This document shows positions 1 to 64,000 of a DNA stretch of 64,000 nucleotides, in pieces. Every line of letters starts with the position of its first letter. Position 1 is the first letter of the stretch. This DNA comes from Micromonospora inyonensis (GTDB lineage Bacteria > Actinomycetota > Actinomycetes > Mycobacteriales > Micromonosporaceae): contig NZ_FMHU01000001.1 in NCBI RefSeq assembly GCF_900091415.1, positions 2,666,001 through 2,730,000 on the forward strand. Direction: 5' to 3'. A program made the position numbers and the translations under genes. Below the pieces are notes generated by a model. That model was not told where the DNA came from and did no database searches. It worked only from the letters and a program-made list of their open reading frames with translations.

Positions 1-819
1 GCCGTCCGCGCACTCACCCTCCTGCTGGCGGCGACTGCGGCGGCCACCGTCGCGGTCGACCTGCTCAACTGGTGGTACGCCCCGGAGCGGGGCTTCGGCC
101 TGGCCGTGCGGACCGGCTGGGCGCTGCTGCGCGCGTTCGGCTTCGTGCTGCTGGCCGGACACGTCCGTAGCGGGCGGACACTGGCCCGGCCGTTGGGGCT
201 GATCCTCGTCGTCACGACCGTCTTCGCGGTCGGGCGGCTGGTCGTGCCCCGGCGGGGAGTGCCCCCGCTGCCCGGGATCCTCGGCTTCGGCCTGTTGATG
301 CTGCTCTGTCTGGCGGTGCTCTGGCTGCTCTACCGCTCCCCGGCGGTCGCCGGGCATCTCACCCGGCACCGGGGCCGGCTGGTCATCGACCGGCAGGGCA
401 TCTCCTGGCGGGAGACCCCGCCGCGCCGCCCGCCGGTCGCCGGCTGGCTGCTCACCGTCCGGGTCGCCGCGTTCACGTACACGCCGCTCATGCTCGTCCC
501 CGCGTTCGTGGCGGCCGGCACGATCCTGGACGGCCGGCTCGCCGCCGGACCCGTGGTGCTGGCCTGGTGCGGTTTCGCCTTCGCCACCAGCTACGCGGTG
601 CTGTTCTGCACCTTCTTCCTCCTGCGGGGCAGGCGTTGGGCACGCGGACTGCTGGTGGCGGTGACCCTCGGCGTGCTCGCCGTGGACCTGCCACTGTGCT
701 GGTGGCTGCTCGGCGTCGACGGTCTGGTCCGGGACGGCGCGCCGCTGGTGACCGCGGGTGCCCTCGCCCTCTACGGTCTGTGGCGGAGCGGTCGGGCCGG
801 GACCGGTGCCGCGGCGTGA
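1..819 (+). CDS. Partial polytopic membrane protein (5' end outside window)
   Basis: The frame is open to the left edge, so the true start lies upstream. A GTG at 106 could serve as a start, but it would discard a hydrophobic stretch encoded before it. About 272 codons are visible. The protein is mostly hydrophobic, with roughly seven probable membrane spans and a basic Arg/Pro-rich loop encoded near 365-440. I see no catalytic or binding motif and do not recognise the family. It ends 54 bp before the flavoenzyme gene on the same strand, so co-transcription is possible but not shown. Confidence 0.75.
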   Translation, partial: AVRALTLLLAATAAATVAVDLLNWWYAPERGFGLAVRTGWALLRAFGFVLLAGHVRSGRTLARPLGLILVVTTVFAVGRLVVPRRGVPPLPGILGFGLLMLLCLAVLWLLYRSPAVAGHLTRHRGRLVIDRQGISWRETPPRRPPVAGWLLTVRVAAFTYTPLMLVPAFVAAGTILDGRLAAGPVVLAWCGFAFATSYAVLFCTFFLLRGRRWARGLLVAVTLGVLAVDLPLCWWLLGVDGLVRDGAPLVTAGALALYGLWRSGRAGTGAAA

Positions 820-873
820 GCGAGGCGCACGTCGCCGTGGTGCCGGTCGGAACGGGAGCGGAGGTGGTGCCGC

Positions 874-2001
874 GTGAGCGAGACGTACGACGTCGCGGTG
901 GTGGGAGCCGGTCCGGCGGGGGCCGCCGCCGCGCTGGCCGCCCGCCGGGCCGGGACGCGGGTGCTGCTGCTGGACCGGGCCGACTTCCCCCGGGACAAGG
1001 CGTGCGGGGACGGGATCGCCGCGCACGCGCTGGACGTGCTCGCCCGGCTCGGCGTCGCCGACGCGGTGGCCGGCTACCCTCCGCTGCCCGCGTTGCGCCT
1101 GGTCGCCCCGGGTGGCGACACGGTGGCCCGGGTGTTGCCCCGGCCGGCGTACACGGTGCCCCGGACGGTGTTCGACGCCCGACTGGTCGCGGCGGCCGTG
1201 GCGGCCGGTGTGGAACTGCGCCGGCACACCGTCCGCCGGGTCGTCGACCGGGGCGACCGGGTGCTGCTGGACGACGCGTTCACCGCGCGGGCGGTGGTCG
1301 GTGCGGACGGGGCCGGCTCGGTGGTGCGGCGTGGTCTCGGCCACCCGATCAATCCGGAACGTCACCTCGCGCTCGCCATCCGGGGCTACGCCCCGGCCCG
1401 GTCCGGCCCGCCGGAGCAGCTCATCGTCACCTCGGCCGCGCGCTGGCCGGCGTACGCGTGGTCCTTCCCGATCGGGGACGGCCGGGCGAACGTCGGGTAC
1501 GGGGAGGTGCTGCGCGGCGAGCCGTTGAGCCGGGCGCACCTGCTCGACCGCCTCGCCGTCCTGCTGCCGGGCACCGACGCGGCCACGGTGACCGACCTGC
1601 GGGCCCACCACCTGCCGCTGTCGACCTACCGCCCGCCGGCCGGGCGGGGCCGGGTCACGCTGGCCGGCGACGCGCTGTCGCTGATCAACCCGTTCACCGG
1701 GGAGGGCATCTTCTACGCGCTGCTCTCCGGCGCGCTGGCCGGGACGGCGGCGGCCCGCAGCCCGGACCGGGCCGCCGACCGGTACGCCGCCACCCTGCGT
1801 CGCCGTCTCGGCCCCCACCTGCGCCACAGCTCGGCGGCGGCCTGGCTGGCCCGGCGGCGACAGGTGGTGGACGGGGCCGTCCGCGCGGCCCGCCGCGACG
1901 ACCGGGTCTTCCGTACCGTGGTGGAGCTGGGGCTCGGCGACGGCCGGCTGGACGCACGGACCCTGACGATGATCGGGTGGGGACTGGCCGGACGGGTTTG
2001 A
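874..2001 (+). CDS. Geranylgeranyl reductase family FAD-dependent oxidoreductase
   Basis: A 375-residue flavoprotein of the geranylgeranyl-reductase / p-hydroxybenzoate hydroxylase fold. The N-terminal dinucleotide motif GAGPAG is at residues 11-16. The family-typical DKACGDG follows at 41-47, a GADGAGS element at 143-149, and the second FAD motif GDA...FTGEG at about 265-278. Family members reduce isoprenoid double bonds or hydroxylate aromatic substrates. The GTG start at 874 has a GGAGG-type ribosome site about ten bases upstream. The next gene, a cis-prenyltransferase, begins within 50 bp. A role in reducing a prenyl chain is therefore attractive, but this is inference from context; the substrate is unknown. 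Confidence 0.88.
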   Translation: MSETYDVAVVGAGPAGAAAALAARRAGTRVLLLDRADFPRDKACGDGIAAHALDVLARLGVADAVAGYPPLPALRLVAPGGDTVARVLPRPAYTVPRTVFDARLVAAAVAAGVELRRHTVRRVVDRGDRVLLDDAFTARAVVGADGAGSVVRRGLGHPINPERHLALAIRGYAPARSGPPEQLIVTSAARWPAYAWSFPIGDGRANVGYGEVLRGEPLSRAHLLDRLAVLLPGTDAATVTDLRAHHLPLSTYRPPAGRGRVTLAGDALSLINPFTGEGIFYALLSGALAGTAAARSPDRAADRYAATLRRRLGPHLRHSSAAAWLARRRQVVDGAVRAARRDDRVFRTVVELGLGDGRLDARTLTMIGWGLAGRV

Positions 2002-2047
2002 GGTGGGACGTGCCCGTTCCCCGACCGGGTCGCTACGCTGCATGGTG

Positions 2048-2818
2048 ATGACTCTGCGGAACCTGCTCTATTCGGTGTACGAGCGTCGACTGACGGCGAG
2101 CCTCGCGGGCAAGCCGGTGCCCCGGCACGTCGGCGTGATGTGCGACGGCAACCGCAGGTGGGCCAAGGAAATGGGCTTCGTCGACCCCAACGACGGCCAC
2201 CGGGTCGGCGCCGCCAAGATCAAGGACGTGCTCGGCTGGTGCGACCAGGCCGGCATCGGGCACGTCACCCTCTACCTGCTGGCCACCGACAACCTGCGTC
2301 GTCCGGCCCGGGAACTCGACCCGCTGTTGCAGATCATCGAGGATCTCGTGGTCGAGTTGGCCGAGGAGGGCAACCCGTGGCGGTTGCGCATGGTCGGCGC
2401 GCTCGACCTGCTCCCGGCGCAGACGGCCACCGCGCTGAAGGCCGCCGAGGAGCGCACCCGGGATCGCTGCGGTGGGGCCCAGGTCAACATCGCGGTCGGG
2501 TACGGCGGCCGGCGTGAGATCACCGACGCGGTCCGCTCGCTGCTGCTGGAACACGCGGCGTCCGGCGGCACCCTGGAGGAACTGGCCGAGGTGCTGGACG
2601 TCGAGCACATCGCCGAGCACCTCTACACCCGGGGCCAGCCCGATCCGGACCTGGTCATCCGTACCAGCGGGGAGCAGCGGCTCTCCGGTTTCATGCTCTG
2701 GCAGTCGGCGCACTCGGAGTTCTACTTCTGCGAGCTGAACTGGCCCGACTTCCGTCGCGTGGACTTCCTCCGGGCGCTGCGCTCGTACGCGAGCCGGCAA
2801 CGCCGCTACGGCATCTGA
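2048..2818 (+). CDS. Cis-prenyltransferase (short-chain Z-isoprenyl diphosphate synthase, UppS family)
   Basis: It condenses isopentenyl diphosphate onto an allylic diphosphate in cis configuration. The 256-residue product carries the family signature CDGNRRWA near residues 32-39, with the catalytic Asp at about 33. Further motifs are GYGGRREI and the C-terminal block DLVIRTSGEQRLSGF. Overall it resembles mycobacterial Rv1086 (Z,E-farnesyl diphosphate synthase) more than the longer-chain Rv2361c type; this is recalled family knowledge, not a search. The start is uncertain: ATG 2042, GTG 2045 and ATG 2048 are in frame. A TACGCT hexamer at 2034-2039 could give a near-leaderless mRNA, which favours 2045 or 2048. 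It follows the reductase gene closely. Confidence 0.9.
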   Translation: MTLRNLLYSVYERRLTASLAGKPVPRHVGVMCDGNRRWAKEMGFVDPNDGHRVGAAKIKDVLGWCDQAGIGHVTLYLLATDNLRRPARELDPLLQIIEDLVVELAEEGNPWRLRMVGALDLLPAQTATALKAAEERTRDRCGGAQVNIAVGYGGRREITDAVRSLLLEHAASGGTLEELAEVLDVEHIAEHLYTRGQPDPDLVIRTSGEQRLSGFMLWQSAHSEFYFCELNWPDFRRVDFLRALRSYASRQRRYGI

Positions 2819-2989
2819 CTCCTCGTCCGACCGTTGTCCCAGGACAACGGTCAACGATCCGTACCGCGGAAGTGTCGGCGTTCCGACCATGCCCGGCCAC
2901 CCGGGACACCTGTCCCTTCCGGTCGGGACGATCCTCCGGTGACCCTCCTTCGCGTCGTCCGACCGTGGGCGGCACCGGGAGGAGTGGCA

Positions 2990-5900
2990 ATGATCCGAAG
3001 AGGACCGACAACGAGACGGCGACGCGTGTTCGCCGGTCGGTGGGGGAGACTCTGCGCCGTCGTGGCGGTGGTGATGGTCGCCGCCGTGGGCAACGTCGCG
3101 GTGTCGCCGTCGGCGTACGCGTCGGGTCCGGTCGTGGTCGACCAGGACACGCAGCGGCGGGGGCTGTTCGCGGCGTACATGCGGTCCCGGGCGACCGGGG
3201 CCGAGGGGCTGCGGCAGACGTTCCTCAGCGCGGCGATGGTCGGCTACCGGCAGCAGCACCCCGGCGCCACGTCGCAACAGCTCGTGCAGCACACGGCGTC
3301 GATGAACCAGTGGTACACCAGCCAGCTCGGTGCCGACGACCTGGCCCGGCCGACGTACCAGCTCATGGTGAAGCTGCTGGAACTGTCGGCGCTGCACCCG
3401 TCCGGCGCGGTGGCCGCACCGATCTTCAAGGAGCTGGCCGAGTCGACGCTGGGCAAGGAGATCAAGGCGCTCGGCGAGACGCTCGACGACATCCACGCCG
3501 CGCAGCGCCACAACTCGGTGATCAACCAGGTCTTCGAGAACCAGAACAAGATCTGGGGTGAGGTGGCCGGTCGGGGCGCGATCGACCCGACCTTCACCGC
3601 GGCGTGGAACGGCTACTTCGGCGCGAAGTACAACGTCGTGGCGAACGCGACCTCCGACGAGCTGATGGCCGACCCGCTGATCGCGACGTACGTCAACGTC
3701 GAGGCCCTGCTGGAGCACACCAACAACCTCCAGAACTATCTGGACGAGGGCAACCGGCAGATCACCGCGCTGCTCAACGAGATCAACGTACGGACCGACG
3801 CCGCCAACGCGGACGTCGAGGCGATGAACGCGGCCCTCCCGGTGGACGGGCGGCAGGCGACCCCGGCCGAACTGGAGCAGGCGAAGGCGAAGGCCGAGGA
3901 ACGCAAGAAGTGGCTCGAGGGTGCCGCCGGTGCGATCGACCTCTTCGGCAAGCTGGTCGGAGTCGCCGACCCGAAGGTCGGCGCGATCGTGATGGGCACC
4001 GGGCGGGCCGCCGTCCAGATCGCCACCGCGGTCAGTGACTGGCTCCCGACGCTCGCCGCCAACGGCCTGAAGGCGGCGCTCTTCTCGGCGAGCGGGATCG
4101 GCATGGCCGGCGCGGTGCTCGGTGCCATCCAGTCGCTGGTGCCCCTCTTCGGTGGCACCGGTCCGACCGTCGACCAGCAGATCCTCGACGAGCTCAAGGA
4201 ACTCCGCATGGAGCTGCGGGAGTTCCGCGACGAGATGAAGGAGCGGTTCGACCGGATCGAGGTGGCCCTGGTGCAGATCTACGACCAGATGGACGCCCAG
4301 TTCAACCGGCTGCTCACCGAGGTCTGGCTGATCCAGGACGAGCTGAAGAAGGTCGTCTCGCAGCTCGCGCTGGTCACCCAGCAGGTCGACTTCTGGGGCA
4401 GCTCGATCCTCCGGTCCCTCCAGGAGACCCAGGTGTCCCAGCTCAAGGGCCTGATCAACCAGCGGGTCAGTCACTCCGCCCGGTATCCCGAGACCCCGTT
4501 GACCTGGGACGAGTACAAGGCGACGGTGGAGGCGTTGAACACGGCGGCGAGCGTGCAGAGCAAGGCGGCGCCGTTCACCGCCGGCCTCGGCGACCAGTAT
4601 CCGGAGAACAACCTCGGCGCGTTCGGCTACCACGGCTCGATCCGCTACCTGACCGACTACGCGGAGAACAACCTGCACCTGCCGTACCTGGAGAGCGGCG
4701 GCGTGCGGGTGCAGGCGCCACCGGTGCCGGCGGTGGAGCACTGGATGCTCGCCGCCGAGGGTTACAAGCACATGGTGGCGCAGAACCCGGGCTATGCCGC
4801 GCAGGTCAACCTGACCACCGACGAGATCCTCGCGTCCGGTCGGGCCATCCAGACGGCCGTCCGGCGGTTCAGCGCCCCGCAGGGCTGGGACAAGCCCGAC
4901 CAGCTCAACCCGATGTTCATCAAGCTGATCAGCGACTACCGGACCACGGGTGAGACGCTGTTCGGCAAGATGCACGAGAAGCGGAACGCGATCCAGAACC
5001 ACCGCCTGGGCTACACGATGTTCGGCCTGCCCACCCAGGACGTGGAGGGCGCCAGCACCACCGAACCGACGTCCGTCCCGCCGTGTTCCACCAGCGTCAC
5101 CTACCAGGCGAGCCGGCCCGGCAACGTGGTCAGCAAGGACGCCAAGGAGATCTGGCTGGCCGACTACGGGCGTCCCGACACCCCCGCGCAGCTCTGCTAC
5201 GAGCCGGCCTGGGCGAACGAGTCCGAGCCGCCGGACCCGGACGGGGACAAGCCGTACGCGGTCTACGCCGACCTGGAGATCACCTTCAAGCTGCGGCAGC
5301 GGTGGGACGGCCAGTGGCTCACCGCCTCCACGTGGAGCAAGGTCTACCCGTACGGCAAGATCCAGCAGTACTACCCGCCGGACGACCCCCGGCAGGGCTG
5401 GCGGCGCACCCTCAGCCAGGCCATGTCGGAGAAGTGGGGCGGGGTCAAGGCGGACTTCGAGCAGACCGTGAGCCGTACCCGGACTCCGAACGACGCGACG
5501 ATCAAGACGAATGTCCGTGACTGGCTCTACGGCCAGGCGGGGCAGTACTACTACGAGGTGACCCGGGACCTGAAGAAGCCGGGTACCGAACTGTACGAGC
5601 TGAACAAACAGCTCACCCGGGCGGCGCTGCTGCTCCAGTCGTACACCAAGCTCGGGTTCGCCCGCTCGCTGGAGCAGGACCAGACCATCGGCATCCACCT
5701 CTTCGGGCAGACCCGCATCCCGTTCGACCAGGGGCAGTTGGAGGCCAACGTGGTCAACGGTCGGGAGGGCCACTCCGGTGGCATCACCCCGGCGAAGCGG
5801 GTGACCGCCGGCTTCGAGCGGGCCTACAAGAACTACTGCGAGACGGTCGTGAACGACCGGTGCGTGGTGAAGCCGGAGAAGAGCGGCGTACCGGAGCCCA

Positions 5901-6550
5901 ACCCGCTGGCGGACCCGCCGGACACCACCCCGGACCCGTACCTGCTGCCGCCCTGCAACTGGGCGGAGCGGTGGGACCCGGTCGAGCGCTGCCTCAGCTG
6001 GGCGGTCGTCCACCGGTCGAACCAGCTCAAGCAGCGGCTCGAACTGGCCAGCGAGCGGATCGCCGACCAGGTGACCCTCACCGAGGGCATCCCGGCGGTG
6101 GACGACCTGATGCAGGGCATCCGGATCGCCGAGACGGTGGCCAAGAACGGGCCGACGGGAACCACCGCCCGGGTCGGCGCGGTGACCGGGCTGGCCGGCA
6201 AGTGCCTGGACTCCCGGGCCCCGCACGCCGACGGCGCGGCGACCGAGATCTCGACCTGCGACAACTCCGGCCCCCAGGGCTGGGCGCTGATGCCGAACCG
6301 CACCGTCATGTCGATGGGCCAGTGTCTGGACGTCAGTGGCGGCGGTTCCGCGGACGGCACTCCGATCATCCTGTGGCCCTGTCACGGACTCGTCCACCAG
6401 CAGTGGCAGCCGTACCCCGACGGCACCCTGCGCAGCCCGCAGTCCGGCAAGTGCCTGACCGTGGCCGACAACAACTCCGCCGACGGCACCCTCGTCCACC
6501 TGTGGACGTGCGGCGCCGGGGCGAACCAGAAGTGGACCCTGCCGGCCTGA
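2990..6550 (+). CDS. Large secreted protein with hydrophobic core, coiled coil and C-terminal ricin-type lectin domain
   Basis: A 1,186-residue protein started by ATG 2990 behind a GGAGGAG-like ribosome site (about 2978-2984). An N-terminal Arg-rich stretch, a hydrophobic segment and an AYA cleavage site near residue 44 make a signal peptide. Residues 45-310 are largely helical and polar. Residues 311-388 are Gly/Ala-rich and hydrophobic. Residues 394-465 form a charged coiled coil. The last 130 or so residues are a CBM13/ricin beta-trefoil with three Q-x-W motifs (QGW, QQW, QKW) and paired Cys. The enzymatic or toxic activity is unknown: I see no hydrolase motif. The lectin domain suggests binding to polysaccharide, and the hydrophobic-plus-coiled-coil core resembles membrane-active proteins. 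The gene is monocistronic, with its own terminator. Confidence 0.85.
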   Translation: MIRRGPTTRRRRVFAGRWGRLCAVVAVVMVAAVGNVAVSPSAYASGPVVVDQDTQRRGLFAAYMRSRATGAEGLRQTFLSAAMVGYRQQHPGATSQQLVQHTASMNQWYTSQLGADDLARPTYQLMVKLLELSALHPSGAVAAPIFKELAESTLGKEIKALGETLDDIHAAQRHNSVINQVFENQNKIWGEVAGRGAIDPTFTAAWNGYFGAKYNVVANATSDELMADPLIATYVNVEALLEHTNNLQNYLDEGNRQITALLNEINVRTDAANADVEAMNAALPVDGRQATPAELEQAKAKAEERKKWLEGAAGAIDLFGKLVGVADPKVGAIVMGTGRAAVQIATAVSDWLPTLAANGLKAALFSASGIGMAGAVLGAIQSLVPLFGGTGPTVDQQILDELKELRMELREFRDEMKERFDRIEVALVQIYDQMDAQFNRLLTEVWLIQDELKKVVSQLALVTQQVDFWGSSILRSLQETQVSQLKGLINQRVSHSARYPETPLTWDEYKATVEALNTAASVQSKAAPFTAGLGDQYPENNLGAFGYHGSIRYLTDYAENNLHLPYLESGGVRVQAPPVPAVEHWMLAAEGYKHMVAQNPGYAAQVNLTTDEILASGRAIQTAVRRFSAPQGWDKPDQLNPMFIKLISDYRTTGETLFGKMHEKRNAIQNHRLGYTMFGLPTQDVEGASTTEPTSVPPCSTSVTYQASRPGNVVSKDAKEIWLADYGRPDTPAQLCYEPAWANESEPPDPDGDKPYAVYADLEITFKLRQRWDGQWLTASTWSKVYPYGKIQQYYPPDDPRQGWRRTLSQAMSEKWGGVKADFEQTVSRTRTPNDATIKTNVRDWLYGQAGQYYYEVTRDLKKPGTELYELNKQLTRAALLLQSYTKLGFARSLEQDQTIGIHLFGQTRIPFDQGQLEANVVNGREGHSGGITPAKRVTAGFERAYKNYCETVVNDRCVVKPEKSGVPEPNPLADPPDTTPDPYLLPPCNWAERWDPVERCLSWAVVHRSNQLKQRLELASERIADQVTLTEGIPAVDDLMQGIRIAETVAKNGPTGTTARVGAVTGLAGKCLDSRAPHADGAATEISTCDNSGPQGWALMPNRTVMSMGQCLDVSGGGSADGTPIILWPCHGLVHQQWQPYPDGTLRSPQSGKCLTVADNNSADGTLVHLWTCGAGANQKWTLPA

Positions 6551-6572
6551 CCGTCGACGGGACCATCTGACC

Positions 6573-6608
6573 GGGGATCCTCCGCCCACCCCGGGGCGGG
6601 GGATCCCC
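6573..6608. terminator. Bidirectional intrinsic terminator between the lectin protein gene and otsB
   Basis: A 15-bp stem (6573-6587 with 6594-6608, one G-T pair) with a 6-nt loop lies between two convergent genes. There is no U-tract, as is usual for very GC-rich actinobacteria. Confidence 0.75.
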
Positions 6609-6661
6609 TCCGGCCTCAAGGAGAGCGTCGGCGCGGCCCGCGCCGGTGACCGGCAGACGGG

Positions 6662-7486
6662 TCAGCGCAGCCGGGTGACGGCGTCGCTGAGGAAGTCGCC
6701 GAGGGCGGCCGGTGAGTCGATGGTCAGGTCGGCGGCGAGGGCGACCTCCTGCCCGGTCTCCTGGTTGGCCACCGCCACGCAGACCCCGACGAAGTCGGGA
6801 TCCGCGGCCGCGCGGGCGCGCAGCGCGGTGAACGCCTTGATGTCGGAGACGTCGTCGCCGAAGTACCAGGCTCCGGCGGCCGAGCGGACCGCCTCGTCGA
6901 TCACCATGCCCTTGTCCCGGTCGACCGGGGGCTTGATCTCCAGCACCATCCGGCCGGCCTGCACCCGCAGCCCCAGGCGGTCGGCCTGGGCCCGGCCCCA
7001 GCTCTCCACCGCCTCGGCCAAATGCGGCGCGGTGCGGTAGTGCAGGGCCACCGAGAGGCGCTTGAACTCCACCAGGGTGCCCGGGGGCAGTTCACCACGG
7101 GCCAGATCGGCCAGTTCGGCCATGGTGGGCACCCAGGGCAGGGCAGCCGGCTCGGTGACCGTCTCGCCGCCGGAGTGGCTGTGCTCCAACCCGTAGAGGC
7201 CGTAGAGGTCGATACCGACAAGCCCGCCGAAGTGGTCGCGCAGGAACTCGACCGGGCGGGCGGAGACGATCGCGACCCGACGAACGACGGGCGCGAGCGC
7301 CTCGAGCGCGGCGAGGACCTTCGGAGCGGGCTCGACCGCGGTGGGATCCTCGTCGACCGGGGCGAGAGTGCCGTCGAAGTCGAAGAAGAACACGTAGTCG
7401 CCGGCCCGCTCGGCGGTCACGGCCCAGGCACGGGCGGCGTCGAGCGGCGTCGGCGGCTCCTGGTTGCCCGGATTCAACGGCGGCAC
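6662..7486 (-). CDS. otsB: Trehalose-6-phosphate phosphatase
   Basis: A HAD-superfamily phosphatase that dephosphorylates trehalose-6-phosphate, the last step of OtsAB trehalose synthesis. The DxDGTL motif (DFDGTL, residues 36-41) supplies the nucleophile. A conserved Lys region (VDRDKG) and the acidic motif GDDVSDI follow in order. The start chosen is GTG 7486 (274 residues). A TACGCT hexamer (7499 to 7494 on the minus strand) ends 7 nt before it, giving a probable leaderless mRNA. An upstream ATG at 7519 would add eleven residues but lies before that promoter. No otsA is adjacent in the window. Confidence 0.92.
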   Translation of the reverse strand: MPPLNPGNQEPPTPLDAARAWAVTAERAGDYVFFFDFDGTLAPVDEDPTAVEPAPKVLAALEALAPVVRRVAIVSARPVEFLRDHFGGLVGIDLYGLYGLEHSHSGGETVTEPAALPWVPTMAELADLARGELPPGTLVEFKRLSVALHYRTAPHLAEAVESWGRAQADRLGLRVQAGRMVLEIKPPVDRDKGMVIDEAVRSAAGAWYFGDDVSDIKAFTALRARAAADPDFVGVCVAVANQETGQEVALAADLTIDSPAALGDFLSDAVTRLR

Positions 7487-7493
7487 GCGCGTC

Positions 7494-7499
7494 AGCGTA
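7494..7499 (-). promoter_or_regulatory. -10 hexamer for leaderless otsB
   Basis: TACGCT on the minus strand, 7 nt before the GTG at 7486. It fits the TAnnnT consensus and spacing seen before many genes in this window. No clear -35 is visible. Confidence 0.55.
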
Positions 7500-7562
7500 C
7501 CCGCAGGAGGGCGGTGCATTCGCGGTCGCGAGAAGCGCGTCCGCTCCGCCCGGTGGCGGCGC

Positions 7563-7916
7563 TCAGCGTTCGGCGGCTCCGCGTCCCCGCCGCCCGAACG
7601 GCACCACCGCGGCCTCCCGGTCGTGACTGAGCAGGTAGCCCTCGACGAAACCGGCGTTCCGGTCGCCGGTGTGCGCCTCGATCTCGTTGAGCCGGGCCAC
7701 CAGGAACTCGGTGAGCGCGGTGAGCCGGTCGTTGAGCCGGTCGTAGAGGTCGGCGAGGACGGCCAGGACGACCGCCGTGCCGGCCGTGGTCAGCGCGAAG
7801 AGGTTCACGATCAGAGGGAGCTGCCCGCCGTCGATCGCGCCGATCACCACGTTGCCGGTCACCGACAGTGTCACGGACACCGTCGCGACCAGGACTGCCA
7901 ACCACTTCAGGGTCAT
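7563..7916 (-). CDS. Small two-span membrane protein of unknown function
   Basis: A 117-residue protein with ATG 7916 behind an AGGAGGGG ribosome site. Two hydrophobic segments (about residues 4-26 and 34-56) are followed by an amphipathic, charged C-terminal half with a short helical stretch (LYDRLNDRLTALTEFLVARL) and a basic tail. It lies just upstream of otsB in the same direction; the 76-bp gap shows no terminator. No known domain was recognised. The topology suggests an inner-membrane protein with a cytoplasmic helical tail. Confidence 0.7.
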   Translation of the reverse strand: MTLKWLAVLVATVSVTLSVTGNVVIGAIDGGQLPLIVNLFALTTAGTAVVLAVLADLYDRLNDRLTALTEFLVARLNEIEAHTGDRNAGFVEGYLLSHDREAAVVPFGRRGRGAAER

Positions 7917-8076
7917 GGACAGACCCCTCCTTCTGTCCCGCAGGGCTGGGTTCGGCCTTGTCCCGTCCCCCCGCCGACGACGAGCCCAAGCAGTTAGGGG
8001 GACGCTAGCGCGCGAACCTGCCGCCCGATGCGGAACGGCGATTTACCAGTCGGGGTTCTTTTCACCATCTGGAGAA

Positions 8077-8517
8077 CTAGCCGGCCCGTTTGTCCGTATT
8101 CCGGGCGCTCCCCGGCAGCGGCGGACGGTAGGCGAGGTACCGGACGGTCTCCCGGATGTGGAACTTCTCGAGGTCGGAGACTCCGGGGTCGACCAGGCGG
8201 CGCAACAGCGCCTCGACGTCCGGGTCCATCGGCGGGGTGTCCGGCCGGCGGCGCAACGGGCCCGTCCGGTCCCAGCCGAGCACGGCGAAGGCCGCCGCCG
8301 GATCCAGCCCGAGCCCCTCGCAGAAGGAGACCACCCGGGCGGCCTCGGGGTCGCTGCTCCAGTCGCCGCGGACCCACCGGTTGATGGTCTGCCGGGAGAT
8401 GCCGGTCCGGCGGGACACCTCGGTGCCGCTCCAGGCCCGGGTCGCCCGCACGTCGTCGAGCGCCCGGCGCACGAAGGCGGCGAATTCGATCTTGCGCGCG
8501 TGGGCGTGGTCGGTCAC
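8077..8517 (-). CDS. Helix-turn-helix (XRE/Cro-type) transcriptional regulator
   Basis: A 146-residue protein with an N-terminal helix-turn-helix around residues 28-52 (TEVSRRTGISRQTINRWVRG) and a C-terminal helical part of unknown role. The GTG at 8517 is preferred: TACCGT (8529 to 8524, minus strand) ends 6 nt before it, consistent with a leaderless transcript. Longer upstream extensions of the frame are low-complexity and basic and cross the divergent promoter region. It is transcribed divergently from the 8701/8781 genes, across an intergenic region with TGTCAC/GTGACA half-sites that may be its operators. Confidence 0.82.
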   Translation of the reverse strand: MTDHAHARKIEFAAFVRRALDDVRATRAWSGTEVSRRTGISRQTINRWVRGDWSSDPEAARVVSFCEGLGLDPAAAFAVLGWDRTGPLRRRPDTPPMDPDVEALLRRLVDPGVSDLEKFHIRETVRYLAYRPPLPGSARNTDKRAG

Positions 8518-8523
8518 CCGACG

Positions 8524-8529
8524 ACGGTA
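8524..8529 (-). promoter_or_regulatory. -10 hexamer for leaderless HTH regulator
   Basis: TACCGT read on the minus strand, 6 nt before the GTG start at 8517. Confidence 0.5.
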
Positions 8530-8567
8530 CGGCCAGCCGTCCGCCGTGTCGTCGTGAGACGCGCTCT

Positions 8568-8585
8568 TGTCACGTAGATGTGACA
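8568..8585. promoter_or_regulatory. Palindromic operator candidate TGTCAC-N6-GTGACA
   Basis: A perfect inverted repeat (8568-8573 and 8580-8585) sits about 50 bp upstream of the HTH gene, in the divergent intergenic region. Further half-sites occur at 8632-8637 (GTGACA) and 8691-8696 (TGTCAC). The last one overlaps the -10 box of the rightward promoter. Autoregulation plus control of the divergent genes by the adjacent HTH protein is an inference. Confidence 0.55.
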
Positions 8586-8687
8586 CCGTCTTCGCATTCG
8601 ACCCCGGCGGGCGGATCCCGGTGCTACTGCCGTGACATGGGCGGGAGTCGTGATATCGAGTGTGGTCCCAAACACATCGGAAGCTGC

Positions 8688-8693
8688 TACTGT
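8688..8693 (+). promoter_or_regulatory. -10 hexamer TACTGT for leaderless upstream ORF
   Basis: It ends 7 nt before ATG 8701 and overlaps the TGTCAC half-site, so a bound regulator would occlude it. Confidence 0.5.
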
Positions 8694-8700
8694 CACGCCT

Positions 8701-8784
8701 ATGGGACAATTTGCGGTGTGTCGCGTGTCTGGGGCGACCCGTCCCGGCCACGCCGCCACGCCAGCTACGAGGGGGGTGTGGTGA
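8701..8784 (+). CDS. Leaderless 27-residue upstream ORF coupled to the next gene
   Basis: ATG 8701 follows a TACTGT hexamer by 7 nt, so a transcript starting there would have almost no 5' leader. The frame runs 27 codons (starting MGQFAVCRV, ending ATRGVW). Its TGA (8782-8784) overlaps the GTG start of the following gene at 8781, giving a GTGA junction. The peptide has no recognised domain. The arrangement suggests that ribosomes translating the short ORF are handed to the downstream gene. It may instead be an uncoded leader with a chance frame. Confidence 0.45.
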   Translation: MGQFAVCRVSGATRPGHAATPATRGVW

Positions 8785-9125
8785 CCGAACTCGCAACCCG
8801 TGCCCAGGCGTTCGGCCTGGTGGCGGAGGGGGTGGCCGCGGGTCTGAGTGCCCCGTGGCGCCTCTACCTCGCCCGGGGGTGCCGGCACGTCTCGCTGAAC
8901 GTCGCGGACCGCACCGAGTGGGACGCCTGGCGTGCCCATCTCGGCTGCCCGGAGCTGAGCGTCCGGGTCTACGACGCCGGGGGCCAGATCCGGCGTGCCT
9001 CGGTGGCGGAAGTCCTCGTGGACGGCTGCCGGATCAGCGTCGAACTGGTCGAGGAGGTCAGCACCGACGACCTGGACCGGCTGCTCGTCGTCGACCCCGC
9101 CCCGCCCGCCCCGGAGGAGCGATGA
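8781..9125 (+). CDS. Conserved-looking hypothetical protein, soluble
   Basis: A 114-residue protein beginning at GTG 8781, which has a GAGGGGGG ribosome site immediately upstream and overlaps the stop of the 27-codon ORF. It is mixed alpha/beta without membrane spans; recognisable features are Trp-rich central helices (APWRLYLARG, TEWDAWRAHLG) and an acidic C-terminal tail. An in-frame ATG at 8637 would add a Cys-rich 48-residue extension but has no better translation signals. The family is unknown. It is divergent from an HTH regulator and followed 37 bp later by a small membrane protein, suggesting a two-gene unit under that regulator. Confidence 0.65.
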   Translation: MTELATRAQAFGLVAEGVAAGLSAPWRLYLARGCRHVSLNVADRTEWDAWRAHLGCPELSVRVYDAGGQIRRASVAEVLVDGCRISVELVEEVSTDDLDRLLVVDPAPPAPEER

Positions 9126-9162
9126 TGGCCCGTCCCGGCCCGAGCCCCGCCGGAGCCGCCGG

Positions 9163-9603
9163 ATGAGCCCCTTCTTCGCGGTGTTCCTGGTCCTGCTGCT
9201 CGGCTCGACCAGCTATGCGGCCGGACGGCTGCACGGCCAGCTCAGCTACCGGATCGGTTACCGGTTCGGCTATCGCCAGGGCTACTTCGACGGGGACCGG
9301 GGTGCGTGGAACCGGAGGCGTCGGGAGGCGCAGGCGGCCCTCGCCTCGGCGCTGGCCGTCCCGCCCGGTGCCGCCGCCCGGTCCGGCGCCCCGGTCACCC
9401 GGGCGGGCACCACGTACACCGGATCGGCGTTCGCGCCGGCCGGAACCACCCGGGGGGCTGCGGCCGGGGCGTACCCCGGAGGGCGTCGGCCGGGCGCGGC
9501 GGTCGGCGTCGGCCGTCCCACCGTGACCGTCGGCGCGGGCCAGTCGACCGTGACCGTCGGCGGACGGTACCCGACCGGGACACTGGCCAGCCGGCACGGT
9601 TGA
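9163..9603 (+). CDS. Membrane-anchored protein with low-complexity tail
   Basis: A 146-residue product from ATG 9163. Residues 1-20 are a hydrophobic N-terminal anchor or signal. A Gly/Tyr/Arg motif series follows (YRIGYRFGYRQGYFDGDRG), then a charged helix. The second half is Ala/Gly/Pro/Thr-rich and contains two near-repeats of VGxGxxTVTVG. The ribosome site is weak. It is probably co-transcribed with the preceding hypothetical gene. The repeated G-Y-R steps resemble short structural repeats, but I assign no function. Confidence 0.6.
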   Translation: MSPFFAVFLVLLLGSTSYAAGRLHGQLSYRIGYRFGYRQGYFDGDRGAWNRRRREAQAALASALAVPPGAAARSGAPVTRAGTTYTGSAFAPAGTTRGAAAGAYPGGRRPGAAVGVGRPTVTVGAGQSTVTVGGRYPTGTLASRHG

Positions 9604-10062
9604 GCCGACGACGACCGCCGCCCGGCGGACCCGGAGCGTCGCCCGCGACGCGCCGTGGACCCCGCGTCCCACCGGGCGCGGGGCCGGGGCCGGCCGGGGT
9701 GCGCGCAGGGGGCACACATCCCGGCCGGCGTCCCCGGACACCGTGCCCGCAGCCATCTGCGGGCCGGGCCGGGCACCCGGGCCCGAACGGGTCCGCGTCG
9801 CCCCTCCGGTGGAGGCGACCACGACCATCGAACCCGTCGCCGACCAGGATGTTCGTCCACTGCTCGATTGAGATCCATCTTCGCCTCTAGCCGGAACGGG
9901 CGCGGCGACGCTAGCGTCTAGTCATGGCGCGGGGTTCTCCCGGGCCAGCCGGCCAGCCCGGATCTGCGACCTCGCGCACGGGGCCCGCATCCGACCCCGT
10001 GTCCCCGGGCACCGGAGGAGGCGGAACGCGGGTGGCGGGTGCCCATCCGTCGGAGCAGGCCT
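9604..10062. other. Intergenic stretch of 459 bp upstream of the PhoH-like gene
   Basis: It holds no convincing gene. It contains a TAGCGT hexamer (9912-9917) 6 nt before an ATG at 9924. That ATG opens a frame running out of phase through the PhoH-like gene, so the hexamer is more likely the promoter of the PhoH-like gene with a 5' leader of about 140 nt. A short local C-T-A-G-rich spot flanks it. Nothing else is recognisable. Confidence 0.5.
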
Positions 10063-11469
10063 GTGACGACTCGTCGTACCCCCGCCGGTGGCGATCAGAC
10101 CCCGGCCGCGACCACGAACACCCGCCGGACGACCCGGAGCCGCCGTGCGGCGACGGGCGCCGCCGAGCCCGGGGAGCCCCGACCAGAGGTCTTCGTCCTG
10201 GACACCTCGGTCCTGCTCTCCGACCCTGCGGCGTTCCACCGGTTCGCCGAACACGAGGTGGTCCTCCCCCTCGTGGTGATCTCCGAGTTGGAGGGCAAGC
10301 GGCACCATCCGGAACTCGGCTGGTTCGCCCGGCAGTCCCTCCGCATGCTCGACGAGCTGCGGATCACCCACGGCCGGTTGGACCACCCGGTGTCCGCCAA
10401 CGACGAGGGCGGCACGCTGCGGGTCGAGCTGAACCACACCGACTACAACGTCCTCCCGCCCGGCTTCCGGACCGAGTCCAACGACGCCCGGATCCTCGCC
10501 GTGGCGCTCAACCTGGCCGCCGAGGGGCGGCGGGTGACGCTGGTCAGCAAGGACATGCCGCTGCGGGTCAAGGCCGCCGCCGTCGGGCTGCGGGCCGACG
10601 AGTACCGGCACGGCCAGGCGAGCGACCCGACCTGGACGGGCATGGCCGAACTGGAGGTCGCCGAGGAGCAGATCGGCCAGCTGTACGGCGGTGAGACGCT
10701 CGACCTGGACGGCGCGGCCGGACTGCCCTGCCACACCGGTCTGCTGCTGCACTCGGGCAACGGCTCGGCCCTGGGCCGGGTCCTGCCGGACAAGACCGTA
10801 CGGCTGGTCCGGGGTGACCGGGACGCGTTCGGCCTGCGCGGACGCTCCGCGGAGCAGCGGATCGCCCTGGACCTGCTCCTCGACGAGTCGGTGGGGATCG
10901 TCTCGCTCGGTGGCCGGGCGGGCACCGGGAAGTCCGCCCTGGCCCTCTGCGCGGGCCTGGAGGCGGTGATGGAACGCCGCCGGCACAAGAAGGTGGTCGT
11001 GTTCCGGCCGCTCTACGCCGTGGGCGGTCAGGAGCTGGGCTACCTGCCGGGCTCGGAGGCGGAGAAGATGTCGCCCTGGGCGCAGGCGGTCTTCGACACC
11101 CTGGGCGCGGTGGTGCACGAGAACGTGCTGGAGGAGGTCACCTCCCGGGGCATGTTGGAGGTGCTGCCGCTGACCCACATCCGGGGGCGGAGCCTGCACG
11201 ACGCGTTCGTCATCGTGGACGAGGCACAGTCGCTGGAGCGGGGGGTGCTGCTCACCGTCCTCTCCCGGATCGGCCAGGGCTCCCGGGTGGTGCTCACGCA
11301 CGACGTCGCCCAGCGGGACAACCTCCGGGTGGGTCGGCACGACGGGGTGACCGCAGTGATCGAGGCGCTGAAGGGGCATCCCCTGTTCGCGCACGTCACG
11401 CTCAGCCGCTCGGAGCGGTCGCCGATCGCGGCGGTGGTGACGGACCTGTTGGAGGACATCCCGAGCTGA
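10063..11469 (+). CDS. PhoH-like protein: PIN ribonuclease domain fused to PhoH ATPase
   Basis: A 468-residue PhoH2-type protein. The N-terminal PIN domain carries the acidic nuclease residues: D47 in VFVLDTS, E75 in ISELEGK, D141 in ESNDARI and D164 in SKDMPLR. The C-terminal PhoH ATPase has Walker [10 protein letters not shown] (283-291) and Walker B VIVDEAQ (about 383-389). The mycobacterial homologue Rv1095 is an ATP-dependent RNA helicase/ribonuclease. GTG 10063 is chosen because a GGAGCAGG-like site precedes it; GTG 10039 is the alternative. The first 40 or so residues are low-complexity Arg/Thr-rich. The gene is followed by an AT-richer intergenic region rather than by an operon partner. 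Confidence 0.93.
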
Positions 11470-11491
11470 CTGCCGAGTAAAACCTATTTTG

Positions 11492-11520
11492 CCACTATTT
11501 GCATAGTGGTGCAGATCACA
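11492..11520. promoter_or_regulatory. Inverted repeat and CRP-like site upstream of transglycosylase gene
   Basis: CCACTAT-TTGC-ATAGTGG (11492-11509) is a perfect inverted repeat in a locally AT-rich spot. It could serve as a PhoH-gene terminator or an operator. Overlapping it, AGTG-N8-CACA (11505-11520) matches the spacing of actinobacterial CRP sites, with a perfect TCACA half. CRP-family regulators control rpf-type wall enzymes in other actinobacteria, so the match is suggestive only. Confidence 0.4.
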
Positions 11521-11551
11521 TTTGCGGCGTGTGGTTTCCCAACGGCCCCAC

Positions 11552-11746
11552 GGTGCGCGATGGTGTCCCACGAGCGCCCGCGCACCAGAAAGATCGTTGG
11601 TGATCATTCGTCACAGGGGCCGGGGATCACCGGCCCACGGTGCCGGCGGTGACCGGCACGGTCGGGGCGCTCACGGCGCGGGTCCGCCCGGTGCTGACCG
11701 GGATCGGCCGCGCCGTGTCCTTGCCCCCGACGAAGGGACCTCTTCG
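11552..11746 (+). promoter_or_regulatory. Highly structured 5' leader (candidate riboregulator) of the transglycosylase gene
   Basis: Consecutive perfect stems are visible. The first is 11552-11559 with 11579-11586 (8 bp). The second is 11617-11623 with 11630-11636 (7 bp, 6-nt loop), and the third 11640-11646 with 11653-11659 (7 bp, 6-nt loop). A three-tier hairpin follows: 11661-11667 with 11725-11731, 11672-11680 with 11709-11717, and 11688-11692 with 11697-11701. The last is a small hairpin, 11731-11735 with 11742-11746, that encloses the ribosome site and the first base of the start codon. An alternative stem, 11599-11605 with 11625-11631, is incompatible with the second hairpin. The layout suggests a switch. 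I do not see the conserved motifs of the c-di-AMP (ydaO) riboswitch. Confidence 0.5.
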
Positions 11747-12441
11747 TGAGTCGGCTGTGGAGCCGGTTGGGTGCCCGAACCGCCGCTGTCGCGTTGCTCT
11801 CCGTGGGTGTCGCCGGCGGCTTCTACCTGGGCGAAGACCGCCAGACCCGGCCATCGGACGCGACCGCGCAGGTCGGCCGGGTCGAGATCGAGCAGTCGCG
11901 GTACGCGCAGACCGAGCACGTCGTCGAGTCCGCGAGATACCAGACCGAGCTGCGGTCCGCGCAACGGGCCGAGGCCGCCGCCGAGCTGGCCGCCCGCAAG
12001 GCGGCCGCCGAGCGCGCGGCCCGCAAGAAGCGCGAGGCCGAGGCGAAGGCCAAGGCGGCGGCCGAGGAGGCCGCCCGGAAGGCGGCGGAGAAGACCTCCA
12101 AGCCGTACGACGGCCCGATCCCCGCCTCGTGCAGCGAGTACAGCGGCAACCGGAAGATCGGCTGCGCCATGCTGGTCGACGCCGGCTTCGGCATGGACCA
12201 GATGCCCTGCCTGGACCGGCTCTGGAACAAGGAGAGCGGCTGGAACCACCAGGCCAGGAACCCCTCCTCCGGCGCGTACGGGATCCCGCAGGCGCTGCCG
12301 GGCAGCAAGATGGGCTCGGCCGGCGACGACTGGCAGACCAACCCGGCCACCCAGATCGAGTGGGGGCTCGGCTACATCAAGGGCCGGTACGGCACCCCGT
12401 GCAGGGCCTGGGCGCACTCCCAGGACACCGGCTGGTACTGA
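11746..12441 (+). CDS. Secreted/anchored transglycosylase-like protein
   Basis: A 231-residue envelope protein. Residues 1-28 form a signal anchor. Residues 60-120 are an Ala/Glu/Lys/Arg coiled coil. The C-terminal 110 residues resemble actinobacterial lytic-transglycosylase-like domains, with ESGWNHQARNPSSGAYGIPQALPGSKM providing the Glu and the S-G-A-Y-G-I-P-Q core and a TQIEWGLGYIKGRYGTPCRAW ending. Such enzymes cleave the glycan strands of peptidoglycan, with the catalytic Glu in KESGW. Cys residues around 133, 142, 156 and 220 may form disulfides. GTG 11746 has an AAGGGA site 7 nt upstream that lies inside a small hairpin, implying translational control. It is followed by a strong terminator. 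Confidence 0.85.
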   Translation: MSRLWSRLGARTAAVALLSVGVAGGFYLGEDRQTRPSDATAQVGRVEIEQSRYAQTEHVVESARYQTELRSAQRAEAAAELAARKAAAERAARKKREAEAKAKAAAEEAARKAAEKTSKPYDGPIPASCSEYSGNRKIGCAMLVDAGFGMDQMPCLDRLWNKESGWNHQARNPSSGAYGIPQALPGSKMGSAGDDWQTNPATQIEWGLGYIKGRYGTPCRAWAHSQDTGWY

Positions 12442-12457
12442 TCCGGCGGACCTGACC

Positions 12458-12492
12458 GGCGGGGGTGGGTGGCGATGCCGCCCACCCCCGCC
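12458..12492. terminator. Intrinsic terminator after transglycosylase gene
   Basis: A 12-bp perfect stem (12458-12469 with 12481-12492) whose loop can form a further GGC/GCC mini-stem. It lies 16 bp beyond the stop codon. Confidence 0.75.
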
Positions 12493-12574
12493 GCCGTCTC
12501 CGCCCGGGGTGAAACCGCAGCCCGGCGGGGCGGTCGGGTGGCGGTTGGTCGCCAGAGCTGATAGCTACTTGTGG

Positions 12575-13216
12575 GTGACTTTCGACGGCGGCCCGTCGGG
12601 CGATGCCAACCGGTTCGGCACCGAGGCGTTCTACGCCTCGCTGGGTCGGGCCTTCGTCGCGATGTGTGCGGTGGTCCCGGTGCTCTTCCTCGTCGAGGCA
12701 CTGGACGTCTGGCTGGACGCCGGCTTCGACCCGGCCGCCGGGATCATCCCCAAGCGGATCGACGGGCTGGACGGGGTCTTCTTCTCGCCCTTCCTGCACC
12801 ACGGCTTCGACCACCTCTACAGCAACAGCATCCCGCTGATCCTGCTCGGCACCTTCGTGCTCGCCGCCGGGGTCCGGCGCTACCTCTGGTCCACACTGGT
12901 GATCATCCTGGTCAGCGGCTTCGGCGTCTGGTTCACCGGGTCGTCCAACTCGATCGTGGTCGGCGCCAGCGGGGTCATCTTCGGGTACCTCGGCCTGCTG
13001 CTCACCCGAGGTGTGGTGGAGCGCACCTGGTGGAACTTCGCGGTCGTGCTCCTGGTCGGCCTCCTCTACGGCTGGCAGCTGGTCGGCATCCTCCCCACCG
13101 ACGAGCGCATCTCCTGGCAGGGGCACCTGTTCGGGCTGGTCGGCGGGGTGCTCGCCGCGGTGCTGTTCCGCCGCCGTCCGGGGGTGGAGGCGGGGTACCC
13201 GCTCACCACGCCCTGA
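12575..13216 (+). CDS. Rhomboid family intramembrane serine protease
   Basis: A 213-residue polytopic protein. The catalytic Ser lies in GASG (S132), and the catalytic His in WQGH (H184) on the last spans. The oxyanion/His-Asn region HHGFDHLYSN is at 75-84. About six membrane spans match bacterial rhomboids, which cut single-span substrates within the membrane. GTG 12575 is preferred: a TAGCTA element (12562-12567) ends 7 nt before it, so the mRNA may be leaderless, although the hexamer lacks the usual final T. The physiological substrate is unknown. Confidence 0.92.
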   Translation: MTFDGGPSGDANRFGTEAFYASLGRAFVAMCAVVPVLFLVEALDVWLDAGFDPAAGIIPKRIDGLDGVFFSPFLHHGFDHLYSNSIPLILLGTFVLAAGVRRYLWSTLVIILVSGFGVWFTGSSNSIVVGASGVIFGYLGLLLTRGVVERTWWNFAVVLLVGLLYGWQLVGILPTDERISWQGHLFGLVGGVLAAVLFRRRPGVEAGYPLTTP

Positions 13217-13271
13217 GCGTTTCCCTGATGGGACGTGCTTGCCCCGGACGATCGACACCCCTACCGTCGAA

Positions 13272-13287
13272 ATCAACCTGGGTTGAT
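13272..13287. promoter_or_regulatory. 16-bp palindromic operator candidate upstream of the ferredoxin-NADP reductase
   Basis: ATCAACC-TG-GGTTGAT is a perfect dyad centred 35 bp before the start codon. It resembles operators of MarR- or MerR-type regulators, but no such regulator gene is adjacent, so the binding protein is unknown. Confidence 0.5.
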
Positions 13288-13314
13288 ACTTCAGCGGAGA
13301 GTGACGGTACGCGG

Positions 13315-14283
13315 ATGCGTGAGGTCGATGTCGCCATAATCGGGGCCGGCCCGTCGGGCCTCTACGCCGCCTACTACGCCGGGTTCCGGGGGCTCTCGGT
13401 GGCCGTCGTCGACGCCCTGCCCGAGCCGGGCGGGCAGATCGCCGCGATGTACCCGGAGAAGATGATCTACGACATCGCCGGCTTCCCCGTGATCAAGGGG
13501 CGGGACCTGGTCGCGAACCTGGTCGCCCAGGCCGCGACCGCGTCGCCCGAGTACCTGCTCGGCGTCCGCGCCGAGCGGCTGGAGTACCAGGACGGCCGGC
13601 CGGTGCTCGGCCTCGGCGGCGGCGAGCGCCTGCACTGCGGCGCGGTGATCGTCACGGGTGGGCTCGGTAGCTTCACCCCGCGTCCGCTGCCGGCCGCCGT
13701 GGGCTTCGCCGGCACCGGGCTGGTCTACTTCGTCCCGCAACCGGCCGCGCTGGCCGGTCGGGACGTGCTCATCGTCGGCGGCGGCGACTCCGCGTTCGAC
13801 TGGGCGGCGGCCCTGGCCCCCCTGGCCCGGTCGGTCACCCTGGTGCACCGGCGGGAGCGGTTCCGCGCGCACGCGGCCAGCGTGGCCCGGGTCCACGAGC
13901 TGCCGGTGCGGATCGTCGTCAACGCCGAGGTGACCAAGCTGCACGGGGACACCGTGGTGACCGGCGCGGACGTCGCCGTACGCGGCGGAACGGCGGAGAC
14001 CCTGCCGGTGGACGCGGTGATCGCCGCACTCGGCTTCACCGCCGACCTGGGGCCGCTGGCCGACTGGGGTCTGCACCTGGACCGGCGGCACATCGTCGTC
14101 GACAGCGCGATGGCGACCAACCTCCCCCGGGTCTACGCCGCCGGGGACATCACCGAGTACCCGGGCAAGGTCCGGCTGATCGCCACCGGCTTCGGCGAGG
14201 CGGCCACGGCGGTGAACAACGCGGCGGTGGCGATCGACCCGGCGGCGCACCTCTTCCCCGGGCACTCCTCCGACGGCACCTGA
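13315..14283 (+). CDS. Thioredoxin-reductase-like ferredoxin/flavodoxin-NADP+ reductase
   Basis: A 322-residue FAD/NADPH enzyme of the type-2 (YumC-like) FNR group. The FAD motif GAGPSG is at 10-15. The family block EPGGQIAAMYPEKMIYDIAGFP is at 37-58. The NAD(P) motif GGGDSA is at 155-160, and the C-terminal FAD motif AAGDITEYPGK closes the fold. The redox-active CxxC of true thioredoxin reductases is absent, which supports the FNR assignment. It transfers electrons between NADPH and ferredoxin or flavodoxin. ATG 13315 has a GGAGAG sequence about 13 bases upstream. The 16-bp palindrome in its upstream region suggests specific, perhaps redox-linked, control. Confidence 0.9.
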   Translation: MREVDVAIIGAGPSGLYAAYYAGFRGLSVAVVDALPEPGGQIAAMYPEKMIYDIAGFPVIKGRDLVANLVAQAATASPEYLLGVRAERLEYQDGRPVLGLGGGERLHCGAVIVTGGLGSFTPRPLPAAVGFAGTGLVYFVPQPAALAGRDVLIVGGGDSAFDWAAALAPLARSVTLVHRRERFRAHAASVARVHELPVRIVVNAEVTKLHGDTVVTGADVAVRGGTAETLPVDAVIAALGFTADLGPLADWGLHLDRRHIVVDSAMATNLPRVYAAGDITEYPGKVRLIATGFGEAATAVNNAAVAIDPAAHLFPGHSSDGT

Positions 14284-14291
14284 CCAGCACG

Positions 14292-14307
14292 CCCCGGCCG
14301 TCCGGGG
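14292..14307. terminator. Short GC hairpin between convergent genes
   Basis: CCCCGG-CCGT-CCGGGG, a 6-bp stem in the 28-bp gap between the reductase gene and the tetR-type gene. It is short for a terminator. Confidence 0.4.
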
Positions 14308-14311
14308 TCGG

Positions 14312-14998
14312 TCAGGGGAGGCCGATCAGGTCGGCCATCAGGGTGACCTGGTGGTCGAAGTAGGCGTCCCGGTGGGGCAGGGCGTTGTTGATCCGGCCGA
14401 AGACCTCGAAGCTGATCAGCCCGAAGAGCTGGGTCCAGCCGGCCATGCCCCGGGCCAGCAGCGCCTCCGGCACATCGGCACGCAGGGCCGCGCCGACCTC
14501 GGCGAGGTCGGTCCGCAACGGCTCGGGCAACTCGTCCGGGGGCGCGGTCAGCCGCCCGCTGGCGAGCCCGTCGTGCAGGATGCCGACCAGGGTGGCCGGA
14601 GGGCGCTGGGCCGGTCCGACCGTGTCGGTGGGGGCGGAGTACCCGGGCACCGGGCTGCCGTAGAGCAGTGCGTACTCGGCCGGGTGCTCCAGCGCCCAGC
14701 GCCGGGCCGCCCGGCAGCAGGCCGTCCAGCGTCCGCGTAGGTCGGTCGGGTCCCGGTCGGCGTCGGCCGCCTCCACGACCGTGCCCAGCGCGTCGTACGC
14801 CTCGACTATCAGCACGGTGAGCAGTTCGTCCCGGCTGGGGAAGTAGCGGTAGACCGCCGAGGAGACCATGCCCATCTCCCGGGCCACCGCGCGCAGCGAC
14901 AGGTTGGCGCCGTCGGTGGCGAGATGTCGACGGGCGACGGCCTTGATCTCGGCGATCATCTCGGCGCGTACCCGGGCGCGGATCGAGGGTGCGGGCAT
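14312..14998 (-). CDS. TetR/AcrR family transcriptional regulator
   Basis: A 228-residue regulator with the TetR DNA-binding domain at residues 15-60; the helix-turn-helix is about 33-52 (SLRAVAREMGMVSSAVYRYFPSRDE). The ligand-binding C-terminal domain is like that of the WHG/TetR_C_33 group. ATG 14998 is preceded by a GAGTGAG site. It is divergent from an NAD-dependent epimerase-like gene, and the 141-bp intergenic region contains two copies of the dyad AGAnCA-N-TGCTCT. One overlaps the -35 and the other lies just after the predicted start site of the divergent gene. It therefore most likely represses that gene and perhaps itself. Confidence 0.92.
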   Translation of the reverse strand: MPAPSIRARVRAEMIAEIKAVARRHLATDGANLSLRAVAREMGMVSSAVYRYFPSRDELLTVLIVEAYDALGTVVEAADADRDPTDLRGRWTACCRAARRWALEHPAEYALLYGSPVPGYSAPTDTVGPAQRPPATLVGILHDGLASGRLTAPPDELPEPLRTDLAEVGAALRADVPEALLARGMAGWTQLFGLISFEVFGRINNALPHRDAYFDHQVTLMADLIGLP

Positions 14999-15038
14999 GG
15001 ACTCACTCTGCCATGACAAGAGCGGCAACCAAAATAGA

Positions 15039-15051
15039 GAGCACTGCTCTT
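15039..15051. promoter_or_regulatory. TetR-type operator 1 (AGAGCA-C-TGCTCT)
   Basis: A perfect 6-1-6 dyad whose right end overlaps the -35 element TTGACG (15051-15056) of the rightward promoter. Confidence 0.65.
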
Positions 15052-15079
15052 GACGGAATGTGCTGGCCGGATGCAGGAT
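15051..15079 (+). promoter_or_regulatory. Promoter of the epimerase-like gene
   Basis: -35 TTGACG (15051-15056), 17-bp spacer, -10 CAGGAT (15074-15079). This is one of the few good -35/-10 pairs in the window. The predicted start site is near 15086, between the two operators. Confidence 0.6.
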
Positions 15080-15093
15080 GGAGACAGCGAAAG

Positions 15094-15106
15094 AGAACAG
15101 TGCTCT
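15094..15106. promoter_or_regulatory. TetR-type operator 2 (AGAACA-G-TGCTCT)
   Basis: The same dyad as operator 1 with one mismatch. It is centred 55 bp from operator 1, about five helical turns, and lies just downstream of the predicted transcription start. Confidence 0.6.
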
Positions 15107-15139
15107 CTGTTTGAATCGCCGTAACGAAAGGCGGCTGTT

Positions 15140-16084
15140 GTGTCCACTCACGTGATCGTCGGTGCCGGTCCGGTCGGTGTCGCCACCGCCCGGCTCCTCG
15201 CCGACCAGGGCTGCCGGGTGCGACTGGTCAGCCGGCGCGGCCGGGGGCCGGAGCACCCGGCCGTCGAGCGGATCGCCGCCGACGCCACCGACGCCGACCG
15301 GCTGACCGCCCTGGCACAGGGAGCGGTCGCCCTCTACAACTGCGCCAACCCGGCGTACCACCGCTGGCCGACCGACTGGCCCCCGATCGCGGCGGCGCTG
15401 CTGGCCGCCGCCGAGCGCACCGGCGCGGTGCTGGTCACCGCCGGCAACCTCTACGGCTACGGCCCGGTCACCGCGCCGATGACCGAGCGGACGCCGCTGC
15501 GGCCGAACAGCGTCAAGGGCGCGGTACGCGTGCGGATGTGGACCGAGGCGCTGGCCGCGGACCAGGCCGGACGGGTCCGGGTCACCGAGGTGCGCGGCTC
15601 GGACTACCTCGGGGCGGGTGCGCACTCCGCAGCCACCACGCTCGTGCTGCCCCGGGCCGCGACCGGCCGGCGGATCGTCGTACCGGCCGACCCGGACGCC
15701 CCGCACAGCTGGACGTACGTCGGCGACATGGCCCGTACCCTCGTCACGGTCGCCACCGACGAGCGTGCCTGGGGCCGGGCCTGGCACGCGCCGAGCCCGC
15801 CGCCGCTCTCGGTACGCGGACTCGCCGTACGGGTGGCAACCCTGGCCGGTGCCCGACCGCCCCGGATCACCCGGCTGCCCGCGCCGGTGCTCACCCTCGG
15901 CGGGCTGGCCAGCCGCGAGGCACGTGAGATCCGGGAGATCGCCTACCAGTTCTACCGGCCGTTCGTGCTCGACTCGACCGCCGTCACCGAAACGTTCGGG
16001 CTCACCTGCACCCCGCTGGACGACGTGCTGGCCGAGAGCCTGGCCGCGCCGACCGCCGCCGGCCCGCCCACCCCCGTCCGCTGA
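15140..16084 (+). CDS. NAD-dependent epimerase/dehydratase (extended SDR-like) protein
   Basis: A 314-residue Rossmann-fold protein. The dinucleotide motif GAGPVG is at 8-13. An atypical active site is seen around AGNLYGYGPV, where the usual YxxxK is not clear, followed by TERTPLRPNSVKG. The C-terminal part includes SWTYVGDMART, typical of sugar-nucleotide epimerase relatives. GTG 15140 has an AAAGGCGG site. The missing canonical Tyr-x-x-x-Lys suggests an atypical or non-catalytic NAD(P) binder. It is probably the target of the divergent TetR regulator, whose operators flank its promoter. The substrate is unknown. Confidence 0.85.
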   Translation: MSTHVIVGAGPVGVATARLLADQGCRVRLVSRRGRGPEHPAVERIAADATDADRLTALAQGAVALYNCANPAYHRWPTDWPPIAAALLAAAERTGAVLVTAGNLYGYGPVTAPMTERTPLRPNSVKGAVRVRMWTEALAADQAGRVRVTEVRGSDYLGAGAHSAATTLVLPRAATGRRIVVPADPDAPHSWTYVGDMARTLVTVATDERAWGRAWHAPSPPPLSVRGLAVRVATLAGARPPRITRLPAPVLTLGGLASREAREIREIAYQFYRPFVLDSTAVTETFGLTCTPLDDVLAESLAAPTAAGPPTPVR

Positions 16085-16088
16085 GGCG

Positions 16089-16107
16089 CCCTGCTACCAC
16101 CTCAGCG
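16089..16107. repeat. Truncated copy of the GGTGGTAGCAGGGG intergenic repeat
   Basis: A 19-bp stretch identical to 50825-50843, the right end of repeat copy C and the bases beyond it. Only the terminal part of the repeat survives here, between two convergent genes. Confidence 0.5.
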
Positions 16108-16125
16108 GCGTGCGCGACCACCAGC

Positions 16126-17094
16126 TCACCGGCGCACCTGCGGGCCGATCGCGGCAATCACCACGGCGACCAGGGTGAGGGCGGCCCCGAAGAGGGCCGC
16201 CGGTCCGGGACGCAGAGCCGCGGTGGGCAGCCCCACGTCCAGCAGCACGGCCCCGACGATCTGACCGGCGATGGACGCCAGACCGAGCAGGAGCACCCCG
16301 GTGAACCGGACGATCGCCGCCGCGATCGCGATGAACAGGATGCCGATCGGGCCGCCCAGGTAGAGCCACGGCTCGGTGGGGAAGCCGCCGGCCGGTAGGC
16401 CCCGTACCAGCAGGTCGACGGCGAACGTGGCGAGCAGCGTCAGCGTGCCGACGGCGAAGCTGACCAGCGTGGCGGTGAGCGCGCTGCCCGAGGCCGCCCG
16501 CACCTGGCCGTTGACCGCCTGCTGCCAGGCGATGCTGACCCCGGCGAGCAGCGGCAGCAGGGCCAGCGCCAGCAGGCCGGGCTCGCCCAGCCGGTCGCCG
16601 ACGGCGACGAGGACCGCCAGCACGGCCAGCGACGCGCCGGCCAGCCGGTTGGGGGTCACCGGCTGCCGCCCGGTCGGGCCGACGCCGGCCCCGTCCACGA
16701 CGAGGCTGCTGCTGGTCTGCCCGGCCACCACCGCCACGGTGAAGACCGCGACCCCCAGCGTGCCGATGGTGAGCCCCTGCGCGGCCACGAAGAACGCGCC
16801 GCAGGCCCCGCCGAGGCAGTGCCACGGCCGCAGCGACCCGTCCCGGAGGGTGGCCCGGAGGCGGTGCAGCCCCCGCCGCCCGGTCGGGGTGGCAGGGACC
16901 AGCACCAGCAGGATCAGGAGCCCCGTCCCGAAGGAGACGACCGCGGCGACGATCCCGTCGCCGAGGCGTACGCCCAGTTCGCCGTTGATCCGAGCCTGTA
17001 GGGCCACGGTGGTGCCGGAGAACACGGCGAGCCCGACCCGGGTGAGCCGCACGGCCGTCGACGGGACCGTGTCGGCCTCCCGGGTGCCGGTCAC
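16126..17094 (-). CDS. DMT-superfamily transporter, YdcZ/DUF606 type
   Basis: A 322-residue integral membrane protein with about ten hydrophobic spans in two five-helix halves. Each half starts with a family-like signature: [28 protein letters not shown] in the first and [30 protein letters not shown] in the second. The internal repeat Q-x-x-x-N-G-x-x-x is typical of YdcZ proteins. It probably exports or imports a small organic solute; the substrate is unknown. GTG 17094 overlaps the glpX stop (GTGA), so it is translationally coupled to glpX. That pairing is not an obvious metabolic link. Confidence 0.87.
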
Positions 17095-18122
17095 TCCTGC
17101 TCGGCCAGCGGGCGGCCGTCGAAGTCGATGGCCGAGTAGAGCGCCAGCTTCTCTAGGCGGTGGTAGGAGTCGATCACCCGGATCGTGCCGCTCTTGGAGC
17201 GCATCACGATCGACTGGGTGTACGCCCCACCGGCCCGGTAGCTGACCCCGCGCAGCAGGTCACCCGAGGTGACGCCGGTGGCCACGAAGAAGCAGTTGTC
17301 CCCGGTGACCAGGTCGTCGGTGGAGAGGACCCGGTCCAGGTCGTGGCCGGCGTCGAGGGCCTTGGCCCGCTCGGCGTCGTCCCGGGGCCAGAGCTTGGCC
17401 TGCATCATGCCGCCCATGCACTTCAGCGCGCAGGCGGCGGTGATCCCCTCCGGGGTGCCGCCGATGCCCATCAGCACGTCGACGTCGGACTCGCCCCGGG
17501 CGGCCGCGATGGCACCGGCGATGTCACCGTCGGAGATGAACCGGATGCCCGCCCCGGTCCGGCGGACCTGCCCGACCAGGTCGTCGTGGCGGGGGCGGTC
17601 CAGTACGCAGACCGTCACCCCGGAGACGTCGGTGCCCTTCACCCGGGCGATCCGGCGCAGGTTCTCGGCGACCCCGGCGTCGATGTCGACGACGTCCGCG
17701 TACGCCGGTCCGACGGCGAGCTTCTCCATGTAGAAGACGGCGCTCGGGTCGAACATCGCGCCCCGCTCGGCCACCGCCAGCACCGCCAGGGCGTTCGGCA
17801 TGCCCTTGCTCATCAGCGTGGTGCCGTCGATCGGGTCGACCGCCACGTCCACCTCGGGGCCGCTGCCGTCACCGACCTCCTCACCGTTGAAGAGCATCGG
17901 GGCGTTGTCCTTCTCGCCCTCGCCGATCACCACGACGCCCCGCATCGGGATCGAGTTGATCAGTTTGCGCATGGCGTCGACGGCTGCCCCGTCCCCGCCC
18001 TCCTTGTCGCCCCGTCCGACCCACCGCCCGGCGGCCATCGCCGCCGCCTCGGTGACGCGGACCAGATCGAGGGCGAGGTTGCGGTCGAGATCCTGGGGGA
18101 TCCGCGTCCTGGTGTTCGTCAT
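17091..18122 (-). CDS. glpX: Class II fructose-1,6-bisphosphatase
   Basis: It hydrolyses fructose-1,6-bisphosphate to fructose-6-phosphate in gluconeogenesis and is metal dependent. The 343-residue protein matches the GlpX family. Key motifs are [12 protein letters not shown], the Li-sensitive phosphatase signature [15 protein letters not shown], and [13 protein letters not shown] with [15 protein letters not shown] 18122 has a strong GAGGAGGAG ribosome site. It is divergent from the DUF4245 gene, the same arrangement as Rv1099c/Rv1100 in Mycobacterium tuberculosis. The downstream transporter gene overlaps its stop codon, so the two form an operon. Confidence 0.97.
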
Positions 18123-18306
18123 GACGGCTCTCCTCCTCGCGACGGTGCGGGGTGGACCGGCGGGATGCGGCCGTCGCCGCCGCCGGCTTTGTCACTGATC
18201 CTCACACGGTGGCCAGCGAAACGTCCTCACCGGTGGTCAACCTAACGCCGTAGCCGGTCGGAGGTGGCCTGGATCCGGCCAACCCGGCGGCTGCGAAGAT
18301 AGGGGG

Positions 18307-18948
18307 GTGGAGCCCGCAGAGCGCGTACCCGCCGATTCGACCCCGCCGGACGGCCAGCCGCCGCTGACCCCACCCGGGACGACGACGCCACCGCAGGGAC
18401 AGCCCCCGGTGCCCCCGGTGCCCGCGAGCGGGCGGGCGGCGCGTTCGGAGCGTTCCCCGAAGGACATGGCGATCTCGCTGCTGGTGCTGCTCGTGCCGAT
18501 CGCCCTGCTGCTCGCCTTCTACCGGGGTTTCCTCGGCGGCGAGGCGCCGACCGTCGTCGACCCGGCCCCCGCCGTCGAGCAGGCCCGGTCGGCGAACGCC
18601 TTCCCGGTGGTCGAGCCGGCCGGTCTCGGCTCCGGCTGGCGGACCACCACGGCCCGGTTCCAGCAGACCGACCAGGGAGCGAGCCTGCGCCTGGGCTACC
18701 TGACGCCGGAGGGGCGCGGGGTCCAGCTCGTGCAGAGCAACGTGCCGGTGGAACGGCTCCTGCCCCAGGAACTCACCGACCGTAGCCAGCCGCAGGGCGC
18801 GCTCGACCTGGACGGCCGGAGCTGGCAGCGCTACACCGCCCGGGGCAACGAACGTGCCCTGGTGCTCCTGGAACCGGCCCGGACGGTGATCGTGGTGGGG
18901 GACGCGACCGAGAACGAACTACGCGAGCTGGCCGACGCCGTACGGTAG
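18307..18948 (+). CDS. DUF4245 family membrane-anchored protein
   Basis: A 213-residue protein. It has a Pro/Thr-rich cytoplasmic N-terminus (1-50), one membrane span (about 56-74, ISLLVLLVPIALLLAFY) and an extracytoplasmic DUF4245 domain. Its function is not known, but its position beside glpX is conserved in actinobacteria. GTG 18307 lies 6 nt after a GAAGAT hexamer (18295-18300), consistent with leaderless transcription; there is no ribosome site. The following lipoprotein gene is 104 bp downstream on the same strand. Confidence 0.85.
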   Translation: MEPAERVPADSTPPDGQPPLTPPGTTTPPQGQPPVPPVPASGRAARSERSPKDMAISLLVLLVPIALLLAFYRGFLGGEAPTVVDPAPAVEQARSANAFPVVEPAGLGSGWRTTTARFQQTDQGASLRLGYLTPEGRGVQLVQSNVPVERLLPQELTDRSQPQGALDLDGRSWQRYTARGNERALVLLEPARTVIVVGDATENELRELADAVR

Positions 18949-19052
18949 GGTGCGCGCCGGACTGGGTACACACTCCCAGACGGGCATCCCGTTTCCCGGC
19001 ATCCCCCCATTCCGGCGCCGGGTCGCGCCGGACGACAACTGGAGACGTCCAC

Positions 19053-19874
19053 GTGAAGATTCGACGGTGGAGCGCCGGCGTCCTCGCCGCCTCCCTGCTC
19101 GTACCCGGCCTCACCGCCTGCAAGTCCGACGGCACCGAGTCGGCCGCGCCGACCGCCAGCAGTTCCGCGGCCACCTCGGCGATCCCCTCGGACGCGAAGG
19201 AGGCGCTGCTCGCCTCGACCAAGGAGATCAGCAAGGGCAACTTCAGCTTCACCATCAACGGTGGCGAGCTGAACGGCACCGGCAAGGTGCACGCGCCGAC
19301 CAAGAGCGCCGAGATGTCGATGACCGGTGGCGACGCCGCCTCGGCCGACCTCACCATGGAGATGCACCTGGTCTTCATCGACACCGACGCCTGGGTCATG
19401 ATCCAGTTCGGTGGGTCGATGGCCACCGCCATGCCGAAGCAGGCCACCTCCGGCAAGTACCAGCACCTCGACCGCTCCCGGATCAAGGGCATCGACCAGT
19501 TGGAGTTCGACTTCAACGACGTCGACCCGGCGGGCAGCGAGGCGCTGACCAAGGCGATCACCGAGGTCCGCAAGACCGGCGACGGACTCTACGCGGGCAC
19601 CATCGACGCCACCAAGGCCACCGACTCGGAAATCCTCGACGCCGACGTGCTGAAGGCCCTCGCCGGCAAGGCATCGGCGCTGCCGTTCACCGCCAAGCTC
19701 GACGCCCAGGGCCGCCTGGTCGAGCTGGGCCTGGAGGTCCCGGCTGCCGGGAGCGCCCCGGCGCAGAACCTGGTCGTCACCTACGCCGACTACGGCACGA
19801 CCACCGCGGTGCAGAAGCCGCCGGCGGACCAGGTCGTCGAGGCGTCCGAGGACGTGTACAAGATGTTCAAGTAG
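19053..19874 (+). CDS. LppX/LprAFG-like lipoprotein
   Basis: A 273-residue lipoprotein. The signal peptide ends in lipobox LTAC, with the acylated Cys at about residue 23, followed by a Ser/Ala/Thr linker. The mature domain has the LppX/LprAFG pattern of beta-strands and a curved sheet (NFSFTINGGEL, LTMEMHLVFIDTDAWVMI, PFTAKLDAQGRLVELGLEVP). Mycobacterial relatives carry hydrophobic lipids across the envelope; that role here is inference. GTG 19053 follows a GGAG site. A strong terminator shared with xseB follows. Confidence 0.88.
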   Translation: MKIRRWSAGVLAASLLVPGLTACKSDGTESAAPTASSSAATSAIPSDAKEALLASTKEISKGNFSFTINGGELNGTGKVHAPTKSAEMSMTGGDAASADLTMEMHLVFIDTDAWVMIQFGGSMATAMPKQATSGKYQHLDRSRIKGIDQLEFDFNDVDPAGSEALTKAITEVRKTGDGLYAGTIDATKATDSEILDADVLKALAGKASALPFTAKLDAQGRLVELGLEVPAAGSAPAQNLVVTYADYGTTTAVQKPPADQVVEASEDVYKMFK

Positions 19875-19883
19875 TCCACACTC

Positions 19884-19916
19884 GGGTGCGGGGCGGACGT
19901 GGTCCGCCCCGCACCC
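19884..19916. terminator. Bidirectional terminator between lipoprotein gene and xseB
   Basis: A 15-bp perfect stem (19884-19898 with 19902-19916), GTG loop, followed by TTT on the plus strand. It fills the gap between convergent genes. Confidence 0.85.
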
Positions 19917-19919
19917 GTT

Positions 19920-20132
19920 TCAGGCGTCGGCGTCCTGCCGGGCGGCGTCGATGCGCGCGCGGGCGCCGTCCAGCCAGTGCTGGCAGATCTCGGCGAGCCG
20001 CTCGCCCCGTTCCCAGAGCGCCAGCGACTCCTCCAGCGACGTGCCGCCGGCCTCCAGCCGTTCCACCACCGAGGCCAGTTCGGCGCGGGCCTGCTCGTAG
20101 CTGAGCTTCTCGGGGTTCTTCTCCGCAGTCAT
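19920..20132 (-). CDS. xseB: Exodeoxyribonuclease VII small subunit
   Basis: A 70-residue helical protein that partners XseA in degrading single-stranded DNA. It shows the family core LSYEQARAELASVVERLEAGGTSLEESLALWERGERLAEICQ. ATG 20132 lies 25 bp after the xseA stop in the same operon. Size and order match actinobacterial xseAB. Confidence 0.95.
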   Translation of the reverse strand: MTAEKNPEKLSYEQARAELASVVERLEAGGTSLEESLALWERGERLAEICQHWLDGARARIDAARQDADA

Positions 20133-20157
20133 CGCCTGCCATCCCACCACACGCGGC

Positions 20158-21408
20158 TCAGCCGTCCACCGTCGCGGCGAGTTCACCGGCGGCGAGCCGT
20201 ACCCGCAGCGGGTCGCCGGGGGCCACCTCGGCCGCCGCCCGGACGACGTGCCCGTCCGCACGCTGCACGATCGCGTAGCCACGGTCCAGGGTGGCGGCGG
20301 GGGAGAGGGCCCGCAGCCGGGCCAGGGTGTGCCGCAGGTCGTTCTCGGCGGTGCCGAGCCGGTGGTCCAGGCAGCGGCCGGTCCGGGCGCGCAGGGCGGC
20401 CAGGTCGGCGGCCCGCAGGTCGACCATGACCTGCGGGCGGGCCAGCACCGGGCGGGAGCGGAGCAGGTCGATCCGGTGCGACTCGCGGTCGACGAGGTTG
20501 CGCACCGCACGTTCCAGCCGGTGCCGGGCCTGCCGGATGAGGCGTACCTCTTCGGCCAGGTCGGGAACCACCCGCTTGGCGGCGTCGGTCGGGGTGGAGG
20601 CCCGCACGTCGGCGACGTAGTCCAGCAGCGGGGCGTCGGTCTCGTGGCCGATCGCGCTGACCACCGGCGTACGGCAGCCGAAGACCGCCCGGCAGAGCGC
20701 CTCGTCGGAGAAGGGCAGCAGGTCCTCGATGCTGCCGCCGCCCCGGGCGATGACGATCACGTCGACCGACGGGTCGGTGTCGAGCACCTTCAGCGCGTCC
20801 ACGATCTGCGGCACCGCGCCCGGCCCCTGCACCGCGACGTTCACCGTACGGAAGTCCACCGCCGGCCACCGGCGGCGGGCGTTGGTCAGCACGTCGCGTT
20901 CGGCGGCCGACGCCCGGCCGGTGATCAGCCCGATCCGGCCGGGCAGGAACGGCAGCCGGCGCTTGCGCGCCCGGTCGAAGAGCCCCTCGGCGGCGAGCAG
21001 CTTCTTGAGCTTCTCCAATCGGGCCAGCAGCTCGCCCAGGCCGACCTGGCGGATCTCGTCGGCGCGGAGGCTGAGCGTCCCCCGGGCGGCGTAGAACTCC
21101 GGCTTGGCGTGCAGCACCACCCGGGCGCCCTCGCGCAGCTCCGGCGCCCCCGCGTCGAGCACGTCCCGGTTGGTGGTGACGGTGAGGCTCAGGTCGGCCG
21201 ACGGGTCACGCAGGGTGAGGAAGACGGTGGAGGCACCCGGCCGCCGGCTGATCTGCGCCACCTGCCCGTCGACCCAGACCCAGCCGAGCCGCGCGATCCA
21301 GGCCCCGACCTTCTGGCTGACCACCCGGACCGGCCACGGCTCCTCGGCGGTGCTCCGGGGCGGCCCGCCACCCTCGCCGCTCCCGTTCCCGGCACTCCCA
21401 CCACTCAC
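20158..21408 (-). CDS. xseA: Exodeoxyribonuclease VII large subunit
   Basis: The 416-residue catalytic subunit of exonuclease VII. An N-terminal OB-fold (about residues 25-120; [14 protein letters not shown]) is followed by the catalytic core with [32 protein letters not shown] and [28 protein letters not shown]. The C-terminal part is coiled coil. GTG 21408 is supported by TAGGGT (21420 to 21415, minus strand) ending 6 nt upstream, so the mRNA appears leaderless. It is divergent from ispH and followed by xseB; the xseA/ispH neighbourhood is conserved in actinobacteria. Confidence 0.96.
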
Positions 21409-21414
21409 GCACCC

Positions 21415-21420
21415 ACCCTA
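21415..21420 (-). promoter_or_regulatory. -10 hexamer for leaderless xseA
   Basis: TAGGGT on the minus strand, 6 nt before GTG 21408. Confidence 0.6.
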
Positions 21421-21517
21421 AGCCCCACCCCACCCACCGCTGTGCGCCTGTGCCCGGCGGGTGTGCCGTCGCGGTGGCGGTGGCCGCCGCACGGGGTGCG
21501 CCCCTGCCGGGGGCACG

Positions 21518-21523
21518 TACGAT
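21518..21523 (+). promoter_or_regulatory. -10 hexamer for leaderless ispH
   Basis: TACGAT, 6 nt before GTG 21530. No convincing -35. Confidence 0.6.
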
Positions 21524-21529
21524 GGGCGG

Positions 21530-22522
21530 GTGACCGAGGTTCAGGCGACTCCCCAGACCGGCAAGCGCGTGCTCCTGGCGAAGCCCCGTGGCTACTGCGC
21601 CGGCGTCGACCGCGCGGTGCAGACCGTCGAGGAGGCGCTCAAGCTCTACGGTGCGCCGATCTACGTACGCAAGCAGATCGTGCACAACAAGCACGTGGTC
21701 CGGACGTTGGAGGCCAAGGGCGCGATCTTCGTGGAGGAGAACGAGGAGGTCCCCGAGGGGGCCACCGTCATCTTCTCCGCGCACGGCGTCGCCCCCGAGG
21801 TGCACGAGCAGGCCCGCGCCCGGTCGCTCAAGGCCATCGACGCGACCTGCCCCCTGGTCACCAAGGTCCACCACGAGGCGAAGCGGTTCGCCGCCGAGGA
21901 CTACGACATCCTCCTGATCGGACACGAGGGGCACGAGGAGGTCGTCGGCACCACCGGAGAGGCACCCGCCCACATCCAACTCGTGGACGGCCCCGAGGAC
22001 GCCGACCGGGTGACCGTGCGCGACCCGAACAAGGTCGTCTGGCTCTCCCAGACCACGCTGTCGGTGGACGAGACGATGGAGACGGTGGCCCGCCTGCGCA
22101 AGCGGCTGCCGATGCTCCAGTCCCCGCCGAGCGACGACATCTGCTACGCCACCTCCAACCGCCAGCAGGTGGTCAAGGAGATCGCGCCGCAGTGCGACGT
22201 GGTGATCGTGGTCGGCTCGCGCAACTCCTCGAACTCGGTCCGTCTGGTCGAGGTCGCGGTGGACGCGGGGGCCCGCGCCGGGTACCTCGTCGACTTCGCC
22301 TCCGAGATCGACGACGCCTGGCTGGCCGAGGCCCGTACGGTCGGCCTCACCTCCGGCGCGAGCGTCCCGGACGAGCTGGTGCGGGACGTGCTGGCCCACC
22401 TCGCCGTCCGGGGTTTCGCCGAGGTGGAGGAGGTCGTCACCGCCAACGAGCGACTGACCTTCTCCCTCCCCCAGGAGCTGAAGCGGGACATGCGCGCCGC
22501 CGCGGCGGGTGCCCGCGGCTGA
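21530..22522 (+). CDS. ispH: 4-hydroxy-3-methylbut-2-enyl diphosphate reductase
   Basis: The last enzyme of the MEP pathway; it reduces HMBPP to isopentenyl and dimethylallyl diphosphate using a [4Fe-4S] cluster. The 330-residue protein has the three cluster cysteines in [22 protein letters not shown] and [10 protein letters not shown]. The substrate-binding [18 protein letters not shown] and [13 protein letters not shown] are also present. GTG 21530 lies 6 nt after TACGAT, so the transcript is probably leaderless. It supplies the precursors used by the cis-prenyltransferase elsewhere in the window. Confidence 0.97.
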
Positions 22523-22577
22523 CGGGCCGGGGCGGACCGGGTCGGAACGGATCCGGGGCCCGCTGCGTCTGAGGCGT

Positions 22578-23030
22578 ATGAAGACGTATCGGATCGCGCT
22601 GCCGGTCCTGGTCGCCTGCCTGGCGCTGGGCGCCTGCGCCGGCCAGGACGGCAGCGGTAACCAGGATGGCGGCACCGCCGCCAGCCCGAGCCAGACGGGA
22701 GCGCCGGTGACCACTCCACCCGACGGGACTGCCGATCCGGTCGCGCCTCCGCCCGCGGGCAAACCGCCGACCGAGCGCCAGCCGACCGAGTGGCCGCCGG
22801 GCGGCCCCGGCGCGTCCTCCGCTCCGGGCGGCGCGACCATCACCGGAACCGTCACCTCCGGGGTCGAGCCGGGGTGCCTGCTGCTCGGCGAGTATCTCCT
22901 CGTCGGTGGCCCGCGCGACATGATCAAGTCGGGCGCCAAGCTCACCGTCACCGGCCGGGTCCAGCCCGACCTGATGACCACCTGTCAGCAGGGCACGCCG
23001 TTCCTGGTGGACAGCGTCAAGCGGGCCTGA
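22578..23030 (+). CDS. Small lipoprotein with OB-like C-terminal domain
   Basis: A 150-residue lipoprotein. The signal peptide ends in lipobox LGAC, with the acylated Cys at about residue 19, followed by a Pro/Thr/Gly-rich linker to about residue 85. The compact C-terminal domain (ITGTVTSGVEPGCLLL...GAKLTVTGRVQPDLMTTCQQGTPFLVDSV) has a strand pattern like small OB/DUF5818-type domains and two Cys that may pair. ATG 22578 has GAGG upstream. It lies 55 bp after ispH on the same strand. Function unknown. Confidence 0.75.
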   Translation: MKTYRIALPVLVACLALGACAGQDGSGNQDGGTAASPSQTGAPVTTPPDGTADPVAPPPAGKPPTERQPTEWPPGGPGASSAPGGATITGTVTSGVEPGCLLLGEYLLVGGPRDMIKSGAKLTVTGRVQPDLMTTCQQGTPFLVDSVKRA

Positions 23031-23065
23031 TCCCGCGCCGGTCCGGATCGAGCGCCACAAAGGGT

Positions 23066-23098
23066 GGAGCCCGTCCCCGCGAGGCGGGGACGGGCTCC
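23066..23098. terminator. Bidirectional terminator between lipoprotein gene and subtilase gene
   Basis: A 15-bp perfect stem (23066-23080 with 23084-23098) with a GAG loop, in the gap between two convergent genes. Confidence 0.85.
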
Positions 23099-23117
23099 GG
23101 TGGTACTCAGGGACGGA

Positions 23118-26100
23118 TCAGTTCACCGCGCCGATGGAGACCGAGCCACGGCCGACGACCGCGCCCTCACTGGTCACCACGGCCAGCTCACCGAAGAGCG
23201 ACCGGCCCGCCTGCGGGGTCGACGCCGCGGTCACCGTGCCGGTGAGGCTGGCGGTGGCACCGTGCGGCATCGGGGTCGCCGTGGTCGGGGCGGACAGGGT
23301 GCCCAGCGCCGCCGCCGAGAACGAGTCCCGGTAGTCGTACGCGGTGCTGGAGCCGGGGCCGTTTACCGCGTAGCCCTCGACGACCACCCGGTAGGTGCCC
23401 GCCGGCGGGTTGGCGATGGTCACCGCCTCCTCGGAGTCACCGTCGGCCGCCCGGCCGACCTCGGTGGCCCCACGGAAGACGTACAGGTCGAGGTCGGCGC
23501 CGACCTCGGCCGTGTTGCCGATCCGGGCGGTGAAGGTGGTCGCACCGGCCGGCACCTCGACGGTGTACTCCTGCGCGGCACCCTCAGCGATCGTCGGACG
23601 CGCGGCGTTGACGCTGGAGAGCGGGCCACCGCGGCCGGAGACCGAGACCGGGCCGAAGGTGTTGGTCAGCGACCAGGTCACCTGGGTCGGCTGGCCGGCG
23701 GTGACCGACGGCAGTTCGACGACGGCCGGCTCCACCTTGACGCCCTGGACGCGCACGTCGAGCTTGAACGGGTTGTTCAGGGTCGGCGAGGTCCGCCGCG
23801 ACTCCACCTCGATCTCCCAGACCCCGGCGATCGGGTTCTGGTAGTCCCGCTCCTGCGGCTTGCAGGCGGCGGCGTCGGAGAAGTTGGTGTAGCAGCCGAG
23901 GCTGGAGGTGCTGTCGACCGGCACGCCGTACGGGTTGAAGGCGATGAACCGGGTCTGCGAACCGGTGGCGATACCGGAGAGGTTCACCTGGAGCGCACCC
24001 GTGCCCGGGGGAACGGTCACGAAGTACGAGGTGAAGCCGTTCCGGTCCACGGAGCCCTCGGCCGAGTAGGCGAAGTCCGGGGCCGTCACGTCGTTCGAGG
24101 CGACCACCACGGTGGAGACCTCGAAGTCGACGACACTGGTTGCCGGGTCGTCGATCGTCATGATCGCGCCGTGCGTCCCGGCGGTGGTCGCCTTGGCGGT
24201 GACGTTGACCGTGACGGTCTTGTTCAGCGGCAGCGAGACGGACGCCGGCGCCTTGAAGGTGCCGTCGTTGCCGCGCAGCTCGACGGTGTGCCGGATCGAA
24301 CCGGCCGGGCCGCTGGTACGGGTGATCTTGACCGGGTAGGTCCGGCTCTGCCCGACCTTCTGGCCGCCCTGGTTCGAGGCGCACCGGTTGAAGACACCGA
24401 CGCCCTGGTCCGGGTTCGGCACGAACTGGCCCAGCGCGGCGTCGTACTTCGTCAGGAAGTCCGACAGCTCGGTGCAGACCGCCGCCTCGGAGGTGTAGGA
24501 ACGGGTCTCCACGCCCTTGCGGAGCAGGCTCCACGCACCCGGCACGTTGACCATGCCGTAGCCCTGCGCGTACGTCGGGACGTCCGCGATCGGCTTGGCC
24601 GAGGTGTACAGCGCGCGGCGCAGCGCGGCCGGAGTGACACCGGTGCCGGTCGCCTTGGCGGCGGACAGCAGCAGCGCGGTGGCACCGGCGGCCTGCGGGG
24701 CCGCCATCGAGGTGCCGTTCAGCATCGCGTAGCCCGGGGGCAGCGGGTAGCCGGCCTCGGCGACCGGGCTGCCGGCCTGCCAGGTCGGGGCGGTGGAGAT
24801 GGCCGAGCCCGGCGCGGCGACCTGCGGCTTGAGACCGCCGTCCTCGCGCGGGCCACGGGACGAGAAGTTGAACAGGGCGTTCTTCTTCCGCACCACCGAG
24901 CCGTAGTTGGCCAGCCAGGTGTCCTTGCTGATGCTGGCCGCGGTGCTGATCACGTTGGTGGCCACCGACGGGTCGCCGACCGTGTTCACGCCCGGTCCGG
25001 AGTTGCCGGCCGAGATGACGAGCTGGACGCCGTAGACCTCGATCAGCTGGTTGTAGAGCACCGCGCGGGCGTTCGAGCCGTCGTTCAGGGCCGGCAGACC
25101 ACCGATCGACATGTTGACCACGTCGACCTTGCGGTTGATCACCAGGTCGGCCATGCCGGTGGTCAGGGCGGCGAAGGTGCAGCCGCCACCCCACGAGCAG
25201 GCGCGGGCGGAGACCAGCTTCGCGCCGGGGGCCGCACCGTCGAAGGCGGTGTTGCCGAGCATGTCGTTGGCGGCGGTGATGCCGGCGACGTGCGTGCCGT
25301 GGGTGCTCTCGACGATGCCGATGCTGACGTAGTCGACCAGGCCGGGGCCGCCCACCGGAGTGGTGTCGACGTCCTCGCGGTACTCGACCACGAACGGGAT
25401 CTGCTCGCGGACCGGGGTCGCCGGGTTGTCGGTGCCGAAGCGGCCGACGTCGAACTTCTCCTTGTACGGCCGCATCAGGGCCTCGTCGGTGAAGTCGTTG
25501 TCCTGGTCGGCGTCCACCCAGATGTCGTGGGTCACCGGGTCGTACAGGATGCCGAAGGTGTCGGTGGTGTCGCCGTCGCGGTTGATGTCACCCGCCGGGT
25601 CGCTGGTCCGGGTGATCGACTCGCTGAACCGGTTGAACCGGTAGGTGCCGGCCGGGGCCTTGAAGGTGGCGGTGCCGACGGTGAACGTCGGGCCGGTCAC
25701 CTCGGTGAGCATGGCCCGCCAGCTGGCGTCCTCCAGCGGGTCGGTCGCGGTCACCCAGTCGACGATCTTGCGCTCGCCGGTGGTGGTCTGCTGGAGCGCC
25801 GGGTGGTCGAGGTCCACACCGGAGTCCATGATGCCGATGGTGACGCCACGGCCGTCCCACTGCGGGTTGCTGGCCTTGAACTTCTCGGCGCCGGTCTCGT
25901 TGGTCGGCATGTACGGGTTTACCGCGCCGGTGCCCGCGCCGGGGCCGCTGAGGGTCGTCCCCTGGACGGCAGACCGGCTGCCGGCCGGGGCCGCCTCGGG
26001 GGTCGGGTCGGGCAGCGGGATGGTCTCGTCGAGGTCCACCGCGGCGACACCGGGCAGCCGGGCCGCCTTGAGCGCCTTGTCGGTGGGGACCTTGGCCAGG

Positions 26101-26417
26101 ACGTAGCCGATGCTGTCGAAGCGCTGGCTGACCGCGCCGCCCAGCTTCTCCACGCCGTCGGCGACCTTCTTCGCCTCACCCTTGTCGGTGGCGACGATCA
26201 TGGTGACGGTGGGGGCCTTCTTGGCCTCGGCCTCGGCCAGGAGCTTGGCGTCGTGCGAGCCCAGCGTCTCGGTGGCGGTAGCCGGAGCGGCGTCGGGCGC
26301 GGAGGGAGTGGCACTCGCGGTGGCTGCACCACCCGCCCCGGTCATGGCGCCGGCCGCCACGACGGACGCGACGAGCGCGGCGGAGGTACGCCGGCTCAGG
26401 TTGCGGGGTCTACTCAC
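23118..26417 (-). CDS. Large secreted S8 subtilisin-like serine protease
   Basis: A 1,099-residue secreted protease. It has a signal peptide (about 1-36), an I9-type propeptide (about 65-130) and a catalytic domain with D198 (GIMDSGVDLDHP), H373 (STHGTHVAG), N472 (SAGNSGPG) and S570 (NGTSMAAP). About 170 residues separate Asp and His, far more than in typical subtilisins. That insertion contains two Asp-rich loops (DINRDGDTTD and DADQDNDFTD) resembling calcium-binding/dockerin-like loops. The C-terminal half has beta-sandwich regions, including a prepeptidase-type fold (VWEIEVESRR). GTG 26417 has a clear GGAGGA site; longer upstream extensions are not needed. Probably an extracellular degradative or processing enzyme. 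Confidence 0.93.
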   Translation of the reverse strand: MSRPRNLSRRTSAALVASVVAAGAMTGAGGAATASATPSAPDAAPATATETLGSHDAKLLAEAEAKKAPTVTMIVATDKGEAKKVADGVEKLGGAVSQRFDSIGYVLAKVPTDKALKAARLPGVAAVDLDETIPLPDPTPEAAPAGSRSAVQGTTLSGPGAGTGAVNPYMPTNETGAEKFKASNPQWDGRGVTIGIMDSGVDLDHPALQQTTTGERKIVDWVTATDPLEDASWRAMLTEVTGPTFTVGTATFKAPAGTYRFNRFSESITRTSDPAGDINRDGDTTDTFGILYDPVTHDIWVDADQDNDFTDEALMRPYKEKFDVGRFGTDNPATPVREQIPFVVEYREDVDTTPVGGPGLVDYVSIGIVESTHGTHVAGITAANDMLGNTAFDGAAPGAKLVSARACSWGGGCTFAALTTGMADLVINRKVDVVNMSIGGLPALNDGSNARAVLYNQLIEVYGVQLVISAGNSGPGVNTVGDPSVATNVISTAASISKDTWLANYGSVVRKKNALFNFSSRGPREDGGLKPQVAAPGSAISTAPTWQAGSPVAEAGYPLPPGYAMLNGTSMAAPQAAGATALLLSAAKATGTGVTPAALRRALYTSAKPIADVPTYAQGYGMVNVPGAWSLLRKGVETRSYTSEAAVCTELSDFLTKYDAALGQFVPNPDQGVGVFNRCASNQGGQKVGQSRTYPVKITRTSGPAGSIRHTVELRGNDGTFKAPASVSLPLNKTVTVNVTAKATTAGTHGAIMTIDDPATSVVDFEVSTVVVASNDVTAPDFAYSAEGSVDRNGFTSYFVTVPPGTGALQVNLSGIATGSQTRFIAFNPYGVPVDSTSSLGCYTNFSDAAACKPQERDYQNPIAGVWEIEVESRRTSPTLNNPFKLDVRVQGVKVEPAVVELPSVTAGQPTQVTWSLTNTFGPVSVSGRGGPLSSVNAARPTIAEGAAQEYTVEVPAGATTFTARIGNTAEVGADLDLYVFRGATEVGRAADGDSEEAVTIANPPAGTYRVVVEGYAVNGPGSSTAYDYRDSFSAAALGTLSAPTTATPMPHGATASLTGTVTAASTPQAGRSLFGELAVVTSEGAVVGRGSVSIGAVN

Positions 26418-26441
26418 GTTCTCTTTCCTCCAGAGAACAGG

Positions 26442-26514
26442 GCTCTGCGATGCAGAGCACTCGTGAGCGTGATCTTTCGTGGTGGTGGGAGTCGATGTCA
26501 CTACTCCGAAGTAG
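26442..26514 (-). promoter_or_regulatory. Two stem-loops in the subtilase gene leader
   Basis: GCTCTGC-GAT-GCAGAGC (26442-26458) lies just before the ribosome site. CTACT-CCGA-AGTAG (26501-26514) is extended outward by GTCAC/GTGAC with a 2-nt bulge. They could be an operator, an mRNA-stability element or the end of the rmuC transcript. Confidence 0.4.
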
Positions 26515-26565
26515 GTTGTGACCACCTCGTGACGTGATTCGGTCCACCCCGTCACGGCGAAAGTG

Positions 26566-27753
26566 CTAGTCGTCGATGGTAGTGGGCCGAACGGACGAAG
26601 TGGACGCCGGACCGGCGGACTCGACCAGCTCCGGGGCCTGCGGCTGGCGGGGTGCCAGCTCCACCTGGGCGGGCGGCGGAATCTCCCGGTCGGAGACCCC
26701 CAGCTCGGCCAGCTTGCGGGCACTGACCAGCACCCGCGCCTCCAGCGAGCCGACCGCCCGGTTGTACGCGGTCACCGCCGCGCCCAGCGAGTTGCCGAGC
26801 CGGCCGACGTGGTCGCCCAGCGTGGACAGCCGGCCGTACAGCTCCCGGGCCAGGGCGTGCACCGCCACCGCGTTGCGGGCCAACGCCTCCTGCCGCCACG
26901 AGTACGCCACCGTCCGCAGCAGCGCCACCAGGGTGGCCGGGGTCGCCAGCACCACGTTGCGCCCGAACGCGTGCTCCAGCAGCGTCGGGTCGTGCTGCAA
27001 CGCCACGTCCAGGAACGGATCGGCCGGCACGAACAGCACCACGAACTCCGGGGTGTCGTCGAACGCCGTCCAGTAGGACTTGGCCGCCAACGCGTCCACG
27101 TGCGCCCGAAGGTGCTTCGCGTGCGCCCGCAGACGCGCGTTGCGCTCCCGGTCGTCCCGCGCCTCCATCGCGGTCAGGTACGCGTCGAAGGGGGCCTTGG
27201 CGTCCACCACCACCGACCGCCCACCGTGCAACCGGACCACCAGGTCGGGGCGGACCTGCCGGTCGTCGCTGGTGGCGGTGACCTGTTCGGAGAAGTCGCA
27301 GTGCTCCAGCATGCCGGCGGCCTCGACGATCCGGCGGAGCTGGTGCTCGCCCCACCGCCCGCGCACCTGGGGCGCGCGCAGCGCCGCCACCAGCTGCTTG
27401 GTCTCGGTACGCAGCTCACCGGAGACCACCCCCATGGCGCGCACCTGCTCGCGCAGTTCGGCGTAGGCGTCGACCCGGTCCCGTTCCAGTTCGGTCACCC
27501 GGGACTCGTAGCGGCGCAGGGTCTCGTGCAGCGGCGCGACCGCCCGCGCCACCGCCTCCTGCGACTGGGCGGTCGCCTCGTAGTTCAACGCCCGCATCGA
27601 CTGCTCCAGCCGGCCCTCGCCCTCCCGGGCGGCGGTCAGGGTGGCGTCCAGTCGGGCGATCTCCGCCGCCGCGCGGGCCCGCGCGGCGAACCAGCCGACC
27701 GCGCCGCCGGCACCGAGGCAGACCACCACCACGGCCAGCGTCGAGAAGTCCAT
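26566..27753 (-). CDS. rmuC: DNA recombination protein RmuC
   Basis: A 395-residue protein. It has an N-terminal membrane anchor (about 4-22), a long coiled coil to about residue 120, then the RmuC nuclease-like domain (GRWGEHQLRRIVEAAGM, RPDLVVRLHGGRSVVVDAKAPFDAY, EFVVLFVPADPFLDVAL). In E. coli RmuC limits rearrangements at inverted repeats. ATG 27753 lies 6 nt after CAAGCT (27765 to 27760, minus strand), again a leaderless arrangement. It is divergent from a small gene and followed 148 bp later by the subtilase gene. Confidence 0.93.
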   Translation of the reverse strand: MDFSTLAVVVVCLGAGGAVGWFAARARAAAEIARLDATLTAAREGEGRLEQSMRALNYEATAQSQEAVARAVAPLHETLRRYESRVTELERDRVDAYAELREQVRAMGVVSGELRTETKQLVAALRAPQVRGRWGEHQLRRIVEAAGMLEHCDFSEQVTATSDDRQVRPDLVVRLHGGRSVVVDAKAPFDAYLTAMEARDDRERNARLRAHAKHLRAHVDALAAKSYWTAFDDTPEFVVLFVPADPFLDVALQHDPTLLEHAFGRNVVLATPATLVALLRTVAYSWRQEALARNAVAVHALARELYGRLSTLGDHVGRLGNSLGAAVTAYNRAVGSLEARVLVSARKLAELGVSDREIPPPAQVELAPRQPQAPELVESAGPASTSSVRPTTIDD

Positions 27754-27795
27754 CCCCCGAGCTTGCCAAAACGGGTACGGCGTGACGAGCAGGGG

Positions 27796-27801
27796 TACGT
27801 T
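27796..27801 (+). promoter_or_regulatory. -10 hexamer for leaderless small gene
   Basis: TACGTT, 6 nt before ATG 27808, in the 54-bp divergent gap with rmuC. Confidence 0.5.
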
Positions 27802-27807
27802 CGGGCC

Positions 27808-28065
27808 ATGGACACCCTGGTCTTCCTCGGCGCCCAGGTGGTGAACCTGCACGGCGACGCCCCGGCGGTCCGTCAGGCGCTGGTGGACGCCGCCGAGCGG
27901 TACAACGCGGCCGGCGGCCAGTTGGAGCAGGCCCGTACGGTCCGGCAGTACCAGCTCGCCCGGGAGACCGCCCTGGAAGGGCCCGCCCACGTCCGGGCCG
28001 CGCGTACGGCGCTCGGCCTCGACCCCGGACCAGGGCAGGCCGCCGACGGCGCGCGGCAGTGGTAG
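27808..28065 (+). CDS. Small hypothetical helical protein
   Basis: An 85-residue soluble protein with no recognised domain. It is mostly helical (DAPAVRQALVDAAERYNAAGGQLEQARTVRQYQLARETALEG) with a Gly/Pro/Ala tail. ATG 27808 follows TACGTT by 6 nt and has no ribosome site. The stop codon TAG lies inside a dispersed repeat (28061-28114), suggesting that the repeat inserted at or trimmed the 3' end. Confidence 0.65.
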   Translation: MDTLVFLGAQVVNLHGDAPAVRQALVDAAERYNAAGGQLEQARTVRQYQLARETALEGPAHVRAARTALGLDPGPGQAADGARQW

Positions 28066-28114
28066 CAGGGGACCCCTCCTCCTCAAGAAGCGGTAGGAAG
28101 GGCCCCCTGCCACC
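28061..28114. repeat. Intergenic repeat copy A (GGTAGCAGGGG family)
   Basis: A diverged copy that keeps the ends GGTAGCAGGGG...CCCCCTGCCACC, capable of a GCAGGGG/CCCCTGC stem. It sits between convergent genes, where it may act as a terminator. Related copies are at 45542-45602 and 50777-50837. Confidence 0.6.
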
Positions 28115-28143
28115 AACCCAGCAGTGCTGGTACGACCAACCCG

Positions 28144-30930
28144 TCAGCCGGTGTTGCGCATCCCGGCGGCGATGCCGTTCACCGTGGTGAGCAGGGCGCG
28201 CTCCAGCGCCGTACCGTCGCTGGGAGCCCGCCGCCCGCCCGGCGCGGTGGCCACCGCCCGCCCGGCCGCCCCGGAGTCGCGGTACTGCCGCAGCAGCGCC
28301 ACCTGGAGGTGGTGCAGCGGTTCGAGGTAGGTGTCCCGCACGGCCAGGGTGCGCTGGAGCACCGGGGAGTTCTCCAGCAGGGCGGGCGAGCCGGTCACCC
28401 CCAGCACCTCCTGCCGGGTCAGCTCGTACTCCTGCTCGATCTTGTGGAAGATCGGGTGCAGTTGCTCGGGGACCAGGGTCTCGACGTACCGGCGGGCGAT
28501 GGTCAGGTCGGTCTTGGTCAGCATCATCTCGACGTTCGACAGGAACGTGCGGAAGAAGTGCCAGTTGCGGTGCATCTCGGCGAGCACGTCGGCCAGCCCC
28601 GCCTCGCGGGCGGCAGCCAGCCCGGAACCGACCCCGAACCAGCCGGGAACGATCTGCCGGGTCTGCGTCCAGCCGAACACCCAGGGAATCGCCCGCAGTC
28701 CGGCCAGGCCCGCGCCGGTGTTCGGCCGCTTCGCCGGCCGGGAACCGATGTTCAACGCACCGAGCAGCTCGGTCGGGGTCGATGCCCAGAAGTACGCCGG
28801 CAGGTCCGGGTCCTCCACGAGGGACCGGTAGCTGCGGTACGCCGACCCGGAGACCACGTCCATCGCCGCGTCCCAGCGTTCCAGCATCTCGGCCGGCTGC
28901 CGGGGCGCTGTGTGCAGCAGCGTCGCCTGGAGCACGGCGGCCAGGGTCAGCTCCAGGTTCTCCCGGGCCAGCGAGGGCAGGGTGTACTTGTCGGAGATGA
29001 CCTCGCCCTGCTCGGTGACCTTGATCGCGCCGTCCAGCGTGCCGTACGGCTGGGCCAGGATCGCCTCGTGGGTGGGGCCGCCGCCCCGGCCGACCGTGCC
29101 GCCCCGGCCGTGGAACAGCCGCAGGTGCACGCCGTGCCGGGCGGCCACGTCCCGCAGCGCCCGCTGCGCCCGGTGGATCGACCACTGGCTGGTGGTGATG
29201 CCGGCCTCCTTGTTGGAGTCGGAGTAGCCGAGCATCACCTCCTGCACGTCGTCGCGGGCCGCCACCAGCTGCCGGTACGCGGGCAGTGACAGCAGCTCGT
29301 CGAGGAGTTCGCCACCGGCGTTCAGCTCGGCCGGGGTCTCCAGCAGCGGTACGAAGCCGATCCGTGCCCGCCCGCTGTGCGCGTCGACCAGACCCGCCTC
29401 GCGGGCCAGCACCACGGCGGCGAGCACGTCGTCCACGCCGAGGGTCATCGAGACGATGTACGACTCGATGACCTCGTGTCCGAACCGGTCCTGTGCCTCC
29501 CGGACCGCGCCGAAGACGTCGAAGGTCTTCCGGGCCGCCTCGGTCAGCGGGGTGTCCGCCGTGGAGAGCGGCCGGCGGCCGGTCAGCTCGTCGGCGAGGA
29601 GCTTCGTCCGCTCCAGCCGGGTCAGCGACGGGTAGTCGTCCACCTCGCCGACGGCCTTGTAGAGCTGGGCGAGCACCGCGTGGTGCGCCTCGGCGTGCTC
29701 GCGGATGTCCATCGTCGCCAGGTGCAGGCCGAACGCCGAGACGGTCCGGATCGTCGAGGCGAGCCGCCCCACGGCGGTGAGCTGCCCGGAGTTGCGGGCC
29801 AGCGAGGCGCGCAGCAGTTCCAGGTCGGCGACCAGCTCGGCGGAGCCCTGGTAGTCCCGCCCCGGCACGTGCGGGGTGCCCTGGCGCAGCCGCTGCCGGG
29901 TGTTGGCCAGCTTCGCCTTCACGCACCGGGCCTTGAGCCGGTACGGCTCCTCGGCGTTGACCCGGCGGAACCGGGCGGCCACCTCGGGCAGCGCGTCGAG
30001 GTCGGTGGCGAGGCTCGCGGACAGGTCGAGCGAGACGCCGCGCAGCCGGCGGGAGACCGACACCTCGTTGATCAGGTGGTCCATCGCCCGCTCGGTGGCG
30101 GCGATGCCGTGCTCGTGCTGGATGACCAGCACCTCGCGGGTCACCGCCGGGGTGACGAACGGATTGCCGTCCCGGTCGCCGCCGATCCAGGTGCCGAAGG
30201 TCAGCGGCCGGGCGGTCGGCGAGGTCTCCACCCCCAGGGTGCGCAGGGTGTCGGCCAGGTCGTCGAGGACCTGCGGTGCGGCCTCGGCGTAGAGGTCGCG
30301 CAGGTAGTAGATGGCGTTACGCGCCTCGTCGGTGGGATCCGGCCGGTCCAGCCGCAGCTCGTCGGTCTGCCACATCAGGTCGAGCAGTTCGGCGAGGCGG
30401 CGGTTCGCCGGCCCCTCGTCGCTCGCGCCGTAGAGGATCGCGTTGGCCGTCTCGGCGTCCAGTTCGTCGGCGATGGCCCGGAGCTTGGACAGGATCGAGC
30501 GGCGGGCCGCCTCGGTCGGGTGGGCGGTGAAGACCGGCCGGACCGCGAGGCGGCGGGCTGCCCCGGCGATCTCCTCCGCCGGCACGCCCCGCTCGGAGAT
30601 CATCGTGGCGGCCTGGTCCAGCCAGCCGCCCTGCACGGCGCGGCGGCGGCGCAGGTCCCGCGCCCGGTGCACCTGCTCGGTGATGTTGGCCAGGTGGAAG
30701 TAGGTGGAGAAGGCCCGCGCCAGCTTGGTGCCGGTGGTCACGTCGAGGCCGCCGAGGCGGTGCGCGGCGACCTCCGCGTCGGTGCGGACCAGGGCGCGGA
30801 TCTCCTCGACCAGGTCGAGCAGCGGGCGCCCCTCCTGCCGGGCCAGGGTCTGCCCGAGCAGGGTCCCCAGGCGGCGGATGTCGGCGCGCAGCGCGGCGTC
30901 GGGCCCGTCGTGGTCGTGCTGGTCGGTCAC
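28144..30930 (-). CDS. ppc: Phosphoenolpyruvate carboxylase
   Basis: It carboxylates phosphoenolpyruvate to oxaloacetate, the anaplerotic entry to the TCA cycle. The 928-residue length is normal. The catalytic His is in [13 protein letters not shown] (about residue 135). The active-site Lys block [10 protein letters not shown] and the Arg/Gly loop [16 protein letters not shown] follow, and the C-terminal MRNTG ending is the usual one, needed for allosteric inhibition in the family. GTG 30930 has AAGGAG upstream. It is divergent from the S66 peptidase gene. Confidence 0.97.
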
Positions 30931-31091
30931 GGGTTGCGCTCCTTACGTGAGGACGAAGGACTGCGCTGTCCGACTCCCTGGATCGTATCCGCGCCACCTC
31001 CCGGCGGGGGGAGCGGCCCTGAGATGTGGCTCATTGCGTGGGAATCCCCAGCTGTGCTGCGGCGAGGAGGAAAACCGGTTGGGGCGGCCGA

Positions 31092-31097
31092 TAGCGT
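31092..31097 (+). promoter_or_regulatory. -10 hexamer for leaderless S66 peptidase gene
   Basis: TAGCGT, 6 nt before ATG 31104. Confidence 0.55.
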
Positions 31098-31103
31098 CGG
31101 ACC

Positions 31104-32144
31104 ATGGTCGACCGCACGTACCCGCCCAAACCACGCCCCGGGGACCGGGTCGCGGTGGTCTCCCCGTCCGCCGGCCTGCCGGCGATCTTCCCGCACGTGT
31201 ACGAACTCGGTCTGCGCCGGCTGCGGAAGGAGTTGGGGCTGGAACCGGTCGAGTACCCGACCACCCGGGTCATGGACACCGACCCCCGGGATCGGGCCCG
31301 GGACCTCACCGCCGCCTTCGCCGACCCGTCGGTCACGGCGGTGCTCGCCACGGTGGGCGGCGACGACCAGCTCACCGTCACGCCGCACCTGGACGACGCG
31401 GTGCTGCGGGCCAACCCGAAGCCCTACTTCGGCTACTCGGACAACACCAACCTGCTCAACCACCTGCACCGGATCGGCATCGTCGCGTACCACGGCGGGT
31501 CGGTGCTGGTGCACCTCGGCCGCCCCGGCGCGGCGCATCCGCTGACCATGGAGTCGCTGCGCGCCGCGCTGTTCACCACCGGCTGGTACGAGCTACGTCC
31601 GCCCCGGCAGTGGGGTGACCAGCCCCTCGACTGGAACGACCCGTCGACGCTGGACACCGAGCCGCCGATGCTCCCGGGCACCGGCTGGACGTGGGAGGGG
31701 CCGCAGCGCGCCGTCGAGGGGCCGGCCTGGGGCGGCAACCTGGAGATCCTGCACTGGTTGGCCGCCGCCGACCGGATCGCCCCGGCCGCCGAACTGGCCG
31801 GCTCGGTGTTCCTGGTGGAGACCTCGGAGGAGCTGCCGTCGGCCGTCGAGGTGTACCGGATGCTGCGCAACCTGGGGGAGCGGGGCCTGCTCGCCAGCTT
31901 CCCCGCCGTCCTGGTCGGCCGGGCCAAGGCGTGGGACTTCGCCCGCCCGCACACCGTCGAGCAGCGCCACGGGTACGCCGAGGCGCAGCGGGCGGCCGTC
32001 ACCCGCGCGTTGCGCGAGTACGCCCCGGACGCCGTGGTCGTCTTCGACGTCGACCTCGGCCACACCGACCCGCAGCTGATCGTCCCGTACGGCGGGCAGG
32101 TGCGCGTCGACGCCGTGACGCGCCGCATCACCGTCCGCTACTGA
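31104..32144 (+). CDS. S66 family LD-carboxypeptidase / MccF-like peptidase
   Basis: A 346-residue serine peptidase. The nucleophile Ser lies in the elbow YFGYSDNTNLLN, the Glu in GGNLEIL and the His in GHTDPQ. This is the Ser-Glu-His triad of S66 enzymes. Family members remove the terminal D-Ala from LD-linked murein tetrapeptides or detoxify microcin C-type peptides; the sequence alone does not decide. Its length and WDFARP region are closer to MccF-like proteins. ATG 31104 follows TAGCGT by 6 nt, so the mRNA is probably leaderless. Confidence 0.88.
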   Translation: MVDRTYPPKPRPGDRVAVVSPSAGLPAIFPHVYELGLRRLRKELGLEPVEYPTTRVMDTDPRDRARDLTAAFADPSVTAVLATVGGDDQLTVTPHLDDAVLRANPKPYFGYSDNTNLLNHLHRIGIVAYHGGSVLVHLGRPGAAHPLTMESLRAALFTTGWYELRPPRQWGDQPLDWNDPSTLDTEPPMLPGTGWTWEGPQRAVEGPAWGGNLEILHWLAAADRIAPAAELAGSVFLVETSEELPSAVEVYRMLRNLGERGLLASFPAVLVGRAKAWDFARPHTVEQRHGYAEAQRAAVTRALREYAPDAVVVFDVDLGHTDPQLIVPYGGQVRVDAVTRRITVRY

Positions 32145-32199
32145 CTCCGCCCGCCCTGGGCCGGCTCCCCGCCCGCCACGCCGGGCTTGATCCATTCCG

Positions 32200-32251
32200 G
32201 TTCGCCGATGTCGGGGTGTCCACTTGACCGGACACCCCGACATCGGCGAAC
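32200..32251. repeat. 22-bp perfect inverted repeat with TTGATCCA left flank (hairpin repeat 1)
   Basis: Arms 32200-32221 and 32230-32251 with an 8-nt loop, between the convergent S66 and gntR genes. It shares the left frame TTGATCCA...TTCC and GGGGTGTCC with hairpin repeat 2 (33067-33120) although most of the stem differs. It can act as a bidirectional terminator. Confidence 0.75.
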
Positions 32252-32272
32252 GGGTCGGGGTCGTGCGGTCGG

Positions 32273-32500
32273 CTACGGGCTGGCCCGCTCCCGGACGAAC
32301 ACGCCGGCACCGGGCGCGCCGTCGACGAGTCCCCGCGCCTTGAGCCAGTCGACGGCGGAGCGTACGACCTGGCGGGACACCGTGAACTCGGCGCAGAGCT
32401 CGGTGCCCGAGGGCAGCTTGCTGCCCGGGGGGTACTCGCCTGACTCGATCCGCTCGGTCAGCGCATCGATGAGCTTTTGCTTCTTCGTATAGGCAGTCAT
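32273..32500 (-). CDS. Small GntR-type winged-helix regulator
   Basis: A 75-residue protein consisting of little more than a GntR DNA-binding domain (TKKQKLIDALTERIESGEYPPGSKLPSGTELCAEFTVSRQVVRSAVDWLKARGLV). It has no effector domain, like regulators found on actinobacterial integrative elements. ATG 32500 is preceded by a GGAAG site; the longer upstream start is weaker. It is divergent from a 103-residue gene across a region with a palindrome between -35 and -10, a likely operator. Confidence 0.85.
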   Translation of the reverse strand: MTAYTKKQKLIDALTERIESGEYPPGSKLPSGTELCAEFTVSRQVVRSAVDWLKARGLVDGAPGAGVFVRERASP

Positions 32501-32510
32501 GGGTGAACTT

Positions 32511-32629
32511 CCGTGGCAGGTACTGCCCATGTGATCACGTGTGCCGGCAAAGCGTCAATGAAATGCGAGATCAAGGCTTGACCTGGCATGACAGGTCGTC
32601 ATAGGTTTTGGTGGGTGGCCGTGGCAGGT
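32511..32629. promoter_or_regulatory. Divergent control region with promoter, operator palindrome and direct repeats
   Basis: The promoter is -35 TTGACC (32578-32583), 18-bp spacer, -10 TAGGTT (32602-32607), directed rightward. GACCTG-N6-CAGGTC (32580-32597) lies between the two elements. CCGTGGCAGGT occurs twice (32511-32521 and 32619-32629). The adjacent GntR protein is the obvious candidate to bind here. Confidence 0.55.
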
Positions 32630-32648
32630 TGCTCGTACAGACAGAAAC

Positions 32649-32684
32649 GGCCCGGGGCGGAGGTGGAGCTCCGATCCCCGGGCC
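32649..32684 (+). promoter_or_regulatory. 5' leader hairpin before the 103-residue gene
   Basis: GGCCCGGGG (32649-32657) pairs with CCCCGGGCC (32676-32684), and an inner GGAG/CTCC pair is possible. The ribosome site AAGGAG follows at 32694-32699. Confidence 0.5.
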
Positions 32685-32708
32685 TTGACCGGGAAGGAGC
32701 CCCGGCCC

Positions 32709-33020
32709 ATGACCAACCTATCCAGTTCCGACCATCCGCCCTGGTGCCTGCCCGGCCCTGACTGTGCTGCGTCGAGTGACCTGCACCTGTCCCGTTTGGT
32801 CGGGACGGCGGTTAGCGGCGACGAGGTGATCCAGGCGCGGCTCGGTCTGTGGCGAATGGATGTCGGTCCGACCCCGCCCACCGGCCTGCTGCTCGAACTC
32901 TCCGCCGGTGAGCATGTGGAACGGTGGCCGCTCGACCTGGTTCAGTCCCGGGCGCTGGCCCACCTCGCCGGCCGGCTGGTCCGCAAACTGGGGCCTTGGC
33001 CGGCGATCGTCGCCGCATGA
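32709..33020 (+). CDS. Hypothetical protein, probably part of GntR module
   Basis: A 103-residue soluble protein from ATG 32709 with AAGGAG nine bases upstream. The N-terminal half has His/Cys residues (HPPWCLPGPDCAASSDLHLS) that could bind a metal. The C-terminal half has a strand-helix pattern (RLGLWRMDVGPTPPTGLLLELSAGEHVERWPLDLVQSRALAHLAGRLVRKLG). The Trp/Cys/His N-terminus plus 'L-x-L-x-x-G-E' core recalls small proteins near SpdR/GntR genes of actinobacterial elements; this is not certain. It is the only gene downstream of the leader hairpin. Confidence 0.6.
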   Translation: MTNLSSSDHPPWCLPGPDCAASSDLHLSRLVGTAVSGDEVIQARLGLWRMDVGPTPPTGLLLELSAGEHVERWPLDLVQSRALAHLAGRLVRKLGPWPAIVAA

Positions 33021-33066
33021 AACCCGCCGACCGACCCTGATCCGGCCGCCCTTTGATCCACTTCCT

Positions 33067-33120
33067 GATTGCGGCAAGTTGGGGTGTCCGGTGTCGAGGT
33101 GGCCCCGACTTGCCGCAATC
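33067..33120. repeat. 18-bp inverted repeat with TTGATCCA left flank (hairpin repeat 2)
   Basis: Arms 33067-33084 and 33103-33120 with one G-T pair and an 18-nt loop, between two convergent genes. It has the same flanking frame as hairpin repeat 1 but a different stem sequence. Confidence 0.7.
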
Positions 33121-33147
33121 CGTGGCGGCTTCTCCGACCCGGGGCGG

Positions 33148-33894
33148 TCAGAGGGTGATGGGGCAGCGGCCGGCGCTGTAGTGGGTCACTGCCGCCACGA
33201 TCTCCTGCTCCGAACGGTCCGCGAAGTTCAGCGTCGACACCAGACCGGAGCCGTAGAAGGCGTTCAACATGCTGCTGTCCAGCGCGGTGTACGCCCCGAG
33301 GTTCTGCAACATACGCGGATCCCGGAGCTGGACGACCAGCATCTTCTCCAGGCTCCACCGGCGGCGACGGATCTGCCCGACCGCCTCCCAGGGCACCCAG
33401 ACCGCCTGGCCACGGGTCGGCCGCGTCCGGATCCACAGCCCGGCCGGGCTCAGGGCCAGCACCGGGCCACCCGAGGCGATCAGCCACAGTTGGATCCCGA
33501 GCGGCAGGCCGATCGCGGCGAGCAGGCAGACGAAGATGCCGACGATGCCGAGGGCGGCGTTGGCGCGCATGTCCGGGTCGGTGGAGCCCGCCAGGCCGAG
33601 GCCGGCGAGGCAGATGATCGGGCTGAGCAGGACCAGCGCGACCGCGCCCATGACCAGACCCCGCTTGGCGACGCTGGGGCGGACCACGAAGGGTTGGTCC
33701 TCCGGAATGCGCTTGGCCGTCGGGGCCGGCGGGGGCGGATAACCCGGATGCCCCACCGGGTATCCGGGCTGCGGGGGTCCGGGCTGCGGGTATCCCGGCG
33801 ACGGCTGGCCGTACGGTGGCTGTGGCACGTGGCCGTACGGGGGCTGGCCGTAGGGAGGCTGCGGCGGGTGGCCGGGCGGAGGAGGGGTGGTCAC
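33148..33894 (-). CDS. Pro/Gly/Tyr-rich membrane protein with PH-like C-terminal domain
   Basis: A 248-residue protein. Residues 1-65 are a proline/tyrosine/glycine-rich tail with PPYGQP repeats. Two membrane spans follow (about 80-105 and 115-142), then a beta-rich domain with the bacterial PH / YcxB-like look (LALSPAGLWIRTRPTRGQAVWVPWEAVGQIRRRRWSLEKMLVVQL). GTG 33894 has GGAG six bases upstream, and a TACGCT hexamer lies about 35 bp before it. Function unknown. It is divergent from mfd. Confidence 0.78.
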   Translation of the reverse strand: MTTPPPPGHPPQPPYGQPPYGHVPQPPYGQPSPGYPQPGPPQPGYPVGHPGYPPPPAPTAKRIPEDQPFVVRPSVAKRGLVMGAVALVLLSPIICLAGLGLAGSTDPDMRANAALGIVGIFVCLLAAIGLPLGIQLWLIASGGPVLALSPAGLWIRTRPTRGQAVWVPWEAVGQIRRRRWSLEKMLVVQLRDPRMLQNLGAYTALDSSMLNAFYGSGLVSTLNFADRSEQEIVAAVTHYSAGRCPITL

Positions 33895-34235
33895 CGGGTT
33901 GCTCCAGCTGTCGGGCGGGACACGGGCGCCCAGCGTACGACGGGTCGGCCCGGCCGGGGTCGGCGCGACCGACCGCGGCTGCCCCGTACCCCCTCGTGTG
34001 GCCCGGTCCGGCCCGCGCGGGCGGCTCGGGACGCCCGTCGACGCGGGGCGTCGTGGCACGTCTGCGGCGCCGATCCTCCCCGGGGACGGTGGCGCCGGCA
34101 CCGGTCAAATCGTTCGTACCGCGAGATAGGCTGGCATTCGTACACCCCCCGTCCGGCCGGACTCGGGGTACCTGTTCGTGTGCCAGCAGCCCACCGGGCG
34201 TGCTCCTCCGGCGACACTCACTGGAAGTGGTTCAC
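33895..34235. other. Divergent promoter region between PH-like gene and mfd (341 bp)
   Basis: No gene seen. It holds a minus-strand TACGCT near 33931-33936 for the left gene. A plus-strand TAGGCT (34127-34132) may be the -10 of mfd, giving a leader of about 95 nt. No repeat or strong hairpin was noticed. Confidence 0.45.
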
Positions 34236-37913
<3,678 letters not shown>

Positions 37914-37918
37914 CCGTC

Positions 37919-38644
37919 ATGCGTGCTCGCCGTCTTGTCGCCGTCGCCAGCGTGGCGGTCGGCCTCGTCGCCCTCTCCGGTTGTCGTTCCGAGCCCGGGG
38001 TCGCCGCCTATGTCGGCGACCAGCGGATCACCGAGGACGCGGTGACCCGCATCCTGGACGAGCTGCGGGACGACGCCGCCGCGTCGACCCCGCAGCGGCC
38101 GGCCACGGACCAGCCCGCCGGTCAGCCGGGCGCCCCCGAGCAGCGCCTGCCCGGCCGGAGCGAGGTGGTCAGCACCCTGGTCCTCGGCCAGGTCTGCCAG
38201 CGGCTCTCCGCCGACAAGGGCTACCGCCCGCAGAACCAGGTACCGGTCGAGCAGGTCAGCCAGCAGCTCGGCTACCCGACGGACACGACGTACCCGCAGC
38301 GGGTGGCGGAGCTCTACACCTGCCTCTCCGGGATGCCGTCCGGGCAGCCGGTCGCGCCGACCGAGCAGGAGATGGTCGACCTGGTCAAGGCGGGCAAGAA
38401 GGCCGGTGCCATCCCCGAGGAGGTGACCGTCGAGCAGGCGGCGACCCAGCTCGACGGGCAGCAGCTGCGCAGCGCGTTGGCCACCCGCAACGCGCTCGCC
38501 GAGGCGGTCGAGGGGTACGACGTCACGGTCAACCCGCGTTACCGTCCGCTCTCCTTCCCGGTGCTCAGCTTCGCCGGCAACGTCGCGGCGGTCAGCGTGC
38601 CGCTGGGCGAGACCGGCTCCGACGCGGTGGCCGACGACGCCTGA
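37919..38644 (+). CDS. Lipoprotein with SurA/PpiC-N-terminal-like domain
   Basis: A 241-residue lipoprotein. Its signal peptide ends in lipobox LSGC (Cys at about 22). The stretch that follows (AAYVGDQRITEDAVTRILDELR) resembles the N-terminal chaperone helices of SurA-type foldases. The middle is Pro/Gln/Gly-rich and the remainder helical; no parvulin domain is present. ATG 37919 is chosen; GTG 37910 overlaps the mfd stop and is in frame as an alternative. It is probably co-transcribed with mfd and mazG. Confidence 0.8.
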   Translation: MRARRLVAVASVAVGLVALSGCRSEPGVAAYVGDQRITEDAVTRILDELRDDAAASTPQRPATDQPAGQPGAPEQRLPGRSEVVSTLVLGQVCQRLSADKGYRPQNQVPVEQVSQQLGYPTDTTYPQRVAELYTCLSGMPSGQPVAPTEQEMVDLVKAGKKAGAIPEEVTVEQAATQLDGQQLRSALATRNALAEAVEGYDVTVNPRYRPLSFPVLSFAGNVAAVSVPLGETGSDAVADDA

Positions 38645-38646
38645 GC

Positions 38647-38712
38647 ATGACCGCCGCAACGCGCACGACCGCCGCAACCCGCACGACCGCCGCAACCCGC
38701 ACGACCGCCCGG
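38647..38712 (+). repeat. 18-bp tandem repeat, about 3.6 copies
   Basis: Units start at 38647, 38665, 38683 and 38701 (partial). The consensus ACGACCGCCGCAACCCGC is perfect in the second and third copies, and the first differs at two positions. It lies between the lipoprotein gene and mazG. Confidence 0.85.
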
Positions 38713-38724
38713 AGCAGCCGATGA
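38647..38724 (+). CDS. Putative 25-residue peptide made of TAATRT repeats, overlapping mazG
   Basis: ATG 38647 opens 2 bp after the lipoprotein stop and reads through the 18-bp tandem repeat, giving three TAATRT-like hexapeptides and a short RSSR tail. It ends at a TGA (38722-38724) that overlaps the mazG ATG (38721). This could be a coupling device for mazG translation. It may be chance: the preceding sequence has no clear ribosome site other than translation of the upstream gene. Confidence 0.35.
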   Translation: MTAATRTTAATRTTAATRTTARSSR

Positions 38725-39698
38725 CCGGGCGGATCGTGCTGCTGGTCACCTCGCCCCGGCTGCCGGCCGGGCTGTTGACCGCCGCGGCCTGGGACGTCGT
38801 ACGCGCGCATCCGGTCCTGACCGGGGCGGAGAGCGAGGCGACCACGGCGCTGCGGACGGCGGGCGCCGAGGTCACCGTGGTCGACGCGGCGGCCACCCCG
38901 GCGCTGCTCGACGCGGCGGCCCGGCACGGCACGGTGGTCTGGCTGGCCGGCCCGGCCGGCGACGAGACGCTCGCCCGCGAGTTGGGCCTGCGCCTGGCCC
39001 GGGAGCCGGGCCTGGCCGAGTTGGAGCTGATGTACGGCTCGTGGGACCCGCCGGGCGCGCGGCTGCTGGACGCCGTCGAGGTGATGGACCGGCTCGCCTC
39101 GCCGGGCGGGGATCCGTGGAAGCGGGCGCAGACCCACCGCAGCCTCTCCGGCTTCCTGCTGGAGGAGTGCTACGAGGCGTACGACGCGATCGTCGCGGGG
39201 GACACCGACGCGCTCCGCGAGGAACTGGGTGACGTGCTGCTCCAGGTGGTGCTGCACGCCCGGCTCGCGGAGGAACTGCCCGACGGCGAGCGGTGGAGCA
39301 TCGACGACGTAGCCGGTGGCCTGGTCGACAAGATGATCCGCCGCAACCCGCACGTCTTCGCCGGGGCCGAGGCGGGCACCCTGGAGGAGATCACCGCCAG
39401 CTGGGAGCGGATCAAGCGGGCCGAGAAGGCCCGGGACTCGGTGCTGGACGGCATCGCCATGAGCCAGCCGGCCCTCGCCCTGGCCGCCAAGATCCTGGAG
39501 CGCGCCGGGCGGATCGGCCTGGCCGTGCCGCCCGGCGAGCCGGCCGAGAACGCCGACCCGGAGACCCGCCTCGGCGCGGAGCTGCTGCGGATCGTCGCCG
39601 AGGCCCGCGCCGCCGGCCTGGACCCGGAGGCCGCCCTCCGCCGCGCCACCCTCGCCCACGCCGCCACCATCCGCGCCGCCGAACCCCCCGCTTCCTGA
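38721..39698 (+). CDS. mazG: Nucleoside triphosphate pyrophosphohydrolase
   Basis: A 325-residue MazG that hydrolyses (d)NTPs, including damaged ones, to monophosphates. The metal-binding EExxE motif is in LEECYEAYDAI and the second acidic block in EELGDVLLQVVLHARL. K-R-x-x-K is at WERIKRAEK. The extra N-terminal 120 residues are a Rossmann-like domain as in mycobacterial MazG. ATG 38721 overlaps the stop of the short repeat ORF. It lies in the mfd-mazG-eno block conserved in actinobacteria. Confidence 0.93.
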   Translation: MTGRIVLLVTSPRLPAGLLTAAAWDVVRAHPVLTGAESEATTALRTAGAEVTVVDAAATPALLDAAARHGTVVWLAGPAGDETLARELGLRLAREPGLAELELMYGSWDPPGARLLDAVEVMDRLASPGGDPWKRAQTHRSLSGFLLEECYEAYDAIVAGDTDALREELGDVLLQVVLHARLAEELPDGERWSIDDVAGGLVDKMIRRNPHVFAGAEAGTLEEITASWERIKRAEKARDSVLDGIAMSQPALALAAKILERAGRIGLAVPPGEPAENADPETRLGAELLRIVAEARAAGLDPEAALRRATLAHAATIRAAEPPAS

Positions 39699-39762
39699 CC
39701 GGCGTCATCCCCGAGGCCCCCGGGCGACACCACGTGCGGCAGCGGCCGGGTGGTGGGGCGGC

Positions 39763-39768
39763 TAGGGT
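39763..39768 (+). promoter_or_regulatory. -10 hexamer for leaderless DUF885 gene
   Basis: TAGGGT, 6 nt before ATG 39775. Confidence 0.6.
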
Positions 39769-39774
39769 CGGGGG

Positions 39775-41388
39775 ATGTTCACCGAGCGGGCCGAGCGGAT
39801 CGTCGACGCGTTGCTGGAGAGCCGTCCGGAGCTGGCCTCCGCAGCGGGGGACCACCGCTACGACGACCGGTTGCCCGACTGGTCCGCCGACGCCGTCGCC
39901 GCCGACCGGGTGATGCTGCGGGAGGCGGCGCACGCGCTCGCCGAGGTGGACGCGGACTCCCTCCCGGTCGAGGAGTCGGTCGACCACGCCCTGCTCACCG
40001 CCCTGGTCGACCGGGAACTCTTCGAGTCGACCGAGATCCGGACGCACGAGTGGGACCCGCTGCGGCACAACCCCGGCCTACTGCTGCACGCCCTGCTGTC
40101 CCGCCCGTACGCCCCGGTCGAGGTGCGGCTGACCCACCTGGCCGGGCGGCTGGCGGCCGTACCCGACGCCCTGGCGACCGCGCGCGCGACGCTGCGCGAC
40201 CTGCCGCGCATCCACGCCGAGACGGCGGTCGGGCAGTTCACCGGTACGGCGGCGCTGGTGCGCCACGAGGTGCCCGCGCTGCTGGCGCAGGCCCCGGCGC
40301 TCGGCGACCGGGTGGAACCGACGGCGCGGGCGGCGGTCGCCGCGCTGGCGGAGTTCGCCGACTGGCTGCGGGCCGGGCTGGCCGCCGACGACGGGCCCGG
40401 CCCGGACCCCCGGCTCGGCCGCCGTCGCTGGGAGGCCCGGCTCTGGCACACCCTGGACACCGAGCTGCCCGCCGCCGAGGTGCTGCGCCGCGCCTGGGCC
40501 AACCTGGAGCGGGTGACCGAGGAGATCCGCGTGGCCGCCGTCGAGCTGGTCGGTGGTCCGGCCGACGACGAGACGGTACGCCGGGCGCTGGACCTGCTCG
40601 CCGCCGAGCACCCGGACGACCACACCATCGTCGACCTGGCCTCGGTCACGCTCGACGAGGCCACCGACTTCGTCCGGGCGCACGACCTGGTCTCCCTGGT
40701 CGACGACCCGTGCGTGATCCAGGAGATGCCGGAGTTCGCCCGGGGCGTGGCGGTGGCGTACTGCGACTCGCCCGGCGGGCTGGAGACGGCGGACCTGCCT
40801 ACGTTCTACTGCATCGCGCCGACCCCGGCGGACTGGCCGGCGCACCGGGTGGCGTCGTTCTACCGCGAGTACAACGACCACATGATCCGCAACCTGACCG
40901 TGCACGAGGCGATGCCCGGACACTTCCTCCAGCTCGCCCACGCGCGGCGGTACGCCGGCACCACCCGGGTACGGGCATTGGCCCGCTCCGGGCCGTTCGT
41001 CGAGGGCTGGGCGGTCTACGCCGAGGAGCTGATGGCCACCGCCGGCTTCGGTGGCCTGCCGGTGCGCTTGCAGCAGCTCAAGATGCAGCTGCGGATGACC
41101 ATCAACGCGCTGCTCGACCAGTTGACACACTGCGAGGAGCTGCCCGAGGCCGAGGCGATGGCGCTGATGACCGGCCGGGGCTTCCAGGAGGAGGGGGAGG
41201 CGGCCGGCAAGTGGCGGCGGGCGCTGCTCACCTCGACGCAGCTCTCGACGTACTTCGTCGGCTACGCCGAGATCGCGGAGATCGGCGCGGCCCGTCCGGC
41301 GCAGGTGCCGGTACGGTGGTGGCACGACGCGATGCTCGCCCACGACTGCCCGCCCCCGCGCCACCTGCGCACCCTGCTCGGGGTGTGA
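39775..41388 (+). CDS. DUF885 family zinc metallopeptidase-like protein
   Basis: A 537-residue, mostly helical, cytoplasmic protein. The HEAMPGH motif at about 380-386 (VHEAMPGHFLQ) plus the downstream Glu in EGWAVYAEEL give the HExxxGH...E zinc site of the DUF885 family, relatives of M32/M3-type carboxypeptidases. No signal peptide. The substrate is unknown. ATG 39775 follows TAGGGT by 6 nt and lacks a ribosome site, so it is read from its own leaderless mRNA even though it is embedded in the mfd-eno block. Confidence 0.9.
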   Translation: MFTERAERIVDALLESRPELASAAGDHRYDDRLPDWSADAVAADRVMLREAAHALAEVDADSLPVEESVDHALLTALVDRELFESTEIRTHEWDPLRHNPGLLLHALLSRPYAPVEVRLTHLAGRLAAVPDALATARATLRDLPRIHAETAVGQFTGTAALVRHEVPALLAQAPALGDRVEPTARAAVAALAEFADWLRAGLAADDGPGPDPRLGRRRWEARLWHTLDTELPAAEVLRRAWANLERVTEEIRVAAVELVGGPADDETVRRALDLLAAEHPDDHTIVDLASVTLDEATDFVRAHDLVSLVDDPCVIQEMPEFARGVAVAYCDSPGGLETADLPTFYCIAPTPADWPAHRVASFYREYNDHMIRNLTVHEAMPGHFLQLAHARRYAGTTRVRALARSGPFVEGWAVYAEELMATAGFGGLPVRLQQLKMQLRMTINALLDQLTHCEELPEAEAMALMTGRGFQEEGEAAGKWRRALLTSTQLSTYFVGYAEIAEIGAARPAQVPVRWWHDAMLAHDCPPPRHLRTLLGV

Positions 41389-41427
41389 GGCGCACGCCGT
41401 ACCGCCGGCACCGGACCGTACGAAGCG

Positions 41428-42120
41428 TCAGGCCTTGCCGGGGCGGCGGTCGACCACGCCCGCGCCGGGCGGCAGGTCGAAGGCGGCGCCGTCGACGGAG
41501 TCGCGGATGCTGCTCAAGGCCAGCTCGGTCGGCTTGCCGTCGACCGCGCCGGTGAAACTGCCGAGCACACCGTCGCTGGTCACGCACGCGGTGAACGGGG
41601 ACACCTCGGCGGAGCGGACGTCGACGCAGGTGGCCGGGTGCCCGGCCAGCGTGGTGTCGCTCTGCTCGATCACCGCGTCCGGGTCGAGGGCGGCGGTGGT
41701 CAGCAGCCCCATGACCGCCGGCGGGGTGACCATGCCCTGCCGCTCGGCCTCGGTGTAGACGGCGACCGAGGGACGGCTGGCCGGGGTCGGCGGCAGGGTG
41801 AGGGTGCACACCGGCTTGCCGGTGGTCTGGCAGGTGGCGAGGGACTCGGCGTTGACGCTGATCTTGCCACCGGGGTACGTGTAGGCGGTGCGGACCGGGT
41901 CCTGGGACTGGGCGATCGACACGGTGCGACCGCCGGGAAGCTGGTACTCGGCGGAGTAGGTCAACTCGTGCGCGCTGTCCAGCCGGGCGGCCAGTTCGTT
42001 GACGAGGTCGCCCCGGCCGATCACGCGTCCGGTGTCGTCGAGGGCCTGGCAACCCGTGACGGTGAACGACGCGATGACCGGTACGGCGAGCACGCGAAGA
42101 ACAGTCGAGGCGGCGGGCAT
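41428..42120 (-). CDS. Lipoprotein of unknown function
   Basis: A 230-residue lipoprotein with a signal peptide ending in lipobox VTGC (Cys about 24). The mature part has a LppX/LolA-like beta pattern (LTYSAEYQLPGGRTVSIAQSQDPVRTAYTYPGGKISVN) and Cys residues that may pair. ATG 42120 lies 7 nt after AAGGCT (42133 to 42128, minus strand), again compatible with leaderless transcription. It is convergent with the DUF885 gene and divergent from eno. Confidence 0.78.
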   Translation of the reverse strand: MPAASTVLRVLAVPVIASFTVTGCQALDDTGRVIGRGDLVNELAARLDSAHELTYSAEYQLPGGRTVSIAQSQDPVRTAYTYPGGKISVNAESLATCQTTGKPVCTLTLPPTPASRPSVAVYTEAERQGMVTPPAVMGLLTTAALDPDAVIEQSDTTLAGHPATCVDVRSAEVSPFTACVTSDGVLGSFTGAVDGKPTELALSSIRDSVDGAAFDLPPGAGVVDRRPGKA

Positions 42121-42173
42121 GATGCTCAGCCTTGCCGATCGGGTCCACCGATCGCAAACCGGTTGCCGGTTGA

Positions 42174-43622
<1,449 letters not shown>

Positions 43623-43657
43623 CGGGCGCTGGTGCGTCGGGGAGGGGTGTGACGACG

Positions 43658-44296
43658 ATGCAGCCGCGCCGCACACCGGGCGGGCAGCGCCCCGTCCGCC
43701 GGCCGGGTCATCCCGGCCGGCCCGGTGGGGCCCGCGTGCGGACCACCAGCCGGGACGGCGTCCGCGCCGAGTCGCGTGGCACCGCCGGTCGCGCTCCGGG
43801 CGCCGCCCGGGGTGCCGAGGGCGTACGCTCCGCGAGCCGCCCCGCGGCGGCCCGCCGGACGGCCGCCGGTGGCACCGTCAAGCGGCTCACCGCACCCCGT
43901 CCCCGACGCTTCACCGGGCGGGCCACCGTGCTCTTCGCGGTGCTCATCGCGCTCGCCCTCGGCTACACCTACCCGGTCCGGGTCTACCTCGACCAGCAGG
44001 CCGACATCGAGCGGATGGAGGCCGCCCAGGCCGCCCAGCGGGAGCTGATCGAGGAGCTCTCCGTCAAGGCGGCCAAGTGGCAGGACCCGGCCTACATCGA
44101 GACCCAGGCCCGGGAGCGGTTCTTCATGGGCCGCCCCGGCGAGACGCTGGTGGTGGTGCTCAAGGGCCAGGCCCCGGCCGACCAGGGGACCGGTCCGCTG
44201 CCACCCCGCTCCGAGCGTCCGCGCAGCGACGACCCGTGGTACGACACCCTCTGGTCGAGCATCGAGGCGGCCAACGCCGAGCGCCCCGACAAGTGA
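43658..44296 (+). CDS. FtsB/DivIC-like septum formation initiator
   Basis: A 212-residue bitopic protein. A long basic Arg/Pro/Gly cytoplasmic tail (1-88) is followed by one membrane span (about 90-108), then an extracytoplasmic coiled coil with the DivIC signature (YLDQQADIERMEAAQAAQRELIEELSVKAAKWQDPAYIETQARERFFMGRPGE). It belongs to the divisome FtsQ/L/B complex by family. ATG 43658 has a GGAGGGG site. It lies 35 bp after eno; the eno-divIC pair is conserved in Gram-positives. Confidence 0.9.
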   Translation: MQPRRTPGGQRPVRRPGHPGRPGGARVRTTSRDGVRAESRGTAGRAPGAARGAEGVRSASRPAAARRTAAGGTVKRLTAPRPRRFTGRATVLFAVLIALALGYTYPVRVYLDQQADIERMEAAQAAQRELIEELSVKAAKWQDPAYIETQARERFFMGRPGETLVVVLKGQAPADQGTGPLPPRSERPRSDDPWYDTLWSSIEAANAERPDK

Positions 44297-44447
44297 GCCC
44301 GGGGTGGACCCGACCACCGGACGGGGCGAGCACCCGGACACCGCCGAACGCCCGGACGGGTGAATTCGGGACGCCGGTTGGACGACCCACGACACCGGGT
44401 ACGGCCTCGACCTGGTCGTCCGGACGACCGAACAGCACCGACGAGAG

Positions 44448-45014
44448 ATGACGACCGTGACACTCGCACCCCCGCCGGAGCCGGCGGCGGACTCCGTACC
44501 CCCGCCGAAGCGGGAGCCGGCGACCGGGGCCGACCTGGCAGCGGTGGCCGCCCAGCTCGGACGCCCGCCCCGGGGCACCCGCGCGGTGGCCCACCGCTGC
44601 CCGTGCGGCCTGCCCGACGTGGTGGAGACCACCCCCCGGCTCGCCGACGGCACCCCGTTCCCGACCCTGTTCTACCTGACCTGTCCCCGGGCCACGGCCG
44701 CGTGCAGCCGGCTGGAGTCGGCCGGGCTGATGAAGGAGATGGCCGAGCGGCTCGCCACCGACCCGGAGCTGGCCGCCCGCTACCGGGCCGCCCACGAGGA
44801 CTACCTCGCCCGGCGGGAGGCGATCGGCCAGGTGCCGGAGATCGCCGGCATCTCCGCCGGGGGCATGCCGGGACGGGTGAAGTGCCTGCACGTGCACCTC
44901 GGGCACGCGCTCGGCGCGGGGCCGGGGGTGAACCCGTTCGGCGACGAGACGTTGGCGCTGGTGGAACGGTGGTGGGCCGCCGGGCCGTGCGTGGACGTGC
45001 CGGCGGACGAATGA
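44448..45014 (+). CDS. DUF501 domain-containing protein
   Basis: A 188-residue cytoplasmic protein. The DUF501 domain carries conserved Cys/His (AHRCPCGLPDVVETTPRLADGTPFPTLFYLTCPRA and GRVKCLHVHLGHALGAG), which look like metal ligands. Its function is not known, but the gene sits between divIC-like and ppx genes across actinobacteria. ATG 44448 has a short GAGAG upstream. Its stop overlaps the next start (ATGA), so the acetyltransferase is translationally coupled. Confidence 0.9.
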   Translation: MTTVTLAPPPEPAADSVPPPKREPATGADLAAVAAQLGRPPRGTRAVAHRCPCGLPDVVETTPRLADGTPFPTLFYLTCPRATAACSRLESAGLMKEMAERLATDPELAARYRAAHEDYLARREAIGQVPEIAGISAGGMPGRVKCLHVHLGHALGAGPGVNPFGDETLALVERWWAAGPCVDVPADE

Positions 45015-45523
45015 GCAGCGCGGAGTTCGCCGTCCGGCGGGCGCGTACGTCGGACGTACGGGGCATCCGCCGCCTGGTGGACACGTACACCGACGATCGG
45101 CGGCTGCTCAGCAAGGCCACCGTCACCCTCTACGAGGACGTGCAGGAGTTCCGGGTCGCCGAACGGGTCACCGACGGCACCGTGGTGGGCTGCGGCGCGC
45201 TGCACGTGATGTGGGAGGACCTGGCCGAGATCCGGACGGTCGCGGTGGACCCGGCGTGCCGGGGCCAGCGGCTCGGCCACCGGATCGTCGCCGACCTGAT
45301 CGACGGAGCCCGCGAGCTGGGCGTGGGACGGATCTTCGTGCTGACCTTCGAGACCCGGTTCTTCGGCTCGTTCGGGTTCGAGGCGATCGACGGCGCGCCG
45401 GTCCCGCAGCCGGTCTACGAGCAGCTGCTGCGCTCGTACGACGAGGGTGTGGCGGAGTTCCTCGACCTGGAACGGGTCAAGCCGAACACCCTCGGCAACA
45501 CCCGGATGCTGCTGCGCCTCTGA
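45011..45523 (+). CDS. GNAT acetyltransferase, ArgA-like (amino-acid N-acetyltransferase)
   Basis: A 170-residue GNAT-fold enzyme. The acetyl-CoA loop is in VAVDPACRGQRLGHRIV, preceded by the strand LAEIRTVAV; C-terminal KPNTLGNTRMLLRL. The organisation resembles the short actinobacterial N-acetylglutamate synthase (Rv2747 type), which starts arginine synthesis. That assignment is probable, not proven. ATG 45011 overlaps the DUF501 stop by ATGA. Confidence 0.85.
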   Translation: MSSAEFAVRRARTSDVRGIRRLVDTYTDDRRLLSKATVTLYEDVQEFRVAERVTDGTVVGCGALHVMWEDLAEIRTVAVDPACRGQRLGHRIVADLIDGARELGVGRIFVLTFETRFFGSFGFEAIDGAPVPQPVYEQLLRSYDEGVAEFLDLERVKPNTLGNTRMLLRL

Positions 45524-45541
45524 CCGCCCCTGACCGCCTTG

Positions 45542-45602
45542 GGTGGTAGCAGGGGTCCCCTGTTACCGCATTTTGTCGAGCAGGGGTCCCCTGCAAACAC
45601 CC
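45542..45602 (+). repeat. Intergenic repeat copy B (61 bp)
   Basis: It begins GGTGGTAGCAGGGGTCCC and ends CCCCTGCAAACACCC. Two near-palindromic CAGGGGTCCCCTG blocks give strong hairpin potential. It is nearly identical to the reverse complement of copy C (50777-50837). Confidence 0.85.
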
Positions 45603-45635
45603 CGACGCTTGACCAGCACAGGCACCCTGGTCCGC

Positions 45636-47024
45636 ATGATCGTCCTTCGTCGGCTGGCCGGGCTGGTCGGGGCACTGGTGAGTTTGGTCGCCCTGGTCGG
45701 GGTGGTCCGCCTGGTCGCGCCGGCCACGGCAGGGGGTGGCGAGCCGCCCGGAGTGGCCCGGCAACTGGCCTTCCTGCGGGCCGCCCTCGACGACGGCGCG
45801 GGCGAGGACGCCCAGACGCTCTTCCCCGAGGGGTACTTCTTCGCGCACGTCCTCTACGGACTCGCCTGGGTGGAGCTGGGCATGCGCGAGCCCGCGCGCC
45901 GGGAGGAGTCTTCGCGGGAGGCCCGCTGGGCGCTGGCCCGGCTGGAGTCGCCCGCCGGGGTGGCTCCGTTCGACCCGGCGCTCACCCCGCCGTACGGGGT
46001 GTTCCACCAGGGCTGGACGAACTGGCTGCGCGGCGGGGTGCTCGCCCTGCGCCCGGCGGAGGGTCGCGACCCGGCCGAGGTGCGCCGCTTCGCCGAGACG
46101 TCCGCCGCGCTCGGCGCGGCCTTCGACGCGTCGACCACGCCGTACCTGACCGCCTATCCGCAGCAGGCGTGGCCGGTGGACTCCACCGTGGCGGTGGCCT
46201 CGCTACGGCTGCACGACACGCTGCTGCCGCCCCGCTTCCAGGGCACCATCGACCGGTGGCTCGACGGGGTCCGGCAGCGGCTGGACCCGCGTACCGGACT
46301 GATGCCGCACCGGGTCGACCCGGTCACCGGCGTGCCGGCCGAGGTGGCCCGGGGAACCTCGCAGAGCGTCATCCACCGGTTCCTGCCCGAGATCGACCCG
46401 GTCTTCGCCCGCCAGCAGTACCGGGTGTTCCGGGACCGCTACCTGGCCACGCCGCTCGGGCTGGGCCCGGCGGTGCGGGAGTACCCGGAGGGACTGGACG
46501 GTCCGGGGGACGTCGACTCGGGTCCGCTGCTGCTCGGGGTGAGCCTCTCGGCCACCGTGGTCACCCTGGGGGCGGCGCAGCGGCACGGCGACCACCGGCT
46601 CGCCGGGGCGCTGGCGAACTACGGCGAGCTGGCCGGGGTGCCGGTGCAGACCCCGTGGACGAAGCGGTACGCCCTCGGGGCGATGCCGATCGGGGACGCC
46701 TTCCTGGCCTGGGGCAAGACCGCCTACCCGTGGATGCCGGACACCACGTCCCAGCCGACACTGTCGGCCGGTGTCCCGTTCTGGTGGCCGCTGCCGCTGC
46801 TGTCCCTGCTGGTCGCGGTGGGCGTCGTGCCGTGGCTGCCGGTCCTGCTGCTCCGGTGGCGACGCCGACGGACCGGTACGCCGGCCGCCTCGGCGGGCCC
46901 GCCGCCGACCCGGACCGGCCCGCCGCCGACCCGGACCGGCCCGCCGGCCGCCGGGGCCGGCCCGCCGCCGAACCCGCCGCCCACCCCGGCCGGGCCGTCG
47001 GCACCGGTCCGGCCGCTGCCGTAG
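45636..47024 (+). CDS. Membrane-anchored protein of unknown function with Pro-rich tail
   Basis: A 462-residue protein. It has an N-terminal hydrophobic signal/anchor (about 5-28) and a large helical extracytoplasmic region with regular helix-turn-helix spacing and conserved-looking PYGVFHQGWTNWLRGG, PYLTAYPQQAWPVDS and GTSQSVIHRFLPEID segments. A second hydrophobic span (about 382-410) and a Pro/Thr/Gly tail with PPPTRTG repeats follow. The helical repeats recall alpha/alpha-toroid folds. No enzymatic motif was identified. ATG 45636 is used; the frame before it is the dispersed repeat. The stop codon TAG is part of the ppx -10 hexamer. Confidence 0.72.
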   Translation: MIVLRRLAGLVGALVSLVALVGVVRLVAPATAGGGEPPGVARQLAFLRAALDDGAGEDAQTLFPEGYFFAHVLYGLAWVELGMREPARREESSREARWALARLESPAGVAPFDPALTPPYGVFHQGWTNWLRGGVLALRPAEGRDPAEVRRFAETSAALGAAFDASTTPYLTAYPQQAWPVDSTVAVASLRLHDTLLPPRFQGTIDRWLDGVRQRLDPRTGLMPHRVDPVTGVPAEVARGTSQSVIHRFLPEIDPVFARQQYRVFRDRYLATPLGLGPAVREYPEGLDGPGDVDSGPLLLGVSLSATVVTLGAAQRHGDHRLAGALANYGELAGVPVQTPWTKRYALGAMPIGDAFLAWGKTAYPWMPDTTSQPTLSAGVPFWWPLPLLSLLVAVGVVPWLPVLLLRWRRRRTGTPAASAGPPPTRTGPPPTRTGPPAAGAGPPPNPPPTPAGPSAPVRPLP

Positions 47025-47027
47025 GGT
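47022..47027 (+). promoter_or_regulatory. -10 hexamer for leaderless ppx, overlapping the upstream stop codon
   Basis: TAGGGT (47022-47027). Its first three bases are the stop codon of the preceding gene, and GTG 47035 follows after 7 nt. Confidence 0.6.
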
Positions 47028-47034
47028 TGCTGCC

Positions 47035-47985
47035 GTGACGACGCGCGTGGCGGCCATCGACTGCGGCACCAACTCGATCCGACTCCTGATCGCCGACCTG
47101 CCGGACGCTTCGGCAGGCCCGACGGCACCCCTGACCGACATCAGCCGGCGGCTCGAGATCGTCCGGCTCGGTCAGGGCGTGGACCAGACCGGCCGGCTCG
47201 CCCCCGAGGCGATCGAGCGGACTCGCGTCGCGCTGGCCGGGTACGCGGCGGAGATCGAGAAGCAGGGCGTGGACCGGGTGCGGATGTGCGCCACCTCCGC
47301 CTCCCGGGACGCCTCGAACGCCGCCGACTTCCGGGCCATGGTGGAACGGACCCTCGGCGTCGCACCGGAGGTGGTCACCGGCGACGAGGAGGCCCGGCTC
47401 TCCTTCACCGGCGCGGTGCGTGGGCTGCCGACCGACGCCGAAGCGCCGTATCTGGTGGTCGACATCGGTGGCGGATCCACCGAGTTCGTCCTCGGCACCC
47501 GTGAGGACGGCGTCGAGGCGGCGATCTCGGTGGACATCGGCTGCGTCCGGATGACCGAGCGGCACCTGCACGGCGACCCGCCGACCCCGGCGGAGGTGGC
47601 CGCCGCCGAGGCGGACGTCGCGGCGGCGGTGGACCGCGCGCTCACCGTCGTGCCGGGGCGGCGGGCCGCCACCCTGGTCGGGCTCGCCGGTTCGGTCACC
47701 ACCGTGGTCGCCATCGCTCAGGGCCTGCACGAGTACGATCCGGAGCGGATCCACCACGCCCGGGTGTCGTACGAGACGGTGGCCGGGGTGACCGCCGACC
47801 TGCTCGGCAGGACGCGCGCCCAGCGGCTGGAGATCCCGGTGATGCACCCGGGCCGGGCGGACGTGATCGGGGCCGGCGCCCTGGTGCTCCGCGTGATCAT
47901 GGAACGCGCCGGTATGTCCGCGCTGGTCGCCAGCGAGCACGACATCCTCGACGGCATCGCCTGGAGCATGCTGCCCGGTTGCTAG
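47035..47985 (+). CDS. ppx: Ppx/GppA-type exopolyphosphatase
   Basis: A 316-residue ASKHA-fold phosphatase that hydrolyses terminal phosphates of polyphosphate (or pppGpp). The phosphate-1 motif is AAIDCGTNSIRLLIAD and the phosphate-2 motif LVVDIGGGSTEFVLG, with GDEEARLSFTGAV and GLAGSVTTVVAI. Length and context (after eno/DUF501) match the short actinobacterial Ppx1-like proteins (Rv1026). GTG 47035 follows TAGGGT by 7 nt. A hairpin terminator follows. Confidence 0.93.
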   Translation: MTTRVAAIDCGTNSIRLLIADLPDASAGPTAPLTDISRRLEIVRLGQGVDQTGRLAPEAIERTRVALAGYAAEIEKQGVDRVRMCATSASRDASNAADFRAMVERTLGVAPEVVTGDEEARLSFTGAVRGLPTDAEAPYLVVDIGGGSTEFVLGTREDGVEAAISVDIGCVRMTERHLHGDPPTPAEVAAAEADVAAAVDRALTVVPGRRAATLVGLAGSVTTVVAIAQGLHEYDPERIHHARVSYETVAGVTADLLGRTRAQRLEIPVMHPGRADVIGAGALVLRVIMERAGMSALVASEHDILDGIAWSMLPGC

Positions 47986-47990
47986 AGGCT

Positions 47991-48023
47991 TCCGGCCTGT
48001 CAGGCGAATCCTGGCAGGCCGGA
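47991..48023. terminator. Intrinsic terminator after ppx
   Basis: TCCGGCCTG (47991-47999) pairs with CAGGCCGGA (48015-48023). An inner CAGG/CCTG extends the stem with one mismatch, and the loop is 5 nt. Confidence 0.75.
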
Positions 48024-48159
48024 CGGTGTCCGTGTGGATTTGCGGAAGGGAAACGGCCCGTCGGCGTCGGCAGCTCCCGGCGGCGTTCGTCAACCGGTGC
48101 ACCGGGGTCCAGCGAAGTGGACCCGACCCTGCGCGGTCGTGTCCGATCGGGCCGTTCGC

Positions 48160-49314
48160 CTAGTGGCTGGTGGGACGGTTGCTCCGGCGGACCACCAGCA
48201 GCACGACGACCAGCACCGCCAGGGCCGCCACCACCAGCAGCCCGATCACGACCGGGACGAGCGGCCTGAGGTCGAGGCCGCCGCTCTCCTGCGCCGCGGT
48301 CTCCTCCGACGCTGCCGTCGGCACCGCCCCCAGCGGGTTCGCGTCGACCGGGGGCACGTCGGCGGTCAGCGCCCGGACCAGGTCGAGCCTGCCGAAGCCG
48401 TATCGGTCGTCCCGACCGGGCGGCCCGGCGTCCCGGGCGGTGGACACCAACCGGTTGACCACGTCCGCCGCGCTCGCCTCGGGATAGCGCGCCCGGATCA
48501 GCGCCGCCGCCCCGGCCACCAGCGGCGCCGCCGCGCTCGTACCGTCCACGGTGACGTAGCCGCCCTCGGTCAGGTCCGACCACCGGCCGGCGGTGGTGGA
48601 GACGTCCACCCCGGGGGCGGTGATGGCGATCTGCTCGCCCCGGGTCGCGCCCGACCACGGCTCGCCGTCCCGGCCGGTGGCACCGACCGCGATCACACCG
48701 GGAAGTCGAGCCGGATAGAGCACCCCGGTGTCTCCCTGCTCGGCGTTGCCTGCGGCGGCGACCACCACGACGTCCTTCGACTGCGCGTACCGCACCGCCT
48801 CGGTGAGGGCGGAGCTGGTCGTGGGGCCGCCGTTGGAGATGTTGACGACCTTTGCGCCGTGGTCGACCGCGTACCGGATGCCCTCCGGCAGGTTGCTGCC
48901 GGCGAAGGTGTTCGTCGCGACGGTCACCGGCAGGATCCTCGCCCCCGGGGCGATGCCCAGGGCACGACCGCGGCCGCCGCCCCGCGCGGCGATCAGCCCC
49001 GCCACCCCGGTCCCGTGGTTGCGTTCGTCGACCTTGCCCTTGTCGTCCCGGCCGATCAGCCGCGTGCCGTCGAGGACCCGGCCGGCCAGGTCGGGGTGCT
49101 CCGCGTACACCCCGGTGTCGATGACCGCGACGGTGACGCCCTCACCGGTGGAGATCCGGTGTGCCTCGCCGACCCGCAGCGCGTCCAGGTGCCACTGCCG
49201 CTCCAGCGGGGGCACCGCGGCCCCGGCGGACACCGGCGTCCCGAGGGCGGTCAGCGCGAGCCCGGCCGCGACGGCCAGGACTCTCCGGCACAGGGCCGAC
49301 AGCCGCGCACTCAT
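48160..49314 (-). CDS. mycP: Mycosin-type S8 serine protease (type VII secretion), first copy
   Basis: A 384-residue subtilase. It has a signal peptide to about residue 33 and a catalytic domain with D66 (VAVIDTGVYAEHP), H100 (NHGTGVAG), N190 (AAGNAEQG) and S260 (DGTSAAAP). A C-terminal membrane span (about 350-375) and a short basic cytoplasmic tail complete it. This layout is that of MycP mycosins, which stabilise and process at type VII machines. No Cys lies in the mature catalytic domain, unlike several mycobacterial MycPs. ATG 49314 has GAGGAG eight bases upstream. It is divergent from a second mycosin gene. Confidence 0.93.
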   Translation of the reverse strand: MSARLSALCRRVLAVAAGLALTALGTPVSAGAAVPPLERQWHLDALRVGEAHRISTGEGVTVAVIDTGVYAEHPDLAGRVLDGTRLIGRDDKGKVDERNHGTGVAGLIAARGGGRGRALGIAPGARILPVTVATNTFAGSNLPEGIRYAVDHGAKVVNISNGGPTTSSALTEAVRYAQSKDVVVVAAAGNAEQGDTGVLYPARLPGVIAVGATGRDGEPWSGATRGEQIAITAPGVDVSTTAGRWSDLTEGGYVTVDGTSAAAPLVAGAAALIRARYPEASAADVVNRLVSTARDAGPPGRDDRYGFGRLDLVRALTADVPPVDANPLGAVPTAASEETAAQESGGLDLRPLVPVVIGLLVVAALAVLVVVLLVVRRSNRPTSH

Positions 49315-49435
49315 TCGTGTCTCCTCATCGATCGGCACGCCTGGTCGCCGGTGACCCTATCGGACGGTGACCGGATCGCTCCGCCCCCGACGCGTGCCCC
49401 GGCCGCCCGACCGCCCGGCCCGGGGGCCACCTCGG

Positions 49436-49441
49436 TAACCT
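49436..49441 (+). promoter_or_regulatory. -10 hexamer for leaderless second mycosin gene
   Basis: TAACCT, 7 nt before GTG 49449. Confidence 0.5.
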
Positions 49442-49448
49442 GGCTCCC

Positions 49449-50714
49449 GTGCACGGACGCTCCGGGAACCGCCGCCCGCTCCGGGCGGGTGCCACCCGAG
49501 GACCGGCCCGGTGGCGGGCGGTGCTCTGCGGTGCCGTGGTCGCGCTGCTGGCGACCCTCGTCGTACCCCCGACTCCCGGTCGCGCCGCGCCCAAGTGCGG
49601 CCCGTCCGGCGAACGCGCGCCCACGACGACGCCCTGGCCGCTACGGCGGTTGGAACCGGGGGCAGCCTGGCGGATGACCCGTGGCAGCGGCGTCCTGGTC
49701 GCCGTCATCGACTCCGGTGTCTCGGCCACCCATCCGGCCCTGCGGGGGCGGGTCCGCGACGGCCGCGACTTCAGCGGCCTGCCGCAGCACGCCGGGCAGT
49801 GCGACCTGGCCGGCCACGGGACCATGGTGGCGGGCATCATCGCCGGCCGGGCGGAGGCCGGGACGCCCTTCACCGGCATCGCGCCGTCCGCCCGGATTCT
49901 GCCGCTGCGCGTGCTGCCGGACACCCGGCGCACCAACGACGAGAGCCTGCCCGGCCAGATCGCCCAGGCCATCCGGTACGCGGTCGACAACGATGCCGAG
50001 GTCATCAACCTCTCGCTGGAGACCCTGCCCACCCCGCAACTGGCCGCCGCTGTCGAGTACGCCCTGGACAACCGGGTCGTGGTGGTGGCCGCCGCCGGCA
50101 ACCAGCAGCAGCAACGGGACGAGCCCGCCTATCCGGCCGGCTACCCCGGAGTGATCGCCGTCGCCGGCGTCGACGAGCAGGGGGGCCACGTCGGCACCTC
50201 GATCAGCGGCGACTACGTCGACATCGCCGCGCCCGGGCACAACATCGTCGCCCCGGCACCCGGCGGTAGCGGGTGGCTCACCGAGCCCGAGGGGGGCACC
50301 AGTTTCGCGGCAGCGTACGTCTCCGGGGTGGCCGCACTGGTCCGCGCGGCGCACCCCGAACTCAGCCCGGCGCAGGTCGCCAGCCGGCTGGCCCGTACCG
50401 CGGACGCCCCGCCGGAGGGGCGCAACGACCAGGTCGGGCACGGAGTGGTCAACCCGTACCGGGCGGTCAGCAACCTGCTCGGCACGCGCAGCGATCCGCC
50501 GCTGGGGGCGATGGCCGAACCGACGCCGGTGACCGACCCGTGGGCGCGGGAACGGGTCGTGGCGATCTGGGCTGCCGCGATCGGCGCGCTCCTCGCCGTC
50601 GTCCTGCTGGTCTCCCGGCCGGTCGTCCGGTCGGGCCGGCGGCGGGGCTGGCGGCCCGGCCGGAGGCCACTGGAAGCGCCGGACGACGCGGCCCCCGAAC
50701 CGACGAGGCCCTGA
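49449..50714 (+). CDS. Mycosin-type S8 serine protease, second copy
   Basis: A 421-residue subtilase. It has an Arg-rich N-terminus and hydrophobic signal (about 24-46) and a catalytic domain with D88 (VAVIDSGVSATHP), H123 (AGHGTMVAG), N218 (AAGNQQQQ) and S285 (GGTSFAAA). A membrane span (about 370-392) and a basic/acidic cytoplasmic tail follow. Cys50 and Cys118 could form a disulfide, a feature the other two mycosins here lack. GTG 49449 follows TAACCT by 7 nt. It is the only rightward mycosin of the three. Confidence 0.92.
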   Translation: MHGRSGNRRPLRAGATRGPARWRAVLCGAVVALLATLVVPPTPGRAAPKCGPSGERAPTTTPWPLRRLEPGAAWRMTRGSGVLVAVIDSGVSATHPALRGRVRDGRDFSGLPQHAGQCDLAGHGTMVAGIIAGRAEAGTPFTGIAPSARILPLRVLPDTRRTNDESLPGQIAQAIRYAVDNDAEVINLSLETLPTPQLAAAVEYALDNRVVVVAAAGNQQQQRDEPAYPAGYPGVIAVAGVDEQGGHVGTSISGDYVDIAAPGHNIVAPAPGGSGWLTEPEGGTSFAAAYVSGVAALVRAAHPELSPAQVASRLARTADAPPEGRNDQVGHGVVNPYRAVSNLLGTRSDPPLGAMAEPTPVTDPWARERVVAIWAAAIGALLAVVLLVSRPVVRSGRRRGWRPGRRPLEAPDDAAPEPTRP

Positions 50715-50776
50715 GCCCGGCGCCTCACGCGCAGCCTGCCCACCCGCCGCCTCCGGGCGCCTTCCGCTCTACCGCC

Positions 50777-50837
50777 GGGTGTTTGCAGGGGCCCCCTGCT
50801 CCGCAGAATGCGGTAACAAGGGACCCCTGCTACCACC
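50777..50837 (-). repeat. Intergenic repeat copy C (61 bp, minus orientation)
   Basis: The reverse complement begins GGTGGTAGCAGGGGTCCC and ends GCAAACACCC, almost identical to copy B. It sits between convergent genes; the stop codon of the leftward WXG gene (50838-50840) abuts it. Confidence 0.85.
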
Positions 50838-52139
50838 TCAGCGCAGGATGCCCGGCAGGCTGTCGCCGTCCGCGCCCCAGACGTCCTCGTCCTCGTCGAG
50901 CCAGGTGCTCCGGGTGGCATCGTCCTCCCCGTAGCCGGCACCGGCACCGCCGACCAGGCCACCCCGGCCCCCAGCGCCCCGCGCCCCGGTGGCCGTCGCA
51001 CCGGTACCCCGGCCTCCACCGGCGCCCCGGCCACCCGCGCCACCGGCCCCGCCGAGCATGCCGGGCGCCATGCCCCCGCCCAGGCGACCGCCCGCCCCGA
51101 GCTTTCCACCGGCGCCCCGGCCGCCGCCCTTGCCCGCGCCAGCGGCACTGCCACCCATCATCGGCGGCATCATCGTCGCGACGGGACGGCCGAGCGCGCC
51201 GCCACCGGGAATCGATCCCGAGCCGGCTCCACCGCCGAGACCGCCCCCGCCGCCCAGGCCGGCCGTGCTCGGCAGACCTCCACCACCGACACCGGTCGTC
51301 GGACCGGCGCTGGCCAGCCCGGAACCGTACTGCTCCTCGTCGACGTCGACCGTGCCGGGCGGGGACTGGTCGAGGTCGGGCGTGGTCGTGTCGGGCAGGT
51401 TGTGGTCGGGATCCCGGTCGAGGTGCGGGTTGGGCGTGGACAGGTCGGGGTTCGTGGGCGTCCCGACGTCCGGCGTGCCGGGCGGCCGGCCCGTGCCGGG
51501 ACCGCCGGGCAGCGAGGGTACCGAACCCGCGCCCCCTCCACCGCCGCCGGTGTTCAGGTTCGGGGTTTCCAGGTTGGGGTTCCGCTGTGTCGGGAGCGCG
51601 CTCGTCTCGCCCGGCATGGTGCCGGCCTGGCCCTGGTACTGGTTGTTGACCCGCTCGTAGACCTGGGCGGCCTCGTCGGTGCGGTCGTTGAGCCAGTCGG
51701 CCAGCCCGGCGATCGGATCCAGCAGGCCGAGGAAGTCCGGGGCCACCTTCGCCTCGAAGAAGCCGACACCGATGGTGAGGTGCCCGTTGCGGGCCTCCAG
51801 CACGTCGTTGACGCACGAAGCCGGGATCGGGAACTCCCGCTGCGCCTCGGTCAGCCGGTCCGCGGCGGCGTTCAGGGAGTGGACGATGCCGTCGCCCTCC
51901 TCGGCATCGTCGATCAGTTGCCCGGTGGTCTTGGCGACCCCGTCGATGTGCGTCTTGAACGCGTCGAACGCCGGCCCCTTCCAGACCGCCCCCAGGTCCG
52001 CGGTGTTCTTCTCCAGGCTCTCCTTGACGCTGCGCAGGTTCTTCAGCAGTTCCGTCCACCCGAGGGCGGCGCTGGCCACGTCACCGGGCCGGCCGTCGAT
52101 GACGACCTGCTGGCACATCTCTTCCCAACTGACACCCAT
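50838..52139 (-). CDS. WXG100-type N-terminal domain protein with Gly-rich tail (type VII substrate-like)
   Basis: A 433-residue protein. Its N-terminal 100 residues are a helical hairpin with the W-x-G turn (LGAVWKGPAFDAF, about residue 53). A second helical segment runs to about 175, a Pro/Asp/Asn-rich linker to about 265, and a long Gly/Ala/Arg-rich low-complexity part follows. A conserved acidic tail (WLDEDEDVWGADGD) is found in actinobacterial ESX-associated proteins. It lacks a signal peptide, consistent with type VII export. ATG 52139 has a GGAGCGGG site and starts 16 bp after the upstream gene in the same direction. Confidence 0.85.
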   Translation of the reverse strand: MGVSWEEMCQQVVIDGRPGDVASAALGWTELLKNLRSVKESLEKNTADLGAVWKGPAFDAFKTHIDGVAKTTGQLIDDAEEGDGIVHSLNAAADRLTEAQREFPIPASCVNDVLEARNGHLTIGVGFFEAKVAPDFLGLLDPIAGLADWLNDRTDEAAQVYERVNNQYQGQAGTMPGETSALPTQRNPNLETPNLNTGGGGGGAGSVPSLPGGPGTGRPPGTPDVGTPTNPDLSTPNPHLDRDPDHNLPDTTTPDLDQSPPGTVDVDEEQYGSGLASAGPTTGVGGGGLPSTAGLGGGGGLGGGAGSGSIPGGGALGRPVATMMPPMMGGSAAGAGKGGGRGAGGKLGAGGRLGGGMAPGMLGGAGGAGGRGAGGGRGTGATATGARGAGGRGGLVGGAGAGYGEDDATRSTWLDEDEDVWGADGDSLPGILR

Positions 52140-52155
52140 CAGGCCCGCTCCCGCC

Positions 52156-52716
52156 CTAGCTCTCGCCGCCGGAGGCGGCGTCCGCGAAGATCTGTCTGAT
52201 CTGCTCGGCGGTCATCTCGTTGGCCCGCTCCGCCGTCTGGTAGTTCTCCTTGACCTTCCGCAGCACCTCGACCGCGTCCTCCAGCCGGTTGGCCAGGTCG
52301 AGCACTCCCGACTCGGTGCCGGTGTAGAGGTTGGCGTGCTTCTGGGTCAACCGGCCCGCCCAGGTGAAACCCCCCAGTGGGCTCTTCTGGACTCCGCTCA
52401 CGCCGGACGGCATGCCCGTGGCGGCGGCCGCACCGGCGCCACCCATCAGGTCCTGGATGTCGGCCATGCCGTGGTAGAGCCGGCGCAGGTAGGAGGCGTG
52501 CGACTCCAGCCACCGGATCGCGCCGTCCAGGCTGGACGCGTCCCACTCGGTCTTGACGCCGGCCTCGTTCGGGCCGGCGACCAGGTCCGACGGCGTCTCG
52601 GCGCGGTTGACGTTGTCCATACCGAAGCCGTTGATGCTGACCGGAAGGGTCGGCGACAGCGGGATGCGCGGGGTGTCCACCTCGACCTGATCCGGCTGTG
52701 AAGTTCTGTCAGTCAT
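52156..52716 (-). CDS. ESX-associated helical protein with C-terminal YxxxE signal
   Basis: A 186-residue helical protein without signal peptide. An Arg/Pro-rich N-terminus is followed by helices with WLESHASYLRRLYHGMADI and a FTWAGRLTQKHANL turn. The C-terminal helix contains YQTAE, a match to the type VII export motif Y-x-x-x-D/E. It is located directly upstream of the Gly-rich WXG gene in the same operon, so the two may be exported as a pair, as EsxA/B or PE/PPE are; this is an inference. ATG 52716 has GGGGAGG upstream. Confidence 0.8.
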   Translation of the reverse strand: MTDRTSQPDQVEVDTPRIPLSPTLPVSINGFGMDNVNRAETPSDLVAGPNEAGVKTEWDASSLDGAIRWLESHASYLRRLYHGMADIQDLMGGAGAAAATGMPSGVSGVQKSPLGGFTWAGRLTQKHANLYTGTESGVLDLANRLEDAVEVLRKVKENYQTAERANEMTAEQIRQIFADAASGGES

Positions 52717-52764
52717 CCGTGTCCTCCCCGTTGGCTGTCGTGTCGTCCCGCTCGGCCGTGGACG

Positions 52765-54189
52765 CTAGCGGTCCACGTCGGTGCGCGGTGGTGCGGCCTG
52801 GGCCGGGGGCACCGGCCCGGCGGGCGGCTGAGCCGAACCGGGCACCGGCGCGGCGTGCGGGTGGGCGGTGGGGGGTGCCGGCGGGTACCTCGGGTGCTGG
52901 CCGGACGGCGGGTGCCACGACGGACCGGCCGGTGGCCAGTCAGCGTGCGGCGGCGGACCGGCCGGTGGCCAGCCAGCGGGCGGCGGCGGACCGGGCGGAC
53001 CGGCAGCGGTCCGTCGCCGCGCGGACCGGCGGGCCAGCACGATGAGGACGATCACACCGACGACCACCGCCAGGCAGAGGCCGACCTGGAGCGCCGCGCC
53101 GGCCTTGTTCGTCACGCTGAAGCCGTAGATGCCCCGCTCGTCCGCCTCGCCGGTGGATGCTTCCGCCGGGTCGGCCGTCGCCGGTGCCACCAGCGGGTTG
53201 CCGCGTACCGCCGGCACCGTGCCACTGAGCGCGGCCACCGGGTCCACGGCACCGAAGCCGTAGAGGTCGTCCCGGCCCGGCCGGCCCTCGTCCTCGGCGG
53301 TCCGGATCAACCGGTTGACCACATTGGCCGCGTCGAGATCCGGGTAGCGGGACCGCACCAGCGCGGCCACCCCGGAGACGATGGCGGCGGAGTCGCTGGT
53401 GCCACTGGTCAGTCCGTAGCCGTTCTTCGAGACCGCGTACGGGCGGGGGCTGATGATCCGCTCCTGCGGGGCGGCCAGCACCACCTCGGCACCCCGGACC
53501 GATCCGTCGAAGAGCACACCGCTGCGGGCGAGACCGGAGACCGCGACCACGCCGGGGATGTTGGCCGGTGACGTGACGGCGGTGTCACCCTGCTCCCGGT
53601 TGCCGGCCGAGGCGACCACGACGACGTCCTTGTCCAGGGCGTAGCGGATCGCGTCGAGTTCGGCGCGGTCGGGTCGGCCGGGGGTACCGAGGGACAGGTT
53701 GACGACGTCCGCGCCGTTGTCCACCGCCCAGCGGATCGCCGTGGGCAGCTCGCCCGGATCGAACCGCGCCCCGACCGACACCGGCAGGATCTTCGCCGCC
53801 GGGGCGATGCCCAGGAGGCGGTCGGTGCCCCCGCCACGGCCGGCGATCAGACCCGCCATGCCGGTACCGTGCCCGATCCGGTTGGCGTCCCGGCGGCCGT
53901 CGGCGGCGGCGTCACCGCCGATCCCGTGGCCCGGCAGGACCTGGCCGCGCAGGTCCGGGTGGGAGGCGTCCACCCCACCGTCGACAACCGCGACGGTGAC
54001 GCCGCTGCCCTTGCTCAGTTTGTGCGCCTGGGCAATCCGCAGGGTGTCCAGGTACCACTGATGCCCGCGGACGGTCTCGGCGTGGGCCGCCGGGGGAGTG
54101 GCCAGCACGCCGGTGCCGGTGGCGACCAGTACGGCCAGCAGCCCCGCTGCGGCCCGCCGGCCCGCGCGGACGCCGTCTCTCCTACGCAT
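52765..54189 (-). CDS. Mycosin-type S8 serine protease, third copy, Pro-rich tail
   Basis: A 474-residue subtilase. It has a signal peptide to about residue 37 and a catalytic domain with D70 (VAVVDGGVDASHP), H107 (IGHGTGMAG), N197 (SAGNREQG) and S265 (SGTSDSAA). The serine motif lacks the usual A-x-P. A membrane span lies at about 365-385, followed by an unusually long (about 85-residue) cytoplasmic tail rich in Pro/Gly/His/Trp with PPAGWPP-type repeats. ATG 54189 has a GGAG site. Downstream in the same direction are the two ESX-associated substrate genes. Confidence 0.92.
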   Translation of the reverse strand: MRRRDGVRAGRRAAAGLLAVLVATGTGVLATPPAAHAETVRGHQWYLDTLRIAQAHKLSKGSGVTVAVVDGGVDASHPDLRGQVLPGHGIGGDAAADGRRDANRIGHGTGMAGLIAGRGGGTDRLLGIAPAAKILPVSVGARFDPGELPTAIRWAVDNGADVVNLSLGTPGRPDRAELDAIRYALDKDVVVVASAGNREQGDTAVTSPANIPGVVAVSGLARSGVLFDGSVRGAEVVLAAPQERIISPRPYAVSKNGYGLTSGTSDSAAIVSGVAALVRSRYPDLDAANVVNRLIRTAEDEGRPGRDDLYGFGAVDPVAALSGTVPAVRGNPLVAPATADPAEASTGEADERGIYGFSVTNKAGAALQVGLCLAVVVGVIVLIVLARRSARRRTAAGPPGPPPPAGWPPAGPPPHADWPPAGPSWHPPSGQHPRYPPAPPTAHPHAAPVPGSAQPPAGPVPPAQAAPPRTDVDR

Positions 54190-54222
54190 CGTTCTCCCCG
54201 GACGCCGACCACCCGACACAGT

Positions 54223-54256
54223 GCGGCTCCGGCCGGTCGGACCGGACCGGAGCCGC
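54223..54256. terminator. Intrinsic terminator between WXG100 pair and third mycosin gene
   Basis: GCGGCTCCGG (54223-54232) pairs with CCGGAGCCGC (54247-54256), extended inward by CCGGT/ACCGG with one bulged A and a CGG loop. It separates the WXG100 transcript from the mycosin operon. Confidence 0.75.
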
Positions 54257-54269
54257 GCTGGCGATTATC

Positions 54270-54548
54270 TCAGTGCCACATCTTCGAGTTGCTCATCTCG
54301 GTGGACACGTAGTTCTCGCGGGCGATGCCCACCGCCCCGCCGATGTCGTTCAGGATCTTGTTGATATCCCGGACGGCGGTGTCCCACTGGGTCTGGTGCT
54401 GCTCGTAGGAGACCCGGTCCTCACCGTCCCACTGGAGCTTGCTGAGCATCTGCCGGAGCGTGTCCAGCTTCTCGTCGATGGTTCGCGAGATGGTCTGCAT
54501 CTGCGCGTTGCTGGCCTCGAGGACCGCGTAGTCAACCTTGATCGTCAC
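54270..54548 (-). CDS. WXG100 family protein (EsxA/B-like), with YxxxE
   Basis: A 92-residue helical hairpin protein with the W-x-G turn (LQWDGEDR, about residue 40) and a C-terminal helix carrying YVSTE, the type VII export signal. Probable partner of the WXG100 protein encoded just upstream (gap 25 bp), as in EsxA/EsxB heterodimers. GTG 54548 has AGAGGGG seven bases upstream. The gene ends in a strong terminator. Confidence 0.92.
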   Translation of the reverse strand: MTIKVDYAVLEASNAQMQTISRTIDEKLDTLRQMLSKLQWDGEDRVSYEQHQTQWDTAVRDINKILNDIGGAVGIARENYVSTEMSNSKMWH

Positions 54549-54573
54549 GATGTACCCCTCTGCGGTCGCCTGG

Positions 54574-54882
54574 TCACGGGTTGAGGGCAGCGTGGAACTT
54601 GTCCAGCATCTGCTGCTGCTCTTCGTCGTTCACCTGGTGCGTGGTGCCCGACTTGTCGAGCAGGTCGGCGATGTTGTCCATCGCCGTCAGCAGCTTGCTG
54701 GTGTCCTCGTTCCACCGCTGCATCAGCTGCTGGAAACCCGTCGACGCCCCGCCCTTCCAGGCCATGGCCAGGTCGTCGACGACGTTCCACAGCTTCTTCA
54801 GCTCACCGTCGACCTCGCTGCGCGTGGAGCGCACGTCACTCGCGGCGGTATGCAGGGTCGCAGCTTCGACCTCGAACGCCAT
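54574..54882 (-). CDS. WXG100 family protein (EsxA/B-like)
   Basis: A 102-residue helical hairpin with W-x-G (LAMAWKGGAS, about residue 42) and a helical C-terminus without an obvious YxxxD/E. It would therefore be exported through its partner. ATG 54882 has GGAAGGG upstream. It is the first gene of the leftward WXG100 pair. Confidence 0.92.
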   Translation of the reverse strand: MAFEVEAATLHTAASDVRSTRSEVDGELKKLWNVVDDLAMAWKGGASTGFQQLMQRWNEDTSKLLTAMDNIADLLDKSGTTHQVNDEEQQQMLDKFHAALNP

Positions 54883-55200
54883 GTCACACCCTTCCGTCTT
54901 CTGTGGCGGCTTGACGCGCCGCGTCTCCCCCCGCGGTAGAGCGGTCACACCCCACCGACGGACACTTCCGCCCAGACGGTAACCCACGGAGTCCACGCGG
55001 TGTAGCCCGGAACGCCCCTGTTCACTACGGTCGGGAGCCGGGTTGGTCGCTCGGTGACCGGGTCCGGACCGTACGTGTCCATTCGGGGCGGAGGTCAGGG
55101 GCGACCATCGTCCGCAGGTCACGGGGAATGCGTCGAGGAGTGTCTTTGCTACAGTTCGCCCCGTGCCGCCCGCAGGCCGTCGACGAAGGAGCGACCCCGG
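54883..55200. other. Divergent control region of the WXG100 and ESX helper operons (318 bp)
   Basis: No gene supported. Rightward, TACAGT (55150-55155) is a plausible -10 for the 55201 operon, with a 40-nt leader. Leftward, no clean hexamer was identified. Several C/G-rich runs but no striking palindrome. Confidence 0.45.
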
Positions 55201-55506
55201 ATGACCAGCAAGCACATCTCGTCCGAAGCGATCGAGGCGATCCGGGAGCACATGCGCAGGAACGCCCTCTCCGGTCCAAACGGTGTCGACGCGATCAAGG
55301 CGAAGCTCGCGGACACCGAGATCGGTTTCCCGCACTTCGGCGTCATCGGCATTCCGCTCGCCATGGCGTACGGCGACGCCCGGGAGAAGGCCTCGACGGC
55401 GCTGAACGAGATCCGCGAGACCGTCGACGACTACCTCGACGAACTGGCGACGGCCCGGGACACCTGGATCAGGGCCGAGAACGCGAACACGGTCGTGACC
55501 ACGTGA
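55201..55506 (+). CDS. Small helical ESX-locus protein
   Basis: A 101-residue protein, almost entirely helical, of WXG100 size but without a W-x-G turn; the centre reads IGFPHFGVIGIPLAMAYGD and the last helix DELATARDTWIRAENAN. It has no signal peptide. ATG 55201 has AAGGAG nine bases upstream. It heads a four-gene rightward operon with a membrane-hairpin WXG-like protein, a YbaB/EbfC-like protein and a 32-residue membrane peptide. It may be an export substrate or chaperone; this is not shown by the sequence. Confidence 0.78.
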   Translation: MTSKHISSEAIEAIREHMRRNALSGPNGVDAIKAKLADTEIGFPHFGVIGIPLAMAYGDAREKASTALNEIRETVDDYLDELATARDTWIRAENANTVVTT

Positions 55507-55555
55507 CGGGGCGACCGGTCCTGACGAAGCAGCAGAGTGAGACGGGGAGCCGAGC

Positions 55556-56227
55556 ATGGTCAGCGTCGTCAATGCCGTGATGTTCGCGGCCGTGAAGACA
55601 GCGGTCGAGGCGAACGCGAAGATCGCGAAGACCGCGGTCATCGCCGTGATCGCCGTGGGCACCATGGCGGCGAATCCGAACGACATGTCCGACGCGGCAG
55701 CCAGCTGGAAGGAGATCGCGAACGACCTCGGCACGTTCGCCACCCACCTGGACAACGCGCTCGGCAAGGGTGACGACTGGACGGCCGACGACAAGGACGC
55801 GTTCGCCGACTCGCTGACCAACTTCAAGGGCGAGATCGAGCAGTTCCGCACCGCCGCCAGCGACATCGCCAGCACGTTGGACACCGTCTCCAACGCGTAC
55901 ATGGTCTCGTTCGTGGCCCTGCTGGCCTTCGCCGGTGCCTGCCTGGTCATCCTGATCGGACTGGTGGTGCTGCTGTTCATCCCGTACACCTCGGCCGCCG
56001 CCCGGGTGATGATCGAGATGGTCGGGTTGACCCTGGCCGCGCTCTCCGCCAAGGTCGCCGTCCTGCTCGGTGGTCTGATCACGGCCGTCGCGGCCATGCT
56101 GGCCGCCGTCGCCTACGGCAAGATCAACCTGGACTCCAAGAGCGGCAGCATCCCCACCGCGCCGGACTTCGAGCAGATCCGCATCGACTACGAGGCGCCC
56201 CGGCGCTTCGAGGTCCAGGGCGGCTGA
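55556..56227 (+). CDS. ESX-locus protein with helical domain and two C-terminal membrane spans
   Basis: A 223-residue protein. A helical N-terminal region (to about 110) with WXG-like spacing (AASWKEIANDL, DDWTADDKDAFADSLTNF) is followed by two long hydrophobic stretches (about 117-145 and 155-185) and a short tail ending RRFEVQGG. Such WXG-plus-membrane-hairpin proteins occur with polymorphic toxin or ESX systems. ATG 55556 has a GGGGAG site. Second gene of the rightward operon; spacing 49 bp from the first. Confidence 0.78.
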   Translation: MVSVVNAVMFAAVKTAVEANAKIAKTAVIAVIAVGTMAANPNDMSDAAASWKEIANDLGTFATHLDNALGKGDDWTADDKDAFADSLTNFKGEIEQFRTAASDIASTLDTVSNAYMVSFVALLAFAGACLVILIGLVVLLFIPYTSAAARVMIEMVGLTLAALSAKVAVLLGGLITAVAAMLAAVAYGKINLDSKSGSIPTAPDFEQIRIDYEAPRRFEVQGG

Positions 56228-56259
56228 CCGTACCCGCCACGACATCGAAAGAGCCTGTG

Positions 56260-56688
56260 ATGAACACCCCGAACGTGGACGACCTGGAGCGCATCCTGCG
56301 CGACAGCGAGCAGCGGATGCAACAGCTGTCCGAGGTGGAGACGTTGCTGGCCGAGGTCACCAGCAGATACGACACCGAGGACGGAATGGTGTCGGTCGAG
56401 CTGGGGGCGGACGGCACGCTCCGTCAGCTGGAAATCAACTCGCGGGCGATGCGACTGGACTCCTACACCCTCGCCGAGCTGATCACCGAGGCGTTCAACG
56501 GTGCCCAGCGGGGTGTGCAGGAGGCGGTCGCCAAGGCCATGTCCGACACGCTGGGCACCTCCGACCTGGGTGACGTGCTCGGCGAGGCGCGGGACATCCG
56601 CAAGAACATGGACGGCATGCTGGAGGCCGTGTCGCGTTCGGTCAACGACGCGATCGTGCAGGCCAGCCGGTTCAACAGCCGCCGCTGA
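56260..56688 (+). CDS. YbaB/EbfC-like (EspL-type) protein
   Basis: A 142-residue protein of the YbaB/EbfC nucleoid-associated fold: helix (DDLERILRDSEQRMQQLSEVETLLAEVT), a strand-turn-strand (GMVSVELGADGTLRQLEINSRAM), then helix (LAELITEAFNGAQRGVQEAVAKAM). Such proteins dimerise and bind DNA in some bacteria. In mycobacterial ESX-1 a member (EspL) acts with secretion partners; this is recalled family knowledge. ATG 56260 follows an AAAGAG site by six bases; GTG 56257 is the alternative. Third gene of the operon. Confidence 0.85.
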   Translation: MNTPNVDDLERILRDSEQRMQQLSEVETLLAEVTSRYDTEDGMVSVELGADGTLRQLEINSRAMRLDSYTLAELITEAFNGAQRGVQEAVAKAMSDTLGTSDLGDVLGEARDIRKNMDGMLEAVSRSVNDAIVQASRFNSRR

Positions 56689-56707
56689 GCGGCCGGAAGG
56701 GGCACCC

Positions 56708-56806
56708 GTGGGCGACCTGCTGTTCCTGGCGATGTGGATCCTGCTGTTCATGGGGCTGGTGCTGCTCGGCGTGTGGTGGGTCCAGAGGGACCGGAAGCGC
56801 CGGTAG
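56708..56806 (+). CDS. 32-residue single-span membrane peptide
   Basis: GTG 56708 has a strong GGAAGGGG site. The product is one hydrophobic helix (about 4-25) with a basic Q-R-D-R-K-R-R end, so it would insert with the C-terminus in the cytoplasm. It is the last gene of the ESX helper operon, 19 bp after the YbaB-like gene, and is followed by a terminator. The clean translation signals and the position argue that it is real. Possible role: a small subunit that stabilises the membrane complex. Confidence 0.7.
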   Translation: MGDLLFLAMWILLFMGLVLLGVWWVQRDRKRR

Positions 56807-56865
56807 CAGCCCCGGCCGGCGGGACCGACGGTCACCCGCCGGAACCGCGCCCGTGGTTCGTCAGA

Positions 56866-56899
56866 CCGAGAGGGCCCGCCGACCGGCGGGCCCTCTCGG
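56866..56899. terminator. Bidirectional terminator between ESX helper operon and eccC
   Basis: A 15-bp perfect stem (56866-56880 with 56885-56899) with a GACC loop, between convergent transcripts. Confidence 0.85.
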
Positions 56900-56905
56900 C
56901 GTATG

Positions 56906-59900
56906 TCACGGTTCGCACCAGGCGGTCTGGATCAGCTGCTGACCGTCGCGCCGACGCACCAGCGTGCCCCGGCCGGGCGGCTGCGGGCTCGGGCGCAGCG
57001 TTCCGAAGACGGCCCCCTCCTCCCGGTTGCCGGACATCAGCAGGCCCGGCGAGTCCAGCTCGCGCAGGCGTTGCAGGACCGGCTCGTAGAGGGCCCGCGC
57101 GACCCCGCCGGCCCGTCGGGTGACGATCAGGTGCAGGCCGATGTCGCGGGCCTGCGGCAGCAGCTCGTGCAGCGCGCTGAGCGGGTTGTTGCCGCCGGAG
57201 GCGACCAGGTCGTAGTCGTCGACCAGGATGTACAGGTCCGGTCCCTTCCACCAGCTCCGGTCGCGCAGTTGGGCGGTGGTGACGTCCGCGCCGGGCAGCC
57301 GGTTCTGCAGTGCGCTCCGGATCGACCCGAGCCCTTGGGCGAACACCTGGTTGGACGGGGCGAACTCGAGCAGGTGGTCGCCCTCGACGGCACCCAGCAG
57401 ACCCCGGCGGTAGTCGGCGATGACCAGTCGGGCCTCGGCCGGGGTGTACCGCTCGACGATGCCCCGGGCGATCAGCCGCAGCAGGTTCGTCTTGCCGCAC
57501 TCGACGTCACCGAAGACGGTCAGGTGCGGCTCGCTCGCCAGGTCCAGGTAGACCGGGGCCAGCGCCGACTCGTTGACCCCGATCGGCACGCCGGGCGCGG
57601 AACGGTCCACGACCCGGGCCAGCTCGGTCACCGGCAGCTTGCGGGGGAGCAGCCGGACCTTCGGCGCGGGCGCTCCTGGCCAGGCCGCCGCCACCTGCTC
57701 GGCCAGGGCGACCGACGCCTCGGTCAGGTCGTCGATCGCGTTCCGGCCGTCGATCCGGGACACCGCGGCGAGGAACTGCAACTTGGTGGGGGTCAGGCCC
57801 CGTCCGGGGGACTTCGGCGGCACGTTGACCGCCGCCCGCCGGTCGATCTCGGACTCGGTCGGGTCACCGAGCCGCAGCTCCAGCTTGGTGCCGAGCAGGT
57901 CCCGCATGTTGATGCGGATCTCCGCCCAGCGGGCCGCGGTGAGCACCACGTGGATGCCGAACCCGAGCCCCCGGCCGGCGAGGTTGGTGATGGTCTGCTC
58001 CAGCTCCTCGTACTCCTGGCGCAGCGTGTGCCATCCGTCGACGACCAGGAAGACGTCGCCGAACGGGTCGTCGGCGAACTCACCGGCCGCCCGGCGGCGC
58101 CGGTAGCTGGCCACCGAGTCGATGCCGTGCTGGGCGAACCGGGCCTCCCGTTCGTCGATGATGGTGACCACCTCGGCGACCGTACGGCGGACCGCCTCGA
58201 CGTCCCGGCGTCGCGCCACGCCCGCCATGTGCGGCAGCCGTTCCAGGCTGCGCAGCGCTCCACCACCGAAGTCGAGGCAGAAGAACTGCACCTCGCGTGG
58301 GGTGTGGCTGAGCGCCAGCGACGCCAGCATGGACCGCAGCATGGTGCTCTTGCCGCTCAGCGGCGCACCCACGATCACCACGTTGCCGCCCGAGCCGGCC
58401 AGCTCCACCATCATCGCGTCCCGGCGCTGCTCGTACGGCCGGTCCACCACACCGACCGGCACGGTGAGCTGCCCGCGTCCGGTCCACCCGGGCACCGTCA
58501 ACCCCAACCTCGGGTCCACGGTCAGCGTGCCGTACAGCTCGCCCAGGCTGGGCGGTGCCCCCAGCGGCGGCAGCCACACCTGGTGCGCCGGGGTGCCCTG
58601 CCCCCGGAGCCGCTCGGTGATCACGTCGAGCATGGTGGTCACCTTGCCCGACTCGGCCGGCTCCTCCGGCCCGGTGGCCTCCACCGGGGTCTCGATCCGC
58701 TGGACCGGGACGAAGTCCACCCCGTACGGCACGACGCTGCGCTGGAGGGCGGCCTGCGAGGTGCCGCTCCGGCGGCCGGGGGCACGGTACGGGCCGGACA
58801 CGTAGGCGGCCCGGAACCGCAGCATGGTGGCGGTGTCCGACTTCAGGTAGCCGTGGCCGGGCGCGCTGGGCAGCTCGTAGGCGTCGGGCACACCGAGCAC
58901 GATCCGGCTCTCCACCGCCGAGAAGGTCCGCAGGCCGATCCGGTACGACAGGTGCGTGTCCAGGCCGCGCAGCTTCCCCTCCTCCAGCCGCTGGCTGGCC
59001 AGGAGCAGGTGGACGCCGAGCGAGCGGCCGAGCCGGCCGATCATCACGAACAGGTCGATGAAGTCAGGCTTGGCGGCGAGTAGTTCGCTGAACTCGTCGC
59101 AGATGATCATCAGGCTGGGCATCGGCTCCAGCGGTTCGCCGGCGGCCCGCGCCTTCTCGTACTCGTACCGGGAGATGTAGTTGCCCGCCGCGCGCAGCAC
59201 CTCCTGCCGCCGGTTCATCTCGCCGGCGAGCGCGTCGCGCATCCGGTCGACCAGCGTCAACTCGTCGGCGAGGTTGGTGATCACGGCGCTGGTGTGCGGC
59301 AGGACGTCCAGGGAGGCGAACGTGGCGCCACCCTTGAAGTCGACCAGGACGAAGTTCAGCTCCTCCGACGAGTGGGTGACCGCCAGGCCGGCGACCACCG
59401 TCCGCAGCAGCTCGCTCTTGCCGGAGCCGGTGGCGCCGATGACCAGGCCGTGCGGGCCCATGCCCTCGTGCGCCGACTCCTTGAAGTCGATCTCGACCAC
59501 GTTGCCCTCGGGGCCCACCCCGAGCGGGATGCGCAGCCGCTCGCGGTGCGACCGGGGACGCCACGTCTGCCGGACGTCCACGCCGGCGGCGTCCCCGATG
59601 CCCAACAGGTCCGGCAGCTCCATGCTGCGGGCCAGTGGCTCCTCGCTGACCGTCTGCCGGGACAGCCGGTAGGGCGCGATCTGCCGGGCCAGCCCCTCCG
59701 CGGCGACCTCGCCGAGCTGGTCCGGTCGGCCCAGCCGGGAGGTGGACTTCCCCTGGACCAGGTCCAACCCGGAGCCGTCGGTGACGTCCAGGCAGATCAG
59801 CCAGCGGCCGACGTCGCGGGGCACCGCGCCGGAGAGGTCGACGACGGTGGTGCCGAGCAGCCCCATTCCGATGAGCTGGCAGGTCGCCGGGACCTCGCCG

Positions 59901-60862
59901 CCGTCCAGGACCACCACGACGTGCGGCCCGTTGGTGAACGGCTTCGCCTCCCGGCTGAACCTCGGGCGGCTGGCCAGCTCGTTGGACAGGGCCTGCTCCG
60001 CCTCGGCGAGGCTGGTGAAGACCAGCCGCCGCGGGCCGGCCGCGTCGGCCCGAGCGTGATGCTGCGCGTGCGGCAGCCACTTCACCCAGTCCCAGGTCGG
60101 GTGCCGGTCAGGTGCCGCGACCACCGCCAGGATCAGGTCGTCGGGGGCGTGGAAGGTGGCGAGCTGGCCCAGCACCGCCCGGGTCAGCCCGAGCACCGCC
60201 TCACGCTCACCGCGCAACGCCACCCGGCTGAACGACCGTACCGACAGCGCGGTGGGCAGATCCGGCACGGTGGAGTGGGTACGGACGAACCGGCGCAGCG
60301 CGATCGCGCTCATCGGCTCCAGGTCCTCCACCGGCTTGGTCTCCGGGGGCACGATCTGTACCGCCAGCCGCTGCGGCCCGGTGGCGATCCGCGCCTCGCC
60401 GAAGTCGTCCTCGGTGGTCCGGCGCTCCCACAACCGGCGCGACGCCGCGATCGACCAGAGGGCGTCCGGCTCCGGATGCCGCCACCGCATGGCGGCCCGC
60501 TGCTGCTCCGCCGCGCGCCGGGTCTTGCGGCGCACCTGGGTGAGATACCGCATGTAGTCGCGCCGCTCGGCGTTCAGCTCGGCCTTGTCGTTGCCGCCGT
60601 TGCCCATCGAGCCGAGGAACATGCCGAGCATCGACACGCCGAACAGACCACCCGCGATCCAGGTCATCGTTCCGCCGGACCGCCCGGCGTAGAGGAACGC
60701 CATCGCACCGACGCCGCAGAGCATCGGCAGGATCATCAGCAACTGGCCCAGGCCGCGGGGCGTCTGCTCCGGCAGCTCCGGTGGGGACTCCAGGAGCACT
60801 TCACCGCGCGGCAGGGTCGGGCCGGCCTTTCGCGGAGGGCGTCGGAAGACCACCGTGCTCAC
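56906..60862 (-). CDS. eccC: Type VII secretion ATPase EccC (fused EccCa-EccCb)
   Basis: A 1,318-residue FtsK/SpoIIIE-family motor of the ESX machine. Two N-terminal membrane spans (about 40-60 and 65-90) are followed by a DUF domain, then three ATPase domains. Walker A motifs are GATGSGKS (476-483), GAPLSGKS (about 832-839) and GDVECGKT (about 1118-1125). Walker B motifs are MIICDEF (first), FLVVDGW (second, lacking the catalytic acidic pair) and YILVDDYD (third). EccC recognises substrates through its C-terminal ATPases. GTG 60862 has GGGGGAG seven bases upstream, so it is preferred over ATG 60886. Confidence 0.96.
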
Positions 60863-60974
60863 GTCGTAACTCCCCCGATCGCGCATGACGTCCGGCTACC
60901 CGGGACGGGACACGTCAGGTGGCATCGTACGTGCCGGTCCCCGTAGGTAATCTCCCCTGGGCATGGTGCGGGGA

Positions 60975-61000
60975 GGCGGTGACGTCCCTCGGTCACCGCC
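60975..61000 (+). promoter_or_regulatory. Inverted repeat GGCGGTGAC-N8-GTCACCGCC before eccD
   Basis: A perfect 9-bp dyad, 29 bp before the eccD start, between divergent eccC and eccD. It could be an operator or a leader stem. A -10-like TAGGTA lies about 35 bp upstream of it. Confidence 0.45.
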
Positions 61001-61028
61001 GGTTACGAGCGAGTGCGAGGAGGCCCTG

Positions 61029-62423
61029 GTGACGATGACGGGGACCGGCGAACTGAGCCGGGTCACCATCGTGGCGCCGAGAACCCGGATGGATCTCGCC
61101 CTACCGTCCGACGTACCCCTGGCTGATCTGCTGCCCACCCTGCTCCGGTACGCCGGAGAGGATCTCGCCGACCAGGGCGTGGCGCACGGCGGCTGGACCC
61201 TGGCCCGGCTGGGCGGGCAACCGCTCGACGGCGGCCGGACGGCGAGCCAGCTCGGGGTGCGCGACGGTGAGGTGTTGTACTTCAACCCCCGGGACGCGAC
61301 GAGCCCGGAGGTCGTCTTCGACGACGTGGTCGACGCGGTGGCGACCGCCACCAACCGGCGGCCGGGCGGCTGGCAGCTCGCCACGACCCGGCGGTTCTCC
61401 GTCCTGTTCGCCTCGGTGGCGTTGCTCGGCGGCGCGGCCGTGACGCTCCTCGCGGGACCGCCGCAACTTCCCGGCGCGCTGGTCGCCCTGGTGGTGGCGA
61501 TCGTGGTCCTGGGCACCGCGACGGTGCTCTCCCGTGCGGTGGGGGACAGCCGGACCGGCGCGGCGCTGGCCCTGGTGAGCCTGGCGTACGCCGGTGTCGG
61601 CGGCCTGCTCCTGCTCGCCGGCGACCGGCGGCCCACCGAGGTCGGCGCTCCGCACGTGCTGCTCGCCGCCACCGCCCTGCTCGTCTTCGGTGCGGTGGCC
61701 GCGGTGGCGGTGGGGGACCGCGCGCCGCTGTTCCTCGGTGCCACGGCGGTCGGTGCCGCCCTCGGGCTCGCCGCGACGGTCTGCCTCGCCTTCGGGGTGG
61801 ACGCCGCCGCGGCAGCCGCGCTGCTGGCCACGGTCGCGTTCGCGGTGCTGCCCGCGTTGCCGATGACGGCCTACCGGCTGGCCCGGCTGCCCGTCCCGTC
61901 CATTCCCACCGGCCCGGACGATCTCAAGTCCGACGACGAGTCGTTCGACAGCCGGCAGCTGCTCGCCCTCAGCGACCGGGCGGACCAGTTCCTCACCGGG
62001 CTGCTGTGGACGGTCTCGATCGTCGTGCTCGGCGGCGAGGTGGTCCTCGCCGTCGACGGCCGGCTGCCGGCCGTGCTGCTCTGCGCGGTGCTGGCCCTGC
62101 TCTCGCTGCTGCGCGCCCGGCCGCTCGTCAGCCGGCTCCAGCGGATCCCGGTGCTGGTCGCCGGTTCCCTCGGCCTGGCGCTGACGACGGCGGCGGTCTT
62201 CCCCCAGCTGGCGGCGCCGCTGCGCCTCGGGGCGCTGCTCGGCGCTCTGGTGGTGGTGGCGGTCGTCAGCCTGGTCTACGGGCTGGCCGTGGCCGGCAAG
62301 CACATCTCCCCGGTGTGGGGGCGGGTGCTGGACATCCTGGAGATCCTCGTGATCGTCGCGGTGGTGCCGCTGGCCGCGTGGGTCTGCGGCCTGTACGGCT
62401 GGATCGTCAACATCAACCCGTGA
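61029..62423 (+). CDS. eccD: Type VII secretion integral membrane protein EccD
   Basis: A 464-residue protein. It has an N-terminal ubiquitin-like domain (about 1-90; RVTIVAPRTRMDLALPSDVPLADLLPTLLRYAG ... GEVLYFNPRD) and about eleven membrane spans, the pattern that forms the EccD dimer of the ESX membrane complex. GTG 61029 has GAGGAGG five bases upstream. Its last codons overlap the end of the convergent eccE by 11 bp. It is divergent from eccC. Confidence 0.95.
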   Translation: MTMTGTGELSRVTIVAPRTRMDLALPSDVPLADLLPTLLRYAGEDLADQGVAHGGWTLARLGGQPLDGGRTASQLGVRDGEVLYFNPRDATSPEVVFDDVVDAVATATNRRPGGWQLATTRRFSVLFASVALLGGAAVTLLAGPPQLPGALVALVVAIVVLGTATVLSRAVGDSRTGAALALVSLAYAGVGGLLLLAGDRRPTEVGAPHVLLAATALLVFGAVAAVAVGDRAPLFLGATAVGAALGLAATVCLAFGVDAAAAAALLATVAFAVLPALPMTAYRLARLPVPSIPTGPDDLKSDDESFDSRQLLALSDRADQFLTGLLWTVSIVVLGGEVVLAVDGRLPAVLLCAVLALLSLLRARPLVSRLQRIPVLVAGSLGLALTTAAVFPQLAAPLRLGALLGALVVVAVVSLVYGLAVAGKHISPVWGRVLDILEILVIVAVVPLAAWVCGLYGWIVNINP

Positions 62424-63573
62424 CGAGTGCGACGCTGCCGGTCGCCGTGTCCGCCACGGCGACCGGCGCGCACGCGTAGGCCGCCGGCCCGTGCCACCCG
62501 TCGAGCTGGCGGGACACGAACGAGTGCCGCCGCGCCACGTCCTGGACCGTCTTCAACAGGTCGTCGGCGCGGCTGTCCGGGGAGGCGACCCGGAGCAGCG
62601 GGACGCCGGCCCGGCCGCCCGAGTTGATCGTCACGGACAGGGTGTGCGACATCACCGGGATGGCGGTCACCGCGTCGGCCAGCGCGCCGACCGGAGCATC
62701 CGGTCGGCCGCGCAGTTCCAGGCAGCGCTGCGTCCAGCCCCGGCCCGCCAGGCCCGTCCAGCTCTCCACCTGCGAATCGGGTGCCACGTCGAGCCCGGCC
62801 GCGGTGAGCAGGGCCGCCGTCAGCTCGTCCGGGTCGAGCATCCGGTAGGCCAGCCCCGCGCCGGTGAGCGCCTTGCCGATCCGGCCCGCGGCCGCCGCCA
62901 GGGTCCGGCGTACGCCGTCGATGCCGCCACCCCGGTTGACCGCCTCGGTGCGGGCGTCCGCGACCCGGAGGCGGGCGGCCACCCAGACGTCCCGGCGGTA
63001 GGCGGCCGGTCGACCCGGGTTCGGGTACCAGACCAGGCTGCGCGCGACCACCTGGGTGGACGAGGCCGGCCCGGTCGACCCGGCCAGCACGCGTACCACC
63101 TGGTCGATCGCCGCTCCGGGCAGCGGCCCGGCCGTTCCGCCCGGCACGGTGACCACGCAGGCCACGAACCAACCCTGGTCGTCCTGCCCCAGACCCAGCC
63201 GGTTGCCCCGGTCCTCGAATCCGGTGACGGTCAGGTCCGGGGCCAGCGCGGACAGGCGCGGATCGGCCGTCGCCGGGGACAGCGCGGCCCGTCGGGCGGC
63301 CCGCTCCCGCCGCCGCAGCCGGCGACGCAGCGCACGGTCCTCGTACCACCAGCGGCCGCCCCGCCGGGCGAAGGTCGCCAGCACCACCAGGAGCACCAGC
63401 GCGGCCACCGCACCGGTCACCCAGACCTGCCCCTGCGACACCGCGCCCACGGTCAGCGCGCCGACCTCCAGGACGACGAGCTGGCCCACGGTCACCGGAC
63501 CGAGCCGGCCACGGCGGGGCCGGTCGGCCCGCGCGACCACCGTGCGACCGCGCGCCGCTTCTACCTGGGTCAT
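62413..63573 (-). CDS. eccE: Type VII secretion protein EccE
   Basis: A 386-residue peripheral component of the ESX membrane complex. It has a basic N-terminus and two membrane spans (about 28-45 and 50-68), then a cytoplasmic EccE domain (DPRLSALAPDLTVTGFEDRGNRLGLGQDDQGWFV ... SQVESWTGLAGRGWTQRCLELRGRPD). ATG 63573 has GAGGAGG upstream. It is convergent with eccD with an 11-bp tail overlap and divergent from eccB. Confidence 0.93.
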   Translation of the reverse strand: MTQVEAARGRTVVARADRPRRGRLGPVTVGQLVVLEVGALTVGAVSQGQVWVTGAVAALVLLVVLATFARRGGRWWYEDRALRRRLRRRERAARRAALSPATADPRLSALAPDLTVTGFEDRGNRLGLGQDDQGWFVACVVTVPGGTAGPLPGAAIDQVVRVLAGSTGPASSTQVVARSLVWYPNPGRPAAYRRDVWVAARLRVADARTEAVNRGGGIDGVRRTLAAAAGRIGKALTGAGLAYRMLDPDELTAALLTAAGLDVAPDSQVESWTGLAGRGWTQRCLELRGRPDAPVGALADAVTAIPVMSHTLSVTINSGGRAGVPLLRVASPDSRADDLLKTVQDVARRHSFVSRQLDGWHGPAAYACAPVAVADTATGSVALVTG

Positions 63574-63660
63574 CGCTGTGTTCCTCCTCTGGATCGCCGG
63601 TCGCCCCGACGTCCGCCGCCGGTGTACGGACGGCGAATCCCGTCGTCCGTGGGGGGCCCT

Positions 63661-63666
63661 TATCGT
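63661..63666 (+). promoter_or_regulatory. -10 hexamer for eccB
   Basis: TATCGT, about 66 nt before ATG 63733, which has a GGAGG site, so eccB is not leaderless. Confidence 0.45.
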
Positions 63667-63732
63667 AGGGAAGCCCGGAACGGCCGTCGGACCTGTTCGT
63701 CCGGGAGCCCCCACCCCTGCCGGAGGTAGTGC

Positions 63733-64000
63733 ATGCGGACCCGCCGTGACCAGGTTCAGGCGTACCGGTTCGTCACCCGCCGCATCGTCTCGGCCCTGCT
63801 GTCGGGCGATCCGGAGACGACCGACCTGCCGATGCGACGGTTGGGCCTGGCGGTCTTCGGCAGCGCCATGGTCGCGGCGATCGTGCTCGCCGGCGCGGGC
63901 GTGTACGGCCTGGTCACCAAGGGTGGTGCCCCGCTCGAGCCGAACACCCTGGTGATCGAGAAGGAGACCGGGGCGACCTACGTCTTCGTCGACGGGCGGC
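63733..64000 (+). CDS. eccB: Type VII secretion protein EccB (partial, runs off right edge)
   Basis: The first 89 codons are visible. The N-terminal MRTRRDQVQAYRFVTRR block and one membrane span (about 39-62) are the EccB signature; the extracytoplasmic domain continues beyond the window. EccB anchors the periplasmic side of the ESX complex and has ATPase-like activity in mycobacteria. ATG 63733 has GGAGG seven bases upstream. Transcribed away from eccE. Confidence 0.93.
   Translation, partial: MRTRRDQVQAYRFVTRRIVSALLSGDPETTDLPMRRLGLAVFGSAMVAAIVLAGAGVYGLVTKGGAPLEPNTLVIEKETGATYVFVDGR

Follow-up and report, generated by a model that had tools for sequence, protein, structure and literature searches.

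A predicted folded RNA, conserved in one bacterial family, in the leader of a presumed wall hydrolase gene of Micromonospora inyonensis

Introduction

Does the leader ahead of a presumed wall hydrolase gene of Micromonospora inyonensis form an RNA structure kept by selection, and might that structure bear on expression of the gene? A preliminary description of this DNA had proposed a structured cis-acting leader, a riboswitch or attenuator with mutually exclusive stems and a hidden ribosome site. The proposal is examined here by comparing the leaders of orthologous genes. Coordinates are positions in the window, the whole 64,000-nt stretch of DNA that was analysed.

Results

The wall gene and its neighbors

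The genes that define the locus are:

10039..11469, + strand: PIN-PhoH gene (Pfam PF02562 and PF13638), upstream of the wall gene and a conserved neighbor
11746..12441, + strand: wall gene, encoding a 231-aa protein, with start codon GTG at 11746

Residues 152-231 of the wall protein match an aggregation-promoting-factor C-terminal-like domain (NCBIfam NF052397, E 2.9e-39). A Pfam search with the 231-aa protein returned no family at 1e-3, and a PDB sequence search nothing matching below E 0.07. The product is presumed to be a wall hydrolase, for which "transglycosylase" would be a reasonable provisional name. A rhomboid gene lies downstream. A search of 61 genomes found homologues of the wall protein in 47, among them every one of the 37 from the genus. 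The DNA of codons 3-7 (11752-11765, CGGCTGTGGAGCCG), which forms a 5-bp hairpin, is strongly conserved in most of the loci read.

Predicted promoter and 5' end of the transcript

Three elements upstream of the leader suggest where its transcript begins:

11506..11519, strand not given: CRP/GlxR-type palindrome, GTGGTGCAGATCAC (GTG-N8-CAC)
11535..11540, + strand: putative -35-like hexamer TTTCCC, consistently spaced from the palindrome
11559..11564, + strand: putative -10-like hexamer GATGGT, at a constant offset from the palindrome

Of 102 distinct leaders, 100 carry the sequence GTGN7TCAC upstream. It corresponds to the GlxR motif, while the stricter Crp motif, GTGN6GNCAC, is fitted by 43 of 100 leaders (both motifs as given in passages of PMC10033298); the palindrome at 11506-11519 itself fits GTGN8CAC only. 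With the palindrome alone as anchor, 89 of 100 leaders have xAxxxT at exactly the offset of GATGGT, and 76 of 100 have TTTCCC, 18 nt ahead of the -10 element. This anchoring repeats the -10 count independently of an earlier placement whose search pattern contained the -10 element itself; the latter pattern underlies the placement of the P0 5' strand (see below), the 5' UTR estimates and the 43/100 count for the strict motif. In a distant relative (L182), TTGACA was seen by eye 18 nt before CAGGGT. A generic sigma-70 scan found no promoter-like site at this leader.

Together, the palindrome and core promoter elements predict a transcription start near 11571, outside the 11700-11746 interval where a start would have spoken against the preliminary description, and a 5' UTR of about 175 nt (29-237 nt across the leader set). 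The same prediction shortens the leader as originally drawn from 11552: positions 11552-11570 fall within the putative promoter, and the first of the proposed stems, which uses bases of the -10 region, would therefore be missing from the RNA. An upstream ORF starting at an ATG in the -10 element was rejected because it lies inside the predicted promoter and relatives read ATC or AGG at this point.

A long-range helix at the 5' end

Comparison of the leaders brought out two helices, P0 and P2, that had escaped the preliminary description, as had a third, P0' (see below). P0 would join the extreme 5' end of the transcript to a strand about 90 nt downstream:

11572..11579, + strand: P0 5' strand, GAGCGCCC, a conserved motif just past the predicted start, at the transcript 5' end
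11665..11672, + strand: P0 3' strand, GGGCGCTC, complementary to 11572-11579

An all-pairs covariation test on alignment A1 (61 distinct leaders from 69 leader-bearing loci; L069-L071 were dropped for their different context) had yielded nothing significant (best E 8.3) and was followed by the helix-level and register-level tests. For P0, the promoter served as anchor for the 5' strand and a P0-blind model as anchor for the 3' strand, in 99 distinct leaders from 109 loci (L150 and L167 have no placeable 5' strand). In register, 91.5% of cells are paired, against a maximum of 58.4% in 11 slid registers, and the covariation score is 1.89 against a maximum of 0.98; double-changed cells number 28, a figure equaled by one slid register. 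With the 5' strand placed at a constant distance from the -10 element, 93-96 of the 99 leaders are paired at each of five core positions. One pair is G-C in 82 leaders and A-U in 11. Its G statistic of 69.6 is the highest of 320 column pairs, the next being 27.8; 1 of 300 tree simulations reached this top pair and 2 of 300 reached the P0 diagonal. Another pair is A-U in 70 leaders, G-U in 14 and G-C in 12. When P0 3' strands were swapped between species, none of 5000 trials reached the observed score, either in the full set of 99 or separately within the 61 Micromonospora-type and 38 other-genera leaders. Independent double changes in P0 are few: no P0 pair has more than 3.0 branches with joint changes on its two sides, which is where the 95th percentile of background pairs lies.

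RNAalifold, run unprompted on alignment A3, predicted P0 together with five P2 pairs. A3 comprises 43 of 62 distinct leaders, 19 near-duplicates and insertion-bearing subclades having been excluded. Pairing of P0 in A3 reaches 99.1%, a favorable figure because the excluded rows include the L016-like subclade, in which the outer pairs of P0 form only with a bulge; these rows are counted within the 99-leader set. For the A1 and A3 structures taken whole, 45 and 29 of 500 shuffles, respectively, attained the number of double-changed pairs, and 64 and 206 of 500 the number of further pair types.

P0 is absent or unrecognized in L148, L169, L171 and L172 and shifted by one base in L163. Among 10 distant loci tested, a P0-like stem better than shuffles at the 0.05 level was found in L180 alone (0.043); this is weak support, since about one such result is expected by chance in 10 tests and the stem had been seen by eye beforehand. 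Inspection by eye found no cross-genus conserved sequence inside P0 and, hence, no obvious ligand pocket.

A covarying hairpin next to P0

P2 follows P0 directly, with position 11672 common to the two helices:

11672..11679, + strand: P2 5' strand, CACGGCGC
11710..11717, + strand: P2 3' strand, GCGCCGTG, pairing with 11672-11679

Over its eight pairs, P2 is 94.3% paired in A1, and six of the eight show changes on both sides. Its helix score of 2.57 compares with a maximum of 1.54 when 200 alignments were simulated on the tree and of 2.03 when columns were permuted 500 times. P2 also tops the helix list in 30 leaders from other genera, where none of 500 permutations reached it; these 30 are a selected set, since 10 of 40 leaders with a short or unrecognizable P2 were left out. 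Both P2 and P0 are lost in L169 and L171, and P2 but not P0 in L168; in all three the ribosome-site strand stays. In L151, a short direct repeat around CTCACGGCGTG adjoins P2. Taken together, the covariation of P0 and P2 exceeds the tree-aware, permutation and swap controls.

The ribosome-site strand and further helices

The remaining elements are:

11582..11586, + strand: P0' 5' strand, GCACC, pairing with 11639-11643
11639..11643, + strand: P0' 3' strand, GGTGC; the 5 bp were read off the sequence, the window's row being two columns off in A3
11662..11667, + strand: P1 5' strand, TCGGGG, overlapping the P0 3' strand at 11665-11667
11725..11730, + strand: P1 3' strand, CCCCGA, just before the Shine-Dalgarno (SD) sequence and overlapping the ribosome-site hairpin
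11730..11735, + strand: 5' arm of the ribosome-site hairpin, ACGAAG, pairing with 11742-11747
11732..11738, + strand: Shine-Dalgarno-like GAAGGGA, a conserved sequence
11742..11747, + strand: 3' arm of the ribosome-site hairpin, CTTCGT, which takes in the first two bases of the start codon

P0' has seven pairs in most relatives; in A3, 94.7% of its cells are paired and three of seven pairs show double-sided change, figures that have no control of their own. RNAalifold did not predict P0' from the 43 leaders of A3, and its support appears weaker than that of P0 and P2. Inside P0', a further hairpin seems common in Micromonospora (around 11594-11630 and in relatives, with CGYC...GRCG arms; A3, by eye).

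The GGG/CCC core of P1 is paired in 97.3% of A1 cells with zero double-sided changes; by eye, the GGG is missing in several other genera. Likewise, the ribosome-site hairpin is paired in 98.1% of cells (61 leaders, A1) with zero double-sided changes; being nearly invariant, it is a helix on which covariation is silent. By eye, its loop is 5 to 7 bases long between constant arms, and it is broken in some genera (L138, L162). Conservation is also strong outside the helices (GUCCUUG[CU]CCCC), and the ribosome-site strand, CCUUGYCCCCGACGAAGGGA...CUUCGUGA, is retained even where other parts of the leader are gone. By eye, in L181 and L189 the arm complementary to the SD region CGACGAAG, CTTCGTCG/CTTCGT, precedes it rather than follows it, which may be an alternative means of masking the ribosome site.

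Four other pairings were discarded. An anti-start stem between the GCUC strand before P2 and GAGU after the start codon, initially in the helix list, was dropped because GCUC is constant though codon 2 varies (AAG, AAT, ACT, ATC; by eye). An anti-SD pairing, UCCUU/AGGGA, is broken in genera with UCAUU (by eye). The CCGAC/GUCGG pairing around the start codon is invariant or, in several genera, broken, with no compensation seen, and helix Pa is only 64.8% paired.

The stems first described

All the pairings on which the preliminary description was built exist in the sequence: the 7-bp alternative stem GGTGATC (11599-11605) with GATCACC (11625-11631), the GGGCCGG/CCGGCCC hairpin at 11617-11636, TCACCG (11627-11632) with CGGTGA (11647-11652), and ACGAAG (11730-11735) with CTTCGT (11742-11747) around the ribosome site. 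The 11552-11760 segment also folds better than its composition predicts (z -3.89; 0 of 200 shuffles). The mutually exclusive stems did not hold up among relatives, being complete in 1-2 of 43 (A3) and thus mostly peculiar to the source genome. In A3, which is gappy in this region, the alternative stem has 7/7 pairs in 2 of 43 leaders and 5 or 6 in 22; the 11617-11636 stem has 7/7 pairs in one and 5 or 6 in two. For the first arm of the alternative stem, 4 of 43 leaders have a perfect 7-bp partner within reach. The comparison of orthologous leaders did uncover compensatory changes, in P0 and P2 and more weakly in P0', which support a structured cis-acting leader. The claim of a hidden ribosome site is not confirmed: the covering hairpin is present, but the site is only marginally less open than those of 25 starts in the window, its own included (SD, p = 0.02; start codon, p = 0.30; -18 to +6, p = 0.91).

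Competition between P0 and P1

P0 and P1 are mutually exclusive, both requiring 11665-11667. Ensemble folding of the window's own leader gives P0 a probability of 0.04 and P1 one of 0.74; among 91 leaders, P0 exceeds 0.5 in 41 and P1 in 23. The consequences of P0 formation were modeled in 88 of the 99 leaders by forcing or blocking the helix. Mean SD opening went from 0.440 (P0 blocked) to 0.406 (P0 forced), being lower in 57 of 88 leaders (p = 0.003). With P0 forced, CCGAC no longer paired with the GTCGGGG side upstream (0.256 to 0.000), and its pairing with codons 1-5 did not rise (0.270 versus 0.277, p = 0.63). Opening of the start codon showed no significant change (p = 0.13); in the window this codon was 0.46 unpaired when P0 was blocked and 0.36 when P0 was forced. 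A search of 11400-11800 for terminator-like sites found none. A translational switch is possible; thermodynamics alone lends it no support, since forced P0 has almost no effect on the SD and folding of the window favors P1 over P0. Of the original proposal, the structured leader stands; the riboswitch or protein-controlled attenuator remains a hypothesis, given the lack of a terminator-like site and the near absence of a predicted effect of P0 on the ribosome site.

Relation to known RNA classes

None of the 4227 families of Rfam 15 scored at gathering level in the window, and none matched at E<=0.5 in 20 diverse loci of the leader; three weak matches (E 3.2-8.4) fell far below gathering. The c-di-AMP riboswitch model RF00379 gave no match above gathering score at the leader, in agreement with the preliminary statement that this is not a ydaO element. 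The same model detects four copies elsewhere in the genome (68.9-91.1 bits; C1:1577675, C1:2086809, C2:378599 and C2:3205381) and therefore works in this genome. These positives, with the negative at the leader, make a c-di-AMP riboswitch identity very unlikely.

According to passages of PMC10117811, a ydaO riboswitch precedes rpfA and other wall hydrolase genes in Streptomyces, and according to passages of PMC5693915, rpfA and SCO5466 are Crp-dependent. As far as those passages go, the present leader resembles the Streptomyces rpfA ydaO leaders in being a structured 5' leader of a wall hydrolase gene under putative Crp-type control. It departs from them in lacking an RF00379 match and a terminator-like site, in having other helices and in being confined to one family. 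A limited search of the open-licence literature, by titles and abstract beginnings, found no description of this leader motif.

Distribution of the leader

Model R1 found one copy of the leader in the source genome. Among 150 genomes of the family, 80 have a match, and these represent 20 of 44 genera; G090 has two matches and each of the others one. Searching 200 genomes of the order gave matches in 24, all of the same family, and searching 296 of the class gave four: three of the genus and one outside the family (G409, 38 bits). The last was rejected as a chance match, none of the three neighbor genes lying beside it, so that neither search yielded an accepted case outside the family.

Other genera of the family account for 65 matches, of which 40 loci were fetched; the wall gene follows the leader in all 40, and the PIN-PhoH gene lies upstream in 39. 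The wall protein itself was found in 22 of 22 family genomes searched that have no R1 match. Twenty loci without the full element have short or different leaders, and PhoH is a neighbor in 18. The second copy in G090 (L150) is a wall gene with no PhoH upstream and a different, shortened leader with a local hairpin in the 5' motif. In genus g40 (L171, L179) the leader measures about 30 nt and the promoter stands almost directly before the ribosome-site strand.

Discussion

Helices that covary across species, and a constant 5' UTR position before one type of gene, mark the sequence ahead of GTG 11746 as a structured leader. On sequence evidence, we regard it as a conserved folded RNA kept in one bacterial family, and the best reading is that of a new candidate cis-acting RNA matching no Rfam family. 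Interspecies comparison supports P0, P2, a conserved ribosome-site hairpin and the incompatibility of P0 with P1 as its elements, and P0' more weakly; the promoter and start site, an action on translation or stability, and the direction of control are inferences. The leader probably affects the amount of enzyme made, and we put the probability that it acts on expression of the wall gene at about 0.5.

The CRP-type promoter would yield a transcript whose first bases (11572-11579) fold onto 11665-11672, P0 closing a 5' domain that encloses P0' and a variable interior. Hairpin P2 would come next, then the conserved strand (UCCUUGCCCCCGACGAAGGGA) carrying the ribosome site, which may itself form a short hairpin reaching over the start codon. 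P1, nearer the ribosome site, would compete with P0 for the same GGG bases. Such a leader would act at the RNA level, most likely on translation start, mRNA life or both, and the outcome would be production of the muralytic enzyme in the right amount.

It is quite conceivable that the leader senses nothing and constitutively stabilizes or insulates the message, P0 tying up the 5' end of the mRNA and P2 fixing the fold of the ribosome site, with regulation left to the CRP-type promoter. Such a role would suit the fixed distance of the P0 5' strand from the -10 element, a few bases from the predicted start, the variable P0 interior, the slight change that P0 makes to predicted ribosome-site access, and the restriction to a single gene and family. 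It sits less well with the strong conservation of GUCCUUG[CU]CCCC outside the helices and of the ribosome-site hairpin, with the incompatible P0 and P1 pairings, and with the weakness predicted for P0 in the window itself. Stem structures of the ompA type at the 5' terminus stabilize mRNA. P0 is like them a duplex at the extreme 5' end; unlike them, its partner strand is some 90 nt distant and borders on a further helix close to the ribosome site.

A more elaborate form of the cis-acting reading is doubtful: that the leader is a new riboswitch-like class of the Micromonosporaceae, in which a 5' sensor closed by P0 competes with the ribosome-proximal helix and times the hydrolase. A comparative-genomics survey has reportedly described candidate structured RNA motifs. 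The present leader is like those in its conservation, its covarying helices and its want of an assigned ligand, and unlike them in gene, in taxon and in having no Rfam match.

We consider it improbable that the leader is a binding site for a protein or small RNA (for example the PIN-PhoH protein or a translational repressor) that holds or opens the ribosome-site hairpin. Retention of the ribosome-site strand where the rest of the leader is lost would fit, as would the adjacency of PhoH in 39 of 40 loci; against it, PhoH also adjoins 18 of 20 loci that lack the full element. Still less credible is chance folding of GC-rich DNA, with all conservation owed to promoter, ribosome site and coding sequence: the last 176 nt have a GC content of 0.73, promoter and ribosome site make up much of what is conserved, and the all-pairs test was empty, but P0 and P2 covary beyond the tree-aware, permutation and swap controls. 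A divergent ydaO or other known riboswitch is the least likely of all, the type of gene and the Streptomyces parallels (passages of PMC10117811 and PMC5693915) being outweighed by the lack of any Rfam match in the window or 20 loci and by the four RF00379 detections elsewhere.

Enzymes that cut a bacterium's own wall must be timed. The layout proposed for this candidate cis-acting RNA has two layers and resembles the Streptomyces combination of Crp with a c-di-AMP riboswitch, here with a putative CRP-type site and an RNA outside Rfam. The leader supplies defined helices for mutation and probing. If the riboswitch-like class were real, it would answer a signal tied to the wall or to growth, besides transcriptional control of the Crp type.
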